A stretch of 64,000 bases of DNA from Gilliamella sp. wkB7 (GTDB taxonomy: Bacteria > Pseudomonadota > Gammaproteobacteria > Enterobacterales > Orbaceae), in the NCBI RefSeq assembly GCF_001693435.1, contig NZ_CM004509.1, positions 2,356,001 to 2,420,000 on the forward strand, written 5' to 3'. Position 1 is the stretch's first letter. Each line of letters starts with the position of its first letter. Below the pieces are notes generated by a model. That model was not told where the DNA came from. It searched no databases and saw only the letters and a list, made by a program, of their open reading frames with translations. Positions 1-64,000 of the stretch are shown here, piece after piece. The position numbers and the translations under genes are program-made.

Positions 1-95
1 CCGGTCCCGTTTTACAATCATTAAGTGATAAAGAAGCAGAATTAGAAGCAGTTTTTGAACGCTGGGAACAGTTAGAAGCACTTAGTCAACAGTAA
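1..95 (+). CDS. uup: ABC-F ATPase Uup, C-terminal end (partial)
   Basis: The window opens inside this gene. The 30 visible codons end with FERWEQLEAL and four more residues; E. coli Uup ends with almost the same motif (FERWEYLEAL). Uup is a soluble ABC-F family ATPase linked to ribosome function and to transposon precise excision; the visible part belongs to its C-terminal coiled-coil DNA-binding tail. The stop codon is TAA at 93-95. A hairpin terminator follows within 35 bases. The identification rests only on this short tail. Confidence 0.75.
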   Translation, partial: GPVLQSLSDKEAELEAVFERWEQLEALSQQ

Positions 96-128
96 TGAAT
101 TTTACTGCCAATCAATAAACAAAATTAA

Positions 129-160
129 TAAGCGCTGGTTGTAACAGCGCTTATTTGCTT
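129..160 (+). terminator. Rho-independent terminator after uup
   Basis: A 9-bp stem (129-137 with 145-153, TAAGCGCTG/CAGCGCTTA) and a 7-base loop are followed by TTTGCTTTTT. It lies between the convergent uup and sotB genes. Confidence 0.75.
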
Positions 161-161
161 T

Positions 162-1325
162 TTACCAAGTTTTTTTGGATAAAAAGAAGAAAAGAAGTAA
201 CGCAAGGATCACAAAAATAGCACCGACTAACCCAATATAATCAGTTGATAGTTTTACTAATACTTGGCTGCCGACAAAGGCTCCTCCGCCGATACCAATA
301 TTATAAATTCCTGAATAAACAGATGTGGCAATGTCAGTTGCATCGGGTGCTACGTCGATCACTTTACTTTGCATGACCATACCAATAATTGTAATTGCTA
401 ATCCCCATATCATGCCTTGCATCATCGCGGTGTAGAGATTAAATGAGCTGAAGTAGAGTGATAATAAGCACGCCATCAATAATATTACAGGTACAACTAA
501 TATCGCTGTTGGGTATTTACTTGAGTATCGAGTGAAAATGACACTGCCAATCATGCCCGAAAATCCAATAACTAATAATAGATGGACGACAATTTCTTGA
601 CTGAATCCTCCCACTCTCATCATAAATGGCGTAATGTAAGTATAGGCAGTAAAATGTCCGGTGATAATAATAGCCGTTAATAAGTAAATATTAAGTAAGG
701 CTGGACGTTTTAGCACTTTTGGTAGATCTTTGATAGAGATGGTGTTAATACTAGGTACTTTAGGAAGTAAGTAAATCAATAAAACTAAAATACCAAAGGC
801 TATACCACCAATACACAAAAACGTAGTACGCCAACCAACTAATTCCCCTATTTTGGTACCAATAGGAATACCGAGTACTGTTGCCATAGATGTGCCTACT
901 ACAATAAAGCTCATCGCTTTGGCCTTTTTGCCATTCGGCGCTAATCGAACCGCTAACGGAGTGGTAATAGCCCAAAATACTGCATGTGCACAAGCTATAC
1001 CAATGCGAGCTGTCATTAAGCTATAAAAATTCCAAGCAAAGCCAGCTAATAGATGGCTACCGATAAATAGACAAAACAGAAAAATAAGGAGCTTACGACG
1101 CTCCATTTTAGATGTTAATACTGTCAGAGGTAATGATAGTAATGATACTGCCCAAGCATATATCGTTAATAATAACCCTGCATGAGCGACATCCATTGAA
1201 AAGCTTTCCGCAATATTAGGCAGTAAACCAACCGGTACAAATTCGGTAGTATTGAAAATAAATCCAGCAAAAGCTAAACAAAGAATCGACGACCAGATCC
1301 GAGAGCGCTTTTTAGCATTATTCAT
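162..1325 (-). CDS. sotB: SotB-like MFS sugar/drug efflux transporter
   Basis: Twelve-helix major facilitator of about 387 residues. It closely resembles E. coli SotB (YdeA), which exports arabinose and IPTG: shared stretches include FIFNTTEFVPVGLL in helix 1, MERRKLLI in the loop after helix 2, and MQSKVIDVAPDATD late in the protein. The reading frame is open 33 codons further upstream (to 1424), but the ATG at 1325 (MNNAKK) places helix 1 as in the family and the upstream part overlaps the tpx terminator, so I use 1325. It is a single gene, convergent with uup and downstream of tpx. The exact substrate is inferred from the family. Confidence 0.88.
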   Translation of the reverse strand: MNNAKKRSRIWSSILCLAFAGFIFNTTEFVPVGLLPNIAESFSMDVAHAGLLLTIYAWAVSLLSLPLTVLTSKMERRKLLIFLFCLFIGSHLLAGFAWNFYSLMTARIGIACAHAVFWAITTPLAVRLAPNGKKAKAMSFIVVGTSMATVLGIPIGTKIGELVGWRTTFLCIGGIAFGILVLLIYLLPKVPSINTISIKDLPKVLKRPALLNIYLLTAIIITGHFTAYTYITPFMMRVGGFSQEIVVHLLLVIGFSGMIGSVIFTRYSSKYPTAILVVPVILLMACLLSLYFSSFNLYTAMMQGMIWGLAITIIGMVMQSKVIDVAPDATDIATSVYSGIYNIGIGGGAFVGSQVLVKLSTDYIGLVGAIFVILALLLFFFLSKKTW

Positions 1326-1410
1326 GATTTTACTTAAAGATGGGATAAATTGATTATTGGTAATTATAACTGAATATTGACCATTGTTACATATATCGGA
1401 ATGATAAATC

Positions 1411-1442
1411 TTAACAAAAGCCACCTATTGCAGTAAGGTGGC
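1411..1442 (-). terminator. Rho-independent terminator of tpx
   Basis: Read on the minus strand, the stem GCCACCT/AGGTGGC (1436-1442 with 1420-1426) is followed by TTTTGTT. It sits 27 bases after the tpx stop. Confidence 0.8.
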
Positions 1443-1468
1443 ATGAATATCATTATTGCACTTGTTTT

Positions 1469-1981
1469 TTATAACAAAGTATTGACTACCTTTAATATTT
1501 TATCGTAATCAGGTTCATTTGAGATCTCTTTAACATATTCGACATAAGCAATTTTATCGTTTTTATCAACGACAAATACCGCGCGTGCCAATAAACGCAT
1601 TTCTTCAATTACAACGCCATATTTTAATCCAAAATCGAGAGTTTTGTGATCTGATGTGACTTTAACCTCATCAATTCCATCTGCTGAACAATAACGATTT
1701 AATGCAAAAGGTAAATCGACACTGACTGAAAATATAATGGTATCTTTTAATTTTGTTGCTTCGACATTAAAACGATGCACTTGAGCACTACATACCGAAG
1801 TATCAATGGAGGGTACTGAGTTAATAATTCTGACTTTACCTTTAAAATCCGAAAATTTTACCGGTTGCATTTCGCTATTTTCGACAACAAAATCGGGTGC
1901 CTTATCACTCACTTTGATTTCAGGTCCGAGTAACGTGATAGGATGACCTTTCATAGTAACTTGATTTACTCTTTTTTGCAT
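1469..1981 (-). CDS. tpx: Thiol peroxidase Tpx
   Basis: Atypical 2-Cys peroxiredoxin of 170 residues that reduces alkyl and hydrogen peroxides using thioredoxin. The peroxidatic cysteine is C64 in SIDTSVCS and the resolving cysteine is C98 in NRYCSADG, at the spacing of E. coli Tpx (C61/C95). The first 15 residues correspond to the family start (VTMKGHPITLLG). It is a single gene with its own terminator downstream and about 195 bases of promoter region shared with the divergent DMT-family gene. Confidence 0.96.
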   Translation of the reverse strand: MQKRVNQVTMKGHPITLLGPEIKVSDKAPDFVVENSEMQPVKFSDFKGKVRIINSVPSIDTSVCSAQVHRFNVEATKLKDTIIFSVSVDLPFALNRYCSADGIDEVKVTSDHKTLDFGLKYGVVIEEMRLLARAVFVVDKNDKIAYVEYVKEISNEPDYDKILKVVNTLL

Positions 1982-2148
1982 AATTGTTTCCTTTGTGTCG
2001 AGTTGAAGTGAATGAAGTTTTTAATTTTCATTTACTATAAAGCTAGAATCAATAAGCAGCAATAATTTACTTTGCTTAAAATCCACAATTGATCTCTTTA
2101 TTAAATTTATTGATAGCAATGCAATAAAACTAAAATAACCTCATCCTT

Positions 2149-2178
2149 TTGCGTATTATTTGCGCAAAGGTATATAAT
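2149..2178 (+). promoter_or_regulatory. Likely promoter of the DMT-family gene
   Basis: TTGCGT (2149-2154), an 18-base spacer and TATAAT (2173-2178). TTGCG and CGCAA (2149-2153 and 2163-2167) form a small inverted repeat over the -35 and spacer, a possible operator. Because the -10 overlaps an upstream ATG at 2177, translation must start at the next ATG, 2213. Confidence 0.5.
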
Positions 2179-2212
2179 GATATTCCCTTATTTTAATATA
2201 CTAATGATTATT

Positions 2213-2566
2213 ATGAATCAACTTATTATTACTGTCTGTTTACTCATTTTAAGTAATTTTTTTATGACGTTTGCATGGTATGGGCATTTACGCTTTTTGC
2301 ATAATCAAACTTGGATTATTGCAGTGTTTATTAGTTGGGGAATTGCACTTTTTGAATATTTATTGCAAGTTCCAGCCAATCGGATTGGTTTTCAAGTCGC
2401 AACCGCGGGTCAGTTAAAAATTATTCAAGAAGTAATTAGTTTATCTGTCTTTATTCCATTTTCAATCTTTATCTTAAAAGAGCCTTTTAAAACTGATTTT
2501 ATTTGGGCTGGTCTATGTCTGCTTGGCGCTGTGTTTTTTATGTTTCGTGACAAAATTTTTGTGTAA
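2213..2566 (+). CDS. DMT-family membrane protein (DUF486)
   Basis: Small inner-membrane protein of 117 residues with about four helices. NFFMTFAWYGHL near the N-terminus, the central QVPANRIGFQ and the late FxLKEPFKxDFxW region match the DUF486 family, a half-size member of the drug/metabolite transporter superfamily. Function is not established for the family. The frame is open from 2177, but that ATG overlaps a good -10 box; starting at 2213 gives the usual family N-terminus. It is a single gene, divergent from tpx. Confidence 0.85.
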   Translation: MNQLIITVCLLILSNFFMTFAWYGHLRFLHNQTWIIAVFISWGIALFEYLLQVPANRIGFQVATAGQLKIIQEVISLSVFIPFSIFILKEPFKTDFIWAGLCLLGAVFFMFRDKIFV

Positions 2567-2890
2567 AGCAAATTAGGAATCAGTTGATAGAAAGGTTGGT
2601 TTTCCAACTCTTTAACTCAAAATAATACTTTTTAAAAATTTTTTAGATTCAGTCTTATACGCTGTTTAATATTGAAATGTGACTCTTATCACATAATAAA
2701 ACATCATGATTTATTAATATAAAATCCAATTTATGATTAATCAATTTATAAATAAGTCAGTATTATTAAGCAGCGATTTAATAATCTAATGTAAATGCTT
2801 TTTATCACTTTAAAAAAATGAATAAGTAAATTTATATTATTAAAATAACTGACTAAATTTCTAATATTATTTTTTATTAAGGAGATAGGT
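2567..2890. other. AT-rich intergenic region before the phosphatase gene
   Basis: No gene was found in these 324 bases. They hold a CRP-like site (2678-2693) and several AT-rich -10-like hexamers between 2713 and 2752, so this looks like a long promoter region for the acid phosphatase. An imperfect small hairpin near 2592-2612 could end the upstream gene but lacks a clear T-run. Confidence 0.5.
2678..2693. promoter_or_regulatory. CRP-like site upstream of the acid phosphatase
   Basis: TGTGA-CTCTTA-TCACA matches both half-sites of the E. coli CRP consensus exactly and is preceded by AAA. The centre lies about 200 bases before the phosphatase ATG. Candidate -10 boxes downstream would put the site at roughly -44 to -73, compatible with activation. 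Occupancy is inferred. Confidence 0.65.
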
Positions 2891-3634
2891 ATGCAAAAAG
2901 TTTTTGTAAAAAGTATTATCATTTGTTCTTTGTTATGTACGAATGTGTTTGCCATTGAAGCAAAGGATGTAACAACTGATCCGCAAGATTATTACCTTAG
3001 AGAAGATCAAGCTCCAGATAGTTTATTACTTCTACCTGCACCACCATCCTACAATAGTATTGATTTTCTTAGAGATAAAGCTCAATATGATTGGGGGAAA
3101 TCTCTTCGTAATACGGAACGGGGGCATCAGGCATATTTAGATGCGGATGCGACAAAAGATAATGTTACTAAACAATTTTCACCTTCTTTTGGTTATGAGA
3201 TCTCGATCACTAAAACACCAGAGATTTACAAGCTTATTACCACAATGAAAGAAGATGCAGGTGATCTTGCAACACGATCTGCAAAAGTACACTATAATCG
3301 AGTTCGACCATTTTCATTTTTCAAAGAACCAACTTGTCGACCTGAAGATGAGAAAACATTATCAACCAATGGTTCTTATCCATCAGGGCATACTACTTTA
3401 GGATTTGCTATTTCGTTAGTGCTTGCCGAAATAAACCCACAACGCCAAAACGAGATTTTAAAACGTGGTTATGAAATTGGGGAAAGTCGAGTAATTTGTG
3501 GTTACCATTGGCAAAGTGATGTTGATGCAGCCAAAGTGATGGCAGCCGCCGTGGTCGCACAGTTACATACCAATGAAGAGTTTAATAAACAGTTAGTTAA
3601 AGCTAAAGCGGAATTTAGTCAATTGAAAAAATAA
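2891..3634 (+). CDS. phoN: Class A non-specific acid phosphatase (PhoN/PhoC type)
   Basis: Secreted phosphomonoesterase of 247 residues. A signal peptide is visible (about residues 1-23, ending VFAIEA). The PAP2/class A signature is complete: K132-x6-R139-P140, then GSYPSGH (PSGH at 164-167), then S199-R200-x5-H206-x3-D210. H206 would be the phosphohistidine nucleophile and H167 the general acid. A strong AAGGAG site precedes the ATG. It would release phosphate from nucleotides and other esters in the periplasm. A CRP-like site upstream suggests carbon control. It is a single gene, convergent with mrp. The symbol denotes the family, not a proven orthologue. Confidence 0.9.
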
Positions 3635-3686
3635 ATATCAAATCTGAAAGACTTTATTCGATTACTATTTTTTGAAATCTATCTTG

Positions 3687-3723
3687 ATATTGGCTTTTGG
3701 TCATCAAAAGCCAATATATTTTT
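3687..3723. terminator. Bidirectional terminator between phoN and mrp
   Basis: A 12-bp perfect stem (3687-3698 with 3706-3717, ATATTGGCTTTT and its complement) lies between two convergent genes, with A and T runs on either side serving both strands. Confidence 0.75.
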
Positions 3724-3728
3724 GCGCA

Positions 3729-4796
3729 TTAAAGTGCTTTAAAGGATATATCGGGTAAGATCGGTTGACCTTGCCAATAAAGCTCGCTGGCAATGCGGCC
3801 TGCAATTTGACAATAAATTTGGGTAAATTCACTTTCTGGATGATTAATAACCGTTGGTTTGCCTGTATCCAGATCTTGGCGCAAAATTTTATGTAAGGGG
3901 ATCTGTCCGAGTAAAGATGTTTGATATTGTTCAGATAGACGCTTTGCACCGCCTTCGCCAAAAATTGCTTCGTGATGACCACAGTTTTCACAAATATGGT
4001 AACTCATATTTTCAATAATACCCAAAGTAGGAATATTAACTTTAGTAAACATGGTAATCCCTTTTTTAGCATCAATGAGTGCTATATCTTGTGGAGTTGT
4101 GACAATGACCGCGGCTGTAACGGGAATACTTTGCGCAAGCGTTAACTGGATATCGCCCGTTCCTGGTGGCATATCAATAACCAAATAATCAAGTTCAGGC
4201 CAAAATGTGTCTTGTAAGATTTGCAATAAAGCTTTACTAGCCATTGGACCACGCCACACCATTGCACCATCAGAATCCACTAAATAGCCAATTGAATTAC
4301 TGGCGAGTCCATATGCCATTATGGGTGTCATGTGTTTATTATCTGGTGTTAAGGGTTGTTGTTTTTCTGTACCTAACATGGTGGGAATGGATGGACCATA
4401 AATATCTGCATCTAAAATACCTACACTGGCGCCTTGTTTTTGTAGTGCAAGTGCTATATTAACGGCAGTTGACGATTTTCCAACACCACCTTTACCAGAA
4501 CTAATGGCAATAATATTTTTTATATTGTTTATTGCATGTTGGTTGTTGGCACGCTTAAGTGTAGCGATATTGTATTCAATATGCCATTTTACTTCTTTAA
4601 TATTGGTAAGTTTGAGTAACTGTGGCGTGAGCGCTGATTTAAGTTCTTCAAAAGCAACTTGCCATGCAAATGGCATAATTAACTTTATGATTAGAATTTG
4701 ATCGACTATTTCACAAGTTTTAACAGCACCAAGTTCAATCAAATTTTTTTGTAAGGTGGGATGAGTAAAATTTTCCAGAATTTTTTTCGCTTCCAT
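3729..4796 (-). CDS. mrp: Iron-sulfur cluster carrier ATPase Mrp (ApbC)
   Basis: P-loop ATPase of 355 residues that binds and passes on Fe-S clusters in the cytosol. The N-terminal 90 residues form a MIP18/DUF59-like domain; the deviant Walker A SGKGGVGKS is at 100-108, the DADIYGPS motif at 129-136 and the cluster-binding C269-x2-C272 pair (CENC) follows. It is divergent from metG, the same pairing as mrp-metG in E. coli. Confidence 0.95.
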   Translation of the reverse strand: MEAKKILENFTHPTLQKNLIELGAVKTCEIVDQILIIKLIMPFAWQVAFEELKSALTPQLLKLTNIKEVKWHIEYNIATLKRANNQHAINNIKNIIAISSGKGGVGKSSTAVNIALALQKQGASVGILDADIYGPSIPTMLGTEKQQPLTPDNKHMTPIMAYGLASNSIGYLVDSDGAMVWRGPMASKALLQILQDTFWPELDYLVIDMPPGTGDIQLTLAQSIPVTAAVIVTTPQDIALIDAKKGITMFTKVNIPTLGIIENMSYHICENCGHHEAIFGEGGAKRLSEQYQTSLLGQIPLHKILRQDLDTGKPTVINHPESEFTQIYCQIAGRIASELYWQGQPILPDISFKAL

Positions 4797-4927
4797 GATA
4801 TTAGCCTTATTTTTTACATTTACTTTATACTCATATTGTTTTGGCTTTAGACTATTTCAAGTATTGCCTTTATTTATAAAGTGTAAAATATAGTGTTGCA
4901 GACTTCTTAAATCTAACATTTTGGGCT

Positions 4928-4957
4928 TTGACACTTTACAATACTGTTGAGTATATA
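4928..4957 (+). promoter_or_regulatory. Likely metG promoter
   Basis: TTGACA (4928-4933), an 18-base spacer and TATATA (4952-4957). The start point would be near 4964, giving a leader of about 88 bases before the metG ATG at 5052. Confidence 0.5.
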
Positions 4958-5051
4958 AAGAAATTTTATCAAATTATGGCATAAATCTAGCGATAATCAC
5001 ACGTTTGATGTACTATTTCTGTCATTATGTAATAGAAGGTAATTAATTAAC

Positions 5052-7079
5052 ATGACAACGCAACGCAAAATATTGGTGACTTGTGCACTTCCATATGCAA
5101 ACGGTTCAATTCATTTAGGTCATATGCTTGAACATATTCAAGCGGATGTCTGGGTACGTTTTCAACGTATGCGCGGTAACGAAATCTATTTTATTTGTGC
5201 CGATGATGCGCACGGTACGCCAATTATGCTTAAAGCTCAGCAATTGGGTATTACACCAGAGCAGATGATTGAAGAAGTTAAAATTGAACATCAACGCGAT
5301 TTTGCTGGTTTTAACATTAGTTATGATAATTACCATTCAACTCATAGCCCTGAAAATCGTCAAATATCAGAACAAATCTATAAGTGTTTAAAAGCTAACG
5401 GTTATATTAAAACTAAAGTTATTTCTCAATTATTCGATCCAGAAAAACAGATGTTTTTACCCGATCGTTTTGTTAAAGGGACATGTCCTCGTTGTAAAGC
5501 ACCAGACCAATATGGTGACAACTGTGAAGTATGTAGTGCTACTTATAATCCTACTGATTTGATTGATCCAAAATCAGTTGTTTCGGGCGCAACGCCAATT
5601 TTGAAAGAATCGGAACATTTCTTTTTTGATCTGCCTGCTTTTTCAAATATGTTACAAGCTTGGATCCATTCTGGTACATTGCAAGAACAAGTAGCAAATA
5701 AAATGCAAGAGTGGTTTGAAGCAGGTTTACAACCATGGGATATCAGCCGTGACGCTCCTTATTTTGGTTTTGAAATTCCTGATGCACCGGGCAAATATTT
5801 TTATGTTTGGCTAGATGCGCCAATCGGTTATATGGGCTCTTTCCTTAATTATTGTAATAAAAATAACAAAGCAATCTTTGATGAATTCTGGAGTAAAGAT
5901 TCAAGTACTGAACTTTATCACTTTATTGGTAAAGATATTGTCTATTTCCACAGCCTATTTTGGCCAGCGATGCTTGATGGTAGTGAACATCGTAAACCGT
6001 CCAATATTTTTGTACATGGCTATGTTACGGTTGATGGTGCGAAGATGTCTAAATCACGCGGTACTTTTATTCAAGCAAGCACTTACTTAAGACATTTAGA
6101 TCCAGATTGTTTGCGCTACTATTATGCGGCAAAATTATCACCACATATTGATGATATTGATTTAAATTTAGAAGATTTTGTACAACGTGTTAATAGTGAT
6201 TTAGTAAATAAAGTTGTGAACATCGCATCGCGTTCGGCTGGATTTATTAGCAAACGTTTTGATGGCAAATTATCTGATAAAGTTGCGGAGCCAGAGCTTT
6301 ATGCGCAATTTGTTGAAAAGGCCAAAGTAATTGCCGATTACTATGAACAACGTGAATCAAGTAAGGCTATTCGCGAAATTATGGCATTAGCAGATGAAGC
6401 AAATCGCTATATTGACGAAAAAGCACCGTGGGTTGTGGCTAAACAAGAAGGGCAAGATCAAGCTTTACAAGATATTTGTTCAATGGGTATTTTCCTATTC
6501 CGTATTCTAATGACTTACTTAAAACCTGTTGTGCCATCATTAGCACAGCGTACCGAAGAGTTTTTAAATAGCCAATTAGAATGGCGAGGTATTGATAACG
6601 CCTTAACTGGACATACAATTAATCGCTTTAAAGCCTTATTTAACCGAATTGATATGGATAAAATTACTGCAATGATAGAAGAAACTAAAGAATTAACTAC
6701 ATCGACAGCACCCGCTAAAGAAAAAGTAGCTGAGCCAATTGCTGATACCATTAATTTTGATGATTTTGCTAAAGTTGATATGCGCGTTGCATTAATCAAG
6801 AATGCTACTTTTGTTGAAGGTTCTGATAAATTATTGCAATTGACCCTCGATATTGGTGATGAAACGCGTAATGTGTTTTCGGGCATAAAACAATTTTATC
6901 CTGATCCTCAAGTTTTAATTGGTCGTTTAACGATTATGATTGCTAACTTAGCCCCTCGTAAAATGCGTTTTGGCGTTTCAGAAGGTATGGTACTTTGTGC
7001 GAGTGGTAAAAACGATGGTGAGGGTGTTTACCTTTTATCACCAGATAGCGGAGCAAAACCAGGAATGCGAATTTCATAA
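5052..7079 (+). CDS. metG: Methionyl-tRNA synthetase
   Basis: Class I aminoacyl-tRNA synthetase of 675 residues that charges tRNA-Met. HLGH (21-24) is the HIGH motif and KMSKS lies at 331-335. The zinc-binding insert carries CPRC and CEVC pairs around residues 145-161. The C-terminal 110 residues form the tRNA-binding (Trbp111-like) dimerisation domain ([11 protein letters not shown] to the end). Length equals the E. coli enzyme (677). It is a single gene between its own promoter and a strong terminator. Confidence 0.98.
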
Positions 7080-7102
7080 TTCATATCTGCATTTTTAAAA
7101 TA

Positions 7103-7138
7103 ACATCTTAACAAGTTCATATGCTTGTTAAGATGTTT
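7103..7138 (+). terminator. Hairpin terminator after metG
   Basis: A 14-bp perfect inverted repeat (7103-7116 with 7125-7138, AACATCTTAACAAG and its complement) lies 24 bases after the metG stop, followed by TTG. The right arm runs into the first copy of the 37-bp repeat. Confidence 0.65.
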
Positions 7139-7166
7139 GAGGTTACACATACGTTTTAGTATAAAA
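7131..7166 (+). repeat. Interspersed 37-bp repeat, copy A (divergent)
   Basis: GGTTA followed by TACGTTTTAGTATAAAA matches the other copies; the left part is shared with the metG terminator arm and differs at several bases. It is in the same orientation as copies B, C and D. Confidence 0.6.
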
Positions 7167-7649
7167 ATTTATTCATTAAAGTTATATTTATTTAAGTCTC
7201 TTTTTCGATTATAAATGTTTATTTAACTAACGTTTATGTAACCATTTTGTTTTTGTCGACCCTCTCAAATAAAATCTCATTCGGCATCTTTTTCAAATAC
7301 CGTTACTGTTTCATTGGGTTTAATAATCTTCCATAATTAAAGTTTGTGTTTAAATTACAATACGTTATTTCATACCTGTTAACGTAATCCAATATTACTT
7401 GGCGTTGTATGTTCAACAAAGAGCAATAAATTTTTAGAAACTTACTTGATTTAGCAAATATTAAAAATATCATTCTTATTCAAGAATTAATTGATGACAG
7501 TTATTGATTAGAAGGCGCAGTTAAAAAAGTGGAACATAGAATAGCTAAAATAGAGTTATTGATAAGTCTAATTCAATTGTATGTTCACATATCAGCAATT
7601 AGGTTGTCGTAAATCTTAATTTATGAACATATCATTGCTCTTTTATGTT

Positions 7650-7686
7650 AAAAAGTTTCAGATTAAGTATACGTTTCAGTATAAAA
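7650..7686 (+). repeat. Interspersed 37-bp repeat, copy B
   Basis: Contains AAAAAGTTTCAG followed by TATACGTTTCAGTATAAAA. Its right flank (TTTATTGAATTTAAG) also resembles that of copy A, so A and B are closer to each other than to C and D. Confidence 0.75.
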
Positions 7687-7795
7687 TTTATTGAATTTAA
7701 GCTGTTATTATTGGCCATAGCTAATAACTGAAAAACTTAGCAATAAATCCAATTGCCATTATTTTAAATTTAGTATGATGTTATAAATGAGAGGC

Positions 7796-7823
7796 TAGGG
7801 TATAACAATGTCGTTATACCCTA
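7796..7823. repeat. Perfect 11-bp inverted repeat
   Basis: TAGGGTATAAC (7796-7806) pairs with GTTATACCCTA (7813-7823) around a 6-base loop. It lies about 105 bases beyond the 3' end of the minus-strand SDR gene but has no T-run on either strand, so it is either a processing or protection hairpin or an unexplained element. Confidence 0.6.
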
Positions 7824-7929
7824 AGTGTCGTCGGTTAGTAATGTTAGATAAAAATATTGTTTATCTTTAGATTTATAAATCTTTACATCCGATCTTTTTA
7901 TTAATGGATAAAATAAATTAATATTTCTC

Positions 7930-8733
7930 TTAACTTTTTTGATTTTGCGAAGGATTTCCAGAATAAGGAAATATGCTGTCTTTTAACGAAAATGAAAAAT
8001 CTTTCGTGTTGATCTCGCCAATGATTTTATCGCTATCATACAGAGCTAACAAAAATTGCGCCATTTCATCGGCGGAATGATATTTTGCAAAACGTTTATC
8101 ATAATCATATTCATCAGTATTATTGGCTTTTTTTCCAAATTCGGTTTGCGTTGCTGCGGGAGCTAGAACTTTTGCTCTTAATGGTGCATTAGCTTGTATT
8201 AATTCTTGTGCTAATCCTTCGGTAAAGGCATTGACGTAAAACTTAGTTGCGCAATAAGTGACTGCATTTGGAACGATAGTATATCCTCCTCTTGATGAAA
8301 TATTGATAAGTTGCGTATCTGGTTGATTATGATATTTACGCACATAGAAAGTTGATAGGATAGTTAATGCTTCAATATTTAAATGCAACATTGACTCTAT
8401 TTTGTTTAAATCTTGCTCGCCAACACTGCCATAATGACCAAAACCAGCATTATTGATCCATGTTTCAATAAAATATGGCTCTAAATCGGTAAAAAGTGAA
8501 TGCACATTGCTAGATACAGATAAGTCACATTTTTTTATAATGACATCTAATTCAGGATTAATATCGGCAATTTTTTGTTTGAGTAAAGTTAACTGTTCTT
8601 GTCGTCTAGCAATAACAATTAGTGGTTTATTTCGTTTTGCAAATGCGATGGCAGTTGCATAACCTATTCCTGAACTTGCTCCGGTAATGACTGTATATCT
8701 TAAATCTGTTTTCACCATTTTTTTAATATCCAT
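7930..8733 (-). CDS. Short-chain dehydrogenase/reductase (SDR) family oxidoreductase
   Basis: Cytosolic NAD(P)-dependent oxidoreductase of 267 residues. The Rossmann motif TGASSGIG lies near the start (about 17-24), NNAG near 92-95, and the catalytic S/Y-x3-K as NISSRGGY and YCATKF near 143-165. It is a classical SDR; the substrate cannot be told. The RBS before the first ATG is weak and M6 is an alternative start. Upstream lies a truncated NAD(P)-binding gene on the same strand and then a divergent LysR regulator, a common arrangement in which LysR controls oxidoreductases. Confidence 0.85.
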   Translation of the reverse strand: MDIKKMVKTDLRYTVITGASSGIGYATAIAFAKRNKPLIVIARRQEQLTLLKQKIADINPELDVIIKKCDLSVSSNVHSLFTDLEPYFIETWINNAGFGHYGSVGEQDLNKIESMLHLNIEALTILSTFYVRKYHNQPDTQLINISSRGGYTIVPNAVTYCATKFYVNAFTEGLAQELIQANAPLRAKVLAPAATQTEFGKKANNTDEYDYDKRFAKYHSADEMAQFLLALYDSDKIIGEINTKDFSFSLKDSIFPYSGNPSQNQKS

Positions 8734-8838
8734 TTTTTTAATTGTTACTTAAATTTTGCTTAATGATTAACTTATTAATATTATTATTTAAAATATTTTT
8801 TTATTTTGTGAATTATAAAACATGACTTGATATTAAAC

Positions 8839-8907
8839 TTAAATAAATAATTTAGCCCAAGCTTGACCAACAAATCCAGCTCCGATTATTCCAATTTTTT
8901 TTAACAT
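8839..8907 (-). pseudogene. Truncated NAD(P)-binding oxidoreductase remnant (22 codons)
   Basis: An AGGAAT ribosome site and ATG are followed by KKIGIIGAGFVGQAWAKLF and then a stop. The GxGxxG fingerprint in its first 20 residues is that of Rossmann-fold reductases (F420-dependent/NADP oxidoreductase type). Only the first beta-alpha unit is left, so this looks like the 5' end of a deleted gene, still divergent from the LysR regulator at 9010. Confidence 0.65.
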
Positions 8908-9009
8908 ATTAATTCCTAAGTCATAAATGAATTTGTTATATTATTCTCTTAAAATAAAAGAGAATAAATGATATCAAAATTGTTTTATTAACAACTAGAG
9001 GTTGGTAAT

Positions 9010-9897
9010 GTGGATCTTTTAAGAAGTATGGAAGCGTTTGTATTGACCGTAAAAACAGGTTCATTTGCAGCTTCAGCCATTTCACTTAATACATCACCAC
9101 AAATGATCGCCAAATATGTGGTATTTTTAGAAGATTATTTAGGTTTAAAATTACTGAATCGTACAACACGGTCGCAAAAGTTAACTGAGTTTGGTAAACA
9201 ATATTATGAAAAGTGTTTATTCATCCTTGATGAAGTGAAAAGTTCAAAAACATTAGCGCAACAATTTATTGAGGAGCCTAAAGGTCGGCTTCGAATTAGT
9301 GCGCCAGTGAGTTATGGACATTTTAATTTAATTTCTGTGCTTAGTCGTTTTATGAGATGCTATCCAAAAGTAAATGTTGATCTTCAATTAAGTGATCGCT
9401 ATGTCGATTTAGTTAAAGATGATTTTGATATTGTTTTTCGAATTGGCGAATTATCTAATTCAAGTTATATTGCTCGTAATCTCAATTCTTACAAACTTAT
9501 TTTTGCCGCTTCACCAACTTATCTTGCTAAAAATGGTATACCGGTAACGCCTAATGATATAAAAAAACATCAATGTTTAATTTATCAATATGTCAATCCA
9601 ACTAAAAAAGATTATCTTTGGCCTTTTAGTATTAATGGAAAGGTAATTAATATCCCCATATCAGGAACATTAAAAAGTAATGATACTTTAGCTTTAGCAA
9701 ATGCCGCTGTCGAAGGTTTGGGTATAACGATGTTACCCCAATCAATGCTAAGTGAGCTTATTCGTCAGAATAAATTATTTCCAATATTACAAGATTTTTT
9801 ACCGCCAGCTAGAGAAGTTCATCTGCTTTATAAAGCTGATAAACAGCAACTTCCTAAACTTAAGATGTTTATTGAATTTATCACTAATTCAATGTGA
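9010..9897 (+). CDS. LysR-family transcriptional regulator
   Basis: DNA-binding regulator of 295 residues. The N-terminal winged helix-turn-helix covers about residues 1-60 (AASAISLNTSPQMIAKYV, then LLNRTTR), followed by a periplasmic-binding-like effector domain (from about 90, starting GRLRISAPVSYGH). It belongs to the CrgA/DmlR-like subgroup. Start is GTG at 9010: the overlapping ATG at 9008 runs into a stop after four codons, and AGAGG lies just upstream. Its likely original target is the divergent oxidoreductase, now only a stub at 8839-8907; the intact SDR gene beyond may be the remaining target. Confidence 0.9.
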   Translation: MDLLRSMEAFVLTVKTGSFAASAISLNTSPQMIAKYVVFLEDYLGLKLLNRTTRSQKLTEFGKQYYEKCLFILDEVKSSKTLAQQFIEEPKGRLRISAPVSYGHFNLISVLSRFMRCYPKVNVDLQLSDRYVDLVKDDFDIVFRIGELSNSSYIARNLNSYKLIFAASPTYLAKNGIPVTPNDIKKHQCLIYQYVNPTKKDYLWPFSINGKVINIPISGTLKSNDTLALANAAVEGLGITMLPQSMLSELIRQNKLFPILQDFLPPAREVHLLYKADKQQLPKLKMFIEFITNSM

Positions 9898-9982
9898 TAA
9901 ATAGAAAGTTTTTTGAAGTTTTAAATTAGTTTAAAAATTCAGATTTGCTTTATTTAGATACTCAATAAAGTCAACAATAACA

Positions 9983-10010
9983 AAAAAGGCGATAAAACCG
10001 CCTTTTTATA
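9983..10010. terminator. Bidirectional terminator between the LysR gene and tolC
   Basis: AAAAAGGCG (9983-9991) pairs with CGCCTTTTT (9999-10007) around a 7-base loop, giving an A-run/T-run hairpin usable on both strands. Confidence 0.85.
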
Positions 10011-10041
10011 TGAGAGATTCTAAAATAATCAGAATTACTGA

Positions 10042-11397
10042 TTATTTTATGGTAGCTAAAGTGCTTAGTTCTTTACCTAACATATTATTTAAATATACCA
10101 AGTCATCTGCTGTTAAAGTCCCAACGGCATATTTTAACTGTAGTAAACTTGTTAGATAATTATATTTTGCATCCGATAGATTTCGTTTAGAACTATAAAG
10201 CTGTGTTGTTGCATTTAACACATCAACAATGGTACGTGTACCAACTTGATATCCAGATGAAGTTGCTTCTAATGAACTTTCGGCAGACACAACAGCTTGT
10301 TGATAAGCTTTGATTGAACTGATTGAAGATGCAATATTGTTGTAAGATGAGCGAACCTGATTAATCACACTACGATTAGTGCTTTCTAATTTCTCGCTAT
10401 AACTGACAAAATTATGCTGTGCTTGTTCAACTTGTGACATAGTCGCACCACCTGAAAAAATTGGCATGTTGACACTTACACCAACATAATTATTACCAGA
10501 ATAGCTTTTACTATGATGAGATCCTATAGCATCTGAGGAGTAATTTCCATATCTCTCATTTTTATTTAAGTTTGTGGACGCATCTAAACTTGCAGTAGGC
10601 ATATATCCCGATTGTGCAAGTTTAATTTGTTCACGGGCAATATCTTGATTTAATTTCATTGTTAATAAATTAAGATTAGATGCCTCGGATTGTTTTAACA
10701 ATAGACTAATTTGAGTTGGCTCTTCTGTTTTAAATGTTTTGGTATCAATAGTTGCTAAACTAGAATAAAAACGACCACTCACTTGACGTAGGTTTTCAAT
10801 TGAATTATTCAATTCATTTAATGCATTAACCTGTTGGGCAACCGTTAAATCATAATTAGCTTGAGCATTTTGTACATCGGTAATGGCTACTAAACCAACT
10901 TGATGTTGTTGACGAGTTTGTTCTAATTGGCGACCAATTGCTTTCTTCTGAGCATCAATAAAGCTTAAGGCATCAAGTGCTTTTAAAACATTAAAATAAG
11001 CAACCGAAGTGTTTAGAATTAATGTTTGACCTTGGTATTGGTAAGCGATATCAGCAATACTAGCCTGTTTTTTTGTAATATCTAAAGCTTTCCAACTTGA
11101 GAAATTAAAAATACTTTGTGATAACGTTACTTGATATAAATTACCACTTTTATTTTTTTGTCCACTGATGTCGCGGCGGCCATGAGTTACACCATAAGAT
11201 GCATTTAGACCAACTTGTGGTAATAAACTTGCTCGTGAACCTGAAATTGCTGAGTAAGCTTTTTCTTTTTCTGCTAAAGAACTACGTAGATCTGGGTTTG
11301 TCTCTTTAGCTTGTTCATAAACTTGAATCAAATTTTCAGCAAAAACTGCTTGGCTTAATGTTAAGCCGATTAGAAAGGTTAGCGTTTTTTTCATCAA
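10042..11397 (-). CDS. tolC: Outer membrane efflux channel TolC
   Basis: Outer-membrane factor of 451 residues that forms the trimeric exit duct for multidrug pumps and type I secretion. A signal peptide (about 1-20, ending AVFA) precedes two OEP repeats; the start ENLIQVYEQAKETNPDLR and the TLILNTSVAYFNVL and VGTRTIVDVLNAT regions are typical of TolC. It is somewhat shorter than E. coli TolC (493), mostly at the C-terminal tail. It is divergent from nudF, as in E. coli (tolC and nudF neighbours). Confidence 0.93.
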   Translation of the reverse strand: MMKKTLTFLIGLTLSQAVFAENLIQVYEQAKETNPDLRSSLAEKEKAYSAISGSRASLLPQVGLNASYGVTHGRRDISGQKNKSGNLYQVTLSQSIFNFSSWKALDITKKQASIADIAYQYQGQTLILNTSVAYFNVLKALDALSFIDAQKKAIGRQLEQTRQQHQVGLVAITDVQNAQANYDLTVAQQVNALNELNNSIENLRQVSGRFYSSLATIDTKTFKTEEPTQISLLLKQSEASNLNLLTMKLNQDIAREQIKLAQSGYMPTASLDASTNLNKNERYGNYSSDAIGSHHSKSYSGNNYVGVSVNMPIFSGGATMSQVEQAQHNFVSYSEKLESTNRSVINQVRSSYNNIASSISSIKAYQQAVVSAESSLEATSSGYQVGTRTIVDVLNATTQLYSSKRNLSDAKYNYLTSLLQLKYAVGTLTADDLVYLNNMLGKELSTLATIK

Positions 11398-11532
11398 TCA
11401 TCTCTTTAAAAACATATAAAATATAATTGTATTTTCATTTATGCGATTTTAACAGATAATTAGCATATAGTAAGCATAGTTTATTTGTCATTCGCACTTT
11501 TTATTAAAATTCAGCCCAAAACGAGACCCAAT

Positions 11533-12162
11533 ATGAAAATTAAAAATAATCCAATAAATTTTAACAAAAATGATGTTTTTAATCTAACTAAACAAGTGCT
11601 TTATAAAGGTTTTTTTTCTTTACTTGAATATCGTTTTCAATATCGTAAATTTGATGGTTCAATTAGCGATGTCGTTACCCGAGAGGTGTTAGAGCGTGGT
11701 CATGCCGTGGTTTTACTAGCATATGATGTTAAACGTGATGAAGTCGTTTTAATTGAACAAATCCGTATCGCTGCAATAGAAACTCAAGAAACCCCATGGA
11801 TGTTAGAATTGATAGCGGGAATGATGGATCATCAAAATGAATCATTTGAAGAAGTGGCTAGGCGTGAAGCAATTGAAGAAGCGGGTGTTACCATTGGTCG
11901 ATGCAAGCCTATTATTAGTTATTTAGCTTCTCCGGGAGGATTAACTGAAAAATTACATATTTTGGTTGGTGAAGTTGATGCTTCAACCGCAACAGGGATT
12001 CATGGACTTGCGGAAGAAAATGAAGACATCAAAGTTCATGTTGTCAGTCGAGATCAAGCATATAAATGGGTTGAAGATGGAGTAATTAATAATGCTGCAT
12101 CAATTATTGCTTTGCAATGGTTGCAACTCAATTATTTAAATCTAAAAAATGAATGGAAGTAA
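11533..12162 (+). CDS. nudF: ADP-ribose pyrophosphatase NudF
   Basis: Nudix hydrolase of 209 residues that cleaves ADP-ribose to AMP and ribose 5-phosphate. The Nudix box (GX5EX7REXXEEXG) is complete, beginning GMMDHQNESFEEVARREA, and ETPWMLELIAG and NNAASIIALQWLQL match E. coli NudF. The frame is open from a TTG at 11485, but the ATG at 11533 gives the E. coli-like N-terminus. It lies upstream of cpdA and divergent from tolC, keeping E. coli order. Confidence 0.93.
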   Translation: MKIKNNPINFNKNDVFNLTKQVLYKGFFSLLEYRFQYRKFDGSISDVVTREVLERGHAVVLLAYDVKRDEVVLIEQIRIAAIETQETPWMLELIAGMMDHQNESFEEVARREAIEEAGVTIGRCKPIISYLASPGGLTEKLHILVGEVDASTATGIHGLAEENEDIKVHVVSRDQAYKWVEDGVINNAASIIALQWLQLNYLNLKNEWK

Positions 12163-12197
12163 TTACTAATTATATTTAATTATTTCTTTCATTAAAA

Positions 12198-12213
12198 TGT
12201 GATCTATTTTACA
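12198..12213. promoter_or_regulatory. CRP-like site upstream of cpdA
   Basis: TGTGA-TCTATT-TTACA matches the CRP consensus in 9 of 10 half-site bases, with AAA before it. It sits about 120 bases ahead of the TTG start of cpdA, in the nudF-cpdA gap. A CRP site on the gene for the cAMP-degrading enzyme would form a feedback loop; this is inference. Confidence 0.55.
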
Positions 12214-12323
12214 CTTTAATATAACGCTAGGATTTATAATAAAATTATATAGTCTACTGCAATGTTTTGTTTTGCTATTAACATTATTAAACTTATTATA
12301 TTGATGAATAACTGAGGTGAATT

Positions 12324-13154
12324 TTGGAGTCACTTTTACAGCTTCCAACAAAAAATAAAAATTACGGTAAAATATTACAAATTACTGATACGCATCTTTT
12401 TGCTGATGGAGGCTGTACTTTGCTTGGTGTGAATTCAAACACAAGTTTTTCGGCTGTAATCGATGAAATTAAAAAATGCAGCAGAACATATGATTTAATT
12501 GTAGCTACAGGTGATTTTGTTCAAGATGGTACAAAAGAAGCTTATAAATTTTTTGCAGAGCAAATAAGCACATTAAATACACCTTGTGTTTGGTTGCCTG
12601 GAAATCATGATAACTTTGAATATATGCAATCCGTTTTTGCTAATTATCGACTTTTAGATAATAAAGTTGTTTTGTTAAGTGATAAATGGGTGATTATTCT
12701 TTTAAATAGTCAGGTTGAAGGCCAAGCTTACGGCTTATTAGCGAATTCAGAATTACTTTTTTTACAAAAAAATTTAGATAGATATTCTGACAGAAATGCA
12801 TTGGTCTTTTTACATCATCATCCTATTAATTCAGAATGTCACTGGCTCGATCAACATATCTTGAAAAATAGTGTTGAGTTGGAAAAAATTATACAAGCTT
12901 ATCCTCAGATAAAAGGATTAGGGTGGGGGCATATTCATCAAAGCCAAGATCATCAATGGTATACATGTAAAGCATTTTCTACGCCCTCAACTTGTGTACA
13001 ATTTAAACCTAATAGTTATAATTTTGGATTAGCTGATAATGATGCACCCGGTTGGCGTGAAATAACATTAACCAACGATGGTATGCTTGAAACAGAAGTA
13101 TTTCGAATTAATGATAACCGTTTTGTTCCTGATTTATCCCAAAATGGTTATTAA
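12324..13154 (+). CDS. cpdA: 3',5'-cyclic AMP phosphodiesterase CpdA
   Basis: Calcineurin-like metallophosphoesterase of 276 residues that hydrolyses cAMP to AMP. Metal-binding motifs in order: ITDTHLF (D, H), ATGDFVQD (GD), LPGNHDNF (GNHD), LHHHP and GHIH. The start is TTG at 12324, not ATG: the resulting MESLLQLP matches the E. coli protein from its first residue, and GAGGTG lies 8 bases upstream. The gene follows nudF and sets cAMP levels, so the CRP-like site upstream suggests feedback. Confidence 0.95.
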   Translation: MESLLQLPTKNKNYGKILQITDTHLFADGGCTLLGVNSNTSFSAVIDEIKKCSRTYDLIVATGDFVQDGTKEAYKFFAEQISTLNTPCVWLPGNHDNFEYMQSVFANYRLLDNKVVLLSDKWVIILLNSQVEGQAYGLLANSELLFLQKNLDRYSDRNALVFLHHHPINSECHWLDQHILKNSVELEKIIQAYPQIKGLGWGHIHQSQDHQWYTCKAFSTPSTCVQFKPNSYNFGLADNDAPGWREITLTNDGMLETEVFRINDNRFVPDLSQNGY

Positions 13155-13180
13155 GAGTAAGTGATAATCTTATCTGATTA

Positions 13181-14644
13181 CTATAGTAGTGGGGCAAAAA
13201 AGTAAAATAATCGTTCAACAATACGTTGCCAAATAGGTCGCTGTTTCCATATTTCAATATTAACTTTTTCAGACTGTGCTAAATACCCTTGTAGAAGAGA
13301 AAAAAGTGATTGGGCAAATTCAGCATCATCAATGACAGTTGTAATTTCAAAATTTAACCATAAGCTTCGCATATCTAAATTGACTGTACCGACTAAACTA
13401 AGCTGATTATCAATTAAAACACTTTTAGTATGTAATAAATTATCATTGTATTGAAAAAGTTTGACCCCTCCCTCAAGCAATTCTGAAAAAAATGCTCGAC
13501 TAGCCCATTTAACCATTAAGGAATCGTTCTTTTTCGGAACGATAATAATAACTTCTACTCCACGCTGAGCTGCAGTACATACCGCATGTAAGATGTCGTC
13601 ACTTGGAACTAAATAGGGGGTAGTAAAAATAATTTGTTTTTGAGCTGCATAAATTGCTGTCAATAATACCTGATGGATCATGTTTTCTGTATAACCAGGA
13701 CCTGAAGCAATAAGTTGCATAATATGTTTTTTTTCTTCTGGGGGTTCGGCAAAGTCAGTAATTTGGGGTAAAGCAAGATCGGTTCCTGTTTCTAATTCCC
13801 AATCACTCGCATAAATTGCACCCATTAACGTAGTAACAGGACCACGCATTCTTACCATAATATCGACCCATTCGCCCACATGCTTATTCTGTTTAAAAAA
13901 GCGAGGATCGACAATATTCATGCTACCCGTATATGATATATAGTTATCTATGATTGCAACTTTACGATGTTGTCTTAAATCTAATCGCCTAAACATAAAT
14001 CGAAGTAAATTAACTTTTAGGGCTTCAATAATGATGATTCCCGCTTCACGCATTCTCTTACTTGCATTTGTTCTAAGAAAATGGCGACTACCAGCAGAAT
14101 CTACCATTAAATGACAAGTCACACCACGCTTAGTTGCTTCAATCAATGCTTTTTCAACATCATCGGCTCTGCCACCTTCATTCCAAATATAAAATACCAT
14201 CTCGATGTTGGAGGTTGCTTGATTAATATCTTCAATTAGCTGATCAAAAATAGTGTCAGTATCACTCAGTAGTTCAATATGATTACCGTTTATACCATCA
14301 AGTCCTGTTTGATGTTTGCAAAGTTGAAAAATAGGTTTACTAACTTGACTGACTTGGGTTGTGAAAATATCTGGGAAAATGCTAATTCTATTTATAAAGT
14401 TAGCAATGATTGGACGCATTTTCTGTGCGCGTTTAACACGCTGTTGCCCTAAATGAGCTTCACCTAACGAGAAATAAAGAATGATTCCAACTATCGGTAA
14501 AATATAAATCACTAGCATCCATGCAATTACATAGGTAGTTGGTCTTCTTTTAAACACAATTCGTAACGTCGTAGCAACGATCATCAACCAATAAACCAAA
14601 AAGATCAATGAACTGACTAAGGCGTGGAATGAAGTATATTGCAT
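13181..14644 (-). CDS. clsA: Cardiolipin synthase A
   Basis: Inner-membrane phospholipase D-type enzyme of 487 residues that joins two phosphatidylglycerols into cardiolipin and glycerol. Two N-terminal membrane helices (about 8-30 and 38-59) precede two HKD motifs, HRKVAIID at 226 and HTKSVLID at 405, each followed by a Gly-Ser/Thr-x-N element (YTGSMN, VGTVNLD). Length equals E. coli ClsA (486). It follows yciA on the same strand with only 5 bases between them, so yciB-yciA-clsA may be one transcript, as at the E. coli yciB-yciA-tonB/cls locus. Confidence 0.95.
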   Translation of the reverse strand: MQYTSFHALVSSLIFLVYWLMIVATTLRIVFKRRPTTYVIAWMLVIYILPIVGIILYFSLGEAHLGQQRVKRAQKMRPIIANFINRISIFPDIFTTQVSQVSKPIFQLCKHQTGLDGINGNHIELLSDTDTIFDQLIEDINQATSNIEMVFYIWNEGGRADDVEKALIEATKRGVTCHLMVDSAGSRHFLRTNASKRMREAGIIIIEALKVNLLRFMFRRLDLRQHRKVAIIDNYISYTGSMNIVDPRFFKQNKHVGEWVDIMVRMRGPVTTLMGAIYASDWELETGTDLALPQITDFAEPPEEKKHIMQLIASGPGYTENMIHQVLLTAIYAAQKQIIFTTPYLVPSDDILHAVCTAAQRGVEVIIIVPKKNDSLMVKWASRAFFSELLEGGVKLFQYNDNLLHTKSVLIDNQLSLVGTVNLDMRSLWLNFEITTVIDDAEFAQSLFSLLQGYLAQSEKVNIEIWKQRPIWQRIVERLFYFFAPLL

Positions 14645-14649
14645 ATAAG

Positions 14650-15108
14650 TTAGCTATTACTTAGATTGAGCTTACTAATCCCATCTTTAGTACAATCATA
14701 ATTCTGAAATACTTCAGGTAATGGTTTGGGATTATTGTGTTTATCCACTGAAACATAAGTAAATACTGCATCAGTGATACAAAAACGTTTTAGTGAATCT
14801 GTTGTATCAATTACTTTTTTAACCCAAACTTCAATACCAATAGTAATAGATGTTTTCCCTGTTTTGATACAATGAGCGTAACAACAAACTACATCCCCTA
14901 CCATTGCAGGCTTATGAAAAGTAATGCTACTCGCGTTTACCGTTACAACTCGATTTCTAGCGATTTCTTTTGATAAAATACCGCCAGCGAGATCCATTTG
15001 CGACATTATCCAACCGCCAAAAATGTGACCATGAGGATTTGTATCAGCAGGCATTGCCAGTGTTCTTAGTACTAGTTGACCTTTAGGGGATGTATCGGAT
15101 TGTTTCAT
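14650..15108 (-). CDS. yciA: Acyl-CoA thioesterase YciA
   Basis: Hotdog-fold thioesterase of 152 residues that hydrolyses a broad range of acyl-CoAs. LVLRTLAMPADTNPHGHIFG with the conserved catalytic Asp, and GDVVCCYA, match E. coli YciA. The frame extends to an ATG at 15123, but GGAG lies 8 bases before the ATG at 15108, and that start gives the E. coli N-terminal length. It sits between yciB and clsA. Confidence 0.95.
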   Translation of the reverse strand: MKQSDTSPKGQLVLRTLAMPADTNPHGHIFGGWIMSQMDLAGGILSKEIARNRVVTVNASSITFHKPAMVGDVVCCYAHCIKTGKTSITIGIEVWVKKVIDTTDSLKRFCITDAVFTYVSVDKHNNPKPLPEVFQNYDCTKDGISKLNLSNS

Positions 15109-15128
15109 ATTAAAATACTCCATCTATG

Positions 15129-15671
15129 CTATTTACTGTCTATATCTTTATCCATATTTTTATATATATAGATTCCTGATATTAAGGATAATAATAACGA
15201 TGCACCAGGTAAAATAAATACTTTAAAAATCCAGAAAAAGTCATCTGTTGTATAATAGGTTGCACCTAAACTAATCACTCCACATGTCATGAAGAAAGCT
15301 ATCCATAATATATTTAATCTATTCCAAATGACTGAATCTAGCTGAATTTCTTTGCCTAGAAGTTTTTGAAGCAGGTTTTTTTTGAAACCATACTGACTAA
15401 TGAGTAAACCTGAGGCAAACAAAAAGTTAATAATTGTCACTTTCCATTTTATAACATTAGGTTCCCGGGTATAAAGAGTAAATCCACCAAAAACCATCAC
15501 CATTAAATAAGATATCAATTCTACTTTGTCGATTTTTCGGTAAATGATAAGAACAATTAGGAAACAGACCGTTGCTGCTATCATCAAGGCTTGTACACCA
15601 ACAAAGACATCATACATTGTCAAGAATATAAAAAAGATTACAAGGGGTATAAAATTTAAAAGCTGTTTCAT
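15129..15671 (-). CDS. yciB: Inner membrane septation-linked protein YciB
   Basis: Integral membrane protein of 180 residues with five or six helices. The N-terminus (MKQLLNFIPLVIFF) and the central FTLYTREPNVIKWKVTIIN region are diagnostic of YciB (IspZ family), which in E. coli takes part in envelope integrity and septum synthesis with ZipA and YciC contacts. yciA follows 20 bases downstream, as in E. coli. Confidence 0.94.
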   Translation of the reverse strand: MKQLLNFIPLVIFFIFLTMYDVFVGVQALMIAATVCFLIVLIIYRKIDKVELISYLMVMVFGGFTLYTREPNVIKWKVTIINFLFASGLLISQYGFKKNLLQKLLGKEIQLDSVIWNRLNILWIAFFMTCGVISLGATYYTTDDFFWIFKVFILPGASLLLSLISGIYIYKNMDKDIDSK

Positions 15672-15727
15672 GTAAATATTAACCTGATAGAAAAGATAAC
15701 TTGTCTTAATTATAATTGTAAGTGAAA

Positions 15728-15748
15728 AAGCCTATCAGAAATAGGCTT
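15728..15748 (-). terminator. Hairpin overlapping the fur stop
   Basis: On the minus strand AAGCCTA (15742-15748) pairs with TAGGCTT (15728-15734), followed by TTTCACTT. The left arm overlaps the fur stop codon. Confidence 0.7.
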
Positions 15749-16205
15749 ATTTTTTTGTATGAAGTTCAGGGTGGGCTTTACAATTACCTGATTGACAATG
15801 TCCATAAAGATATAAGCTATGAAAAGTTAATTTAACTCCATATTGCTCGGCAATTTCTTTTTGTCTTGCATTGATAATTTCATCTCTAAATTCAAATACT
15901 TCACCACAATCTAAACAAATTAAATGATCATGGTGTTTTTGCGTTGCAAGCTCAAATACCGCTCTACCCCCCTCAAAATTATGACGAGTTACTATCCCAG
16001 CATCATCAAATTGGTTTAAAACACGGTAGACGGTGGCGAGTCCGATTTCTTCGCCCATATCAAGCAATTTTTTATAAAGATCCTCGACTGTTATATGTTG
16101 ACATGAAGGATCTCTCAATAATTCTAAAATCTTTAATCGTGGTAACGTAACCTTTAAACCAGCACTTTTAAGCGCTGCATTATTATCATTATCATGATTT
16201 TTCAT
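15747..16205 (-). CDS. fur: Ferric uptake regulator Fur
   Basis: Iron-responsive repressor of 152 residues. The winged-helix domain (AGLKVTLPRLKILELL, then EIGLATVYRVLNQF) is followed by metal-binding KHHDHLICLDCG and a C-terminal HC-x4-C site for structural zinc. The frame reaches an ATG at 16217, but the ATG at 16205 is preceded by GGGATG and gives the usual N-terminus. It lies downstream of fldA on the same strand with a 79-base gap, the E. coli arrangement without a clear uof leader peptide. Confidence 0.96.
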   Translation of the reverse strand: MKNHDNDNNAALKSAGLKVTLPRLKILELLRDPSCQHITVEDLYKKLLDMGEEIGLATVYRVLNQFDDAGIVTRHNFEGGRAVFELATQKHHDHLICLDCGEVFEFRDEIINARQKEIAEQYGVKLTFHSLYLYGHCQSGNCKAHPELHTKK

Positions 16206-16284
16206 ATTACATCCCAATTAAGTTATTAACAATTACATATTATAGAAACTATGCACGGTAAATAAAAGAAATCATTTTAATTGA

Positions 16285-16797
16285 TTAAATGTTCATTTCG
16301 GTTTTGACTTGATTGACCCAATTATTGATTCGTTCTTCAGTTAATTCTGGTTGACGATCTTCATCAATAGCTAATCCTACAAAGTGAGTATCGTCTACTA
16401 AACTTTTCGATGCTTCAAAACTATATCCTTCAGTTGACCAATGCCCAACTATTTTCGCGCCATTAGGCTCGATAACATCGCGTAATGTACCCATCGCATC
16501 ACAAAAATATTCTGCATAATCTTCTTGATCTCCACAACCAAAAATAGCAACCATTTTACCGTTGAAATCAATTTGCTCTAAGTTAGGAAAAAAATCATCC
16601 CAATCAGCTTGTGATTCGCCATAGTACCAAGTTGGAATACCTAAAAAAAGGTAATTATATTGTTCTAATGTTTCTTTAGTTGTTTTTGCAATATCAAAAA
16701 TATCTGCTTTGTCACTGCCTAAAATTTGTTGGATTTGCTTTGCTACATTTTCTGTATTACCTGTATCACTGCCAAAAAAAATACCAACGTTTGCCAT
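16285..16797 (-). CDS. fldA: Flavodoxin FldA
   Basis: Long-chain FMN flavodoxin of 170 residues that carries electrons in place of ferredoxin, for example to activate radical-SAM and cobalamin-dependent enzymes. The phosphate-binding loop GSDTGNTENVA lies near the start; TWYYGESQ and FGCGDQEDYAEYF flank the isoalloxazine ring. It is upstream of fur and likely cotranscribed; a Fur-like box lies 65 bases upstream. Confidence 0.96.
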   Translation of the reverse strand: MANVGIFFGSDTGNTENVAKQIQQILGSDKADIFDIAKTTKETLEQYNYLFLGIPTWYYGESQADWDDFFPNLEQIDFNGKMVAIFGCGDQEDYAEYFCDAMGTLRDVIEPNGAKIVGHWSTEGYSFEASKSLVDDTHFVGLAIDEDRQPELTEERINNWVNQVKTEMNI

Positions 16798-16861
16798 ATT
16801 TATACCTTTACTGTTATTACTTCATCAAAAATATTTTTTGAGTATATCATTGTCAATTAAT

Positions 16862-16880
16862 ATCAGCAATCATTCTCAAT
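16862..16880. promoter_or_regulatory. Possible Fur box upstream of fldA
   Basis: The minus strand reads ATTGAGAATGATTGCTGAT, which resembles the Fur box core (GAGAATGATT is shared; about 12 of 19 consensus bases agree). The site lies between divergent fldA and sucC and could serve either. Confidence 0.4.
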
Positions 16881-16977
16881 TACTATCAACATAAGATATT
16901 ATTTACTACACAATTTATTCATCTTGGATTAGAATTATTATTAGTGTTTATATTAATTTAAATCATGGAATTTAGTT

Positions 16978-18150
16978 ATGAACCTGCACGAATATCAATC
17001 AAAACATATTTTTAAAGAATACAATTTACCCGTACCTGAAGGCTATGTTTGTAATTCAGTTGATGAGGTAAAAGATATTTTATCAAAATTACAATCCCAA
17101 TCGGATATAAGTTCTTGGGTCGCTAAATGCCAGGTTCATGCCGGAGGAAGAGGTAAAGCTGGGGGCGTAATTTGTACTAAAAACTTCAATGAGATAAAAG
17201 GTTTTGCTGAAAAGTGGTTAGGTAAACATTTAGTCACTTATCAAACAACATCCAAAGGTCAGCCAGTAAATCAGATTTTAATCGAAAAAGCTTCAAATAT
17301 TTATAAAGAACTTTATTTAGGTGCAGTTATTGATCGAAGTTCTAAGCGTGTTGTTATTATGGCATCGACTGAGGGTGGCGTTGATATTGAAAGTGTTGCT
17401 GAAAAATCGCCACACCTAATTCATAAAATGCCGCTCGATCCGTTAACTGGACCATCTGCTTTTCAAGGTCGTGAACTTGCTTTTAAATTGGGATTAACTG
17501 GTAAGCTTGTTAACCAATTTTCTAAATTATTCGTTAATTTTGCTAATCTATTTTTAGATAACGATGTTGCATTAGCTGAAGTTAACCCTTTAGTTATTAC
17601 TAGTGAACAAGAACTTGTTTGTTTAGATGCTAAAATCGTTCTTGATGATAATGCTCTTTTTCGTCATCCAAAATTAAATTATTTAAAAGATACAACGCAA
17701 GAAGATGAACTTGAATCCATTGCAGCCAAACAAGGTATTAGTTATGTTTCTTTAGATGGAAATATAGGATGTATGGTTAACGGCGCTGGATTAGCGATGG
17801 CTACAATGGATATTATCAAATTATATGGTGGTGAACCTGCTAACTTTTTAGATGTTGGAGGTAGTACAACTCAAGAACGTGTAGCAGAAGCGTTTAAATT
17901 GATTTTATCAGAAAAAAATGTCAGAGCGATTTTAGTCAATATTTTTGGTGGTATTGTTCGTTGTGACTTAATCGCTGAAGGTATTATTAGTGCAATTGAA
18001 GAAATAGGTCTTAAGGTTCCAGTAGTCGTAAGACTTCAAGGTAATAATGCCGAAATTGCTCGAGGTATTTTAGCTGATAGTAATCTAAATATTATTACTG
18101 CAAAAAGTTTAACAGATGCTGCACAGAAAATCGTTGGTGTTGCAAAATAG
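16978..18150 (+). CDS. sucC: Succinyl-CoA ligase (ADP-forming) beta subunit
   Basis: Beta subunit of 390 residues that, with SucD, makes ATP or GTP from succinyl-CoA. The ATP-grasp domain begins [15 protein letters not shown], with the glycine-rich [12 protein letters not shown] near residue 45-56; the C-terminal ligase domain has [15 protein letters not shown]. coli SucC has 388 residues. The gene starts a + strand run leading into sucD and cydAB, but sdhCDAB and sucAB, which precede it in E. coli, are absent here. Confidence 0.97.
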
Positions 18151-18171
18151 TAAGAGTGGAGAAGATTTATT

Positions 18172-19044
18172 ATGTCAATTTTAGTCAATAAAGAAACCAA
18201 AGTCATCTGTCAAGGATTTACTGGTAGCCAAGGTACTTTCCATTCTCAACAAGCGATTGCATATGGTACTAAAATGGTTGGAGGTGTCACACCGGGTAAA
18301 GGTGGAACAACACATTTAGGTTTGCCAGTTTTTAATACCGTTAAAGAGGCTGTCGCGGCTACTGGCGCTACTGCCACCGTTATTTATGTGCCGGCTGCAT
18401 TTGGAAAAGATTCCATCTTAGAAGCAATTGATGCTGGAATAAAATTAATTGTTTGTATAACTGAAGGCATCCCAACCTTAGATATGTTAATTGTCAAAGA
18501 AAAATTGATACAAAACGACGTAGTAATGATTGGACCAAATTGCCCAGGAATCATTGTACCGAATGAATGTAAAATTGGTATTATGCCTGGGCATATTCAT
18601 TTAGCGGGTAAAGTTGGAATTGTTTCTCGTTCTGGAACGTTAACTTATGAAGCAGTAAAACAGACAACGGATATAGGTGTTGGTCAATCTGTTTGTGTCG
18701 GTATTGGCGGCGACCCAATTCCTGGAAGTGATTTTGTTTCAATTTTAAAATTACTCGAGCAAGATCCTAAGACTGAGGCTATTGTTATGATAGGTGAAAT
18801 TGGTGGTAGTGCAGAGGAGGAGGCCGCTGAATATATCAAAAAACATGTAACTAAACCAGTTATAGCCTATATTGCAGGAACATCAGCTCCAGCCGGTAAA
18901 CGTATGGGACATGCTGGTGCGATTATTTCTGGAAACAAAGGTACAGCGAAAGAAAAAACCAAAGCGCTATTATCAGCAGGTATAACTATTGTTACTAACC
19001 TTGCTGATATCGGAAGTGCTGTAAAAAAACAGTTTGATATATAA
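18172..19044 (+). CDS. sucD: Succinyl-CoA ligase alpha subunit
   Basis: Alpha subunit of 290 residues, with the CoA-binding Rossmann domain at the N-terminus ([16 protein letters not shown]) and the phosphohistidine in GHAGAII near residue 247. A 21-base gap with a GAGTGGAGAAG ribosome site separates it from sucC. The complex may work in the reverse direction or for CoA recycling if the organism lacks the oxidative part of the cycle; this is inference. Confidence 0.97.
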
Positions 19045-19118
19045 TTTTTGATCCCTGTCAATTTTTATTCTTTAAATAATGTTGTACAATAGCTAAAATA
19101 ACTTTACAAATTTTGTGG

Positions 19119-19143
19119 GCATTTAAGCATTTAAGCATTTAAG
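19119..19143 (+). repeat. Three tandem 8-bp repeats in the cydA leader
   Basis: GCATTTAA is repeated three times just before the AAGAGGGAGC ribosome site of cydA. Copy-number change could alter leader length, but there is no evidence beyond the repeat itself. Confidence 0.7.
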
Positions 19144-19161
19144 GATAAGAGGGAGCGCTTT

Positions 19162-20733
19162 ATGTTAGATATAGTAGAACTGTCACGCCTTCAATTTGCA
19201 CTCACAGCAATGTATCATTTCATTTTTGTACCATTAACACTGGGTTTGGCATTTATGCTTGCAATTATGGAAACGGTATATGTTGTTAGTGGCAAGCAAG
19301 TCTGGAAGGATATGACCAAATTCTGGGGTAAACTATTCGGTATTAATTTTGCTGTTGGTGTTGCTACCGGTTTAACTATGGAATTTCAATTCGGTACCAA
19401 CTGGTCTTATTACTCGCACTATGTGGGGGATATTTTTGGGGCACCGCTTGCAATTGAAGGATTAATGGCATTTTTCTTGGAATCAACGATGGTTGGTTTA
19501 TTCTTTTTTGGATGGGATAGACTAAGTCGTGGTAAACACCTAATGGTTACTTGGTGTGTGGCGTTTGGTTCAAACTTTTCAGCGCTTTGGATTTTAGTCG
19601 CAAATGGGTGGATGCAATTCCCTATAGGATCTGACTTTAATCCGATCAACTCACGTATGGAAATGGCCAGCTTTTTCGAACTAGTTACCAATTCTGTTGC
19701 TCAATACAAGTTTGTACATACTGTTGCTGCAGGATACTTAACAGGTGCGATGTTTGTTTTAAGTATTAGCTCTTATTATCTTTTAAAGAAACGAGATTTA
19801 CCTTTCGCAAATCGTTCTTTTGCCGTAGCGGCCATGTTTGGTTTTGTCATGTCAATTGTTGTCGCTGTCATGGGGGATGAAGCAGGTCACGAATTGTCGA
19901 CTGTACAACCTACTAAACTTGCTGCAATTGAAGGTGAATGGGAAACTCATCCTGCACCAGCGCCATTTAATATGATTGCATTCCCATCGCAAAAAAATAA
20001 GGAAAATTCATTTGCAATTGAGATTCCGTATGTAATGGGAATAATAGCAACACGTTCACTTGATAAGCAAGTAATCGGTTTGAAAGATATTATTTCTGAT
20101 AATGAAACCAGAATTCGTAATGGTATTTTAGCCTATAGTAATTTAGAAAAAATTCAAAAGGGCGATCAAGATCCATCTGTTCTTAAAGCCTTTGAGGATA
20201 ATAAAGCCGATTTAGGTTATGGTTATTTGGTTAAACGTTTTACTGATCGTGATAATTTAACGATTCCTGAGGCTACGGAAGAACATATTAAAGCGGCTAC
20301 AGAAGATTCAATTCCAACGGTATGGCCTTTGTTCTGGGCATTTAGAGGAATGGTGGGGTTTGGTATGTTGATGATCTTAGGTGCTGGACTCGCTTTGTGG
20401 ACAACTTACAAAAATAAAATTGGTCAAAAACGTTGGTTACATCGTTTACTTCTTCTATTATTGCCTGCGCCATGGCTTGCTTGTGAATGTGGCTGGTTTG
20501 TTGCGGAATATGGTCGTCAACCTTGGGCAATTCAAGATATTTTACCAACTGGAGTCGCAAATTCATCGTTAACGCCAGGGGAAGTATTATTTACTATGAC
20601 CTTAGTTTGTGGTCTATATACGCTATTTTTAGTTGCTGAAATGTTCTTGATGTTCAAGTTTGCACGACTAGGGCCAAGTTCATTAGGTACTGGCAACTAT
20701 TATTATGAAAAAACACAAGCGATATCAGAATAG
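19162..20733 (+). CDS. cydA: Cytochrome bd-I ubiquinol oxidase subunit I
   Basis: Quinol-oxidising subunit of 523 residues of the high-affinity terminal oxidase, in the inner membrane. H19 (ALTAMYHF) is the heme b595 ligand; the H186-equivalent lies in [14 protein letters not shown] and the M393-equivalent in the late [12 protein letters not shown] helix region. The long Q-loop (about 250-390) is present, so it is an L-type enzyme like E. coli CydA (522). It lies 117 bases after sucD with no clear terminator between them; cydB follows after 18 bases. Confidence 0.98.
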
Positions 20734-20751
20734 GCATAGGGAGTATATTCA

Positions 20752-21888
20752 ATGATTGATTACGAAATTGTACGCGTCATCTGGTGGGTGTTGATTAGTG
20801 TTGTTTTAATCGCTTTTGTTATCACTGATGGCTTTGATATGGGCGTTGGTATTTTATTACCTTTTATCGGTAAAACTGATTCTGAACGTCGTATAATGAT
20901 AAATGCAATTGCCCCACACTGGGATGGTAACCAAGTTTGGTTAATTACCGGTGGTGCAGGTATATTTGCTGCTTGGCCTATGGCTTATGCTGTATCCTTT
21001 TCGGGTTTTTATATTGCGATGATTTTAGTGTTATGTGCATTATTCTTCAGACCAATTGGTTTTGATTATCGTAGTAAACTAGAGAACACTAAATGGCGTA
21101 ATATGTGGGATATCGCTATCTTTTTAGGAAGCTTTGTTCCTGCACTTGTGTTAGGGGTAGCTTTTGGAAACTTATTAGAAGGTGTACCATTTAGATTCGA
21201 TAATTCTTACCGTGCTTTTTATGATGGTTCTTTTTTTGGTCTACTTAATCCATTTGCGTTATTAGCAGGTATTGTTAGTTTAATGTTAATGGTTGCCCAT
21301 GGTGGGGCTTGGTTGCAATTAAAGACTTCTGGTGAACTTTATCTAAGAGCTAGAAAAGCAACCCAAATTGCTAGTTTAATTATGTTAATTGCATTCGTAT
21401 TGGCTGGTGTGTGGGTTACTTTTGGTATTCATGGTTATGAAATTACTAGTGCAATAGATTACAATGGTGTTTCTCATCCGTTAAATAAGACTGTATCAAC
21501 AGATGTTTCATGGTTGAAAAATTATATGAATTACCCTATTTTATGGCTCGTTCCTGCATTAGGTGTATTATTACCATTATTAACTATTTTCTTTTCTGGT
21601 TTGAATAAAAATGGATTAGTGTTTTTATCATCTTCTTTAACCATTGCTTGTGTATTATTTACATATGGTATTGCAACATTCCCATTCGTTATTCCATCAA
21701 GCATTATGCCAAATGCTAGTTTAACAATATGGGATGCAAGTTCTAGTCAATTAACACTGAATATAATGTTTGGTGTGGTGGTAATATTCTTACCAATCAT
21801 ACTTTTCTATACTATTTGGAGTTATATAAAAATGTTTGGACGATTAGACAAAAATCATATTGAAAATAATAAACATTCACTTTATTAA
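20752..21888 (+). CDS. cydB: Cytochrome bd-I ubiquinol oxidase subunit II
   Basis: Second membrane subunit, 378 residues (E. coli 379), with eight or nine helices. TDGFDMGVGILLPF at the N-terminus and APHWDGNQVWLITGG, containing conserved residues of the proton/ubiquinone side, are diagnostic. AGGGAGT precedes the ATG. It is followed after 9 bases by cydX. Confidence 0.98.
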   Translation: MIDYEIVRVIWWVLISVVLIAFVITDGFDMGVGILLPFIGKTDSERRIMINAIAPHWDGNQVWLITGGAGIFAAWPMAYAVSFSGFYIAMILVLCALFFRPIGFDYRSKLENTKWRNMWDIAIFLGSFVPALVLGVAFGNLLEGVPFRFDNSYRAFYDGSFFGLLNPFALLAGIVSLMLMVAHGGAWLQLKTSGELYLRARKATQIASLIMLIAFVLAGVWVTFGIHGYEITSAIDYNGVSHPLNKTVSTDVSWLKNYMNYPILWLVPALGVLLPLLTIFFSGLNKNGLVFLSSSLTIACVLFTYGIATFPFVIPSSIMPNASLTIWDASSSQLTLNIMFGVVVIFLPIILFYTIWSYIKMFGRLDKNHIENNKHSLY

Positions 21889-21897
21889 GGAATAATT

Positions 21898-22005
21898 ATG
21901 TATTACGTGTTATGGTTCATTGGAGTTATTGCAACTTGTATGCTTGCTGTTGTTACTGGACTTTGGGTTGAAAATTCTAGCAACGAAAAAGAAACTAACA
22001 AATAG
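21898..22005 (+). CDS. cydX: Cytochrome bd small subunit CydX
   Basis: A 35-residue single-helix protein starting MYYVLWFIGVIATC, preceded by AAGGAATA. Size, position directly after cydB and the MxYxxWxxG start match CydX (YbgT), which stabilises the heme centres of cytochrome bd. There is no ybgE after it; a terminator follows at once. Confidence 0.92.
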   Translation: MYYVLWFIGVIATCMLAVVTGLWVENSSNEKETNK

Positions 22006-22028
22006 TGAAATCTATAAAAAATAAATAT

Positions 22029-22055
22029 AAAGGTGACAATTTGTCACCTTTTTGA
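22029..22055 (+). terminator. Terminator of the cydABX operon
   Basis: AAAGGTGAC (22029-22037) pairs with GTCACCTTT (22043-22051), followed by TTGATT. It separates cydABX from ybgC-tolQRA. Confidence 0.85.
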
Positions 22056-22191
22056 TTATTAGTCTGCCAATGTGATAAATAATTGACAAATGATAATTGT
22101 TTTCATTTAACTATTTTTATATCATAGTGCAGCGAATTTTATATTCAGATATAATGTTGCTAATTTTTTAGTTTAAATTAGATCATAGAAT

Positions 22192-22587
22192 ATGAAACAA
22201 TTCAATTGGAATGCAAGAGTCTATTATGAAGACACAGATGCTGGCGGAGTTGTTTACCATGCTCGGTATCTTGCTTTTTATGAACGTGCTAGAACAGAAA
22301 TGCTAAGACAGCTTGACATTAGTCAACAAACATTACTACAAGCAGGTATTGCTTTTGTTGTTAAAAAGATGGATATTAGCTATGACTTTCCAGCACGTTT
22401 AGATGACATGCTAACTATCAGCACTCAGGTTGAGCAAATTCGTAAGGCGTCTATTATTTTTAAACAGACTATATTAAATCAGAATAAGCAAATTATCAGC
22501 AATGCTGATGTAGTTATTGCTTGTGTCAATATGACTAAAATGAAGCCATGTGCGCTTCCAAAGTTATTAGTTTTGGAGTTTATTTAA
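22192..22587 (+). CDS. ybgC: Acyl-CoA thioesterase YbgC of the Tol-Pal locus
   Basis: Hotdog-fold thioesterase of 131 residues. YYEDTDAGGVVYHARYLAF contains the catalytic Asp of the 4-hydroxybenzoyl-CoA thioesterase group. In E. coli YbgC acts on acyl-CoAs and interacts with phospholipid enzymes. The stop TAA is directly followed by the tolQ GTG start, so the two are translationally coupled. Confidence 0.95.
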   Translation: MKQFNWNARVYYEDTDAGGVVYHARYLAFYERARTEMLRQLDISQQTLLQAGIAFVVKKMDISYDFPARLDDMLTISTQVEQIRKASIIFKQTILNQNKQIISNADVVIACVNMTKMKPCALPKLLVLEFI

Positions 22588-23268
22588 GTGGAAAATTTGA
22601 ATATTATTGATCTTTTTTTACAGGCAGGCCTTTTGGTGCAAGGCGTTATGTTATTGTTACTAGCATTTTCTGTAATGTCTTGGGCTATTATATTCCAACG
22701 TACTAAAATTTTAGGAAAGGCTAAAAAACAAATTGATCAATTCGAAAATAGTTTCTGGGCATCGGAAGAACTAAATATGTTGTTTGATAAAGCAAAATAT
22801 CATAAAGAAGACATTAGTGGTACAGAACATATTTTCTATTCAGGTTTTAAGGAGTTTTCACGTCTTTACCAAATTAACCCGAATATGCCAGAAGCTGCAT
22901 TAGATGGTGCTTCTCGCTCTATGCGGTTGGCAATGAACCGTGAACTCGATAATTTAGAATTACATATTCCTTTTTTAGGCACTGTAGGTTCAATTAGTCC
23001 TTATATCGGCTTATTTGGTACTGTTTGGGGGATTATGCATGCGTTTATTTCTTTAGGTGCGGTAAAACAAGCAACATTACAAATGGTTGCTCCGGGGATT
23101 GCTGAAGCTTTAATTGCAACGGCGATTGGTTTATTCGCTGCTATACCTGCTGTTCTTGCTTATAATCGCTTATCATTACGTGTAAGTCGAATTGAACAGA
23201 GTTACCTTAATTTTATTGACGAATTTTCAGCTATTTTACAACGTCAAGCTGTGGCTGTTAGGAAATAA
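22588..23268 (+). CDS. tolQ: Tol-Pal system motor protein TolQ
   Basis: Inner-membrane proton-channel subunit of 226 residues with three helices, homologous to ExbB and Mot[21 protein letters not shown] and [20 protein letters not shown] match E. coli TolQ almost exactly. The start is GTG, immediately after the ybgC stop. With TolR and TolA it drives outer-membrane invagination at division. Confidence 0.97.
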
Positions 23269-23270
23269 TT

Positions 23271-23690
23271 ATGAGTAGACGTTCACGATATTCAACTAAA
23301 TCTGAAATCAATATAGTTCCTTTGCTTGATGTATTATTAGTATTGGTGCTTATTTTTATGGCAACAGCACCAATTATAAGCCAAAGTGTGGAGGTAGACT
23401 TACCTGAAGCATCAGAATCAAAAACAGTTTCTCCTGCTGACAATAAACCAATAATCATTGAAGTATCTGGTATTGGCGTATATGCTCTCATTATTGATCA
23501 AGATCGGCAATCCGACTTACCTCAAGAGCAAATTGTTGCTGAGGTAAAACATCAAATTTCAATAAATGAAAAAGCTGTTTTTTTAGTTGGTGGTGCTAAA
23601 AATGTTCCTTATGAAGAAATTATAAAAGCATTAAATTTATTGCAATCTGCAGGCGTTAAATCAGTTGGATTGATGACTCAACCAATTTAA
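23271..23690 (+). CDS. tolR: Tol-Pal system protein TolR
   Basis: Protein of 139 residues with one N-terminal membrane helix and a periplasmic domain. SEINIVPLLDVLLVLVLIFM contains the conserved Asp of the proton path (D in PLLDV). tolQ ends 2 bases before it, and tolA follows after 32 bases. Confidence 0.96.
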   Translation: MSRRSRYSTKSEINIVPLLDVLLVLVLIFMATAPIISQSVEVDLPEASESKTVSPADNKPIIIEVSGIGVYALIIDQDRQSDLPQEQIVAEVKHQISINEKAVFLVGGAKNVPYEEIIKALNLLQSAGVKSVGLMTQPI

Positions 23691-23722
23691 CTAACCATAA
23701 TAATATATTAAAAATATTAGCA

Positions 23723-24748
23723 ATGTCTTATATGCGAAATTCTAAATTAAGTATACCAATCATAATATCGATTATATTACATTTAATGTTAATTATTATG
23801 CTTGGTTATCAAGCTATAAAAAATATAGATGGTATCAACTATGGTAAAGAGACTGGAAATAGTATTGATGCTATTATGATCGATCCTTCTGTTATGACAG
23901 ATCAATATCAACGGCAATTAAAAACGAAAGAAAGCCAACAGCAAGCTGATAAAAAAAGAGAGCAACAGTTAGTCGATCAAGCTAAAGAATTGCAAGAAAA
24001 ACAATTAGCTGAACAACAACACTTAAAGGATTTAACTAAAGAACGTATAAAACTTGCTGAGCAATTGAAAAAGCAAGAAGAAGAAAGGATTGCAGCAGAG
24101 AAAGCGGCAGCAGAGAAAGCAGCGGCGGAAAAGGCAGCAGCGGAAAAAGCAGCAGCGGCGGAAAAGGCAGCGGCAGAGAAAGCTGCCGCGGAAAAAGCGG
24201 CAGCAGAGAAAGCAGCGGCGGAAAAAGCGGCAGCAGAGAAAGCAGCGGCGGAAAAGGCAGCGGCAGAGAAAGCTGCCGCGGAAAAAGCGGCAGCAGAGAA
24301 AGCAGCGGCGGAAAAGGCAGCAGCAGAAAAGAAAGCCGCAGAGATAAAAGCTAAACAAAAGGCAGAACAGGCTAAGAAAGATAAAGCTATCAATGATCTA
24401 TTAGGTGGTCTGACTTCTGGCGCTCCAAATTCTCCAAGTGATCAAAGTGGAGCCGCTGCAAGTCGTAAAGGTTCATCCGATGATGAACTAGCTAAATATA
24501 AAGCGTTAGTGACAAATGCTATAAGCAATAAATTTATAAATCCAGCTAATGTTTATAGTGGTAAAAGTTGTGTTTTACAAATTCAAATAGCACCAGATGG
24601 GTTATTACTTAATGTAACTTCTAGTGGAGGCGATGAAGCTTTATGTCGTGAAGCGGTTGCTGCTACTAAACTTGCAACCATTCCAAAACCAGCGAGTGGT
24701 TTATATGATGAAGTAAAAAATATGACAGTTGAATTCCAACCAAAATAG
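23723..24748 (+). CDS. tolA: Tol-Pal system protein TolA
   Basis: Protein of 341 residues in three domains: an N-terminal anchor helix (about 10-30), a long helical periplasmic domain (about 70-230) and the C-terminal domain III that binds TolB and Pal (from about 255, with two cysteines in GKSCVLQ and ALCREA). The helical domain is an almost pure array of AAAEK repeats, encoded by GC-rich DNA unlike the rest of the window. tolB and pal, which follow in most gammaproteobacteria, are not here; hslVU comes next. Confidence 0.95.
   Translation: MSYMRNSKLSIPIIISIILHLMLIIMLGYQAIKNIDGINYGKETGNSIDAIMIDPSVMTDQYQRQLKTKESQQQADKKREQQLVDQAKELQEKQLAEQQHLKDLTKERIKLAEQLKKQEEERIAAEKAAAEKAAAEKAAAEKAAAAEKAAAEKAAAEKAAAEKAAAEKAAAEKAAAEKAAAEKAAAEKAAAEKAAAEKAAAEKKAAEIKAKQKAEQAKKDKAINDLLGGLTSGAPNSPSDQSGAAASRKGSSDDELAKYKALVTNAISNKFINPANVYSGKSCVLQIQIAPDGLLLNVTSSGGDEALCREAVAATKLATIPKPASGLYDEVKNMTVEFQPK
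24090..24335 (+). repeat. Tandem repeat array inside tolA
   Basis: 15-bp units coding AAAEK are arranged in 30-bp variants, and a 90-bp block (starting 24161) recurs at 24251. One unit carries an extra alanine codon (GCG near 24156). The array is GC-rich and lacks stops in all six frames, so overlapping open frames there are artefacts. Confidence 0.9.
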
Positions 24749-24804
24749 TATTGAAATTATTTTATTAAAAATGATTTGATCTAAAAGCTGCTTTATAGAA
24801 ATAA

Positions 24805-24838
24805 ATTTTCAACATCTTTTAATGGAGATGTTGAAAAT
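24805..24838 (+). promoter_or_regulatory. Long hairpin between tolA and hslV
   Basis: A 13-bp perfect stem (24805-24817 with 24826-24838, ATTTTCAACATCT and its complement) has no T-run after it. It may be a weak end for tolA or a 5' stem-loop of the hslVU transcript, 72 bases before the hslV ATG. Confidence 0.5.
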
Positions 24839-24909
24839 CAATTATTCGTCCTCATATATCTTCTATTCATTCCAAATTTAGTTATTTTAAGTAAGAGAAG
24901 GAGCAGAAT

Positions 24910-25437
24910 ATGACAACAATAGTCAGCGTTCGCCGTGAAGGGCAAGTGGTTATTGGTGGTGATGGTCAAGTTACACTTGGTGAACGTATTATTATGAAAG
25001 GTAATGCACGTAAAGTTCGTCGTTTATATAATAATAAAGTAATTGCGGGTTTTGCCGGTGGTACTGCCGATGCTTTTACACTTTTTGAGTTATTTGAACG
25101 TAAACTAGAAATGCACCAAGGTCATTTAACTAAAGCCGCTGTTGAACTAGCCAAAGATTGGCGTACAGATAGAATGTTACGTAAATTAGAAGCATTACTT
25201 GCTGTTGCCGATGAAAGTGCCTCACTGATTATTACAGGTACTGGTGATGTTATACAACCAGAAGATGATCTTATTGCCATTGGTTCAGGTGGACCTTATG
25301 CTCAAGCAGCAGCTAGGGCTTTGTTAGATAATACATCATTATCTGCACATGATATTGTACAAAAATCTCTATCAATAGCGGGTGACATTTGTGTTTACAC
25401 CAACAACTTCCAAACTATTGAAGAACTCAATTACTAA
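24910..25437 (+). CDS. hslV: ATP-dependent protease peptidase subunit HslV
   Basis: Proteasome-like threonine peptidase of 175 residues. After removal of Met1 the nucleophile is T2 (MTTIVSVRR); GGDGQVTLG and [13 protein letters not shown] form the active-site floor. Length equals E. coli HslV (176). AGAAGGAG precedes the ATG. It is followed 27 bases later by hslU, its unfoldase partner. Confidence 0.98.
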
Positions 25438-25464
25438 TTAAACTGATTTAAGAGAACTACTATT

Positions 25465-26793
25465 ATGTCTGAAATGACTCCTCGCGAAATTGTAAGCGAA
25501 TTAAACCAACATATTATTGGGCAAGATAAAGCAAAACGTTCAGTTGCTATTGCTTTGCGTAATCGCTGGCGTCGAATGCAACTTGATGAAGCATTACGTC
25601 ATGAAGTTACGCCAAAAAATATTCTTATGATAGGTCCAACGGGTGTTGGTAAAACAGAAATTGCAAGAAGATTAGCTAAACTTGCTAGAGCTCCATTTAT
25701 TAAAGTCGAAGCAACAAAATTTACTGAAGTTGGTTATGTAGGTAAAGAAGTTGACTCAATCATACGAGATCTAACTGACTCTGCTGTTAAGATGATTCGA
25801 CAAGAAGCAATTGAAAGAAACCGAAATAGAGCTCAAGAACTAGCTGAAGAACGTATTTTAGATGTGCTTGTACCACCTGCTAAAGATGGTTGGGGGCAAG
25901 TTGAAAATAATAATGATTCGACTGCTCGACAAGCATTTAGAAAAAAATTACGAGAAGGTTCACTTGACGATAAAGAAATAGAAATCGAAGTTGCTGGCGT
26001 TAATATTGGGGTTGAAATTATGGCTCCTCCAGGAATGGAAGAGATGACTAATCAACTGCAGTCAATGTTCCAAAATTTAGGTGGGCAAAAAACTAAAGCT
26101 CGCAAAATGAAGATAAAAGATGCTTTCAAGCAACTGACTGAAGAAGAAGCAGCAAAATTGGTTAATCCTGATGATCTTAAACATGAGGCAATTGAAGCTG
26201 TTGAACAAAATGGTATTGTGTTTATTGATGAGATCGATAAAGTGTGTAAAAGGGGTAATTCCTCTGGACCAGATGTTTCTCGTGAAGGTGTTCAGCGTGA
26301 TTTATTACCACTTGTTGAAGGTTGTACTGTTTCAACTAAACATGGCTCGGTAAAAACCGATCATATTTTATTTATTGCTTCAGGTGCATTCCAAACTGCA
26401 AATCCATCAGATTTAATTCCTGAACTTCAAGGGCGTTTACCAATTCGAGTTGAATTACAAGCGTTAACTAGCGAAGATTTCGAAAGAATTTTAACTGAAC
26501 CTAATGCATCATTAACTGTGCAATATAAAGCATTAATGGCAACTGAAGGGGTGAATATCGACTTTACACCTGACGGTATTCGTAAAATTGCTGAGTCAGC
26601 TTGGCAAGTAAATGAGCAAAATGAAAATATCGGTGCTCGTAGGTTGCATACTGTGCTTGAACGTCTAATGGAAGAAGTATCATTTGATGCAAGTGAACTT
26701 AATGGCAAAACAGTGACTATTGATGCTAAATATGTAAGTGACCATTTAGATAAACTTGTGGCAGATGAGGATCTAAGTAAATTTATTCTATAA
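25465..26793 (+). CDS. hslU: ATP-dependent protease unfoldase HslU
   Basis: AAA+ unfoldase of 442 residues that feeds HslV. Walker A GPTGVGKT is at 57-64, Walker B is VFIDEIDK, and the I-domain lies about 110-240. The C-terminus DLSKFIL is the HslV-activating tail. Length is as in E. coli (443). A strong terminator follows. Confidence 0.98.
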
Positions 26794-26820
26794 TAAATAG
26801 AGTAAGATTTTACTAACAAT

Positions 26821-26854
26821 AAAAAAAGGTGAGTTTTTTAACTCACCTTTTTTT
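26821..26854. terminator. Bidirectional terminator between hslU and asmA
   Basis: AAAAAAAGGTGAGT pairs with ACTCACCTTTTTTT around a short loop, with A and T runs for both convergent genes. Confidence 0.9.
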
Positions 26855-26881
26855 ATTATGCTTGTTAGTTAATTTAGCTTG

Positions 26882-28768
26882 TTATTTGCCCAATAAATTT
26901 TCTAACATATCGACAGCTTTTTGTTTGGAATCTGATTTTGAGCCATCTTTTGAGCTGCGATTTTCTAATTTGTTGCGAAATTTATCTAAACTTTCTTGCA
27001 ACTTATCATTAAAGAGATCTTTAATGACTTGGCCTATATCAAGTTGATAATGAAGTTTAGAAAATTGCCCGTAAATACGCAATGGAATTACTAGCTTTTG
27101 TAGTTTGGCAATAGTGTTGCTTTTTCCGTTCCAACCACCAAGAATTTTAATGTTCATGTTAATATCAAGATCTTTTTGAATCATCCCAACTTTGCCAGAA
27201 CCATCAACTATTTCAAGGGTTGGTGAAAGGGCATTTAATGTTGTTAATTCCAGATTTCCTCTATCTAAATAAGCATCAGTACTGATTTTGGAAAATTCTG
27301 TATAATTTTTCATATTTTCAGTTGCTGAAACATCTTTAGTATATTTAGTTGCAGCATTCTGAATGATACTATTTATATTGATTTTATTTAATTTCGCATT
27401 AGTTACATTAATTGATAAATTACCTTTTAAATTCTCTAATAATTTATTTCCAGATAATGTATTTACTTCTATATCTCCGCTTGCATTAAATAATCCCTCT
27501 AAATCATTAGGTGTTTCTATCTGGTTAAAGAAAGTATTTAAATCAATATTAGTAATTTTTGGAATTAATTTTATTTGAGTATATTTTTGTTTACCATTTG
27601 CCATACCCGTTGCTGCTATGTGACCTTTAGCGAAGTCAAAACCAATATTTTGAAATGTTGTAACTCCATCATTATTGGCTAAAGCTACATTGATATTATT
27701 TAATATCATCTTATTAACATTTAATTTTTTAATTTCTAGTTTTGCTTTAGCGTTAAAACTATTAAGAAAGTTTAGTTCGTTATTTACTTTTGTAACATTA
27801 GATACAACAGGCGGAGTTTGTTGTATTGTAATGTTTTCATTTGTTTTTTTGTCTTTCTCTAAAAAAGGTGTAAGATTTAGCTCATTACTTGTTACCGTTA
27901 AATCGATATAAGGCTTTTTATCAAAATTAGCATTAACGGCACCAGAAAAATAATTTTCATTAACTGAGAAAGATAAATCCTTGCTTGTTAATTGTTTTGA
28001 ATTGTGTAGATAATTAATAACACCTTTCAAATTGCCTTTTAGTTCTTTGGTAGGAATAGCTACGCCCTTATAGGTGTAATCAAATTTCTTCAGATCAATT
28101 ATGGCTTTTTCTGGGAATAGTGCTAAATCAACATCTGCATCAGCCACATAAGAAAAATTTTGTTGATTACGATCGATATTGCCTTTAACATCAATAGCGA
28201 TTTTTTTATCAGATTTTTGGATGATAGCAAGGTTAATGTTTCTAAAGTTAATAAAATCATCTTTATTTTGTAAAACAACAGTGCTATCAGAAACTTCAAG
28301 TTTATTTAAGGTAAATGCCCATTTTGATGATTCTTTTTGCTGCTTAGTTTGTGTAGTTTGAGTATCATCAGTAGTTGGTTGCTGTTCAGCTTTATGTTTA
28401 TAAACTTGTCCTTTACTTTCATCGGTAATATTGATAATAGCCGATTTTATAAATACATTTTTAATCTCTAATTTTTTTGAAAATAAAGGAAATAGCTCTA
28501 CATCAAGACGCATATTATCCGCTGTTAAAATTGGTTTTTTGGCATCAATGTCAGACAGTTTAACTGAATCGGTTAATATACTTACTTGTGGCCAGATGTG
28601 CCATCGTAAATTACCGTCAATAGTTAGTTCATAACCTGTTTTATCTTTAACTGTATCAGAAATAAAACCTCTATAATTGTTAGGATCAACAAAAACAATA
28701 AGAGATACGATGCCAATAGCAGTAAGAAGAATTAAAATTAAAAGAGTAATCAATATTTTTTTGATCAT
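26882..28768 (-). CDS. asmA: AsmA family protein
   Basis: Protein of 628 residues with one N-terminal membrane helix (about 4-26) and a long periplasmic beta-rich domain. FVDPNNYRGFISDTVKDKTG followed by GNLRWHIWPQ near residue 55 is typical of the AsmA N-terminus, and the late LDINMNIKILGGWNGKS region belongs to the AsmA C-terminal domain. AsmA-like proteins are thought to move phospholipid between membranes. dcd lies 36 bases upstream on the same strand, the E. coli dcd-asmA order. Confidence 0.9.
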   Translation of the reverse strand: MIKKILITLLILILLTAIGIVSLIVFVDPNNYRGFISDTVKDKTGYELTIDGNLRWHIWPQVSILTDSVKLSDIDAKKPILTADNMRLDVELFPLFSKKLEIKNVFIKSAIINITDESKGQVYKHKAEQQPTTDDTQTTQTKQQKESSKWAFTLNKLEVSDSTVVLQNKDDFINFRNINLAIIQKSDKKIAIDVKGNIDRNQQNFSYVADADVDLALFPEKAIIDLKKFDYTYKGVAIPTKELKGNLKGVINYLHNSKQLTSKDLSFSVNENYFSGAVNANFDKKPYIDLTVTSNELNLTPFLEKDKKTNENITIQQTPPVVSNVTKVNNELNFLNSFNAKAKLEIKKLNVNKMILNNINVALANNDGVTTFQNIGFDFAKGHIAATGMANGKQKYTQIKLIPKITNIDLNTFFNQIETPNDLEGLFNASGDIEVNTLSGNKLLENLKGNLSINVTNAKLNKININSIIQNAATKYTKDVSATENMKNYTEFSKISTDAYLDRGNLELTTLNALSPTLEIVDGSGKVGMIQKDLDINMNIKILGGWNGKSNTIAKLQKLVIPLRIYGQFSKLHYQLDIGQVIKDLFNDKLQESLDKFRNKLENRSSKDGSKSDSKQKAVDMLENLLGK

Positions 28769-28804
28769 GTTAATATTCCTTCAGAATAAAAACTACGGGG
28801 TGAT

Positions 28805-29386
28805 TTAGTCTTTATCAATACGGCTAGCGACTGCGCCATGTTGATCTTTATATTTTGCATCTTGTCTACTATTATACGGTCTAGCTGCTGGACCGGTGAG
28901 TGTTTCAAAACTAAGTGCGCCTATTGTCATTCCTGGTCTAAGTGCTAACGGTATTTTTCCAGAATTAAAAAACTCGAGTACAATTTGTCCTTGCCAGCCT
29001 GGATCGATACGATGAGCTGTTACATGTACCATAAGCCCAAGTCTAGCAAGGGATGATCGCCCATCTAACCAGCCAACCAAATCATTAGGGATTGTGACAG
29101 ATTCTAAAGTAACGGCTAATGCTAATTCACCAGGATGAAGATAAAACGCATCACCTTCAGGTAATACTATTTCTTCACTCATCACTTTTTCTAATACCGC
29201 GGATACTTCTTCTTTAGGACCGCTTAAATCAATATAAGGTGTAGTATGTTCTCTAAAAGTACGAAATTTATTACCTAATCTAACATCAATAGTTGCACCA
29301 TTGATGCAGTTTGGTGCTGGTTGAGGGGTTATTTTTAATTTACCATTTTGTAAATACGTTTCGATATCTCGATCGCATAATCTCAT
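28805..29386 (-). CDS. dcd: dCTP deaminase
   Basis: Trimeric enzyme of 193 residues that converts dCTP to d[15 protein letters not shown] at the start, the catalytic Glu region [16 protein letters not shown] and [12 protein letters not shown] match E. coli Dcd (193 residues). It is followed by asmA; mltA lies upstream on the same strand. Confidence 0.97.
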
Positions 29387-29456
29387 GAGTTATCCTTAAT
29401 GCAACTTATATTCGTTTATTCTAGCAGGTTCTTTTAATGTCGTCGATGTCCGCAAA

Positions 29457-30554
29457 TTAAGGTTTTAGCACCCATACTCGTCCATAGTGATTATAAAAAC
29501 CAGCCAGTTCTCCAGGCTTTTCACCAATGCCTAGATAAAGATCAAAGTGTTGACCTTTAATGGCTCCTCCTACATCTAGTGCAACCATTAATCGAGTCTC
29601 TCTTCTCCCTCGATGTTGACCATCATCATCAAGAAGTGGTACATCGGCTAAGATTACTGAACCAATGGGAATTAAAGACTTGTCAGAAGCGACCGATGCA
29701 TTAGCGATTAAGGGAACCGATGCTGCACCTTTTACTTCTGCATTATATTTTGGTTCAAAAAAGACAAAAGAACGATTTTGAATGAGCAATTGTTTAAGTT
29801 TTTCTTCATTTTTATTTTTAGACCAATCTTTTATTGCTTGCATTGATAATTCTTCTTTTTTGATCTCACCTTGTTTTACTAACAATTGACCGATACTTGA
29901 GTAGCTATAACCATTTTTTCCAGCATAACTAAAAAACACTAAGGGATCGCCATCTTCAAAATCAATATAAGCACTTCCCTGAACTTCCATAATAAAGTTG
30001 TCCATTAGCGAGTTACTGTAAGCTATTTCCAGTCCTTTGCCAGCTAATGCACCATTATAAATTTGTTCACGACTTGGAAATTCTCCTTCAATGAGGGTTG
30101 GCATCTTATAAATAGGGTATTTGAATTCCGCCGTTGGAGTATGTCTTGCTTTAATGACAGGTGTATAATAACCCGTAAAATGTACATTACCGTAGCCATC
30201 TTGCCCAATCATCCCATAGCTGTTTAATCCAACTTTATGAAATTCATCAAAGTCTAGTAAGTTATTAATCCAGTTATTAATAGCGGTATAAATATGTTCA
30301 TTTTCACGATACAACTCAGGGGATGAAGATTCAATCATAGCAACTTGAAGAACATAATCGGATATGTTAACAGGAGCGCTTAAATGGGAATATGATACAT
30401 TAGAAGTTAATAGCAACTTACCATCCATGTATTGATGATCTTGTTTAGTATCTTTATTTAAATGACTTTGGCAACCAGTTGATACTGATAGAATAATCAA
30501 AATGTATAAGACAGATAAGTAAATGCAGCGTTTCTTTTGTTTCATGTTAATCAT
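29457..30554 (-). CDS. mltA: Membrane-bound lytic murein transglycosylase A
   Basis: Outer-membrane lipoprotein of 365 residues that cleaves peptidoglycan to 1,6-anhydromuropeptides. A lipobox (VSTGC, about C28) ends the signal peptide. The MltA barrel domain and the C-terminal 3D domain with the catalytic Asp (VALDVGGAIKGQHFDLYLG) are present. The first ATG (30554) and the fourth codon ATG (30545) are both possible; neither has a clear RBS. It is divergent from cycA. Confidence 0.94.
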   Translation of the reverse strand: MINMKQKKRCIYLSVLYILIILSVSTGCQSHLNKDTKQDHQYMDGKLLLTSNVSYSHLSAPVNISDYVLQVAMIESSSPELYRENEHIYTAINNWINNLLDFDEFHKVGLNSYGMIGQDGYGNVHFTGYYTPVIKARHTPTAEFKYPIYKMPTLIEGEFPSREQIYNGALAGKGLEIAYSNSLMDNFIMEVQGSAYIDFEDGDPLVFFSYAGKNGYSYSSIGQLLVKQGEIKKEELSMQAIKDWSKNKNEEKLKQLLIQNRSFVFFEPKYNAEVKGAASVPLIANASVASDKSLIPIGSVILADVPLLDDDGQHRGRRETRLMVALDVGGAIKGQHFDLYLGIGEKPGELAGFYNHYGRVWVLKP

Positions 30555-30741
30555 TTATTGTAATAAGTTATAAAGTATAGTGGGTTATGCTACACAATTC
30601 TATTATAAGAAACTATAGATAATTATTATGTACCCATAAAAAGTTTTCATAACAATTCAACTTGCGCTTTGATTCTATAGACTTTATAGTCCTATATTCT
30701 TGTGAATCGGAAAATTGTGAAAATAAAAGGTAATAATAGCA

Positions 30742-32112
30742 ATGAGCATTAAATCCTCTAACCATGATCTAAAGCGAAACCTTTCTAACCGACATATTCA
30801 GTTAATTGCCATTAGTGGTGCAATCGGTACTGGCTTATTTATGGGGTCAGGTAAAACGATAAGTCTGGCTGGACCTTCAATCGTTTTTGTCTATATGGTA
30901 ATTGGTTTTATCCTGTTTTTTGTTATGCGTGCAATGGGTGAAATTCTACTTTCAAACTTAAAGTATAAATCATTTAGTGATTTTGCGAATGACCTTTTAG
31001 GCCCTTGGGCTGGTTTTTTTACAGGATGGACTTATTGGTTTTGTTGGGTGATTACCGGAATTGCAGACGTTGTTGCCATTGCGGGATATGCACAACATTG
31101 GTTTCCTGACTTACAGGCATGGATACCAATGTTTTTGACGGTTATTTTATTAGCAACTCTAAATTTATTAACCGTAAAAATGTTTGGTGAGACGGAATTT
31201 TGGTTTTCAATGATTAAAATCGTTGCGATTCTTGGATTAATTGTTATTGGGAGTATATTAATTTTAATCTCATATCATTCTACACAAACTGATACAACAG
31301 CAGCGTTTTCAAATTTATGGCAATATGGGGGTCTCTTCCCTAATGGTAGTATGGGCTTTTTTGCTGGCTTTCAAATTGCGATTTTTGCTTTTGTGGGAAT
31401 TGAGCTAGTTGGTACTACCGCAGCAGAAACTGTCGACCCAAATAAAAATTTACCACGAGCAATTAATTCTGTACCTGCTCGGATTATCTTTTTTTATGTG
31501 TTTGCATTAATCATAATTATGAGTGTTACACCTTGGACATTAATTTCACCAAATAAAAGTCCGTTTGTGGAATTATTTACCTTAATAGGTTTACCTGCTG
31601 CGGCAAGCATTATTAATTTTGTAGTGCTGACATCAGCTGCCTCTTCTGCTAATAGTGGTATTTACTCAACGAGTCGTATGTTATTTGGACTTGCAAAAAA
31701 GCAAGATGCACCAGAGCCTTTCGGAAAACTGTCAAGTCGCTCTGTTCCAGCTAATGGTTTGTTATTTTCTTGTCTCTGCTTATTTGGTGGTGTGGTGTTG
31801 ATTTACCTTGTGCCTAATGTCATGGAGGCCTTTACCATAGTTACGACGATTTCGGCTATTTTATTTATGTTTATTTGGTCGATGATTTTAATTTCTTATA
31901 TTGCTTATCGTCGTAAGAAAGCTGATTTGCATGAGCAATCTGACTTTAAAATGCCTGGCGGTATTTTGATGTGTTTTGTTTGTTTGGCCTTTTTTGCATT
32001 TGTGATTGTGTTGCTTACTTTCGAAGCTGATACTTGCCAAGCTTTAATCGCAACACCTATTTGGTTTGTAATATTAGGAATAAGTTATTATTTCCGTTCA
32101 TTGAAAAGATAA
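30742..32112 (+). CDS. cycA: D-serine/D-alanine/glycine permease CycA
   Basis: APC-family amino acid:proton symporter of 456 residues with twelve helices. GAIGTGLFMGSGKTISLAGP in helix 1, SFSDFANDLLGPWAG and FAFVGIELVGTTAAET match E. coli CycA nearly residue for residue, more closely than other APC members. It imports D-amino acids, glycine and related compounds. The RBS is AAAGG. It is a single gene, convergent with a TerC-family gene. Confidence 0.92.
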   Translation: MSIKSSNHDLKRNLSNRHIQLIAISGAIGTGLFMGSGKTISLAGPSIVFVYMVIGFILFFVMRAMGEILLSNLKYKSFSDFANDLLGPWAGFFTGWTYWFCWVITGIADVVAIAGYAQHWFPDLQAWIPMFLTVILLATLNLLTVKMFGETEFWFSMIKIVAILGLIVIGSILILISYHSTQTDTTAAFSNLWQYGGLFPNGSMGFFAGFQIAIFAFVGIELVGTTAAETVDPNKNLPRAINSVPARIIFFYVFALIIIMSVTPWTLISPNKSPFVELFTLIGLPAAASIINFVVLTSAASSANSGIYSTSRMLFGLAKKQDAPEPFGKLSSRSVPANGLLFSCLCLFGGVVLIYLVPNVMEAFTIVTTISAILFMFIWSMILISYIAYRRKKADLHEQSDFKMPGGILMCFVCLAFFAFVIVLLTFEADTCQALIATPIWFVILGISYYFRSLKR

Positions 32113-32126
32113 TATGTAAATTAAAT

Positions 32127-32154
32127 ATTGGCAGGGTCTCCTGCCAATTCTCTT
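32127..32154. terminator. Hairpin between cycA and the TerC-family gene
   Basis: ATTGGCAGG (32127-32135) pairs with CCTGCCAAT (32140-32148). TCTCTTAT follows on the + strand. It lies between convergent genes. Confidence 0.7.
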
Positions 32155-32158
32155 ATAA

Positions 32159-33181
32159 TTATTCATCATTTTTTGCTGGCCAGATAAAGCTTGCAATAAT
32201 ACCTAAAACTAAAATTCCTAAAACGATGTAAAGACTCATGTTTGGGCTAATATCAAGTCCATAACCAAACAGATGATGGCTGGCATTTAAAGCTAATTTA
32301 CCAGCAATGAAAAATAGTAAACAGATAACAGCTTTACCAAGATGCACCAAATATTGTCGCATAGCCTCTAAAACAAAATACATCGTTCTAAGCCCTAAAA
32401 TAGCAAAAATCATGGCACTATAAACAATTAATGGTTCTTGGCTAACCGCAATTACCGCAGGGACTGAGTCAAAAGCGAACATAACATCACTAAGTTCAAT
32501 AACAACAATACATAAAAATAACGGTGTTGCATAAAGTGCACTTTTAGAAATTTTGCCAATTAAATCGCTGTTTTCTGGTTTTTCAAGTTCGCTGTCTACT
32601 TGTTTTTGAGTCAATAAAAAAGAGTGTCCTACAATCTTAGGGTATGAGGGAAAAATATGTTTCGCTATGCGAAAGGCAATATGATTGGAATAATCTTTAA
32701 TTTCATCATCACTGTTTTGATTTTTTAACATCATTATTCCCGTAAAAGCAACCATAACGGAGAAAACTAACTCCATCCACGGCCCTAAGGATAATAAACT
32801 TGTACCAATTATTACAAAAATAGCTCGGAATATAATGGCACCAATAACTCCCCAGTAAAGTAAGCGATGACGGTAATTATTGGGTACGGTAAACCATGAA
32901 AAAATTGCCATAATAACAAACAAATTATCGACAGATAACGCTTTTTCAAGAACATAACCCGTTATAAATAAACTTGCAGCTGTACTACCATGATGAATAT
33001 ATAAAAATAGTGCAAATCCTAAGGCGACTGCGATCCAAAAAATTGACCATCCAATTGCATTTTTTAAACTAATCGGTTTATCATTGTGGTGAGCATATAA
33101 GTCGATAATAATTGCAGCTAGGGATAACCCAACAAATACTAATACTGTTTCTATTGGAAATCCTAATGAATGTTGAATCAT
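32159..33181 (-). CDS. TerC/Alx family integral membrane protein
   Basis: Membrane protein of 340 residues with about nine helices. The paired acidic motifs EKALSVDNLFV and ELSDVMFAFDSVPA are the signature of the TerC family, whose members affect manganese export, pH response (Alx) or tellurite resistance. I see no yybP-ykoY manganese riboswitch in the 180-base leader, unlike E. coli alx, so the specific role stays open. It is a single gene, divergent from dacB. Confidence 0.88.
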   Translation of the reverse strand: MIQHSLGFPIETVLVFVGLSLAAIIIDLYAHHNDKPISLKNAIGWSIFWIAVALGFALFLYIHHGSTAASLFITGYVLEKALSVDNLFVIMAIFSWFTVPNNYRHRLLYWGVIGAIIFRAIFVIIGTSLLSLGPWMELVFSVMVAFTGIMMLKNQNSDDEIKDYSNHIAFRIAKHIFPSYPKIVGHSFLLTQKQVDSELEKPENSDLIGKISKSALYATPLFLCIVVIELSDVMFAFDSVPAVIAVSQEPLIVYSAMIFAILGLRTMYFVLEAMRQYLVHLGKAVICLLFFIAGKLALNASHHLFGYGLDISPNMSLYIVLGILVLGIIASFIWPAKNDE

Positions 33182-33364
33182 ATTTATGTGACCTAGTTAT
33201 AATTTTGATATACAGATAATTTGAATGGTAAATACTGTTTAATATAAACGGTATCATGTAATTATAAAAGTGGTACAGTATATATTGCTAGCTAAATCAA
33301 AAAAAGTTATATTTGAGTCCCCCCATTAACAATTATAATTAATTAACATTTTGAGCCAATTTTC

Positions 33365-34801
33365 ATGACAAATATCAGGATAATTATTTTATGTATTCTT
33401 CCTTTTTTATCAGGATTTTTACATGCACAATCGGTAGAACCTTATTTATCAACGTTACCTAAAGGAAGCGATTTATCCATTCTGGTTCAATCTGTTGGTA
33501 GTAATCCGAAAACATTAGCAAAATATAAGAGTGATCAATTTAAACAACCGGCTAGTACTCAAAAAGTTATTACCGCTTTAGCTGCACAACTCGAATTAGG
33601 TAGTGATTTTCGCTTTAAAACGCTTATGAAAACGAATGGTTCAATAAGCAATAAACAGTTGAATGGTGACCTTATCATTCAATTAAGTGGCGATCCCACC
33701 TTTTCAAGTGATAGATTAAAAATAATGCTTACTGAACTGCGGCAAAAAGGTATTGAAAAAATTGCAGGAAATATCATTTTAGATACTTCAGTTTTTGCCA
33801 GTCATGATAAAGCCGCTGGTTGGTCATGGAATAACTTAACTGCTTGTTATAATGCACCTCCATCTGCAGCAATCATAAACGATAACTGTTTTTATGCAAC
33901 AATCACACCAGGAAAGGTAGGCTCTAAAGCATCTGTTTCAGTCGCATCTTATATTCCAGTAGTGGTATCTGCTGATATCAAAACAATTGCCGCCAATAGT
34001 AAAGATTTAAATGATAAATATTGTGAGTTAGATGTAAGCTATTTTGATAAAAATCGTTATCACCTATCTGGATGTGTTGCTTCTGGTAATAATAAGATAC
34101 CATTAAAATTTGCGGTACTTGATGGAACAGCTTATTTTTCTGCAATATTAAAAAAAGAACTCAAATTACAAAAAATAGTTTATACAGGTAAAATTTTAGA
34201 GAAAAACCAAAAAAACAGTTCACAACTGACTTTATTAAGTTCCAGTGAGTCAGCCCCGCTTTCTGAATTACTGACTGTTATGTTAAAAAAATCAAATAAT
34301 TTATATGCTGATGCTATTTTTAGAACACTCGGAGCACATTATTACAACATTGCTGGAACTTGGCGTAATAGTAGCGATGCAGTTAAACAAATTTTACTTA
34401 AAAAGGCGGGTATTAATCTTGAAAATTTAGTCATTGTGGATGGTTCAGGGTTATCCCGATTAAACTTAGTTAGTGCAGACAAATTAATGGAAATATTACA
34501 ATATATTTCGGCGAATAATGCGCAATTAGGTATTATTGACATGTTGCCAATTGCTGGCGTTGATGGAACGTTGCAAAATCGTAAAAGTTTTAATCAATTA
34601 CCCTTTAAGGAAACCATTCGAGCCAAAACCGGTTATATTCAAGGTAGTTATAATTTAGCTGGATTTATTCAAAAATCCGATGGTCAATATTTGGCGTTTG
34701 TGCAGTTATTATCAGGATATCACGCAGATACACAAGGTGAACCGAAAAATGGTGCAATAATGCGTTTTGAATCAGAATTTTATAAGAATTTTATTGATTA
34801 A
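33365..34801 (+). CDS. dacB: D-alanyl-D-alanine carboxypeptidase/endopeptidase PBP4
   Basis: Periplasmic class C penicillin-binding protein of 478 residues. A signal peptide (about 1-21, ending LHAQ) precedes the three active-site motifs: S64-TQ-K67, SNN near residue 309 and KTG near 421 (RAKTGY). It trims peptide stems and cuts cross-links in peptidoglycan. Length matches E. coli DacB (477). It is a single gene. Confidence 0.95.
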   Translation: MTNIRIIILCILPFLSGFLHAQSVEPYLSTLPKGSDLSILVQSVGSNPKTLAKYKSDQFKQPASTQKVITALAAQLELGSDFRFKTLMKTNGSISNKQLNGDLIIQLSGDPTFSSDRLKIMLTELRQKGIEKIAGNIILDTSVFASHDKAAGWSWNNLTACYNAPPSAAIINDNCFYATITPGKVGSKASVSVASYIPVVVSADIKTIAANSKDLNDKYCELDVSYFDKNRYHLSGCVASGNNKIPLKFAVLDGTAYFSAILKKELKLQKIVYTGKILEKNQKNSSQLTLLSSSESAPLSELLTVMLKKSNNLYADAIFRTLGAHYYNIAGTWRNSSDAVKQILLKKAGINLENLVIVDGSGLSRLNLVSADKLMEILQYISANNAQLGIIDMLPIAGVDGTLQNRKSFNQLPFKETIRAKTGYIQGSYNLAGFIQKSDGQYLAFVQLLSGYHADTQGEPKNGAIMRFESEFYKNFID

Positions 34802-34812
34802 TAAATGAATTA

Positions 34813-34847
34813 AGGACACATATATGTACTAGCTTTATATGTGTCCT
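34813..34847. terminator. Hairpin between dacB and the ABC exporter gene
   Basis: AGGACACATAT (34813-34823) pairs with ATATGTGTCCT (34837-34847). T-runs are weak, but it sits between convergent genes. Confidence 0.55.
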
Positions 34848-34875
34848 ACTACTCTTTGTTCTGATAAATCAATAA

Positions 34876-36711
34876 TTAAATGTTTTCACCTAAGAATCCA
34901 CCACTCTGATGTTTCCAAAGTTGAGCGTACAGTCCATTTTTATCAAGCAATTCTTGGTGTGTTCCTTGTTCAATAATCCTTCCTTGATCCAGAACAACTA
35001 ATCTATCCATTGCCGCAATGGTTGATAATCGGTGAGCAATGGCAATAACGGTTTTACCTTCCATTAAAGTATATAAACTCTCTTGAATAGCTTGCTCAAT
35101 TTCAGAATCCAACGCACTGGTCGCTTCATCTAATAATAGAATTGGGGCATTTTTTAATATAACTCTGGCAATTGCAATGCGCTGTCGTTGTCCACCTGAT
35201 AATTTTATGCCTCGCTCTCCTACAAATGCGTCATAGCCTGTTCTACCGTTTGCATCAATAAGTGTATGAATAAAGCTATCAGCATGAGCTTTTTTTGCTG
35301 CTATAATCATCTCTTCTTCAGTGGCTTGATTGTTACCATAGAGTAGGTTTTCTCGTACTGAGCGGTGTAATAGGGACGTATCTTGAGTTACCATACCAAT
35401 TTGGGCGCGTAAGCTTTCTTGGGTAACGGTTGTAATTTCTTGTCCATCGATAATAATTTTACCACTTTGTAAATCATAAAAGCGTAATAATAAATTAATA
35501 AGCGTGGATTTGCCTGCTCCAGAGCGACCTACTAATCCTATTTTCTCACCTGGATTAATTGTTAAATCCAAATCTTGAATGATAGAGTTTTGTCTTTTGG
35601 CATCATAATTGAAGTTAATGTGTTGAAAGTCAATTTTACCTTGTTTTACAACAAGTTCAGTTGCATTAGGTTGATCATTGACTGTTTTAGTTGAAGAAAA
35701 TGTATTGATACCATCTTTCACTACACCAATATTTTCAAATAGAGCAGCCATTTCCCACATGATCCAATGAGAGAAACCGTTTAATCGTAATGCGACGGCG
35801 GTTGTTGTAGCGATTGCTCCAACACCAACTAACTGATCTGTCCATAACCATAAAGCAACACCTGTCGTGCAGAGTATTAATGTAATGGATAAAAGATGGT
35901 TTACAATTTCAAAACTGCTGACTAAACGCATTTGCCGATTAACGGTAACTAAAAACTCATCCATTGATTCTTGAGCGTATTTAGCTTCATTACCTGCATG
36001 TGAGAACAGTTTAACTGTCATGATATTGGTATAGGCATCGGTGACTCGTCCTGTCATGGTAGAACGTGCATCAGCTTGCATACTGGCAACTTTACCTAGG
36101 CGTGGAATAAAATAGTACATTGCAATCCCATAAAGCACAGTCCAACCAAGAAAAGGCATTAATAACCAAAGATCTAATTGTCCAATGATAGCCGCCATGG
36201 TAATAAAGGAAATAAGTACATAGATAAAAATATCTGCGACTAAAAAACAAGTATCTCTAACAGCAAGCGCTGTTTGCATAACTTTTGCTGATATTCTTCC
36301 TGCAAATTCATCTTGGAAAAAGCGCATACTTTGATTAAGAACTAATCTGTGCAAATTCCAACGCATTCTCATTGGGAAATTTCCAGCAAGACATTGATGT
36401 TTAATAATCGTTTGTAAGCTAATGATTAGCGTACTGGCTAAAATTATTAAAGCTAATAAAATTAATGTGGTTTTTTCTTGCTGCCAAAATTTAGATGGTT
36501 CAACTTCTGCAAGCCAGTCAACCACTTTACCTAATGCAGCAAATAAAAAAGCTTCAAAAGCACCACTTAATCCACTTAGCATGATTAATAACAGCATAAA
36601 CACGCGAGTGCCTTTGGTTGATTGCCATATAAAACTAAAAAAGTTTTTAGCCGCTGGTTGAGGATCATCTTTAGGATAAGGTGACACCAATTTTTCAAAA
36701 AATCGATACAT
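34876..36711 (-). CDS. ABC exporter, fused permease-ATPase
   Basis: Half-transporter of 611 residues that would act as a dimer in the inner membrane. Six helices span about residues 35-320. The ATPase domain from about 365 has Walker A GRSGAGKST, signature LSGGQRQR, Walker B ILLLDEATSALD and the switch His in IAHRLST. It belongs to the MsbA/MdlB-like multidrug exporter group, but the N-terminus does not identify a named member, so the substrate is unknown. It is a single gene. Confidence 0.9.
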   Translation of the reverse strand: MYRFFEKLVSPYPKDDPQPAAKNFFSFIWQSTKGTRVFMLLLIMLSGLSGAFEAFLFAALGKVVDWLAEVEPSKFWQQEKTTLILLALIILASTLIISLQTIIKHQCLAGNFPMRMRWNLHRLVLNQSMRFFQDEFAGRISAKVMQTALAVRDTCFLVADIFIYVLISFITMAAIIGQLDLWLLMPFLGWTVLYGIAMYYFIPRLGKVASMQADARSTMTGRVTDAYTNIMTVKLFSHAGNEAKYAQESMDEFLVTVNRQMRLVSSFEIVNHLLSITLILCTTGVALWLWTDQLVGVGAIATTTAVALRLNGFSHWIMWEMAALFENIGVVKDGINTFSSTKTVNDQPNATELVVKQGKIDFQHINFNYDAKRQNSIIQDLDLTINPGEKIGLVGRSGAGKSTLINLLLRFYDLQSGKIIIDGQEITTVTQESLRAQIGMVTQDTSLLHRSVRENLLYGNNQATEEEMIIAAKKAHADSFIHTLIDANGRTGYDAFVGERGIKLSGGQRQRIAIARVILKNAPILLLDEATSALDSEIEQAIQESLYTLMEGKTVIAIAHRLSTIAAMDRLVVLDQGRIIEQGTHQELLDKNGLYAQLWKHQSGGFLGENI

Positions 36712-36886
36712 AATAGACCTAATTAGTAAAATGATATTTTATTGGTAAATATATCAATGATATATGGAATATGAGATTAGGGCTAATGGATATAATTCAT
36801 CCTGATACCCAAATTTAAGTGAAATTTTAAATAAACATTGCTTAGCTATCTACCTGTCATTAAAGGATTTATGAACATAAAAAAAT

Positions 36887-36920
36887 AGTGAGGAAAATAT
36901 CTGGTTAATATTTCCTCACT
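36887..36920 (-). terminator. Terminator of the XRE/S24 regulator gene
   Basis: On the minus strand AGTGAGGAAA pairs with TTTCCTCACT (36911-36920 with 36887-36896), followed by ATTTTTTTAT. Confidence 0.85.
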
Positions 36921-36964
36921 TTAGCAATTATATATTGAAAAACAGTAGATTTCTATTTATTGGT

Positions 36965-37681
36965 TTAAAAAACGTCTTTAATTATTTGTACAACACGACC
37001 AATTATATTGTACTTATCAAAATGTGCTTTAGGTACTTCTATTGTTGGATATTGCTCATTATTACATATTAAAATCCAACTACTCAAAGTTAGGCGTATT
37101 TTTCTTAACAAGGTAAAATTTTCATATTCGATTAAATATATTGCTCCATCAACCATCTCCGTTATATCCGTGTTTATAATAAGTCCATTATTATTTTCAA
37201 TTTCAGGGGACATTAAATCACCTTTTGCCCAATAGATAATTAATTTTTTTATATCTAAACCACGATGAGATGCCCAACCTTCCACAATTGGATAATTCAT
37301 TACAGGTGGTGTTTCTCTAATATAGCGTTGATATTGTGCTTCTTCTTTGGTTGGTAATTGTTTTTTATAAACAGGAATACGGTAAATATTTTCATTATAT
37401 ACATCATCGTCATCGTCTTTTGGGTCAAATACTTCAAGTCTGTAACCCGTTGCAAGCCAGTTAAATGAAACATTACATTTTTCAGCAATTACCTCTAGAC
37501 GAGTAAGTGAAGGGTAGGTTTTTCCTGATAAATAATCCCTGATAACAGTTTCTGACATATCACATTTCTTCGCAAAAGCAGAAACAGATAAACCTTGCAT
37601 TGAATTAAATAGTCTGTCTTTGAAGGTTTTGACATTTTTATTTTTGATCATATTCATTTCTGTCTCGTTTTCTTTTTTCAT
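36965..37681 (-). CDS. Phage CI/LexA-like transcriptional regulator with degenerate S24 domain
   Basis: Regulator of 238 residues. An XRE helix-turn-helix lies at about 20-78 (SVSAFAKKCDMSETVIRDYL, then LAT-G), followed by an acidic linker (88-93 all Asp) and a C-terminal LexA/CI-type dimerisation domain (about 130-238). The usual catalytic GDSM reads GDLM (154-157), so the serine is replaced by Leu; a lysine remains at 194. Self-cleavage is therefore unlikely. No prophage genes are adjacent. A TATAAT on the minus strand (37692-37697) would put the start point about 4 bases before this ATG; M9 or M11 are alternative starts. Confidence 0.82.
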   Translation of the reverse strand: MKKENETEMNMIKNKNVKTFKDRLFNSMQGLSVSAFAKKCDMSETVIRDYLSGKTYPSLTRLEVIAEKCNVSFNWLATGYRLEVFDPKDDDDDVYNENIYRIPVYKKQLPTKEEAQYQRYIRETPPVMNYPIVEGWASHRGLDIKKLIIYWAKGDLMSPEIENNNGLIINTDITEMVDGAIYLIEYENFTLLRKIRLTLSSWILICNNEQYPTIEVPKAHFDKYNIIGRVVQIIKDVF

Positions 37682-37691
37682 CCGTATAGTA

Positions 37692-37697
37692 ATTATA
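37692..37697 (-). promoter_or_regulatory. -10 box of the XRE/S24 regulator
   Basis: A perfect TATAAT on the minus strand lies 10 bases before the first ATG. If used, the mRNA would be nearly leaderless, as in lambda cI from PRM, or translation begins at M9/M11. No good -35 is seen, which fits an activated promoter. Confidence 0.4.
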
Positions 37698-38064
37698 GTG
37701 CATATTTTTTAACTTTTATATACACGGTATTGGGAATAATATGCGTTTTAATGCGTTTTTCTCGGATTTAATGTTTTTAGTTCGTGTTATATCGTGATTA
37801 TGCTTTTTTTTACGATTTTAGATTTTTGAACCGACATTTAGAAAAAAACTTTTGAATTGTTTTTTCTGCTTTAAAACTGTTGTTTTACGCTTAATTTATA
37901 TTACTTTTATGAGTAATAACGTTTTTTTACCTGTTTTTTGATATTTATCTAATTAGAGAAAAGGATAAATTTCATAGATAATCTATTTTAATAACATGAT
38001 TTTTAATATTTTGTTCGTTTTTTTAGCAATTCGTTTTTATAAAACAAAAAAACAAATAAAAACG

Positions 38065-38092
38065 TTGACTAAAGCGAAAAAAAATGGATAAT
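38065..38092 (+). promoter_or_regulatory. Strong sigma-70 promoter of the small RNA candidate
   Basis: TTGACT (38065-38070), a 16-base spacer and GATAAT (38087-38092). The predicted start is 38098-38100. The inverted repeat CGTTTTTAT/ATAAAAACG ends at the base before the -35. Confidence 0.7.
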
Positions 38093-38098
38093 AAGCAG

Positions 38099-38181
38099 GG
38101 TAAGGATTTTTCATTGTTTTCTTTCCTTATATTCCTTATATTTCATGTTGGCCTGTATAGTTTTATACAGGTCTTTTTTTT
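38099..38181 (+). ncRNA. Candidate small regulatory RNA, about 83 nt
   Basis: A consensus-like promoter and a strong intrinsic terminator enclose about 83 bases with no reasonable reading frame. The body is U- and C-rich and carries UUCCUUA twice in tandem (38124-38138), sequences able to pair with AAGGA ribosome sites; UAAGGA near the 5' end (38101-38106) could fold back on them. The 3' end is a stem-loop with a run of eight U, the usual Hfq-binding form. It matches none of the E. coli small RNAs I know. Expression is inferred. Confidence 0.6.
38152..38181 (+). terminator. Intrinsic terminator of the small RNA candidate
   Basis: CCTGTATA (38152-38159) pairs with TATACAGG (38164-38171), followed by TCTTTTTTTT. 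No protein gene lies upstream on this strand for over 3 kb, so it must end a non-coding transcript. Confidence 0.9.
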
Positions 38182-38196
38182 ATCCATAATCTAGTT

Positions 38197-38225
38197 ATGA
38201 AATCCTTTCACAAAAAGAGTATAAT
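38197..38225 (+). promoter_or_regulatory. Likely tatA promoter
   Basis: ATGAAA (38197-38202), a 17-base spacer and a perfect TATAAT (38220-38225). The start would be near 38232, giving a 67-base leader. Within the leader, 38241-38259 resembles the core of the 37-bp repeat (TACGTCTAAGTATAAA). Confidence 0.45.
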
Positions 38226-38298
38226 GAAATCCCATTAAAACTTACGTCTAAGTATAAAGTTTAAATAGATAAGAGTAGTTAATTAAGAGGATTTTATT

Positions 38299-38463
38299 AT
38301 GTCATTTAGTATCCCACACCTTTTAGTGTTTCTTGCTGTGGTCGTTCTATTATTTGGTACTAAAAAATTACGTAATTTAGGTTCAGATCTTGGTTTCGCA
38401 TTAAAAAGCTTCAAAAAAGCGATGAATGACGATGAAATTGAATTAAAGAAAGATAATAAGTAA
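38299..38463 (+). CDS. tatA: Twin-arginine translocase subunit TatA/TatE
   Basis: A 54-residue protein with an N-terminal membrane helix and an amphipathic helix: [20 protein letters not shown] and FKKAMNDDE are the TatA/TatE hallmarks. The acidic C-terminal tail is very short compared with E. coli TatA (89) and TatE (67). AAGAGG precedes the ATG. tatB and tatC are not next to it; a FAD monooxygenase follows after 12 bases. Whether it works with a distant tatBC cannot be told. Confidence 0.93.
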
Positions 38464-38475
38464 CTATTGATTAGT

Positions 38476-39660
38476 ATGGATACTCACTTTGATATTGTAA
38501 TCGTTGGCGGTGGTTTAGTTGGGCTAGCAACAGCTTGTGCACTTAGTCAATATGATTTGAAGATAGCGATCATAGATGCTAAGGTTCATCATAATGAATC
38601 TTTTCTACAAAATGAAATCGGTATAAGGGCTTCAGCAATTAATGGTGCTAGCCAAAGGTATTTTTCTCAAATAGGCATTTGGGATGATTTATTAAATAGT
38701 CATCGTGTGCAAGACTTTACCGAAATAGGTGTATGGGAAAAAAACGGTATAGCGCATCTTTCAGCTCACGCAAAAGATTATGGTTATCCAAATCTAGGCT
38801 ATATCATCGAAAATAATCTGATCTCTCACTGTTTGTATCACTTTGCTAAAGAAAATCACAATATAACGATTTTTAATCTTGCTGCCATTGATAATTGCTA
38901 TAATGACGATTATGCATTTTTAACCTTGGCAGATAATACTATTTTACAAGCTAAACTTATTATCGGCGCTGATGGTGCACACTCTTGGTTGCGTAAACAT
39001 GAAAAAATTTCAGTTTTTGAACGTAACTATCTTCATCACGCAGTAATTACAACCGTTGAAACTCAGTATCCTCACCAATCTTGTGCTAAACAAATTTTTT
39101 ATCCAAATGGTATTGTTGCTTTTTTACCTCTTTGGCAAGCAAATAAAAGTTGCTTGGTATGGTCAACTAAACCTAACCAAGCAACAATTTTAAAATTGCT
39201 TACAGAATCAGAGTTCTGCCAAGAACTGTTTAAATTAACGGGCGATAAAGTAGGTAAATGCCAATTAATTAATCAACGGATGGTTTTTCCACTAAAAGCG
39301 CGTCTTGCCAAACAATTCGTTAAACATCGAACAGTGCTTATTGGTGATGCCGCACATACTATTCATCCTTTGGCAGGGCAAGGAGTGAATTTAGGTTTTC
39401 AAGATTCAGCTTTATTAGTTTCGACAATTAAGCAATTACATGATAAACACAAAGATATAGGACTTGCTGATAATTTAAAATCTTTCCAATTTACTCGCCG
39501 TAAAGATACGTTAGTAATGTTAACTGCGATGCGAACTATTCAAGACATGTTTAATGGTGATAACGTTTTGAAAAAAATGTTAAGAACTGCGGGCATGAAT
39601 GCTATAGACAATTGTTCACCCTTGAAAAAACAACTTATTAAATACGCAATGCATATTTAA
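38476..39660 (+). CDS. UbiH/UbiF/VisC-family FAD-dependent hydroxylase
   Basis: Flavin monooxygenase of 394 residues of the ubiquinone-ring hydroxylase family. FAD motifs in order: VGGGLVGLATA near the start, GADGAHSWLR near 165 and GDAAHTIHPLAGQGVNLGF near 290-310. LGYIIEN also fits UbiF/UbiI. I cannot decide which ring position it hydroxylates. The frame begins with a TTG at 38467, but the ATG at 38476 is the more likely start. It follows tatA by 12 bases, so the two are probably cotranscribed. Confidence 0.88.
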   Translation: MDTHFDIVIVGGGLVGLATACALSQYDLKIAIIDAKVHHNESFLQNEIGIRASAINGASQRYFSQIGIWDDLLNSHRVQDFTEIGVWEKNGIAHLSAHAKDYGYPNLGYIIENNLISHCLYHFAKENHNITIFNLAAIDNCYNDDYAFLTLADNTILQAKLIIGADGAHSWLRKHEKISVFERNYLHHAVITTVETQYPHQSCAKQIFYPNGIVAFLPLWQANKSCLVWSTKPNQATILKLLTESEFCQELFKLTGDKVGKCQLINQRMVFPLKARLAKQFVKHRTVLIGDAAHTIHPLAGQGVNLGFQDSALLVSTIKQLHDKHKDIGLADNLKSFQFTRRKDTLVMLTAMRTIQDMFNGDNVLKKMLRTAGMNAIDNCSPLKKQLIKYAMHI

Positions 39661-39674
39661 TCGAATCTAAATAT

Positions 39675-39705
39675 TTAAATCCTGCAAAATTTTTACAGGA
39701 TTTAA
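39675..39705. terminator. Bidirectional terminator
   Basis: TTAAATCCTG (39675-39684) pairs with CAGGATTTAA (39696-39705) between the convergent hydroxylase and OYE genes. Confidence 0.75.
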
Positions 39706-39716
39706 TAATAGTTGAG

Positions 39717-40757
39717 TTATTTGAAAGCAACTTGATAAGAAGTTGGTACAAATGGTGAAGAGGGTACATGTATCGCCCAATATGGGTCTTTTAATAATCC
39801 TCGCCCAATTGCCACTAAGTCAGCATCCCCAGTACTTAATACATAATCTGCTAGGTATGGATCTTCTAACATACCAACAGCTATAACTGGTAAATTGATT
39901 GCTTGTTTGATCGCACGGGCCAAATATACTTGATATCCAGCATGAAACTGCGGTGTATGAGCTGGATCTAATTGCCCATCGCCACCACCACTTACATCCA
40001 AAATGTCAGCGCCTGCATCGGCAAAGCGTTTTGCTATTTTGCGTCCATATTCTATATCATAGCCATCTTTACTATACTCTTGCGCAGAAAAACGGATAAT
40101 AAGTGGCATATCACTAGGCATTACCGATTTAGCAGCTTGTATAACTTGTTCACCGAATAATAATTTATCTTGACCATATTCATCGGTTCTGTGATTAGTT
40201 TTTGGTGAGCTGAATTGATGAATTAAATATCCGTGAGCGCCATGAATTTCGATGGCGTCAAAACCTGCTTCAACGGCTCGTTTTGTTGACTCTTTAAATT
40301 TTTGAATGATATCAATAATTTCATCTTTTGATAATTCTCTTGGCATTTGATACTGCCATTTTGGATTAGCTTCGTTGGAACCATCATAAAGAATAGGTGA
40401 ACAAGAGACAACATCTGAAGCTCCTAAAGCTTTTCGACCTGCATGAGCAATTTGAATAGCAATTTTACCATTTTGAGCATGTACAGCATCAACTATTCGT
40501 TTAAATTGATCACGCTGCTCATCATTCCATAATCCAAGACAATTTGGTGAAATACGACCATTAGGCGCTACATTTGTCATTTCAACAATAATTAAGCCTA
40601 CACCACCAATTGCTCGAGATACATAGTGAACAAAATGCCAATCATTAGGCATGCCATCGGTAGCTTGATATTGGCACATAGGGGGCATTACGATGCGATT
40701 TTTTAGTGATAACTTTTTGATACTAAAGGGAGTATTGAGAAAAGAGATTTTAGCCAT
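39717..40757 (-). CDS. Old yellow enzyme family NADH:flavin oxidoreductase (YqjM/NamA type)
   Basis: FMN-dependent ene-reductase of 346 residues on a TIM barrel. NRIVMPPMCQYQA carries the cysteine typical of the YqjM/NamA (thermophilic-like) class; IHGAHGYLIHQFSSPKTNHR holds the substrate-binding His pair, and VAIGRGLLKDPYWA the FMN phosphate site. It would reduce activated C=C bonds of enals or enones. TAAGGAGT precedes the ATG. It is a single gene. Confidence 0.9.
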   Translation of the reverse strand: MAKISFLNTPFSIKKLSLKNRIVMPPMCQYQATDGMPNDWHFVHYVSRAIGGVGLIIVEMTNVAPNGRISPNCLGLWNDEQRDQFKRIVDAVHAQNGKIAIQIAHAGRKALGASDVVSCSPILYDGSNEANPKWQYQMPRELSKDEIIDIIQKFKESTKRAVEAGFDAIEIHGAHGYLIHQFSSPKTNHRTDEYGQDKLLFGEQVIQAAKSVMPSDMPLIIRFSAQEYSKDGYDIEYGRKIAKRFADAGADILDVSGGGDGQLDPAHTPQFHAGYQVYLARAIKQAINLPVIAVGMLEDPYLADYVLSTGDADLVAIGRGLLKDPYWAIHVPSSPFVPTSYQVAFK

Positions 40758-41056
40758 AAATGACTCCTTAGGTAACTTAATAAAAGTATTAAGTTAGTTT
40801 ATTCATCAGTAAAAGTAAATATCAATGTCTTAATTCAATTGAGTTTAAAATTGTTTATCAATTTCAATGATTAAAATGTAAGAGCATTTAAATTAAAAAA
40901 ATGTGATAGCGTGGTCATTTGTTTACTTATTTGAAAAGAAGTTTTTGTTATCATTTCTACTTTCCCTCCCAAACGCCTAATATTTTTTTAAAGGAATAAT
41001 AAGCTACTTGTATTTAAAGTTAGAAACTAAACGATAATTTAATTATCAAATCATAT
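40758..41056. other. Intergenic region upstream of the OYE gene
   Basis: About 300 AT-rich bases. The only feature supported is a 27-codon minus-strand frame (40871-40954) with a strong ribosome site. No terminator for the OYE or MFS transcripts is seen. Confidence 0.4.
40871..40954 (-). CDS. Possible 27-residue small ORF or truncated gene start
   Basis: An unusually strong GGGAGGGAAAG site lies 6 bases before an ATG, followed by MITKTSFQISKQMTTLSHFF and 7 more residues to a stop. It lies 113 bases before the OYE gene on the same strand. It could be a leader peptide, a small protein, or the 5' stub of a deleted gene. No family is recognised. Confidence 0.3.
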   Translation of the reverse strand: MITKTSFQISKQMTTLSHFFNLNALTF

Positions 41057-41059
41057 GTA

Positions 41060-41096
41060 AAAAAGTTTCAGGTTAACTATACGTTTTAGTATAAAA
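41060..41096 (+). repeat. Interspersed 37-bp repeat, copy C
   Basis: AAAAAGTTTCAG, GTTAAC and TATACGTTTTAGTATAAAA. The last eight codons and the stop of the minus-strand MFS gene lie inside this repeat. Confidence 0.85.
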
Positions 41097-42251
41097 TAGC
41101 CAACAAATGATACCTATCAATCCCAATATTGTTCCTGATACCACAATGGCTATCCAGCCATAATGACTAAATAAATAGGTTGAACCAACAGAGCCAAGCA
41201 TCCCACCAATAAAATAACATACCATGTAACCTGTATTCACTCTGCTACGAGCTTCAGGCCTTATTTGGTAAATTGCACTCATATTTGAAACATGTGTAAC
41301 TTGTACTGAAAAATCTAATATAACCACACCTAGAATTAATGCAATGATTGAGTATTGCGCCAATGAAAGTGGTAACCACGATAACAGCAATAAACCTAAG
41401 CCTATTGTGGTAGCAAGCCAACCTTTACCTTTGTCTGATAATTTACCTACTATAGGCGAACCCAATGCACCCGCCGCTCCAGCAATTCCGAATAGACCAA
41501 TAATGAAATCTGAGTAGTGATAAGGATCATTACTTAATAAAAAAGCAAGTGGTGTCCATAATAAAGAAAACAATGCAAATGATATAACTGCTAACAATGA
41601 ACGAATTCTAAGGATAGGTTCTTGTTTGTATAATGAGCCAATTGACCATAACAGTTGAAAGTAATTGATATTAATTGTATTACGGTAAGTAGGCAGTGAA
41701 ATCCAAAGTAATAGGGTAACAATACCCATGATACTTGTGGCAATCCAATATACGTAATGCCAATCGGCAATAGTTGAAATAGCGCCAGCAAAGGTTCTAC
41801 CCAGTAAAATGCCAAGTAACATTCCACTCATTAAAATGCCAACGATTTTACCGCGGTGTTCCGGTTTGGATAGGGTAGCTGCAAAAGGAATTAAAACTTG
41901 TGCAACGGTTGAAAATAGCCCCGTCATGGATGTACCTATTATTAGCATCCATAAATTTTTTGATAAAGTACTGACGATGAGCCCACAAGTGGATAATACC
42001 ATTAAAATAATAATTAAGTGTTTTCGCTCAAATTTATCACCAAGAGGTGTGATAAAAAGTAAACCAACAGCATAACTAAACTGTGCTGCCATTATGATTG
42101 AACCAGCATGCTCAACTGCAATATTCAAATCATGAGTAATTGAATGTAGTAGTGGTTGAGCATAATAATTGCTGGCAATAGTTACACCAATAGCAAATGC
42201 CATTAAAAAAACTAACCAGCTGGATAAACCTTGAGATTGTTTGCTTTGCAT
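41073..42251 (-). CDS. MFS family exporter
   Basis: Twelve-helix major facilitator of 392 residues. NYYAQPLL in helix 1 and LGDKFERKHLI in the first loop place it with the YnfM/YgaY-like DHA1 group of efflux proteins. The substrate is unknown. The C-terminal FYTKTYS and stop come from copy C of the 37-bp repeat, so the natural end may have been replaced. It is a single gene. Confidence 0.85.
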   Translation of the reverse strand: MQSKQSQGLSSWLVFLMAFAIGVTIASNYYAQPLLHSITHDLNIAVEHAGSIIMAAQFSYAVGLLFITPLGDKFERKHLIIILMVLSTCGLIVSTLSKNLWMLIIGTSMTGLFSTVAQVLIPFAATLSKPEHRGKIVGILMSGMLLGILLGRTFAGAISTIADWHYVYWIATSIMGIVTLLLWISLPTYRNTININYFQLLWSIGSLYKQEPILRIRSLLAVISFALFSLLWTPLAFLLSNDPYHYSDFIIGLFGIAGAAGALGSPIVGKLSDKGKGWLATTIGLGLLLLSWLPLSLAQYSIIALILGVVILDFSVQVTHVSNMSAIYQIRPEARSRVNTGYMVCYFIGGMLGSVGSTYLFSHYGWIAIVVSGTILGLIGIICWLFYTKTYS

Positions 42252-42324
42252 AAAATAAATGTTACAAAAAAAATAATGATGAATTATATATTAAAAATAA
42301 GATTGCTTCTGCTTGACAGCAATT

Positions 42325-42420
42325 TTAAGCAGATTGTTTTAATAAGTTATAAACGGGTGTAGCGAGTCCTATTTTTGTATTATCTGATTCTAGTTTATAC
42401 CAATAGCCAGAAGATTCATC
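42325..42420 (-). pseudogene. mutY: Conserved last 32 codons of mutY, cut off by an in-frame UGA
   Basis: Directly after the mutY TGA the same frame continues DESSGYWYKL, then KIGLATPVYNLLKQ, ending at a TAA (42325-42327). This aligns with the end of E. coli MutY (DEGNALWYNL, then GLAAPVERLLQQL) with no frameshift. Reading through the UGA would give 348 residues, like E. coli MutY (350). Confidence 0.85.
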
Positions 42421-43371
42421 TCAACATTTTGTGAAATTGGTAATTACACAATAAATTGGAACAATATTTAAATGAAAATGGCTAAATGTATGTCTGAACG
42501 AGTTTAATGGTTTAGGTTCAGTTGATACTATTCCTTTTTTTTCTAACCACTCTTTTAGTTCTTGCTCGCTTGAAAATTCTGGTAGGCAATATAACCCTCC
42601 CCAAATACCTTTTGGTGGTCTTTTTTCTAACCAAATAGCGCGATTATATTCTAGCATTAAAAAATAAGCGGTTTTTTCTGGCTTGGCTGTTTTAGGTTTT
42701 GGTGTTGGATATTTTTGCCAACTTGCTGTTTTATAAGCAATACAATCTTTATGCAATGGGCACTGTGTGCACTTAGGCTTTGTACGAGTACAAACCATTG
42801 CCCCAATATCCATCATTGCTTGATTAAATTTAGCAATATTTTGTTCAGGCGTAACTTGTTCACTTAATTGCCAAAGTTTATTTTCGATTGTTTTATTTCC
42901 AGGCCATCCATCAACAGCAAAATATCGAGTTAAAACACGCTTTACATTACCATCTAAAATTGGGTAATGTTGATTTTGTGAAAGCGATAAAATTGCTCCA
43001 GCTGTCGAACGACCAATTCCTGGTAAAGCCACTACATCATCAAATTTGGTTGGAAATAAACCATTAAACTTATTATTAATAACTTGTGCTGCTTTGTGTA
43101 AATTACGAGCACGAGCATAATAACCAAGCCCTGTCCAAAGATGTAATACATCATCAATAGGTGCTTTTGCTAAATCCGTTATTTTTGGAAATAGCTTAAT
43201 GAAATTATTAAAGTAGGGGATAACAGTTGCAACTTGTGTCTGTTGCAACATTACTTCTGATAACCACACATGATAAGGTGTTTTCTCAATCTGCCATGGT
43301 AGCGTTTTTCTGCCGTACTGTTCATACCATTTTAATACAGCCTTTGCAAAGGGGGGCATTGTTACAGGCAT
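42421..43371 (-). CDS. mutY: Adenine DNA glycosylase MutY, ending early at UGA
   Basis: Base-excision glycosylase that removes A opposite 8-oxoguanine. Catalytic E39 (SEVMLQQTQ), helix-hairpin-helix [11 protein letters not shown] (116-126), catalytic D140 (ILDGN) and the 4Fe-4S cysteines C194, C201, C204 and C210 are all intact. The C-terminal Nudix-like domain that recognises 8-oxoG is cut at residue 316 by TGA, 32 codons before the conserved end. The start overlaps the pheA stop by one base (TAATG); M5 is an alternative. Upstream pheA on the same strand is an unusual neighbour; yggX does not follow. Confidence 0.92.
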
Positions 43372-44522
43372 TACATTACAGCAGTAATTGTGTCATTTGG
43401 ATAACAACCCAATACTTTTGTGTATAAGGTAATTTTTGCTAACTGCTTTAATGCGTTTTGCATTTCTTCAGAATAAAGATTACCTTGTAGATCAATGTAA
43501 AACATCTCTTCCCATGGTGTACCATGAATTGGACGAGATTCAAGTTTAGTCATGACAATATTATGATTACGTAACACAGAAAGAGCATCAACAAGTGCAC
43601 CTGCTTGCTGGCCTGTTTTCATCAATATTGTGGTTTTAGCAGGGATTTGATCAGATACATGAACTGGCTTACGAGATAACACTATAAATCGGGTGATATT
43701 CTCTTTTTGATTAGCAAAACTATGTTCAAGAACTTGTAATCCATAAAGTTCACCGCCATCTTTATTACCCATAGCAGCAAAATTAGGCTTATTTGACTTA
43801 GCAACCATGTCCATTGCTGATGAAGTACTGTCACAAAAGACAATCTTCCAATGCGGATATCCCTCCAAAAAGTGAGAACATTGTTGGAATGGTTGTGGAT
43901 GACTATATACGGTGTCAATTTGATCTAATTGAGTATTTGGAAGCGCTAAAATACAGTGATCAATCGGTAGTGATAACTCGCCAATAATATGCAAATTCGT
44001 TTTTTGTAGTAAATCATAAATTTCGTTAATGGATCCGGAACTTGAGTTTTCAATTGGTACAACACCATAATCAACAACGCCTTTCTCTATTTGTTCGAAG
44101 ATATCTTTAAAAGTCGCACAACTTGACTCAATAATTTGCTCTAAATGGGCGCTAGCATAGCGTCGAGCTGCCGAATGAGAATAAGATCCTATGGGTCCTA
44201 GAAAAGCAATTTTTGCGGTCGTAATAGCACCATGATTTATTTTTTCTTGTAGAATTTTTTGTTGTAAAAGTACAGAATCTTCGATAATTATTTGATATAA
44301 ATGTTTGATAAAAATATCATCAAGATGATATTTTTTACCGTGTTCAATTAGTGATTTAATTAATGAACGTTCGCGTTCCATGTCGCGTACTGGTATATTT
44401 GCCTTAATTTTAGTATTAATTACTTGTCTCGAAAGCTCACGACGTTTAGCAATAAGTTCTAAAAGAGTTTGATCAAGTTCGTTAATTTTATCTCGTAAAG
44501 GTAATAAGTGATCTACTTTCAT
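43371..44522 (-). CDS. pheA: Bifunctional chorismate mutase/prephenate dehydratase
   Basis: P-protein of 383 residues for phenylalanine synthesis. The AroQ chorismate mutase domain covers about 1-90 ([20 protein letters not shown]), prephenate dehydratase about 103-280 ([34 protein letters not shown]) and the ACT domain with [15 protein letters not shown] binds phenylalanine for feedback. It lies downstream of raiA as in E. coli, but no pheL leader peptide is seen, so attenuation control seems absent. Confidence 0.97.
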
Positions 44523-44572
44523 TTTTATTAGATTTTTTTAAAAGGTTAATGATATTATAACAAGCCACAAAT

Positions 44573-44599
44573 AAAGGTACTACTTAAAGTAGTACCTTT
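44573..44599. terminator. Hairpin between raiA and pheA
   Basis: AAAGGTACTAC (44573-44583) pairs with GTAGTACCTTT (44589-44599). On the minus strand TATTTG follows, a weak T-run; it likely ends raiA and insulates pheA. Confidence 0.6.
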
Positions 44600-44623
44600 T
44601 AAAAAAATAGAGCGTTTTATTTA

Positions 44624-44956
44624 TTAGATTTCTTCTTCAAAAGTTGCTCCTTTAATACTTTCTGTTGCTCGACGAGCTTCCCCTTTATGTTGAATTTTAT
44701 TCAGTTGTTTTTCAAGCTTACCAATAAGATCATTAATAGCGGCATACATGTCAATATGTTTTGCAGATGCGACTAGTGGCGTTCCTTTTGTGGCAATTGT
44801 TGCATCAATGATAAATCCATCGGGTTCTTTAGATAATATAAAATGAGGATTGATTAACAGCGCTCTCCATTTATCCAACTTCGAAAATTTATCTTCTAAA
44901 TAACTACGAATTGCAGGGGTAATATCCATTTGTTTACTGGTAATACTTAAAGCCAT
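44624..44956 (-). CDS. raiA: Ribosome-associated inhibitor RaiA
   Basis: Ribosome hibernation factor of 110 residues (YfiA family) that binds the 30S decoding site in stationary phase or cold. [28 protein letters not shown] and [18 protein letters not shown] match E. coli RaiA. A strong AAAGGAGG site precedes the ATG. It is followed by pheA. Confidence 0.96.
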
Positions 44957-45215
44957 AACCGACCTCCTTTATAATTTCAAACAACTAAGTTGATTTTTTA
45001 AGCTTCCATTAATACATTGGCAAATTATTTTTATTTCGTCAATAAGAACTTTGCTATTAACATGAGTTTTTGTGATTTAAATCTAAAAAAAAGATTTTAT
45101 TAATCATGTATTTTATGACTATATGACTATGAACCTGCATTTTGCTTTGCTTTACTATATACTGTAGGCAACTACTATTTTTATTTATTTTATAAGATCT
45201 TTTAATGAGGAAGAT

Positions 45216-45953
45216 GTGAGCTATTTAGATAATGTTAAGATTGTTTTGGTTGAAACGTCCCACACAGGTAATATGGGGTCTGCCGCCAGAGCAATGAAAA
45301 CCATGGGTTTATCCAATCTTTGCTTAGTCAATCCAGTGATAAAGCCTGATTCACAATCAATTTCATTAGCGGCAGGTGCTAGTGATATTATTAAAAATGC
45401 AATAATTTTTTCATCTTTAGAAGAGGCAATCGCTGATTGTTCACTTGTGATAGGTACTAGTGCTCGTCCTCGCACTTTACAATGGCCTAATTTAACACCA
45501 AAAGAGTGCGGTGATAAAATCATTGGTGAGGCTGTTAATGCCCAAGTTGCGTTGGTTTTTGGGCGTGAACGAGTGGGGTTAACCAATGATGAATTGCAAA
45601 AATGCCATTTTCATGTTGGTATTCCAGCTAATCCTCAGTACAGTTCTTTGAATCTAGCTATGTCGGTACAGGTATTATGTTATGAAATTCGCATGTCAAT
45701 GTTAAACTTGCAAGATAATCAATCAGAGCAAACAAATTTAAATACATATACATCCGAATACCCTAAAGATATCGATGTTGAGCGTTTTTATCAGCATTTA
45801 GAGCAAACTTTATTGCAAACAGAATTTATCAATGCCAATCATCCAGGTCAAATTATGGGGCGTTTGCGAAGATTATTTACTCGGGCACGTATTGAACAAC
45901 AAGAACTGAATATTTTACGTGGTATTCTAACGTCGATTGATAAAAAGTTATAA
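45216..45953 (+). CDS. trmJ: tRNA (cytidine/uridine-32-2'-O)-methyltransferase TrmJ
   Basis: SPOUT-class methyltransferase of 245 residues acting at tRNA position 32. [33 protein letters not shown] and [15 protein letters not shown] are the SPOUT motifs with the knot. The start is GTG: the overlapping ATG at 45214 meets a stop at once, and GAGGA lies upstream. iscR, its usual neighbour, is not here. Confidence 0.96.
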
Positions 45954-45968
45954 TTTTTAAGCATGAAA

Positions 45969-45998
45969 ATAAATACCCACAAAAGAGTGGGTATTTTT
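45969..45998. terminator. Terminator of trmJ
   Basis: AAATACCCAC (45971-45980) pairs with GTGGGTATTT (45987-45996), followed by TT and preceded by AA. Confidence 0.85.
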
Positions 45999-46035
45999 AA
46001 ATAATAACCGATTATGGTAAGGTTAACTTAATGGA

Positions 46036-47427
46036 TTAACTTTTTTTCCGCCAAGTTGTACCATTTGCGCCATCCTCCAACACAATATTCATTGCGTTAA
46101 GTTTATCACGCGCTTCATCTGCTTGAGCCCAATTTTTGTTAGCACGAGCTTCATTACGTTGTTTTATTAATGCTTCAATTAATTCTGCATCGGCGTCATC
46201 TGGCTGATTACCTTGTAAGAATTTTATTGGATCTTGTTCAAGTAGACCAAGTACGGCTGCTAAATAACGTAATTCAGCTGCTAATTCGTTGGCAAATGAC
46301 ATATCGTTATCAGCTTTAGCTTTATTGATTTCTCGTGCTAAGTCAAATAAGGTTGAATAAGCTTCAGGAGTATTGAAGTCATCATTCATCGCATTACAGA
46401 ATTGACGGTAATAATCGCTCTCTTTTGTCGTATATGGATAATTTGCATCAGTATCACGAAGTGCTGTATAAAGGCGCTCTAAAGCCATTCTTGCTTGTTT
46501 TAAATTTTCCTCACTGTAATTAAGCTGACTACGATAATGGCCCGATAGTAAAAAGTAACGGACAGTTTCAGCATCATAGTGTTTTAATACATCGCGAATA
46601 GTGAAAAAATTATTAAGTGATTTTGACATCTTTTCTTGGTCTATCATCACCATCCCTGAATGCATCCAATAATTAACATATTGTCCATCATGGGCACATG
46701 TAGATTGAGCAATTTCATTTTCATGATGAGGAAACATCAAATCTGAACCCCCACCATGAATATCAAAGTGATTACCTAATTGAAAACTGTTCATCGCAGA
46801 ACATTCAATATGCCAACCTGGACGTCCTTTACCCCATGGGGAATCCCAGTTAGGCTCGTTAGGTTTTGACATCTTCCAAAGTACAAAATCCATTGGATTA
46901 CGTTTAACATCAACCACATCAACGCGCGCTCCAGCCTGAAGTTGCTCCAAATTTTGACGCGACAAAATACCGTAATTTGGATCGCTATCAACTGAAAACA
47001 TTACATCACCATTATCGGCAATATAAGCATGATCTTTTGCAATTAATTCTTCTATTAATTGAATAATCTGTGGCATTTGCTGTGTAGCACGAGGTTCGAC
47101 ATCAGGGCGCTTAATATTGAGTGCATCAAAATCGGCATACATCTCTTGTAACATACGTTCGGTTAGTTGTTCACAAGTTTCACCGTTTTCTAGAGCGCGT
47201 TTTATAATTTTGTCATCCACATCGGTGATATTGCGCACATAAGTTAATTGATAACCTAAAAAGCGCAAATAACGTGTTACAACATCAAATGCGACAAAGG
47301 TGCGACCATGACCAATATGACAAAGGTCATAAATAGTGACACCACAAACATAGAGTCCAATTTTATTGGGATGAATTGATTTAAAGGTTTCTTTTTCTCG
47401 AGTTAATGTATTGAATATTTTTAACAT
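46036..47427 (-). CDS. cysS: Cysteinyl-tRNA synthetase
   Basis: Class I synthetase of 463 residues. The HIGH motif is [14 protein letters not shown] is in [10 protein letters not shown], and the zinc ligands include C28 (YVCG), C209-region IECSAM and HHENE. The frame runs 16 codons further upstream (47475), but the ATG at 47427 gives [11 protein letters not shown], the E. coli start. It is a single gene, divergent from a small membrane protein gene. Confidence 0.97.
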
Positions 47428-47540
47428 TACAATCTTTAGGTTTAGTTTAATGAAGTTTGTTAAATAATATAACAAAAATATGGTTATCGCGAAATTATTT
47501 ATTATAATGCTTCTATATACTGTAATTATAATTTTATCAT

Positions 47541-47831
47541 ATGCCCGGCGAATTTATTGTTAACATTGTAGAATCTATCATTGAAGAAATTGGTAGAGGA
47601 TTTTTGGAATTAGGTGGGTCAAAAGATACTTTTAAAAGAAGACTATATTGGACTTCTTTTATTATTTTAAATATTGTTGTGTTTGTATCTCACTTAATAT
47701 TTAAGTGGCCTATTACTATAACAGATGGTTTGTTCTTATTTTTCATTTCATCTTTACTTTCATTTTTCATTATAACTCTTTGTTGGGGTATATGGCGCTT
47801 CATTAAAGATTTTAAGAAATGTAAAATATAA
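47541..47831 (+). CDS. Small membrane protein of unknown function
   Basis: Hypothetical protein of 96 residues: an amphipathic N-terminus ([17 protein letters not shown]) followed by two predicted helices (about 36-54 and 63-85) and a basic tail. A TATAAT-like AT-rich region precedes it, but there is no clear ribosome site. It is flanked by cysS (divergent) and a terminator. I recognise no family. Confidence 0.55.
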
Positions 47832-47902
47832 CTTAAAGTTTACAAAAATAAATGGTTGAAAGTATCTAGTCGATAATAATCTCAATTTACTTTTTAATAA
47901 AT

Positions 47903-47932
47903 AATTGGCGGGTAATCCCCCCGCCAATTTTG
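47903..47932. terminator. Bidirectional terminator
   Basis: AATTGGCGGG (47903-47912) pairs with CCCGCCAATT (47919-47928), followed by TTGTG, between two convergent small genes. Confidence 0.8.
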
Positions 47933-47946
47933 TGTAAAACAAAGTA

Positions 47947-48189
47947 TTATTTCATTAGACGGTAGATATAAATAAGTAATATTGCACCTAAGACTGAGAT
48001 AAACAAACTAGGGAAATTAAATCCTGTCACAGTTCCCCAGCCAAAGAATGTACTTATATACCCACCAACGATAGCACCTGCAATTCCTAATAAAATCGTT
48101 TTAAATACTCCTACGCGTCCAAGTGGCATAAAAAACTTTGCAATCCAACCGGCAATTAATCCTAGAATAGCCCAACTTAAAATACCCAT
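47947..48189 (-). CDS. GlsB/YeaQ/YmgE-family stress-response membrane protein
   Basis: Protein of 80 residues with three glycine-rich helices (ILSWAILGLIAGWIAKFFMP, then GIAGAIVGGYI). This is the transglycosylase-associated protein family (PF04226); members are induced by acid or envelope stress, but their molecular role is unknown. AAGGAAAT lies before the ATG. Confidence 0.9.
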   Translation of the reverse strand: MGILSWAILGLIAGWIAKFFMPLGRVGVFKTILLGIAGAIVGGYISTFFGWGTVTGFNFPSLFISVLGAILLIYIYRLMK

Positions 48190-48554
48190 GATAATTTCCT
48201 TTGTTTGATTAAGGTTAAATTTAGTTTACAAACACAGTTTAAAAATCTAAGAAATGTTGATATTTAATGTAATAGCTTTAACAATATTGATTAAAATTAA
48301 TAAATCAAAATTTAAAAATATTAATAAATAACAGTCATAAAATGGAGATAGAAGATTTAATCCTAAGACTAAAGAATGACTATATGAATTGAGTGCATAA
48401 AAGTGTATTCATATAGTAATTGATAAATATTCTATAATTATTTGTAACAAAAGTTAAGGTCTTTTATTGCGTTTTCAAAGTTTTAACATGCTTCTTTTAA
48501 ATAATCACTTTGATTTAAGTCGAAGGGAGATTAATTCTCCCTTTGAATGAGTTG
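48190..48554. other. Intergenic region between the GlsB-type gene and lysC
   Basis: 365 AT-rich bases with no gene seen. A hairpin AAGGGAGA/TCTCCCTT (48523-48543) just after the lysC stop probably marks its end, although a T-run is lacking on the minus strand. Confidence 0.5.
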
Positions 48555-49916
48555 TTATTCAAAAATAGATTTATGTAAAATTTTGATAATTGCTTCTGCA
48601 TCATTACTTTTTGCTAAAAGGCACAGATTGTGGGTACTTGCACCATAACAACAAAGTCTTATAACAAAATCATCTAACACGCCGAATACTTCTTTTGCTA
48701 TACCTTTTGTCGTCGTTAGGTTATTACCAATGATGGCAATAAGAGCTAAATCTTCCTCAACATCTACATGACAAAGAGTTGAAAGTTCGTCAAATAATTC
48801 TTTTGTTAATAAACTGTTACCATTAGTGCAAGTGCCTGTAGTGTCGATCGTTAAAGCGATGCTGACTTCAGATGTGGTAACTAAATCAACGGATATATTA
48901 TGTTTAGCTAATATAGTAAATACCCTAGCAAGAAAACCTTGAGCATGCAGCATATTTAAACTGGTTAAGGTTAGTAATGTCTGTTTGCGTCGTAATGCTA
49001 GCGCCCTAAATACAGGTAATTTTGATGTGATACTATTAGTATTATAAACAATTGTGCCACCATCTTGTGGTGCTTTGCTTGAACCTACAAAAACAGGAAT
49101 ATTACTTCGTACTGCTGGAACCAACGTTGCTGGATGTAAAACTTTTGCTCCAAACGTTGCCATTTCTGCAGCTTCCGCGAAAGATATTTCATCAATTCTT
49201 TTTGCCGCTGGCGTAATACGTGGGTCATTGGTATAAATTCCTGCAACATCAGTCCAAATGTCTATTTGCGTTGCATTTAATGCTTCACCAAGTAACGCTG
49301 CTGTATAATCACTTCCGCCGCGCCCTAATGTTGTCGTCTTACCTGTACTTTCACTGCCAATAAAACCTTGAGTAACAATTAGCGCATTAGTATTTAAAGA
49401 TTTTAAATGTGCACAACAAAGCTGTTTGATTTCTTCAATTTTAGGTTGAGCTTTACCAAATTTATCATCAGTACGCATAACTTTACGTACATCAAACCAT
49501 ATGGCACTTTTTTGTTTTTCTCTTAATACCTCAACAAATAGTTTTGAAGACATAATTTCACCATGACTGACTAACTCATCAGTTAATGCTGGTGACGTTG
49601 CTAAACTTGCAGCTTCCGATAAAGAGGCTATATTTGCAATGATTCGATCAATTTCGGCTCTTAACGTAGGGTTTTCAGGGAGTTGCTCTAAAATATTGTA
49701 TTGAATTGATTGAATTTTGGCTAAATGCTGAGCTCGAACCTCCGCATCACGGCCTTCAGCTAATGCAACTAATAAGTTCGTAATACCTGCAGAAGCGGAT
49801 AATACAACAACTTTTACACTAGGGTTATTGATAACAATATTAGCACTGTTTACCATTGCTGAATAATCAGCAACACTAGTACCACCAAATTTAGCAATTA
49901 CAAATGATGTTTCCAT
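48555..49916 (-). CDS. lysC: Lysine-sensitive aspartokinase III
   Basis: Aspartate kinase of 453 residues, first step to lysine, threonine and methionine. KFGGTSV at the start, TLGRGGSDYTAALL for ATP binding, and two ACT domains (about 300-453) for lysine inhibition are seen; ALATSPALTDELVSHGE is typical of LysC rather than ThrA or MetL. GAGGAATCC precedes the ATG. A lysine riboswitch covers its leader. Confidence 0.97.
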   Translation of the reverse strand: METSFVIAKFGGTSVADYSAMVNSANIVINNPSVKVVVLSASAGITNLLVALAEGRDAEVRAQHLAKIQSIQYNILEQLPENPTLRAEIDRIIANIASLSEAASLATSPALTDELVSHGEIMSSKLFVEVLREKQKSAIWFDVRKVMRTDDKFGKAQPKIEEIKQLCCAHLKSLNTNALIVTQGFIGSESTGKTTTLGRGGSDYTAALLGEALNATQIDIWTDVAGIYTNDPRITPAAKRIDEISFAEAAEMATFGAKVLHPATLVPAVRSNIPVFVGSSKAPQDGGTIVYNTNSITSKLPVFRALALRRKQTLLTLTSLNMLHAQGFLARVFTILAKHNISVDLVTTSEVSIALTIDTTGTCTNGNSLLTKELFDELSTLCHVDVEEDLALIAIIGNNLTTTKGIAKEVFGVLDDFVIRLCCYGASTHNLCLLAKSNDAEAIIKILHKSIFE

Positions 49917-49999
49917 GGATTCCTCATATTAAAAATTTTATTTTTAACAGAGTTAGAGCGAGGGTATGTTCAATTTACAGTTATAATTTAAAAAGTACA

Positions 50000-50178
50000 A
50001 ACCGCGAAGCGCTCCACCTGTTAAGGTGACAACCCAAGGGATTCAGCCCTTGCAGTCGATTTGATTGCTTTCTGGATACTCAATCAAACCTCGGCATTGC
50101 ATCCCCTCAATCATTTATCACCGATTCCAGTATCTAAAATAATCTACCTGAGCAATGCGCCTCTTCGTTCTCGTAACG
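50000..50178 (-). promoter_or_regulatory. Lysine riboswitch (L box) of lysC
   Basis: The minus strand carries the conserved core blocks of the E. coli lysC switch in order: GAAGAGGCGC, GAGGGGATGCAATGCCGAGG, GGGCTGAATCCCTTGGGTTG and TCACC...GGTGGAGCGCTTC. CGAAG near 50165 pairs with CTTCG near 50006 to close P1. The expression platform is the 85-base stretch before the lysC ATG; there is no obvious T-run terminator, so translation control as in E. coli is likely. Confidence 0.96.
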
Positions 50179-50283
50179 TAAGTTACAATTTAAGTGCTAT
50201 ATAGAATTAACGATTTTACTAAATGTGTCAATAGGTTAAATAGGAAAAATTATTTATTAAATATTAAATTGCTATATCAATAG

Positions 50284-50742
50284 TTATAATTCTTGTTCAA
50301 ATAGTTGAATAATAGTTTGATATAAACTTTTGACCGTACAAGATTTGGTCGGTGTACTAAAAATTGTATCATCGCCTGCAATTGAACCTAAAATGCCTTC
50401 TGATTTACCAATTGAATCAAGTAAGCGAGCGATAAGTTGAGCTGCTCCTGGACTGGTACGAATGACTACCATTGAGCTATTATAATCAATATCAACAACC
50501 AAATTTTTTAATGGACTACTGGCCGTTGGTACACTCATTTCAGCCGGCAAGCAATAGACCATTTCTGATTTTGCGTTGCGCGTTCTAACCGCCCCAAATT
50601 TGGTTAACATCCGTGAAACTTTGGATTGATTAATGTTATCAAATCCTTGCTCTTGTAAAGCTTGCACAATGCTTATTTGAGAACTAAACTTTTCTTGTAG
50701 AAGCATTTCTTTAAAAGCTTTAGTAAGATCTTCTTGTTTCAT
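50284..50742 (-). CDS. argR: Arginine repressor ArgR
   Basis: Hexameric repressor of 152 residues. The winged-helix N-terminus has [15 protein letters not shown]; the C-terminal arginine-binding and trimerisation domain has [14 protein letters not shown] and [10 protein letters not shown]. It would control arginine genes, which are not in this window. It is a single gene between mog and the lysC riboswitch. Confidence 0.96.
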
Positions 50743-50938
50743 ATTTTTCCTTTAGGATTAATTGATTGCTGTTTTGGGTGAAAGCAGCAATAATTTTCTG
50801 TTGCTTAATATATCGGTAAAAAATCTAAGTTAATTAGTGAGTTTTATAAACATTTTTTTGAAATAAATTGAGTATCAAACTACCAAGTTTTAGACTTTAA
50901 ATTCTTTAAACATAATTATGCATAAGATTTGCATAAAA

Positions 50939-51517
50939 TCAAATATTCGATTTGTTACTGCTTTTAGGGCGAAAAGATTTTACTATGTGCTCATGCGTTT
51001 CAATGTAAGGTCCTTCTAATAATTCTAAGCAATAAGGAACACTGGCAAAAATTCCATTAACAATTATTTTGCCATCACTATCTTTTACACCTTCAAGCGT
51101 CTCTTTTATCGATTTTGGTCTACCCGGTAAGTTCAAAATTAAACATTTTTTGCGAATAACGCCAACTTGTCTGGAAAGAATGGCAGTAGGTACAAAATGC
51201 AAACTAATTTGACGCATCTGTTCACCAAATCCTGGCATAACTCGATCGGCTATTGCTAAAGTTGCATCTGGGGTGACATCTCTAATGGCAGGTCCTGTAC
51301 CGCCAGTGGTTAAAATCAAATCACAATGTAGTTTATCAACGAATTCACATAATGTTTGTTCAATAATAGGTTGTTCATCTGGAATTATTCGGGTTTCGGT
51401 AATAAATGGAGTTTTCAATGCTGATTGTAACCAAGATATTAATGATGGAATACCTTCATCGTCATAGATCCCTTTTGCCGCTCTATCAGACACAGAAACT
51501 AAACCAATTTTGAACAT
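50939..51517 (-). CDS. mog: Molybdopterin adenylyltransferase MogA
   Basis: Molybdenum-cofactor enzyme of 192 residues that adenylates molybdopterin before metal insertion. VSVSDRAAKGIYDDEGIP, LTTGGTGPAIRDVTP and LNLPGRPKSIKE match E. coli Mog, with the MPT-binding GGTG loop. No other mo-genes are next to it. Confidence 0.94.
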   Translation of the reverse strand: MFKIGLVSVSDRAAKGIYDDEGIPSLISWLQSALKTPFITETRIIPDEQPIIEQTLCEFVDKLHCDLILTTGGTGPAIRDVTPDATLAIADRVMPGFGEQMRQISLHFVPTAILSRQVGVIRKKCLILNLPGRPKSIKETLEGVKDSDGKIIVNGIFASVPYCLELLEGPYIETHEHIVKSFRPKSSNKSNI

Positions 51518-51758
51518 AGTACTTATTCCTTAGGTGATTATTTATCTATATTAATTAGAAATTAAGACCACATATATATGGCCAATGGTTCGCTAAAATT
51601 AATGTACGCTAAAAGTTGAAAATTATAACTCATTTATATTCAATATAAAGAAAACTAAAAAGACCTTTACAACCGCTGATTATGTTGTCAATATTGCTGC
51701 TCATTAATAATTGAGTTTATATAATTTCAATCATAACTTATTCAATTAGGATTTTACC

Positions 51759-52700
51759 ATGTCATCTATTCCTGCGCTTGAATTGGTCGCGCTTAAAAAA
51801 ATTTATAAAAATGGTGTAGAAGCATTAAAAGGTATTGATTTAACGGTTCAAGCAGGTGATTTTTATGCATTGCTTGGTCCAAATGGTGCCGGAAAATCAA
51901 CAACTATTGGCATAATTAGCTCACTAGTAACCAAAACTTCAGGTAAAGTGCGAATTTTTGGTTATGATTTAGATACTGATATTGTCAATGCCAAAAGGCA
52001 ATTAGGCTTAGTACCACAAGAATTTAATTTTAACCAATTTGAAGAAGTGATTCAGATTGTCACTAATCAAGGAGGCTACTATGGATTGCCGCGTAAATTA
52101 GCATTAGAACGTGCAGAAAAATATCTAAGAATTTTAGATTTATGGGATAAACGCCATAGCCGAGCAAACATGTTATCTGGTGGTATGAAAAGACGTTTAA
52201 TGATTGCAAGAGCACTAGTTCATGAGCCTAAATTATTAATTCTTGATGAACCAACCGCGGGGGTTGATATTGAGTTGCGGCGCTCAATGTGGGATTTTTT
52301 ACGTGAAATCAATCGTCAAGGCATTACCATTATATTAACTACCCATTATTTAGAAGAGGCAGAAATGCTATGTCGCAATATTGGTATAATTCAACATGGC
52401 CAATTAATAGCGAACTCTTCTATGCGTGAATTATTAGCTAATAGCCAATCTGAAACTATTATTATTGATTATGTACCAACAGATGAACCCATTGTTTTAA
52501 CAGATTATAGCTATGTAAATGTTGATACGGGTATGTTAGAAGTTAAAGTTGATAAACAACGAGGCTTAAATCAGTTGTTTGAGCAACTTAATCATCAAAA
52601 CGTCAAAGTGATTAGTGTGCGTAATAAGACTAATCGATTAGAAGAGTTATTTGTTGATTTATTGCGCAATAATAATCCAAAAGGAGCTGATAATGTGTAA
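51759..52700 (+). CDS. yadG: ABC transporter ATP-binding protein YadG
   Basis: ATPase of 313 residues. Walker A GPNGAGKST (about 45-53), signature LSGGMKRR, Walker B LLILDEPTAGVD and H-switch TTHYLEEAE are present. It is nearly identical in pattern to E. coli YadG, including IGIISSLVTKTSG and RLGLVPQEFNFN-like stretches. With YadH it forms an ABC-2 type transporter of unknown substrate. Its stop overlaps yadH by 8 bases. Confidence 0.94.
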   Translation: MSSIPALELVALKKIYKNGVEALKGIDLTVQAGDFYALLGPNGAGKSTTIGIISSLVTKTSGKVRIFGYDLDTDIVNAKRQLGLVPQEFNFNQFEEVIQIVTNQGGYYGLPRKLALERAEKYLRILDLWDKRHSRANMLSGGMKRRLMIARALVHEPKLLILDEPTAGVDIELRRSMWDFLREINRQGITIILTTHYLEEAEMLCRNIGIIQHGQLIANSSMRELLANSQSETIIIDYVPTDEPIVLTDYSYVNVDTGMLEVKVDKQRGLNQLFEQLNHQNVKVISVRNKTNRLEELFVDLLRNNNPKGADNV

Positions 52701-53463
52701 TTTATATTGGATTGCCTTAAAAAGTATTTGGCGTAAAGAGGTGACGAGATTTTTAAGAATTTGGCTGCAAACATTGATACCACCAGTTATCACTATGTCA
52801 CTTTATTTTATTATATTTGGTAATTTAATTGGCTCTCGTGTGGGGAATATGGGTGGCTTTAGTTATATGTCATTTATTGTTCCTGGTTTAATCATGATGT
52901 CTGTAATTACAAATTCTTATACCAATGTCTGTTCTTCATTTTTTAGTGCTAAATTTCAACGTAATATTGAGGAATTATTGGTTGCACCAGTACCAACGCA
53001 TATTTTGATTTGGGGATATGTTGGTGGTGGTGTGATACGTGGAATTTTAACTGGAATTTTAGTGACGATAGTATCGTTATTTTTTGTTCGTCTTGAAGTA
53101 CATTCTTGGCTCTTTGTTATTTGCACTTTATTATTAACTTCAATTTTGTTTTCATTAGCAGGTTTACTAAATGCCGTATTTGCTAAGACTTTTGACGATA
53201 TTAGTATTATTCCAACATTTGTATTAACGCCATTAACTTATCTTGGCGGTGTATTTTACTCAATAACTATGCTACCCACTTTTTGGCAATGGGTATCAAA
53301 ACTAAATCCAATCGTTTATATGATTAATGGTTTTCGCTATGGTTTTTTAGGTGTGACCGACGTATCACTATGGATCACATTTTCAATGTTAATTTTGTTT
53401 GTTACCGTGCTCTATATAATTGCATGGCGACTCATTGAAAGTGGGCGAGGGCTAAGAAGTTAA
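52693..53463 (+). CDS. yadH: ABC-2 type transporter permease YadH
   Basis: Six-helix permease of 256 residues. PPVITMSLYFIIFGNLIGSR and FDDISIIPTFVLTPLTYLGG match E. coli YadH. The frame is open from 52651, but AAGGAG (52681-52686) directs the ATG at 52693, which gives the E. coli-like start (MCNLYWIALKSIW). It overlaps yadG and is coupled to it. Confidence 0.94.
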   Translation: MCNLYWIALKSIWRKEVTRFLRIWLQTLIPPVITMSLYFIIFGNLIGSRVGNMGGFSYMSFIVPGLIMMSVITNSYTNVCSSFFSAKFQRNIEELLVAPVPTHILIWGYVGGGVIRGILTGILVTIVSLFFVRLEVHSWLFVICTLLLTSILFSLAGLLNAVFAKTFDDISIIPTFVLTPLTYLGGVFYSITMLPTFWQWVSKLNPIVYMINGFRYGFLGVTDVSLWITFSMLILFVTVLYIIAWRLIESGRGLRS

Positions 53464-53472
53464 ATTAACTAG

Positions 53473-53500
53473 AAAAACAACCGCCGAATAAAATCGGCGG
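53473..53500 (-). terminator. Terminator of eda
   Basis: On the minus strand CCGCCGA pairs with TCGGCGG (53494-53500 with 53481-53487), followed by TTGTTTTT. It lies between convergent yadH and eda. Confidence 0.85.
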
Positions 53501-53507
53501 AAAATAA

Positions 53508-54146
53508 TTACTTGGCACCAGCAACTGCTTCTTTTGCCATTTGAGTAATTTTAGCAAAATCACCATTAGCAATAGCATCAGTTGGAATAAACCAAGTTCC
53601 ACCAACACAAAGTACATTATTAAGCGCTAAATAGTCTCGATAATTTTTTGGGTTTACACCACCAGTAGGGCAAAACTTCATATATCCACAAGGACCAGCA
53701 AAAGCTTTTAATGCAGCTACGCCACCATTGATTTCTGCTGGGAAGAACTTTAATGCAGTTAAGCCATATTCTTGGGCTGTTAATAATTCAGAAATAGTTG
53801 CAATACCGGGAATGACTGGAACAGGTCCTTCAACTGCAGCTTTTAAAATAGCGTCAGTTATGCCAGGAGTAATAATAAATTCAACTCCAGCTTCGGTTAC
53901 TTGTTTAAGTTGCTCAACACTTGTTACTGTACCCGCACCAACTACAGCTTCTGGAACTTCTTTAATGATTTTTTTAATTGCTTCAAGCGCACATTCTGTT
54001 CGTAGGGTAACTTCAAGAACTTTTACACCTCCAGCAATTAAAGCTTTTGCTAATGGCACCGCATCTTCTAGTCGTTCAATAACGATAACAGGAACAACAG
54101 GCCCCATAGTTAGAATTTCTTCAGCACTTCTTTTCCAGTTTTTCAT
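53508..54146 (-). CDS. eda: KHG/KDPG aldolase
   Basis: Class I aldolase of 212 residues that splits 2-keto-3-deoxy-6-phosphogluconate to pyruvate and glyceraldehyde 3-phosphate. Catalytic E45 (VLEVTLRT), R49 and Schiff-base K133 (ALKFFPAE) stand at the E. coli positions. edd is not adjacent, so it may serve uronate breakdown rather than a full Entner-Doudoroff route; this is inference. Confidence 0.97.
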
Positions 54147-54173
54147 TTGTATCTATCCATCTTTATTAAAAGC

Positions 54174-54200
54174 AATAATCCCTAAATGATAGGGATTATT
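54174..54200 (-). terminator. Terminator between accC and eda
   Basis: AATAATCCCT (54174-54183) pairs with AGGGATTATT (54191-54200); on the minus strand GCTTTTAAT follows. Confidence 0.7.
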
Positions 54201-54204
54201 TTTG

Positions 54205-55551
54205 TTACTCATAAATGCCTAATTTTTTCTCTAAATAATGAATGTTTGTTCCACCTTTTTGGAAACCTTTATCATTCATAATTTCAATGTGAAGATCAAT
54301 ATTCGTTTTGATACCATCAATCACAAGTTCAGCTAATGCGTTTTTCATTCGTGCAATAGCAACATCACGAGTTTCACCATAAGCAATTAGCTTACCAATC
54401 ATTGAATCATAGTAAGGTGGTACTGTGTAACCCGCATAGATATGTGATTCCCAACGAATACCAAACCCCCCTGGTGCATGAAAGCGAGTAATTTTCCCAG
54501 GTGAAGGCATAAATGTTTTAGGATCTTCGGCATTTATACGGCATTCAATAGCATGACCTTTGATTTCAATATCACTTTGTTTGATTGAAAGAGGTTTGCC
54601 TGCGGCAATTAAGATCTGTTCTCTAATCAAATCCACACCCGTTATCATTTCGGTAACTGGATGTTCAACCTGAATACGTGTATTCATTTCAATGAAATAA
54701 AATTCACCATTTTCAAATAAGAATTCAAACGTTCCTGCACCACGATAACCAATTTCAATGCACGCATTAACACAGCGTTCACCAATGAATTTGCGCATTT
54801 TAGAGGTAATGCCAACCGCTGGTGCTTCTTCAACAACTTTTTGGTGACGTCTTTGCATTGAACAATCACGTTCACCTAAATAAATAGCATGACCTTGACC
54901 ATCAGAAAGTACTTGGATCTCAATATGACGAGGATTTTCAAGGAATTTTTCCATATAAACCATATCATTATTGAAAGCGGTTTTTGCTTCTAATTTGGTC
55001 ATTTTAATTGCTTGTTCAAGATCTTTTTCTTCCCGAACAATACGCATACCACGACCACCGCCACCACCGGACGCTTTGATAATAACCGGATAGCCTATTT
55101 GTTTAGCGATCTGCTTATTATTTTCAATATCATTACTTAAAGGACCATCAGAACCCGGTACACAAGGTACGCCAGCTTTTTTCATGGCATGAATTGCTGA
55201 CACTTTATCACCCATTAACCGTATAGTCTCAGGTTTTGGTCCAATAAAAACAAATCCAGAACGTTCCACTTGCTCGGCGAAGTCAGCGTTTTCTGATAAA
55301 AAACCATATCCAGGATGAATTGCTGCTGCACCGGTAACTTCGGCGGCAGAAATTAAAGCGGGGATATTGAGGTAGCTTTTAACGGAAGCTGCTGGACCAA
55401 TACAGACAGTTTCGTCTGCAAGTAATACATGTTTTAAATCTTTATCTGCCGAAGAATGAACAGCGACAGTTTTAATTCCAAGTTCTTTACATGCTCGTAG
55501 GATACGTAGAGCAATTTCTCCACGATTAGCAATAAGAATTTTATCAAGCAT
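54205..55551 (-). CDS. accC: Biotin carboxylase subunit of acetyl-CoA carboxylase
   Basis: ATP-grasp enzyme of 448 residues that carboxylates biotin on AccB, the first step in fatty acid synthesis. [20 protein letters not shown] at the start, the glycine-rich [13 protein letters not shown] lid and [14 protein letters not shown] in the active site are diagnostic. Length is as in E. coli (449). It follows accB by 33 bases. Confidence 0.98.
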
Positions 55552-55584
55552 ATTCGATCTCTTAATCTTATAAATAAGTTAATA

Positions 55585-56052
55585 TTACTCAATGATGAAT
55601 AGTGGCTGATCAAATTCAACAGGTTGACCATTTTCAACTAAAATAGCTTTAATTGTACCCGCTTTTTCAGATTCAATTTGGTTCATCATTTTCATCGCTT
55701 CAACGATACAAAGTACATCACCGACATTGACAGTTTGACCTACTTCTACGAAAGCTTTCGATTCTGGGCTTGGCGTGCGATAAAACGTTCCAACCATTGG
55801 TGATTTTATAGTTGTACCTGCTGGAACTGGAGCAATAGGATCCACTTCAGCTACACTCTCGCTTGCTGAGCTAGGGGCTACAACAACCGGAGCTGCTTGA
55901 GGGATTTGAATGTTTTGTATTGGCGCTGAATAGTTTGTTGTAGGTATTGATCGACTAATTCGAACCGATTCTTCACCCTCAGAAATTTCAAGTTCTGAAA
56001 TACCTGACTCTTCAACTAATTCAATTAATTTTTTAATTTTGCGTATATCCAT
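55585..56052 (-). CDS. accB: Biotin carboxyl carrier protein of acetyl-CoA carboxylase
   Basis: Carrier of 155 residues. The N-terminal [18 protein letters not shown] is followed by a Pro/Ala/Ser-rich linker (about 40-80) and the biotinyl domain with K121 in EAMKMM. It is first in the accBC operon; aroQ, which often precedes it, is absent. Confidence 0.98.
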
Positions 56053-57464
<1,412 letters not shown>

Positions 57465-57529
57465 TTATTGTCTAATTATTGATTAATATAATTTTTATGA
57501 AATCGATAATTAATAAACATCTCACTTTT

Positions 57530-57550
57530 TCCGCCGACATAGTCGGCGGA
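57530..57550 (+). promoter_or_regulatory. GC-rich hairpin between mreB and mreC
   Basis: TCCGCCGAC (57530-57538) pairs with GTCGGCGGA (57542-57550) without a following T-run. It may reduce read-through or protect the mreB mRNA, so that mreB is made in excess over mreCD. Confidence 0.55.
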
Positions 57551-57603
57551 GTCATATCTTGAATTAATTAGATTTTAAGCATATAACAGGTAAGTACTGG
57601 ATA

Positions 57604-58446
57604 ATGAAATTACTCTTTTCTAAACGTTCTCCTCTTAGTGTGCAGTTATTTATATCTTTATTGTTATCTATTATATTGATAATATTAGATTTAAATTATC
57701 GTCCGTTTAAAGAAGTTCGTTACTATTTAGATACAATGATTTCGCCATTGTATTACATTTCAAATGCACCTAAAGCGACCTATGACACACTTTATGAGAT
57801 GTCAAAGACACGTGAAGCGTTAGAAAAAGAAAATGCAAATTTAAATAATATACTGCTTGAAAAAAAGACAGACCTGTTATTGCTTGAGCATCTTAGACAT
57901 GAAAACGATCGATTAAGAGAATTACTAGGGTCGCCTTTAAGACATGATGAACATAAAATGGCAGCTCAAGTTATATTAGCTGATACAGATCCTTATGTTT
58001 ATCAGGTAGTTATTAATAAAGGTAAAAATGACGGTGTTTATATTGGTCAACCTGTCGTTGATGATAAAGGTATCGTTGGGCAAATTTATGAAACAGCTCA
58101 AAAAACCAGTCGGGCAATTTTAGTTTGTGATTATCAACATGCAATACCTGTACAAATATTAAGAAATGATATTTCTATGGTGGCAGTCGGTAATGGATGC
58201 AGTAATGATTTAACACTCGATTTTTTACCAAATAATGTTGATATCAAAGTCGGTGACATATTAGTAACTTCTGGACTAGATGGTCGTTTTCCTGAGGGCT
58301 ATCCTGTTGCAGTAGTAAGTTCTGTCAAACTTGATATTAGCGATTCAACTCCGGTTATTTCAGCAACGCCGACAGCTGATCTAAAACGTTTACGCTATCT
58401 ATTATTACTATGGGGAGATCAAGGAGTAAAACATGAGGGCTCGTAA
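57604..58446 (+). CDS. mreC: Rod-shape determining protein MreC
   Basis: Bitopic protein of 280 residues: a membrane helix (about 12-30), a coiled coil (about 60-105, rich in Leu/Glu/Lys heptads) and a periplasmic beta domain with NDGVYIGQPVVDDKGIVGQI and VGDILVTSGLDGRFPEGYPV, the MreC signatures. E. coli MreC has a longer tail (367). mreD overlaps its end by 14 bases. Confidence 0.95.
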   Translation: MKLLFSKRSPLSVQLFISLLLSIILIILDLNYRPFKEVRYYLDTMISPLYYISNAPKATYDTLYEMSKTREALEKENANLNNILLEKKTDLLLLEHLRHENDRLRELLGSPLRHDEHKMAAQVILADTDPYVYQVVINKGKNDGVYIGQPVVDDKGIVGQIYETAQKTSRAILVCDYQHAIPVQILRNDISMVAVGNGCSNDLTLDFLPNNVDIKVGDILVTSGLDGRFPEGYPVAVVSSVKLDISDSTPVISATPTADLKRLRYLLLLWGDQGVKHEGS

Positions 58447-58918
58447 TAGCATATTAATTATTTGGTTCACTTTGTTAATAGGCTTATTTTTTCAAATTAT
58501 ACCTTGGTCACCTTCATATGATATGTTTAAACCACATTTGTTTTTATTAATTATCGCTTATTGGTTAATTACTCTTCCTTATCAGATTGGCATAGGTACT
58601 GCATTTGTTTTTGGTTTAATAATAGATTTATGTTCGGGAACAATATTAGGTGTACATGCTTTTATCTATTCTTTAATTGCCTATTTACTTGTATTCAAAT
58701 ACCAATTATTGAGTAATTTAGCTTTATGGCAACAGGCTTTTATCTTATTTGGTATTTCGGTATGTTATAATGCATTAATCTTTATATTTCAGGTAAGTAT
58801 TTATCATACAATTACTATGTCACCTTATATACTATTATCAAGTTGTGTTGATGGCTTTTTATGGATATGGATATATCTGCTATTGCAAAGCATAAAACAA
58901 AACTTTGCAATTAATTAG
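58433..58918 (+). CDS. mreD: Rod-shape determining protein MreD
   Basis: Membrane protein of 161 residues with five or six helices. FGLIIDLCSGTILGVHAFIY is the MreD signature. It overlaps mreC by 14 bases and is followed by rng after 14 bases; maf (yhdE), which lies between in E. coli, is missing. Confidence 0.93.
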   Translation: MRARNSILIIWFTLLIGLFFQIIPWSPSYDMFKPHLFLLIIAYWLITLPYQIGIGTAFVFGLIIDLCSGTILGVHAFIYSLIAYLLVFKYQLLSNLALWQQAFILFGISVCYNALIFIFQVSIYHTITMSPYILLSSCVDGFLWIWIYLLLQSIKQNFAIN

Positions 58919-58932
58919 GGGAATATTTCTGT

Positions 58933-60408
58933 ATGTCTGTTGAATTATTAATGAACGTAACTCCGTCTGAAACGCGAGTTGCTTATATTGAAGATGGTGT
59001 ATTGCAAGAAATTCATGTTGATCGTGAATCACGTCGAGGCATTGTCGGTAATATTTATAAAGGAAAAATTATTCGTATTTTGCCTGGGATGCAGGCCGCA
59101 TTTGTCGATATTGGTCTTGAAAAGGCTGCATTTTTGCATGCATCTGATATTATGCCACATACTGAATGTGTGTCAGATTCAGAACAAGAGCAATTCCAAG
59201 TAAAAGATATTTCTGAACTTGTCCGTCAAGGACAAGATTTAATGGTACAAGTCGTTAAAGATCCCTTAGGTACTAAAGGCGCTCGACTCACAACCGATAT
59301 TACTTTACCATCACGTTATTTGGTATTGATGCCAGGTCAAAATTCTGCACATGTTGCTACTTCTCAACGCATAGAAAGTGAAGAAGAGCGTCAAAGGCTA
59401 AAACATATTGTTGAACAATATGTAACCCCAGATGGTGGTTTTATTGTTAGAACTGCTGCCGAGGGTGCAAGTGCTCATGAGCTAGAGCAAGATGCAAACT
59501 TTTTAAAACGGTTATGGGCTAAGATTCAGGAACGAATGGCTCGTCCTACCAGTAAAAATTTAGTTTATGGTGAGTTAGCTTTATCGCAGCGCGTATTAAG
59601 AGACTTTGTTGGAGATCCAATTGAGCGTATTTTAGTTGATTCTAAATTGACTTATGATCTTCTCGTCGATTTTACTCAAGAGTTTATGCCAGAAGTCACT
59701 AATAAACTCTTTCATTATCGTGGTAATATCCCAATATTCGATCTATATGATACTGAAAATGAGATTCAACGAGCATTAGATCGCAAGGTTAAACTGAAAT
59801 CGGGTGGTTATTTAATTATAGACCAAACTGAAGCCATGACAACAATTGATATTAACACTGGTGCATTTGTTGGTCATCGAAATTTAGAAGAGACAATCTT
59901 TAACACTAATATAGAGGCAACCATTGCTATTGCGCGTCAATTAAGATTACGCAATTTAGGTGGTATTATTATTATCGATTTTATCGATATGCAAGAAAAT
60001 TTGCATCGAGAACGTGTATTACAATCATTGCAGGATTCTTTATCGAAAGACCGAGCTAGAACGACTATTAATTCATTTTCTACATTAGGACTAGTAGAAA
60101 TGACGCGTAAACGAACTCGTGAAAGTATTGGGCATATTTTGTGTGAAGAATGTCCTGCTTGTAAGGGTAGAGGAATAGTCAAATCAGTTGAAACTGTTTG
60201 TAATGAAATTTTACGTGAAATTGTAAGAGTATATAAAGCTCATCGTTCTGAATATTTTTTAGTCTATGCGTCATCTGCTGTTGCGAATGCTTTAACGATT
60301 GATGAATCACATGCACTTGCTGAAGTTGAAGTCTTTGTTGGTAAAAGAGTTGAAGTGAAAATTGAACCACTTTATATTCAAGAACAATATGATGTGGTAT
60401 TAATGTAA
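58933..60408 (+). CDS. rng: Ribonuclease G
   Basis: Endoribonuclease of 491 residues that matures 16S rRNA 5' ends and degrades some mRNAs. The S1 domain covers about 35-130 (GNIYKGKIIRILPGMQAAFV), catalytic Asp lie in TTIDINTGAFVG and IIIDFIDM, and the zinc-link CPACKGRG stands near 410. Length is as in E. coli RNase G (489), without the RNase E tail. It is the last gene of mreBCD-rng. Confidence 0.97.
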   Translation: MSVELLMNVTPSETRVAYIEDGVLQEIHVDRESRRGIVGNIYKGKIIRILPGMQAAFVDIGLEKAAFLHASDIMPHTECVSDSEQEQFQVKDISELVRQGQDLMVQVVKDPLGTKGARLTTDITLPSRYLVLMPGQNSAHVATSQRIESEEERQRLKHIVEQYVTPDGGFIVRTAAEGASAHELEQDANFLKRLWAKIQERMARPTSKNLVYGELALSQRVLRDFVGDPIERILVDSKLTYDLLVDFTQEFMPEVTNKLFHYRGNIPIFDLYDTENEIQRALDRKVKLKSGGYLIIDQTEAMTTIDINTGAFVGHRNLEETIFNTNIEATIAIARQLRLRNLGGIIIIDFIDMQENLHRERVLQSLQDSLSKDRARTTINSFSTLGLVEMTRKRTRESIGHILCEECPACKGRGIVKSVETVCNEILREIVRVYKAHRSEYFLVYASSAVANALTIDESHALAEVEVFVGKRVEVKIEPLYIQEQYDVVLM

Positions 60409-60422
60409 AGCAATAACATGTT

Positions 60423-60459
60423 AAAAAGTTTCAGGTTAACTATACGTTTCAGTATAAAA
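60423..60459 (+). repeat. Interspersed 37-bp repeat, copy D
   Basis: AAAAAGTTTCAG, GTTAAC and TATACGTTTCAGTATAAAA, starting 15 bases after the rng stop. It differs from copy C only at a T/C in the GTTTyAG element. Confidence 0.85.
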
Positions 60460-60520
60460 ATAACATAATAATGGTTATATATCAAAAATATAGCATTATA
60501 AATTAAAATTTAAGGAATTT

Positions 60521-61978
60521 ATGATAGTAACTCAAGTGAGTGAACGGCTACTCAACCCTAATAACTTAAGCCAACGTGATATTTCACATTTGCTTGATAT
60601 GTTAAGTTCAAGGCAAATTGATTTTGGTGATTTATACTTTTTATCTGGTTATTACGAAAGCTGGGTACTGGAAGATAGCATTATTAAAAATGCTTCGTTC
60701 CATCGTGATCAAGGTGTTGGCGTTCGTGCAGTTGTTGGCGAAAAAACTGGTTTTGCTTATACTGATCAGCTCTCTTTAAATCGTTTAGAACAGAGTGTAT
60801 TGGCAGCCAATTCAATCACTAAACAACAAACTCCAATTGTTGTCACACCTTTTAAAACGGCTAAAACGGTACCAATGTATGCATCAATCAATCCAATTAA
60901 CTCTTTTTCTCAAGAGCAAAAGATTGCATTGTTACGACATATTGATCAGTTAGCAAGGTCAATTGACAAAAATGTAATTGAAGTATCAGCCAGTTTAACT
61001 GGTAGTTATGAAGATATTTTGATTGCAGGTACTGATGGTACACTATGCGCCGATATCCGTCCATTAGTACGTTTATCTGTATCGGTCATTGTCGAAAAAG
61101 ACGGGAAACGTGAACGTGGTGGTAGTGGCGGTGGTGGTCGTTTTGGTTATGAGTATTTTTTAAATATTAATCCTAAAACGTCTGAAAGCTTTGCTGATAG
61201 TTATACTCGAGAAGCGGTAAGATTAGCATTAGTTTCATTGTCTGCTAAAGCTGCCCCAGCAGGTACAATGCCAGTAATTTTAGGTGCGGGTTGGCCAGGA
61301 GTACTACTTCATGAAGCGGTAGGGCATGGTTTAGAAGGCGATTTTAATCGCAAAAATAGCTCGGTATTCTCAGGAAAAATTGGTGAAAAAGTCACGTCAG
61401 AACTCTGTACAATTGTAGATGATGGAACAATTGAAAATCGCAGGGGGTCATTATCAATTGATGACGAAGGTACCGTAAGTCAAAAAACCATTCTTATCGA
61501 AAATGGTATTTTAAAAGGTTATATGTTTGATAAGACTAATGCTAAATTGATGAATACACATTCAACCGGCAATGGTCGTCGTGAAGGATATGCATGCTTA
61601 CCTATGCCAAGAATGACTAACACTTATATGTTAGCTGGAGAATCTACTTTCGACGATATTATCAATAGCGTTGACTATGGCCTTTATGCACCTAATTTTT
61701 CGGGTGGTCAGGTTGATATCACTTCTGGTAAGTTTGTATTTTCAACATCAGAAGCCTATTTAATTGAAAAAGGAAAAATAACTACGCCAGTTAAGGGCGC
61801 AACGTTAATTGGTTCTGGCATTGAAACCATGCAACAAATATCGATGGTAGGGAATGATCTCACATTAGATTCAGGTGTTGGTATTTGTGGCAAAGCTGGA
61901 CAGAGTGTTCCTGTAGGGGTTGGGCAACCCACTTTAAAAGTGGATAATTTAACCGTTGGCGGAACGATTAATAACTAA
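60521..61978 (+). CDS. tldD: Metalloprotease TldD
   Basis: Zinc metalloprotease subunit of 485 residues (E. coli 481) that acts with TldE/PmbA on peptides such as microcin precursors and unfolded Ccd[12 protein letters not shown] (from about 263) carries the zinc-binding His pair, and [19 protein letters not shown] is the conserved substrate-binding block. yhdP, usually just upstream, is absent; the gap to rng holds repeat copy D. Confidence 0.95.
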
Positions 61979-62007
61979 TAATTATAAATATATGGGAAAT
62001 TAAATAG

Positions 62008-62676
62008 ATGGAAACATTCATCACTCTTTATCATGCTTTTATTAACATGGATATTGCAACACTATCAAATCCGAATGTGCTTTGGACGCTTTATGGTATG
62101 TTATTTGTCGTCATTCTATTAGAAAATGGCGTATTGCCAGCAGCATTTTTACCTGGTGATAGTTTATTATTCTTAACTGGTGTTTTGATTAGTCTTGATG
62201 TTTTTCATTTTGGTTTAATAAATGTTATTTTAATTGCTGGGGCAGCTTTAGGTACTTGGTTGGGTTATGCACAAGGTCTTTGGTTGGGTAACACTAAGCT
62301 AGTAAGGGGGTGGATGGAACATGTGCCTGAAAAATATCATAAAAAATCAGAGGTATTATTCCATAAATATGGATTACAAGCTCTATTTATTGGACGATTT
62401 ATTGCTTTTGTACGAACGTTATTACCGATGATGGCGGGATTATCAGGCTTGCATAGTCGAAAATTTCATATTTATAACTGGATCAGTGCGACATTATGGA
62501 TTTTCTTAATTGTGACATTAGGTTATTTATTTGGTTTATCACCAGTTTTTAATAAATATGAAAAACAAATTATGTCTCTTCTTATGTTGATTCCTGTTTT
62601 TTTATTAGTACTAGGATTAATTTTCTCACTATGGCTTGCATTTAAACGTTGGTTAGCAAAGAAGAAGCAATCTTAA
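62008..62676 (+). CDS. yqjA: DedA-family membrane protein YqjA/YghB
   Basis: Membrane protein of 222 residues of the DedA (SNARE-associated/VTT) family. LENGVLPAAFLPGDSLLFL with the conserved Glu and Asp, and GRFIAFVRTLLPMMAGLSG with essential Arg, match E. coli YqjA/YghB, which are needed for division and drug resistance via membrane potential or undecaprenyl-phosphate recycling. It follows tldD by 29 bases. Confidence 0.92.
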   Translation: METFITLYHAFINMDIATLSNPNVLWTLYGMLFVVILLENGVLPAAFLPGDSLLFLTGVLISLDVFHFGLINVILIAGAALGTWLGYAQGLWLGNTKLVRGWMEHVPEKYHKKSEVLFHKYGLQALFIGRFIAFVRTLLPMMAGLSGLHSRKFHIYNWISATLWIFLIVTLGYLFGLSPVFNKYEKQIMSLLMLIPVFLLVLGLIFSLWLAFKRWLAKKKQS

Positions 62677-62710
62677 AATTTAATATTGAAGATAAATTTA
62701 TAGAGAAGAG

Positions 62711-63098
62711 GGTGAAATTAACCGATAAGCCGGGTTCTGTCGTGGACAATCATTCCTCTAGGCTAATACTCACGTATTAGCTCAAGCAGTCTACCCGGAT
62801 TCAACGCGGGCCGCGCCAATGAATCCCTATTTGACCTTGCTCCGAGTGGAGTTTACCGTGCCACAACTGTTACCAGTTGCGCGGTGCGCTCTTACCACAC
62901 CCTTTCACCCTTACCTGTACTTATAAATAAGCCATCGGCGGTATACTTTCTGTTGCACTAGTCGTGAATGTATGCTCACGCCAACATTCCCCAGGCGTTA
63001 CCTGGCACTCTGCCCTATGGAGCCCGGACTTTCCTCCCCTCTGTTTGTCTCCTTTTTACAAAGGACTACAACAAAGCAGCGATTGTCTGGTTAATTTC
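62711..63098 (-). ncRNA. rnpB: RNase P RNA (class A)
   Basis: Catalytic RNA of about 388 nt that trims tRNA 5' ends. On the minus strand it starts GAAATTAACCAGACAATCGC and contains the conserved GAGGAAAGTCCGGGCTCC (CR I), GGTAAGGGTGAAAGGGTGCG, GAGCAAGGTCAAATAGGG and the end GACAGAACCCGGCTTATCGG (CR V). Order and spacing match E. coli M1 RNA (377 nt). A matching promoter lies directly upstream. Confidence 0.98.
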
Positions 63099-63105
63099 GC
63101 CAATG

Positions 63106-63133
63106 AGTATATCTTAATGTATGATTTTGTCCA
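63106..63133 (-). promoter_or_regulatory. rnpB promoter
   Basis: On the minus strand: TGGACA (63128-63133), a 16-base spacer and TATACT (63106-63111). The expected start, 63098-63099, coincides with the 5' end of the RNA predicted from homology. Confidence 0.75.
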
Positions 63134-63250
63134 GTAATGTCTGTTTTTAAATAGGCAGGTGGGTAAAGTATATACTTTTTTAAACTGATATTGCCAGAAA
63201 AGATAGGATCATATTAAGTGAAGCCTTAATCATTAAACTTGCTTACTCTA

Positions 63251-63275
63251 ATAGCACATTATAACAATGTGCTAT
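63251..63275. terminator. Hairpin after the small lipoprotein gene
   Basis: ATAGCACATT (63251-63260) pairs with AATGTGCTAT (63266-63275) around a 5-base loop, 25 bases beyond the lipoprotein stop. No T-run follows on the minus strand, so it is only a probable terminator. Confidence 0.45.
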
Positions 63276-63299
63276 CGTTATTAAATAAAGTAAGTTTAA

Positions 63300-63662
63300 C
63301 TACCACCTTTTTTGTTCATGATTTTCATCATAATTATACCAAGTTACAACACCTTTCGAAATGATAACTTCCAGTGTACCACTGATAGTATTAGATTGGG
63401 TCTCACCAATAATTAAATGGCTGGTTGAACTCTTTCTAATATATTTGTATGTCCATTGTACTTCATCAGAATTAATCACTTTCTTACTTACTGGCTCACC
63501 AAATAATGATATTATTTGTGATTCAGTTGTTGAACCTTCAACTATACTACTAACTTTGTCTTTACTTAGTGGTGTACCTTGTTCAATAAAATTATTTTGT
63601 GAACAACTCGATAATATTATTATTGAGAATAAAGCGATAAAGAACTTATTAACATTTTTCAT
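63300..63662 (-). CDS. Small outer-membrane lipoprotein, BamE/SmpA-like
   Basis: Lipoprotein of 120 residues. The signal peptide ends in a lipobox (ILSSC, C20). The mature part starts with SKDKVSSIVEGSTTESQIIS and FGEP, a pattern shared with the SmpA/OmlA (BamE-like) domain, where a two-helix, three-strand fold is built. It is not BamE itself by length and sequence; function is unknown. It is a single gene between rnpB and an Nlp-type regulator. Confidence 0.7.
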   Translation of the reverse strand: MKNVNKFFIALFSIIILSSCSQNNFIEQGTPLSKDKVSSIVEGSTTESQIISLFGEPVSKKVINSDEVQWTYKYIRKSSTSHLIIGETQSNTISGTLEVIISKGVVTWYNYDENHEQKRW

Positions 63663-63802
63663 TATATTGTAGCCTGATAATTAATATTATTTCTCCATGA
63701 ATATGAATGATAGCATATGTTTAGTAACGTTCAAGATCAACTAAAATTTAATCTATAATGAATATAGAAAATATTTTATTTCTATATGTTTCTATAGTTT
63801 CA

Positions 63803-64000
63803 TCATTCTTTATTAATTTTTTTTCGTTTACTTGTTGATTTTCGCTTTTTCTTCTTCTTTGTGGTGGATGTAAGTCGTAATACGCGTTTTATCGGTTCGT
63901 TGGTGATTGAATCAATATAACGGCTTGGCCAAATTTCATAAGGCTCCACATCTAGTGCTTGGGCAATAATAAACTCTCCTTTCGTCCAAGGTCGAGCTAA
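63803..64000 (-). CDS. Nlp/Ner-family DNA-binding regulator (partial, 3' part)
   Basis: The gene runs off the right edge; its last 65 codons are seen. LARPWTKGEFIIAQALDVEP followed by YEIWPSRY closely matches the Ner-like helix-turn-helix of E. coli Nlp (SfsB). The tail after about residue 45 is strongly basic, with a run of five lysines and more Lys/Arg, longer than in Nlp. It may affect sugar-fermentation genes as SfsB does, but this is inference. Confidence 0.8.
   Translation of the reverse strand, partial: LARPWTKGEFIIAQALDVEPYEIWPSRYIDSITNEPIKRVLRLTSTTKKKKKRKSTSKRKKINKE

Follow-up and report, generated by a model that had tools for sequence, protein, structure and literature searches.

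An in-frame TGA in mutY of Gilliamella sp. wkB7 that is probably a recent nonsense mutation

We analysed a stretch of 64,000 nucleotides (hereafter the window) from Gilliamella sp. wkB7 (NCBI RefSeq assembly GCF_001693435.1, contig NZ_CM004509.1, positions 2,356,001 to 2,420,000 of the forward strand). Gilliamella, a member of the Orbaceae, is a symbiont of the bee gut. On the minus strand of the window, mutY lies downstream of pheA and upstream of an MFS transporter gene, and its reading frame contains a TGA codon well before the usual end of the protein:

43371-42325, minus strand: mutY frame including read-through, with TGA as codon 317 of 348 and TAA at the end
42424..43371, minus strand: mutY as terminated, a 316-residue A/G-specific adenine glycosylase (NCBIfam NF008132; Pfam HhH-GPD and NUDIX_4)
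42421..42423, minus strand: in-frame TGA, mutY codon 317, where all 29 other loci read in the genus have a sense codon
42325..42420, minus strand: continuing mutY frame, 31 conserved codons plus TAA, encoding strand 322-326 and helix 338-347 as modelled for the full-length protein
43371..44522, minus strand: pheA, chorismate mutase/prephenate dehydratase, upstream of mutY (NCBIfam NF007910, 609.4 bits, cut-off 577)
41073..42251, minus strand: MFS transporter gene following mutY, with 392 codons open in the window

The genes pheA and mutY overlap by a single base (43371), with which the former ends and the start codon of the latter begins. The sequence confirmed the in-frame TGA at 42421-42423 that the initial annotation had described, as well as the open frame beyond it, which runs for 31 codons to a TAA at 42325-42327. 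The read-through product would have 348 residues, which had been proposed as the family length and agrees with close relatives, the Gilliamella matches in the protein database having 344-349 residues. Comparison with the aligned DNA of relatives likewise bore out the claim that a single base change separates the two forms, the difference being a substitution and not a frameshift.

The 316-residue protein scores 552.4 bits against NF008132 (cut-off 427), qualifying as an equivalog, with the match covering positions 6-315 of the 351-position profile. Its two Pfam domains are the catalytic HhH-GPD domain (residues 38-171) and NUDIX_4 (236-308), the latter covering profile positions 2-77 of 113 in the terminated protein compared with 2-113 in an intact database protein considered below. 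Among 37 MutY sequences, the four cysteines of the FeS cluster (C194, C201, C204 and C210) and residues H294, F296 and H298 are invariant, and S297 is conserved in at least 90%; the window protein has all four cysteines and the H-x-FSH motif (HTFSH, 294-298), all located before the stop. Thus, it resembles MutY (PRK10880) in its catalytic core, FeS cysteines and H-x-FSH motif, but differs in that 36 of the 113 positions of the NUDIX_4 profile, roughly its final third, are left untranslated, so that a complete C-terminal NUDIX-like domain is lacking. According to the model of the full-length protein, the missing part comprises the last strand (322-326) and the C-terminal helix (338-347) of this domain. 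The earlier description of the stop as truncating the 8-oxoG-recognising domain therefore stands with respect to the structural end of the domain, but not with respect to the 8-oxoG contact motif, which is retained. AlphaFold2 assigned similar mean confidence to the truncated and full-length proteins (89.7 against 88.3). In the truncated form, confidence falls most over residues 251-260, from 86 to 66, and strand 245-250 is no longer called; there was no clear collapse of the terminated protein, and we took the model as uninformative.

Several features indicate that the mutY tail beyond the TGA is coding sequence. Its mean identity to the 29 genus relatives (79%) is like that of the body (81%), six of its residues (W324, Y325, G335, L336, P339 and L343) are invariant in the 37 aligned MutY sequences, and with the tail included the NUDIX_4 match is completed to 113/113. 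The gap-free alignment of the tail, which the initial annotation described for E. coli MutY, applies within Gilliamella; compared with the outgroups Yersinia, Dickeya and Orbus, the segment between WY and GLA shows a one-residue length difference. The stop and tail together (99 bases) contain 2 changes private to the window, the stop itself being one, versus 6 in the 948 bases of the body, counts too small for a test of relaxed selection.

Codon 317 was read in 30 genomes of the 35 available for the genus, counting that of the window itself; no stop was flagged in four further full matches, and the remaining genome, G031, has only a fragment. In the 29 other loci, this codon encodes Trp (10), Leu (14) or Phe (5), and in none is it a stop. 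The three relatives G014, G011 and G006 (90-97% protein identity) have TGG, one transition from TGA, whereas G004 (98% identity) has TTG, a separate change at the same codon. Given TGG in those three genomes, a G to A transition from a Trp codon is the simplest path to the stop, and the contrast between TTG in G004 and TGG in the other close relatives suggests that position 317 accepts several large hydrophobic residues. A genus-wide search returned a near full-length MutY match in 33 of the 34 other genomes (all except G031), none of which ends at the window's stop position. One of these, G026, was flagged with a TAA, yet its alignment is open through residue 346, and this TAA appears to be that gene's own end. 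The mutY stop is, on this comparison, private among the genomes examined, and a pattern in which relatives all end at the TGA and lack conservation of the 32 codons is contradicted within the genus by both the absence of stops (0/29 loci) and the tail identity. In one species-level collection, the nearest MutY proteins belong to two uncultured Gilliamella MAGs (97-98%), followed by named Gilliamella species (79-81%).

The protein database contains a 348-residue protein that differs from the read-through product of the window only at position 317, where it has Trp, the other 347 residues being identical. This intact twin shares Ala216, Lys254 and Thr332, residues found only in the window in a five-genome comparison; Thr332 lies within the tail. 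It is encoded on two contigs, the longer spanning only 21,561 bases, which consequently differ from the window's contig, the genome in question being a single 2.9-Mb contig. When the 316-residue form was the query, with E limited to at most 1e-190, the intact protein was the sole match listed. The existence of an otherwise identical intact protein on other contigs indicates that the stop is likely young. These contigs could come from a different strain, from a metagenome or from a second assembly of this isolate, and the Trp of the twin could also stem from a gene caller that read the TGA allele as Trp under code 4. The database is clustered at 90% identity and 8000 candidates were scored per search, such that strain counts for the stop and sense codons are not readable from it.

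Together, the privacy of the stop among the genomes compared, the sense codons of the relatives and the otherwise identical intact protein make a recent nonsense mutation in mutY, probably at the strain level, the best-supported reading and, in our judgement, the probable one; the likelihoods that we attach to this and other explanations are judgements and not calculations. Under this scenario, the TGG (Trp) codon 317 of an ordinary Gilliamella mutY would have become TGA by one transition, and ribosomes would terminate there normally via RF2, yielding the 316-residue protein. The truncated protein would retain the catalytic core, the FeS ligands and H-x-FSH while losing the last beta strand and the C-terminal helix; its NUDIX-like domain may be unstable, in which case repair of 8-oxoG:A would be lost or weak. 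The 316-residue MutY is thus probably inactive or weak, and the lineage, if it persists, would be expected to accumulate G:C to T:A changes. An ordinary loss-of-function mutation is most likely what we see here, rather than a new decoding mechanism.

There is a precedent for such a loss in the Wisconsin outbreak strain of Elizabethkingia anophelis, in which, according to parts of the published account, insertion of a mobile element into mutY removes 57 residues and 87% of later substitutions are G/C to T/A (PMC5458099). In both cases, as far as those parts describe the outbreak strain, a single recent lineage has lost the C-terminal end of MutY while its relatives have the gene intact, and the spectrum on the branch before the event looks normal (PMC5458099). 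They differ in that the Gilliamella change is a point mutation that removes 32 residues, and in that one genome cannot show later mutations. More generally, passages of a study of in-frame stops in bacterial genes describe these as mostly short-lived polymorphisms, although many are also argued to be read through and to be under selection (PMC7918605). Like the stops covered in those passages, the mutY stop is a single nonsense substitution in a conserved gene with nearly unchanged flanks and short persistence, but it occurs in one genome only, whereas the focus there is on stops common to at least two species. We found no report of this Gilliamella mutY allele in the open-licence papers searched. 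As a mechanism, the stop adds nothing new; if real, however, it would make this bee-gut symbiont a naturally arisen mutY-defective isolate in which the origin and persistence of mutators in such communities could be tested, and would offer a natural test of whether the NUDIX domain of MutY needs its final strand and helix.

The mutation spectrum of the window is compatible with this chronology. G:C to T:A changes make up 17 of 404 private substitutions in the aligned window, compared with 33 of 514 in G004 and 88 of 1619 in G011 (Fisher p of 0.19 and 0.38, respectively), and over the half covered by G014 the counts are 3/158 for the window, 6/84 for G004 and 3/77 for G014. No G:C to T:A excess was therefore seen on the window branch among these private substitutions, a measure on which a young mutator would leave no trace. 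A mutator phenotype, raised as a possibility in the initial annotation, thus finds no support as a long-standing state, and if MutY was lost, the loss was recent. The missing excess fits a young event, and it fits equally a still-active protein or a base-call error.

An error of sequencing or assembly, whereby one incorrect base in the deposited genome turned a true sense codon into TGA, is the first alternative, and we consider it unlikely. In its favour are that the change is one substitution seen in this record alone, that the intact database protein exists, possibly from another assembly of the same isolate, and that the mutational footprint of MutY loss is missing. Against it, the assembly is a single contig that is 99.99% complete, the change is a substitution and not a homopolymer indel, and the surrounding sequence looks clean. 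On the last point, we took 220 ORFs of at least 100 residues from the syntenic 267 kb of the sister genome G011, of which 212 matched the window genome, 193 of them as full, uninterrupted frames. The other 19 comprise 10 with an in-frame stop and 9 partial matches without one (including one of 174 residues split in two frames). In 9 of the 10 stop-bearing ORFs, interruptions are confined to the ends of the sister ORF, namely its first 28 or last 18 codons (in one case, both), leaving mutY as the only gene among the 212 with a mid-gene in-frame stop, which argues against a generally poor sequence or a decaying region. A seeming second TGA-interrupted gene, a 1186-residue sister ORF with the stop at codon 28, was rejected as having an over-extended start, an ATG immediately following the stop. 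A finer list (ORFs of at least 80 residues, three relatives) contains further short or antisense ORFs with stops. Separately, at about 2190408-2192605 of G011, a 733-residue ORF of the window genome matches in two pieces at different places of the frame, a possible frameshift in G011.

Alternatively, the truncation could be tolerated, with the 316 residues keeping enough 8-oxoG:A repair through the remaining catalytic core and H-x-FSH loop. The position of this motif (described in part of PMC11078426) and of the FeS cysteines ahead of the stop, the lack of a G:C to T:A excess and the confident AlphaFold2 model of the truncated form are all consistent with this explanation. Nevertheless, conservation across the 29 relatives is about equal in tail and body, six tail residues are invariant in 37 sequences, none of the 33 near full-length genus matches stops here, and the published C-terminal MutY/MUTYH truncations that we found lose function unless they fall in a disordered end, so that we regard tolerance as quite improbable.

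Recoding of UGA, also entertained in the initial annotation, is not supported by the translation machinery of this genome. The genome encodes RF2 (520.7 bits against a cut-off of 370), and the RF2 gene prfB (source genome 1745000-1746800) reads GGGGGTATCTTTGAC, with the open frame resuming one base over, which we take to resemble the programmed frameshift site of E. coli RF2. Among 202 ORFs with conserved C-terminal ends in 264 kb, stop usage is TAA 152, TAG 29 and TGA 21. The 52 Rfam tRNA hits, read with ARAGORN, include one tRNA-Trp gene, with anticodon CCA; it keeps the D-arm G whose change gives the classic UGA suppressor and, presumably, is wild type by comparison with E. coli. None of the 52 has anticodon UCA, in a search that scored 150 of 226 first-look candidates and that a very odd tRNA could escape. 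The best tRNA-Sec candidate scored 41.6 bits, below the gathering threshold of 47, the two best places being tRNA-Gly and tRNA-Ser, and the best SelB match scored 196.2 bits, below 242.25. Taken together, these features indicate that UGA is a normal stop in this genome. Reassignment of UGA to Trp (code 4 type) was rejected on the grounds of RF2 with its frameshift site, TGA ending 21/202 genes and the CCA anticodon; and decoding as selenocysteine, because tRNA-Sec and SelB are both below their cut-offs. Programmed stop-codon read-through is not supported, as the stop is not conserved (0/29 other genus loci at codon 317). Nor does any gene besides mutY among the 212 compared with G011 have conserved sequence after a mid-gene UGA.

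Some full-length MutY made by read-through is nonetheless plausible. If basal misreading of UGA by tRNA-Trp yielded some full-length protein with the ancestral Trp, repair might be partial; the TGA is followed by a G, and the relatives with TGG have Trp at this position. The single tRNA-Trp looks wild type, however, and with 0/29 relatives having the stop, nothing points to selection for leakiness. In E. coli, parts of one study report TGA as the leakiest stop, with Trp as the usual insertion and a following G raising read-through, and cite TGA read-through of up to 14% in one condition, but the study's own reporters at position 105 leaked at 0.7-6%, according to which stop was used (PMC11126739). 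We regard a leaky stop as the explanation of the allele as extremely improbable. A related and highly speculative idea, to which we give hardly more weight, is that UGA, being misread mainly as Trp, the ancestral residue, might act as a "soft" loss allele, whose leakiness sets the amount of working MutY such that the rate of oxidative mutation in a lineage of gut symbionts would shift reversibly with growth conditions.

Elsewhere in the window, tolA (23723-24748, plus strand; TolA C-terminal domain) aligns well to the G004, G011 and G006 copies over its last 127-130 residues alone, a divergence that is probably ordinary variation of the low-complexity stalk.
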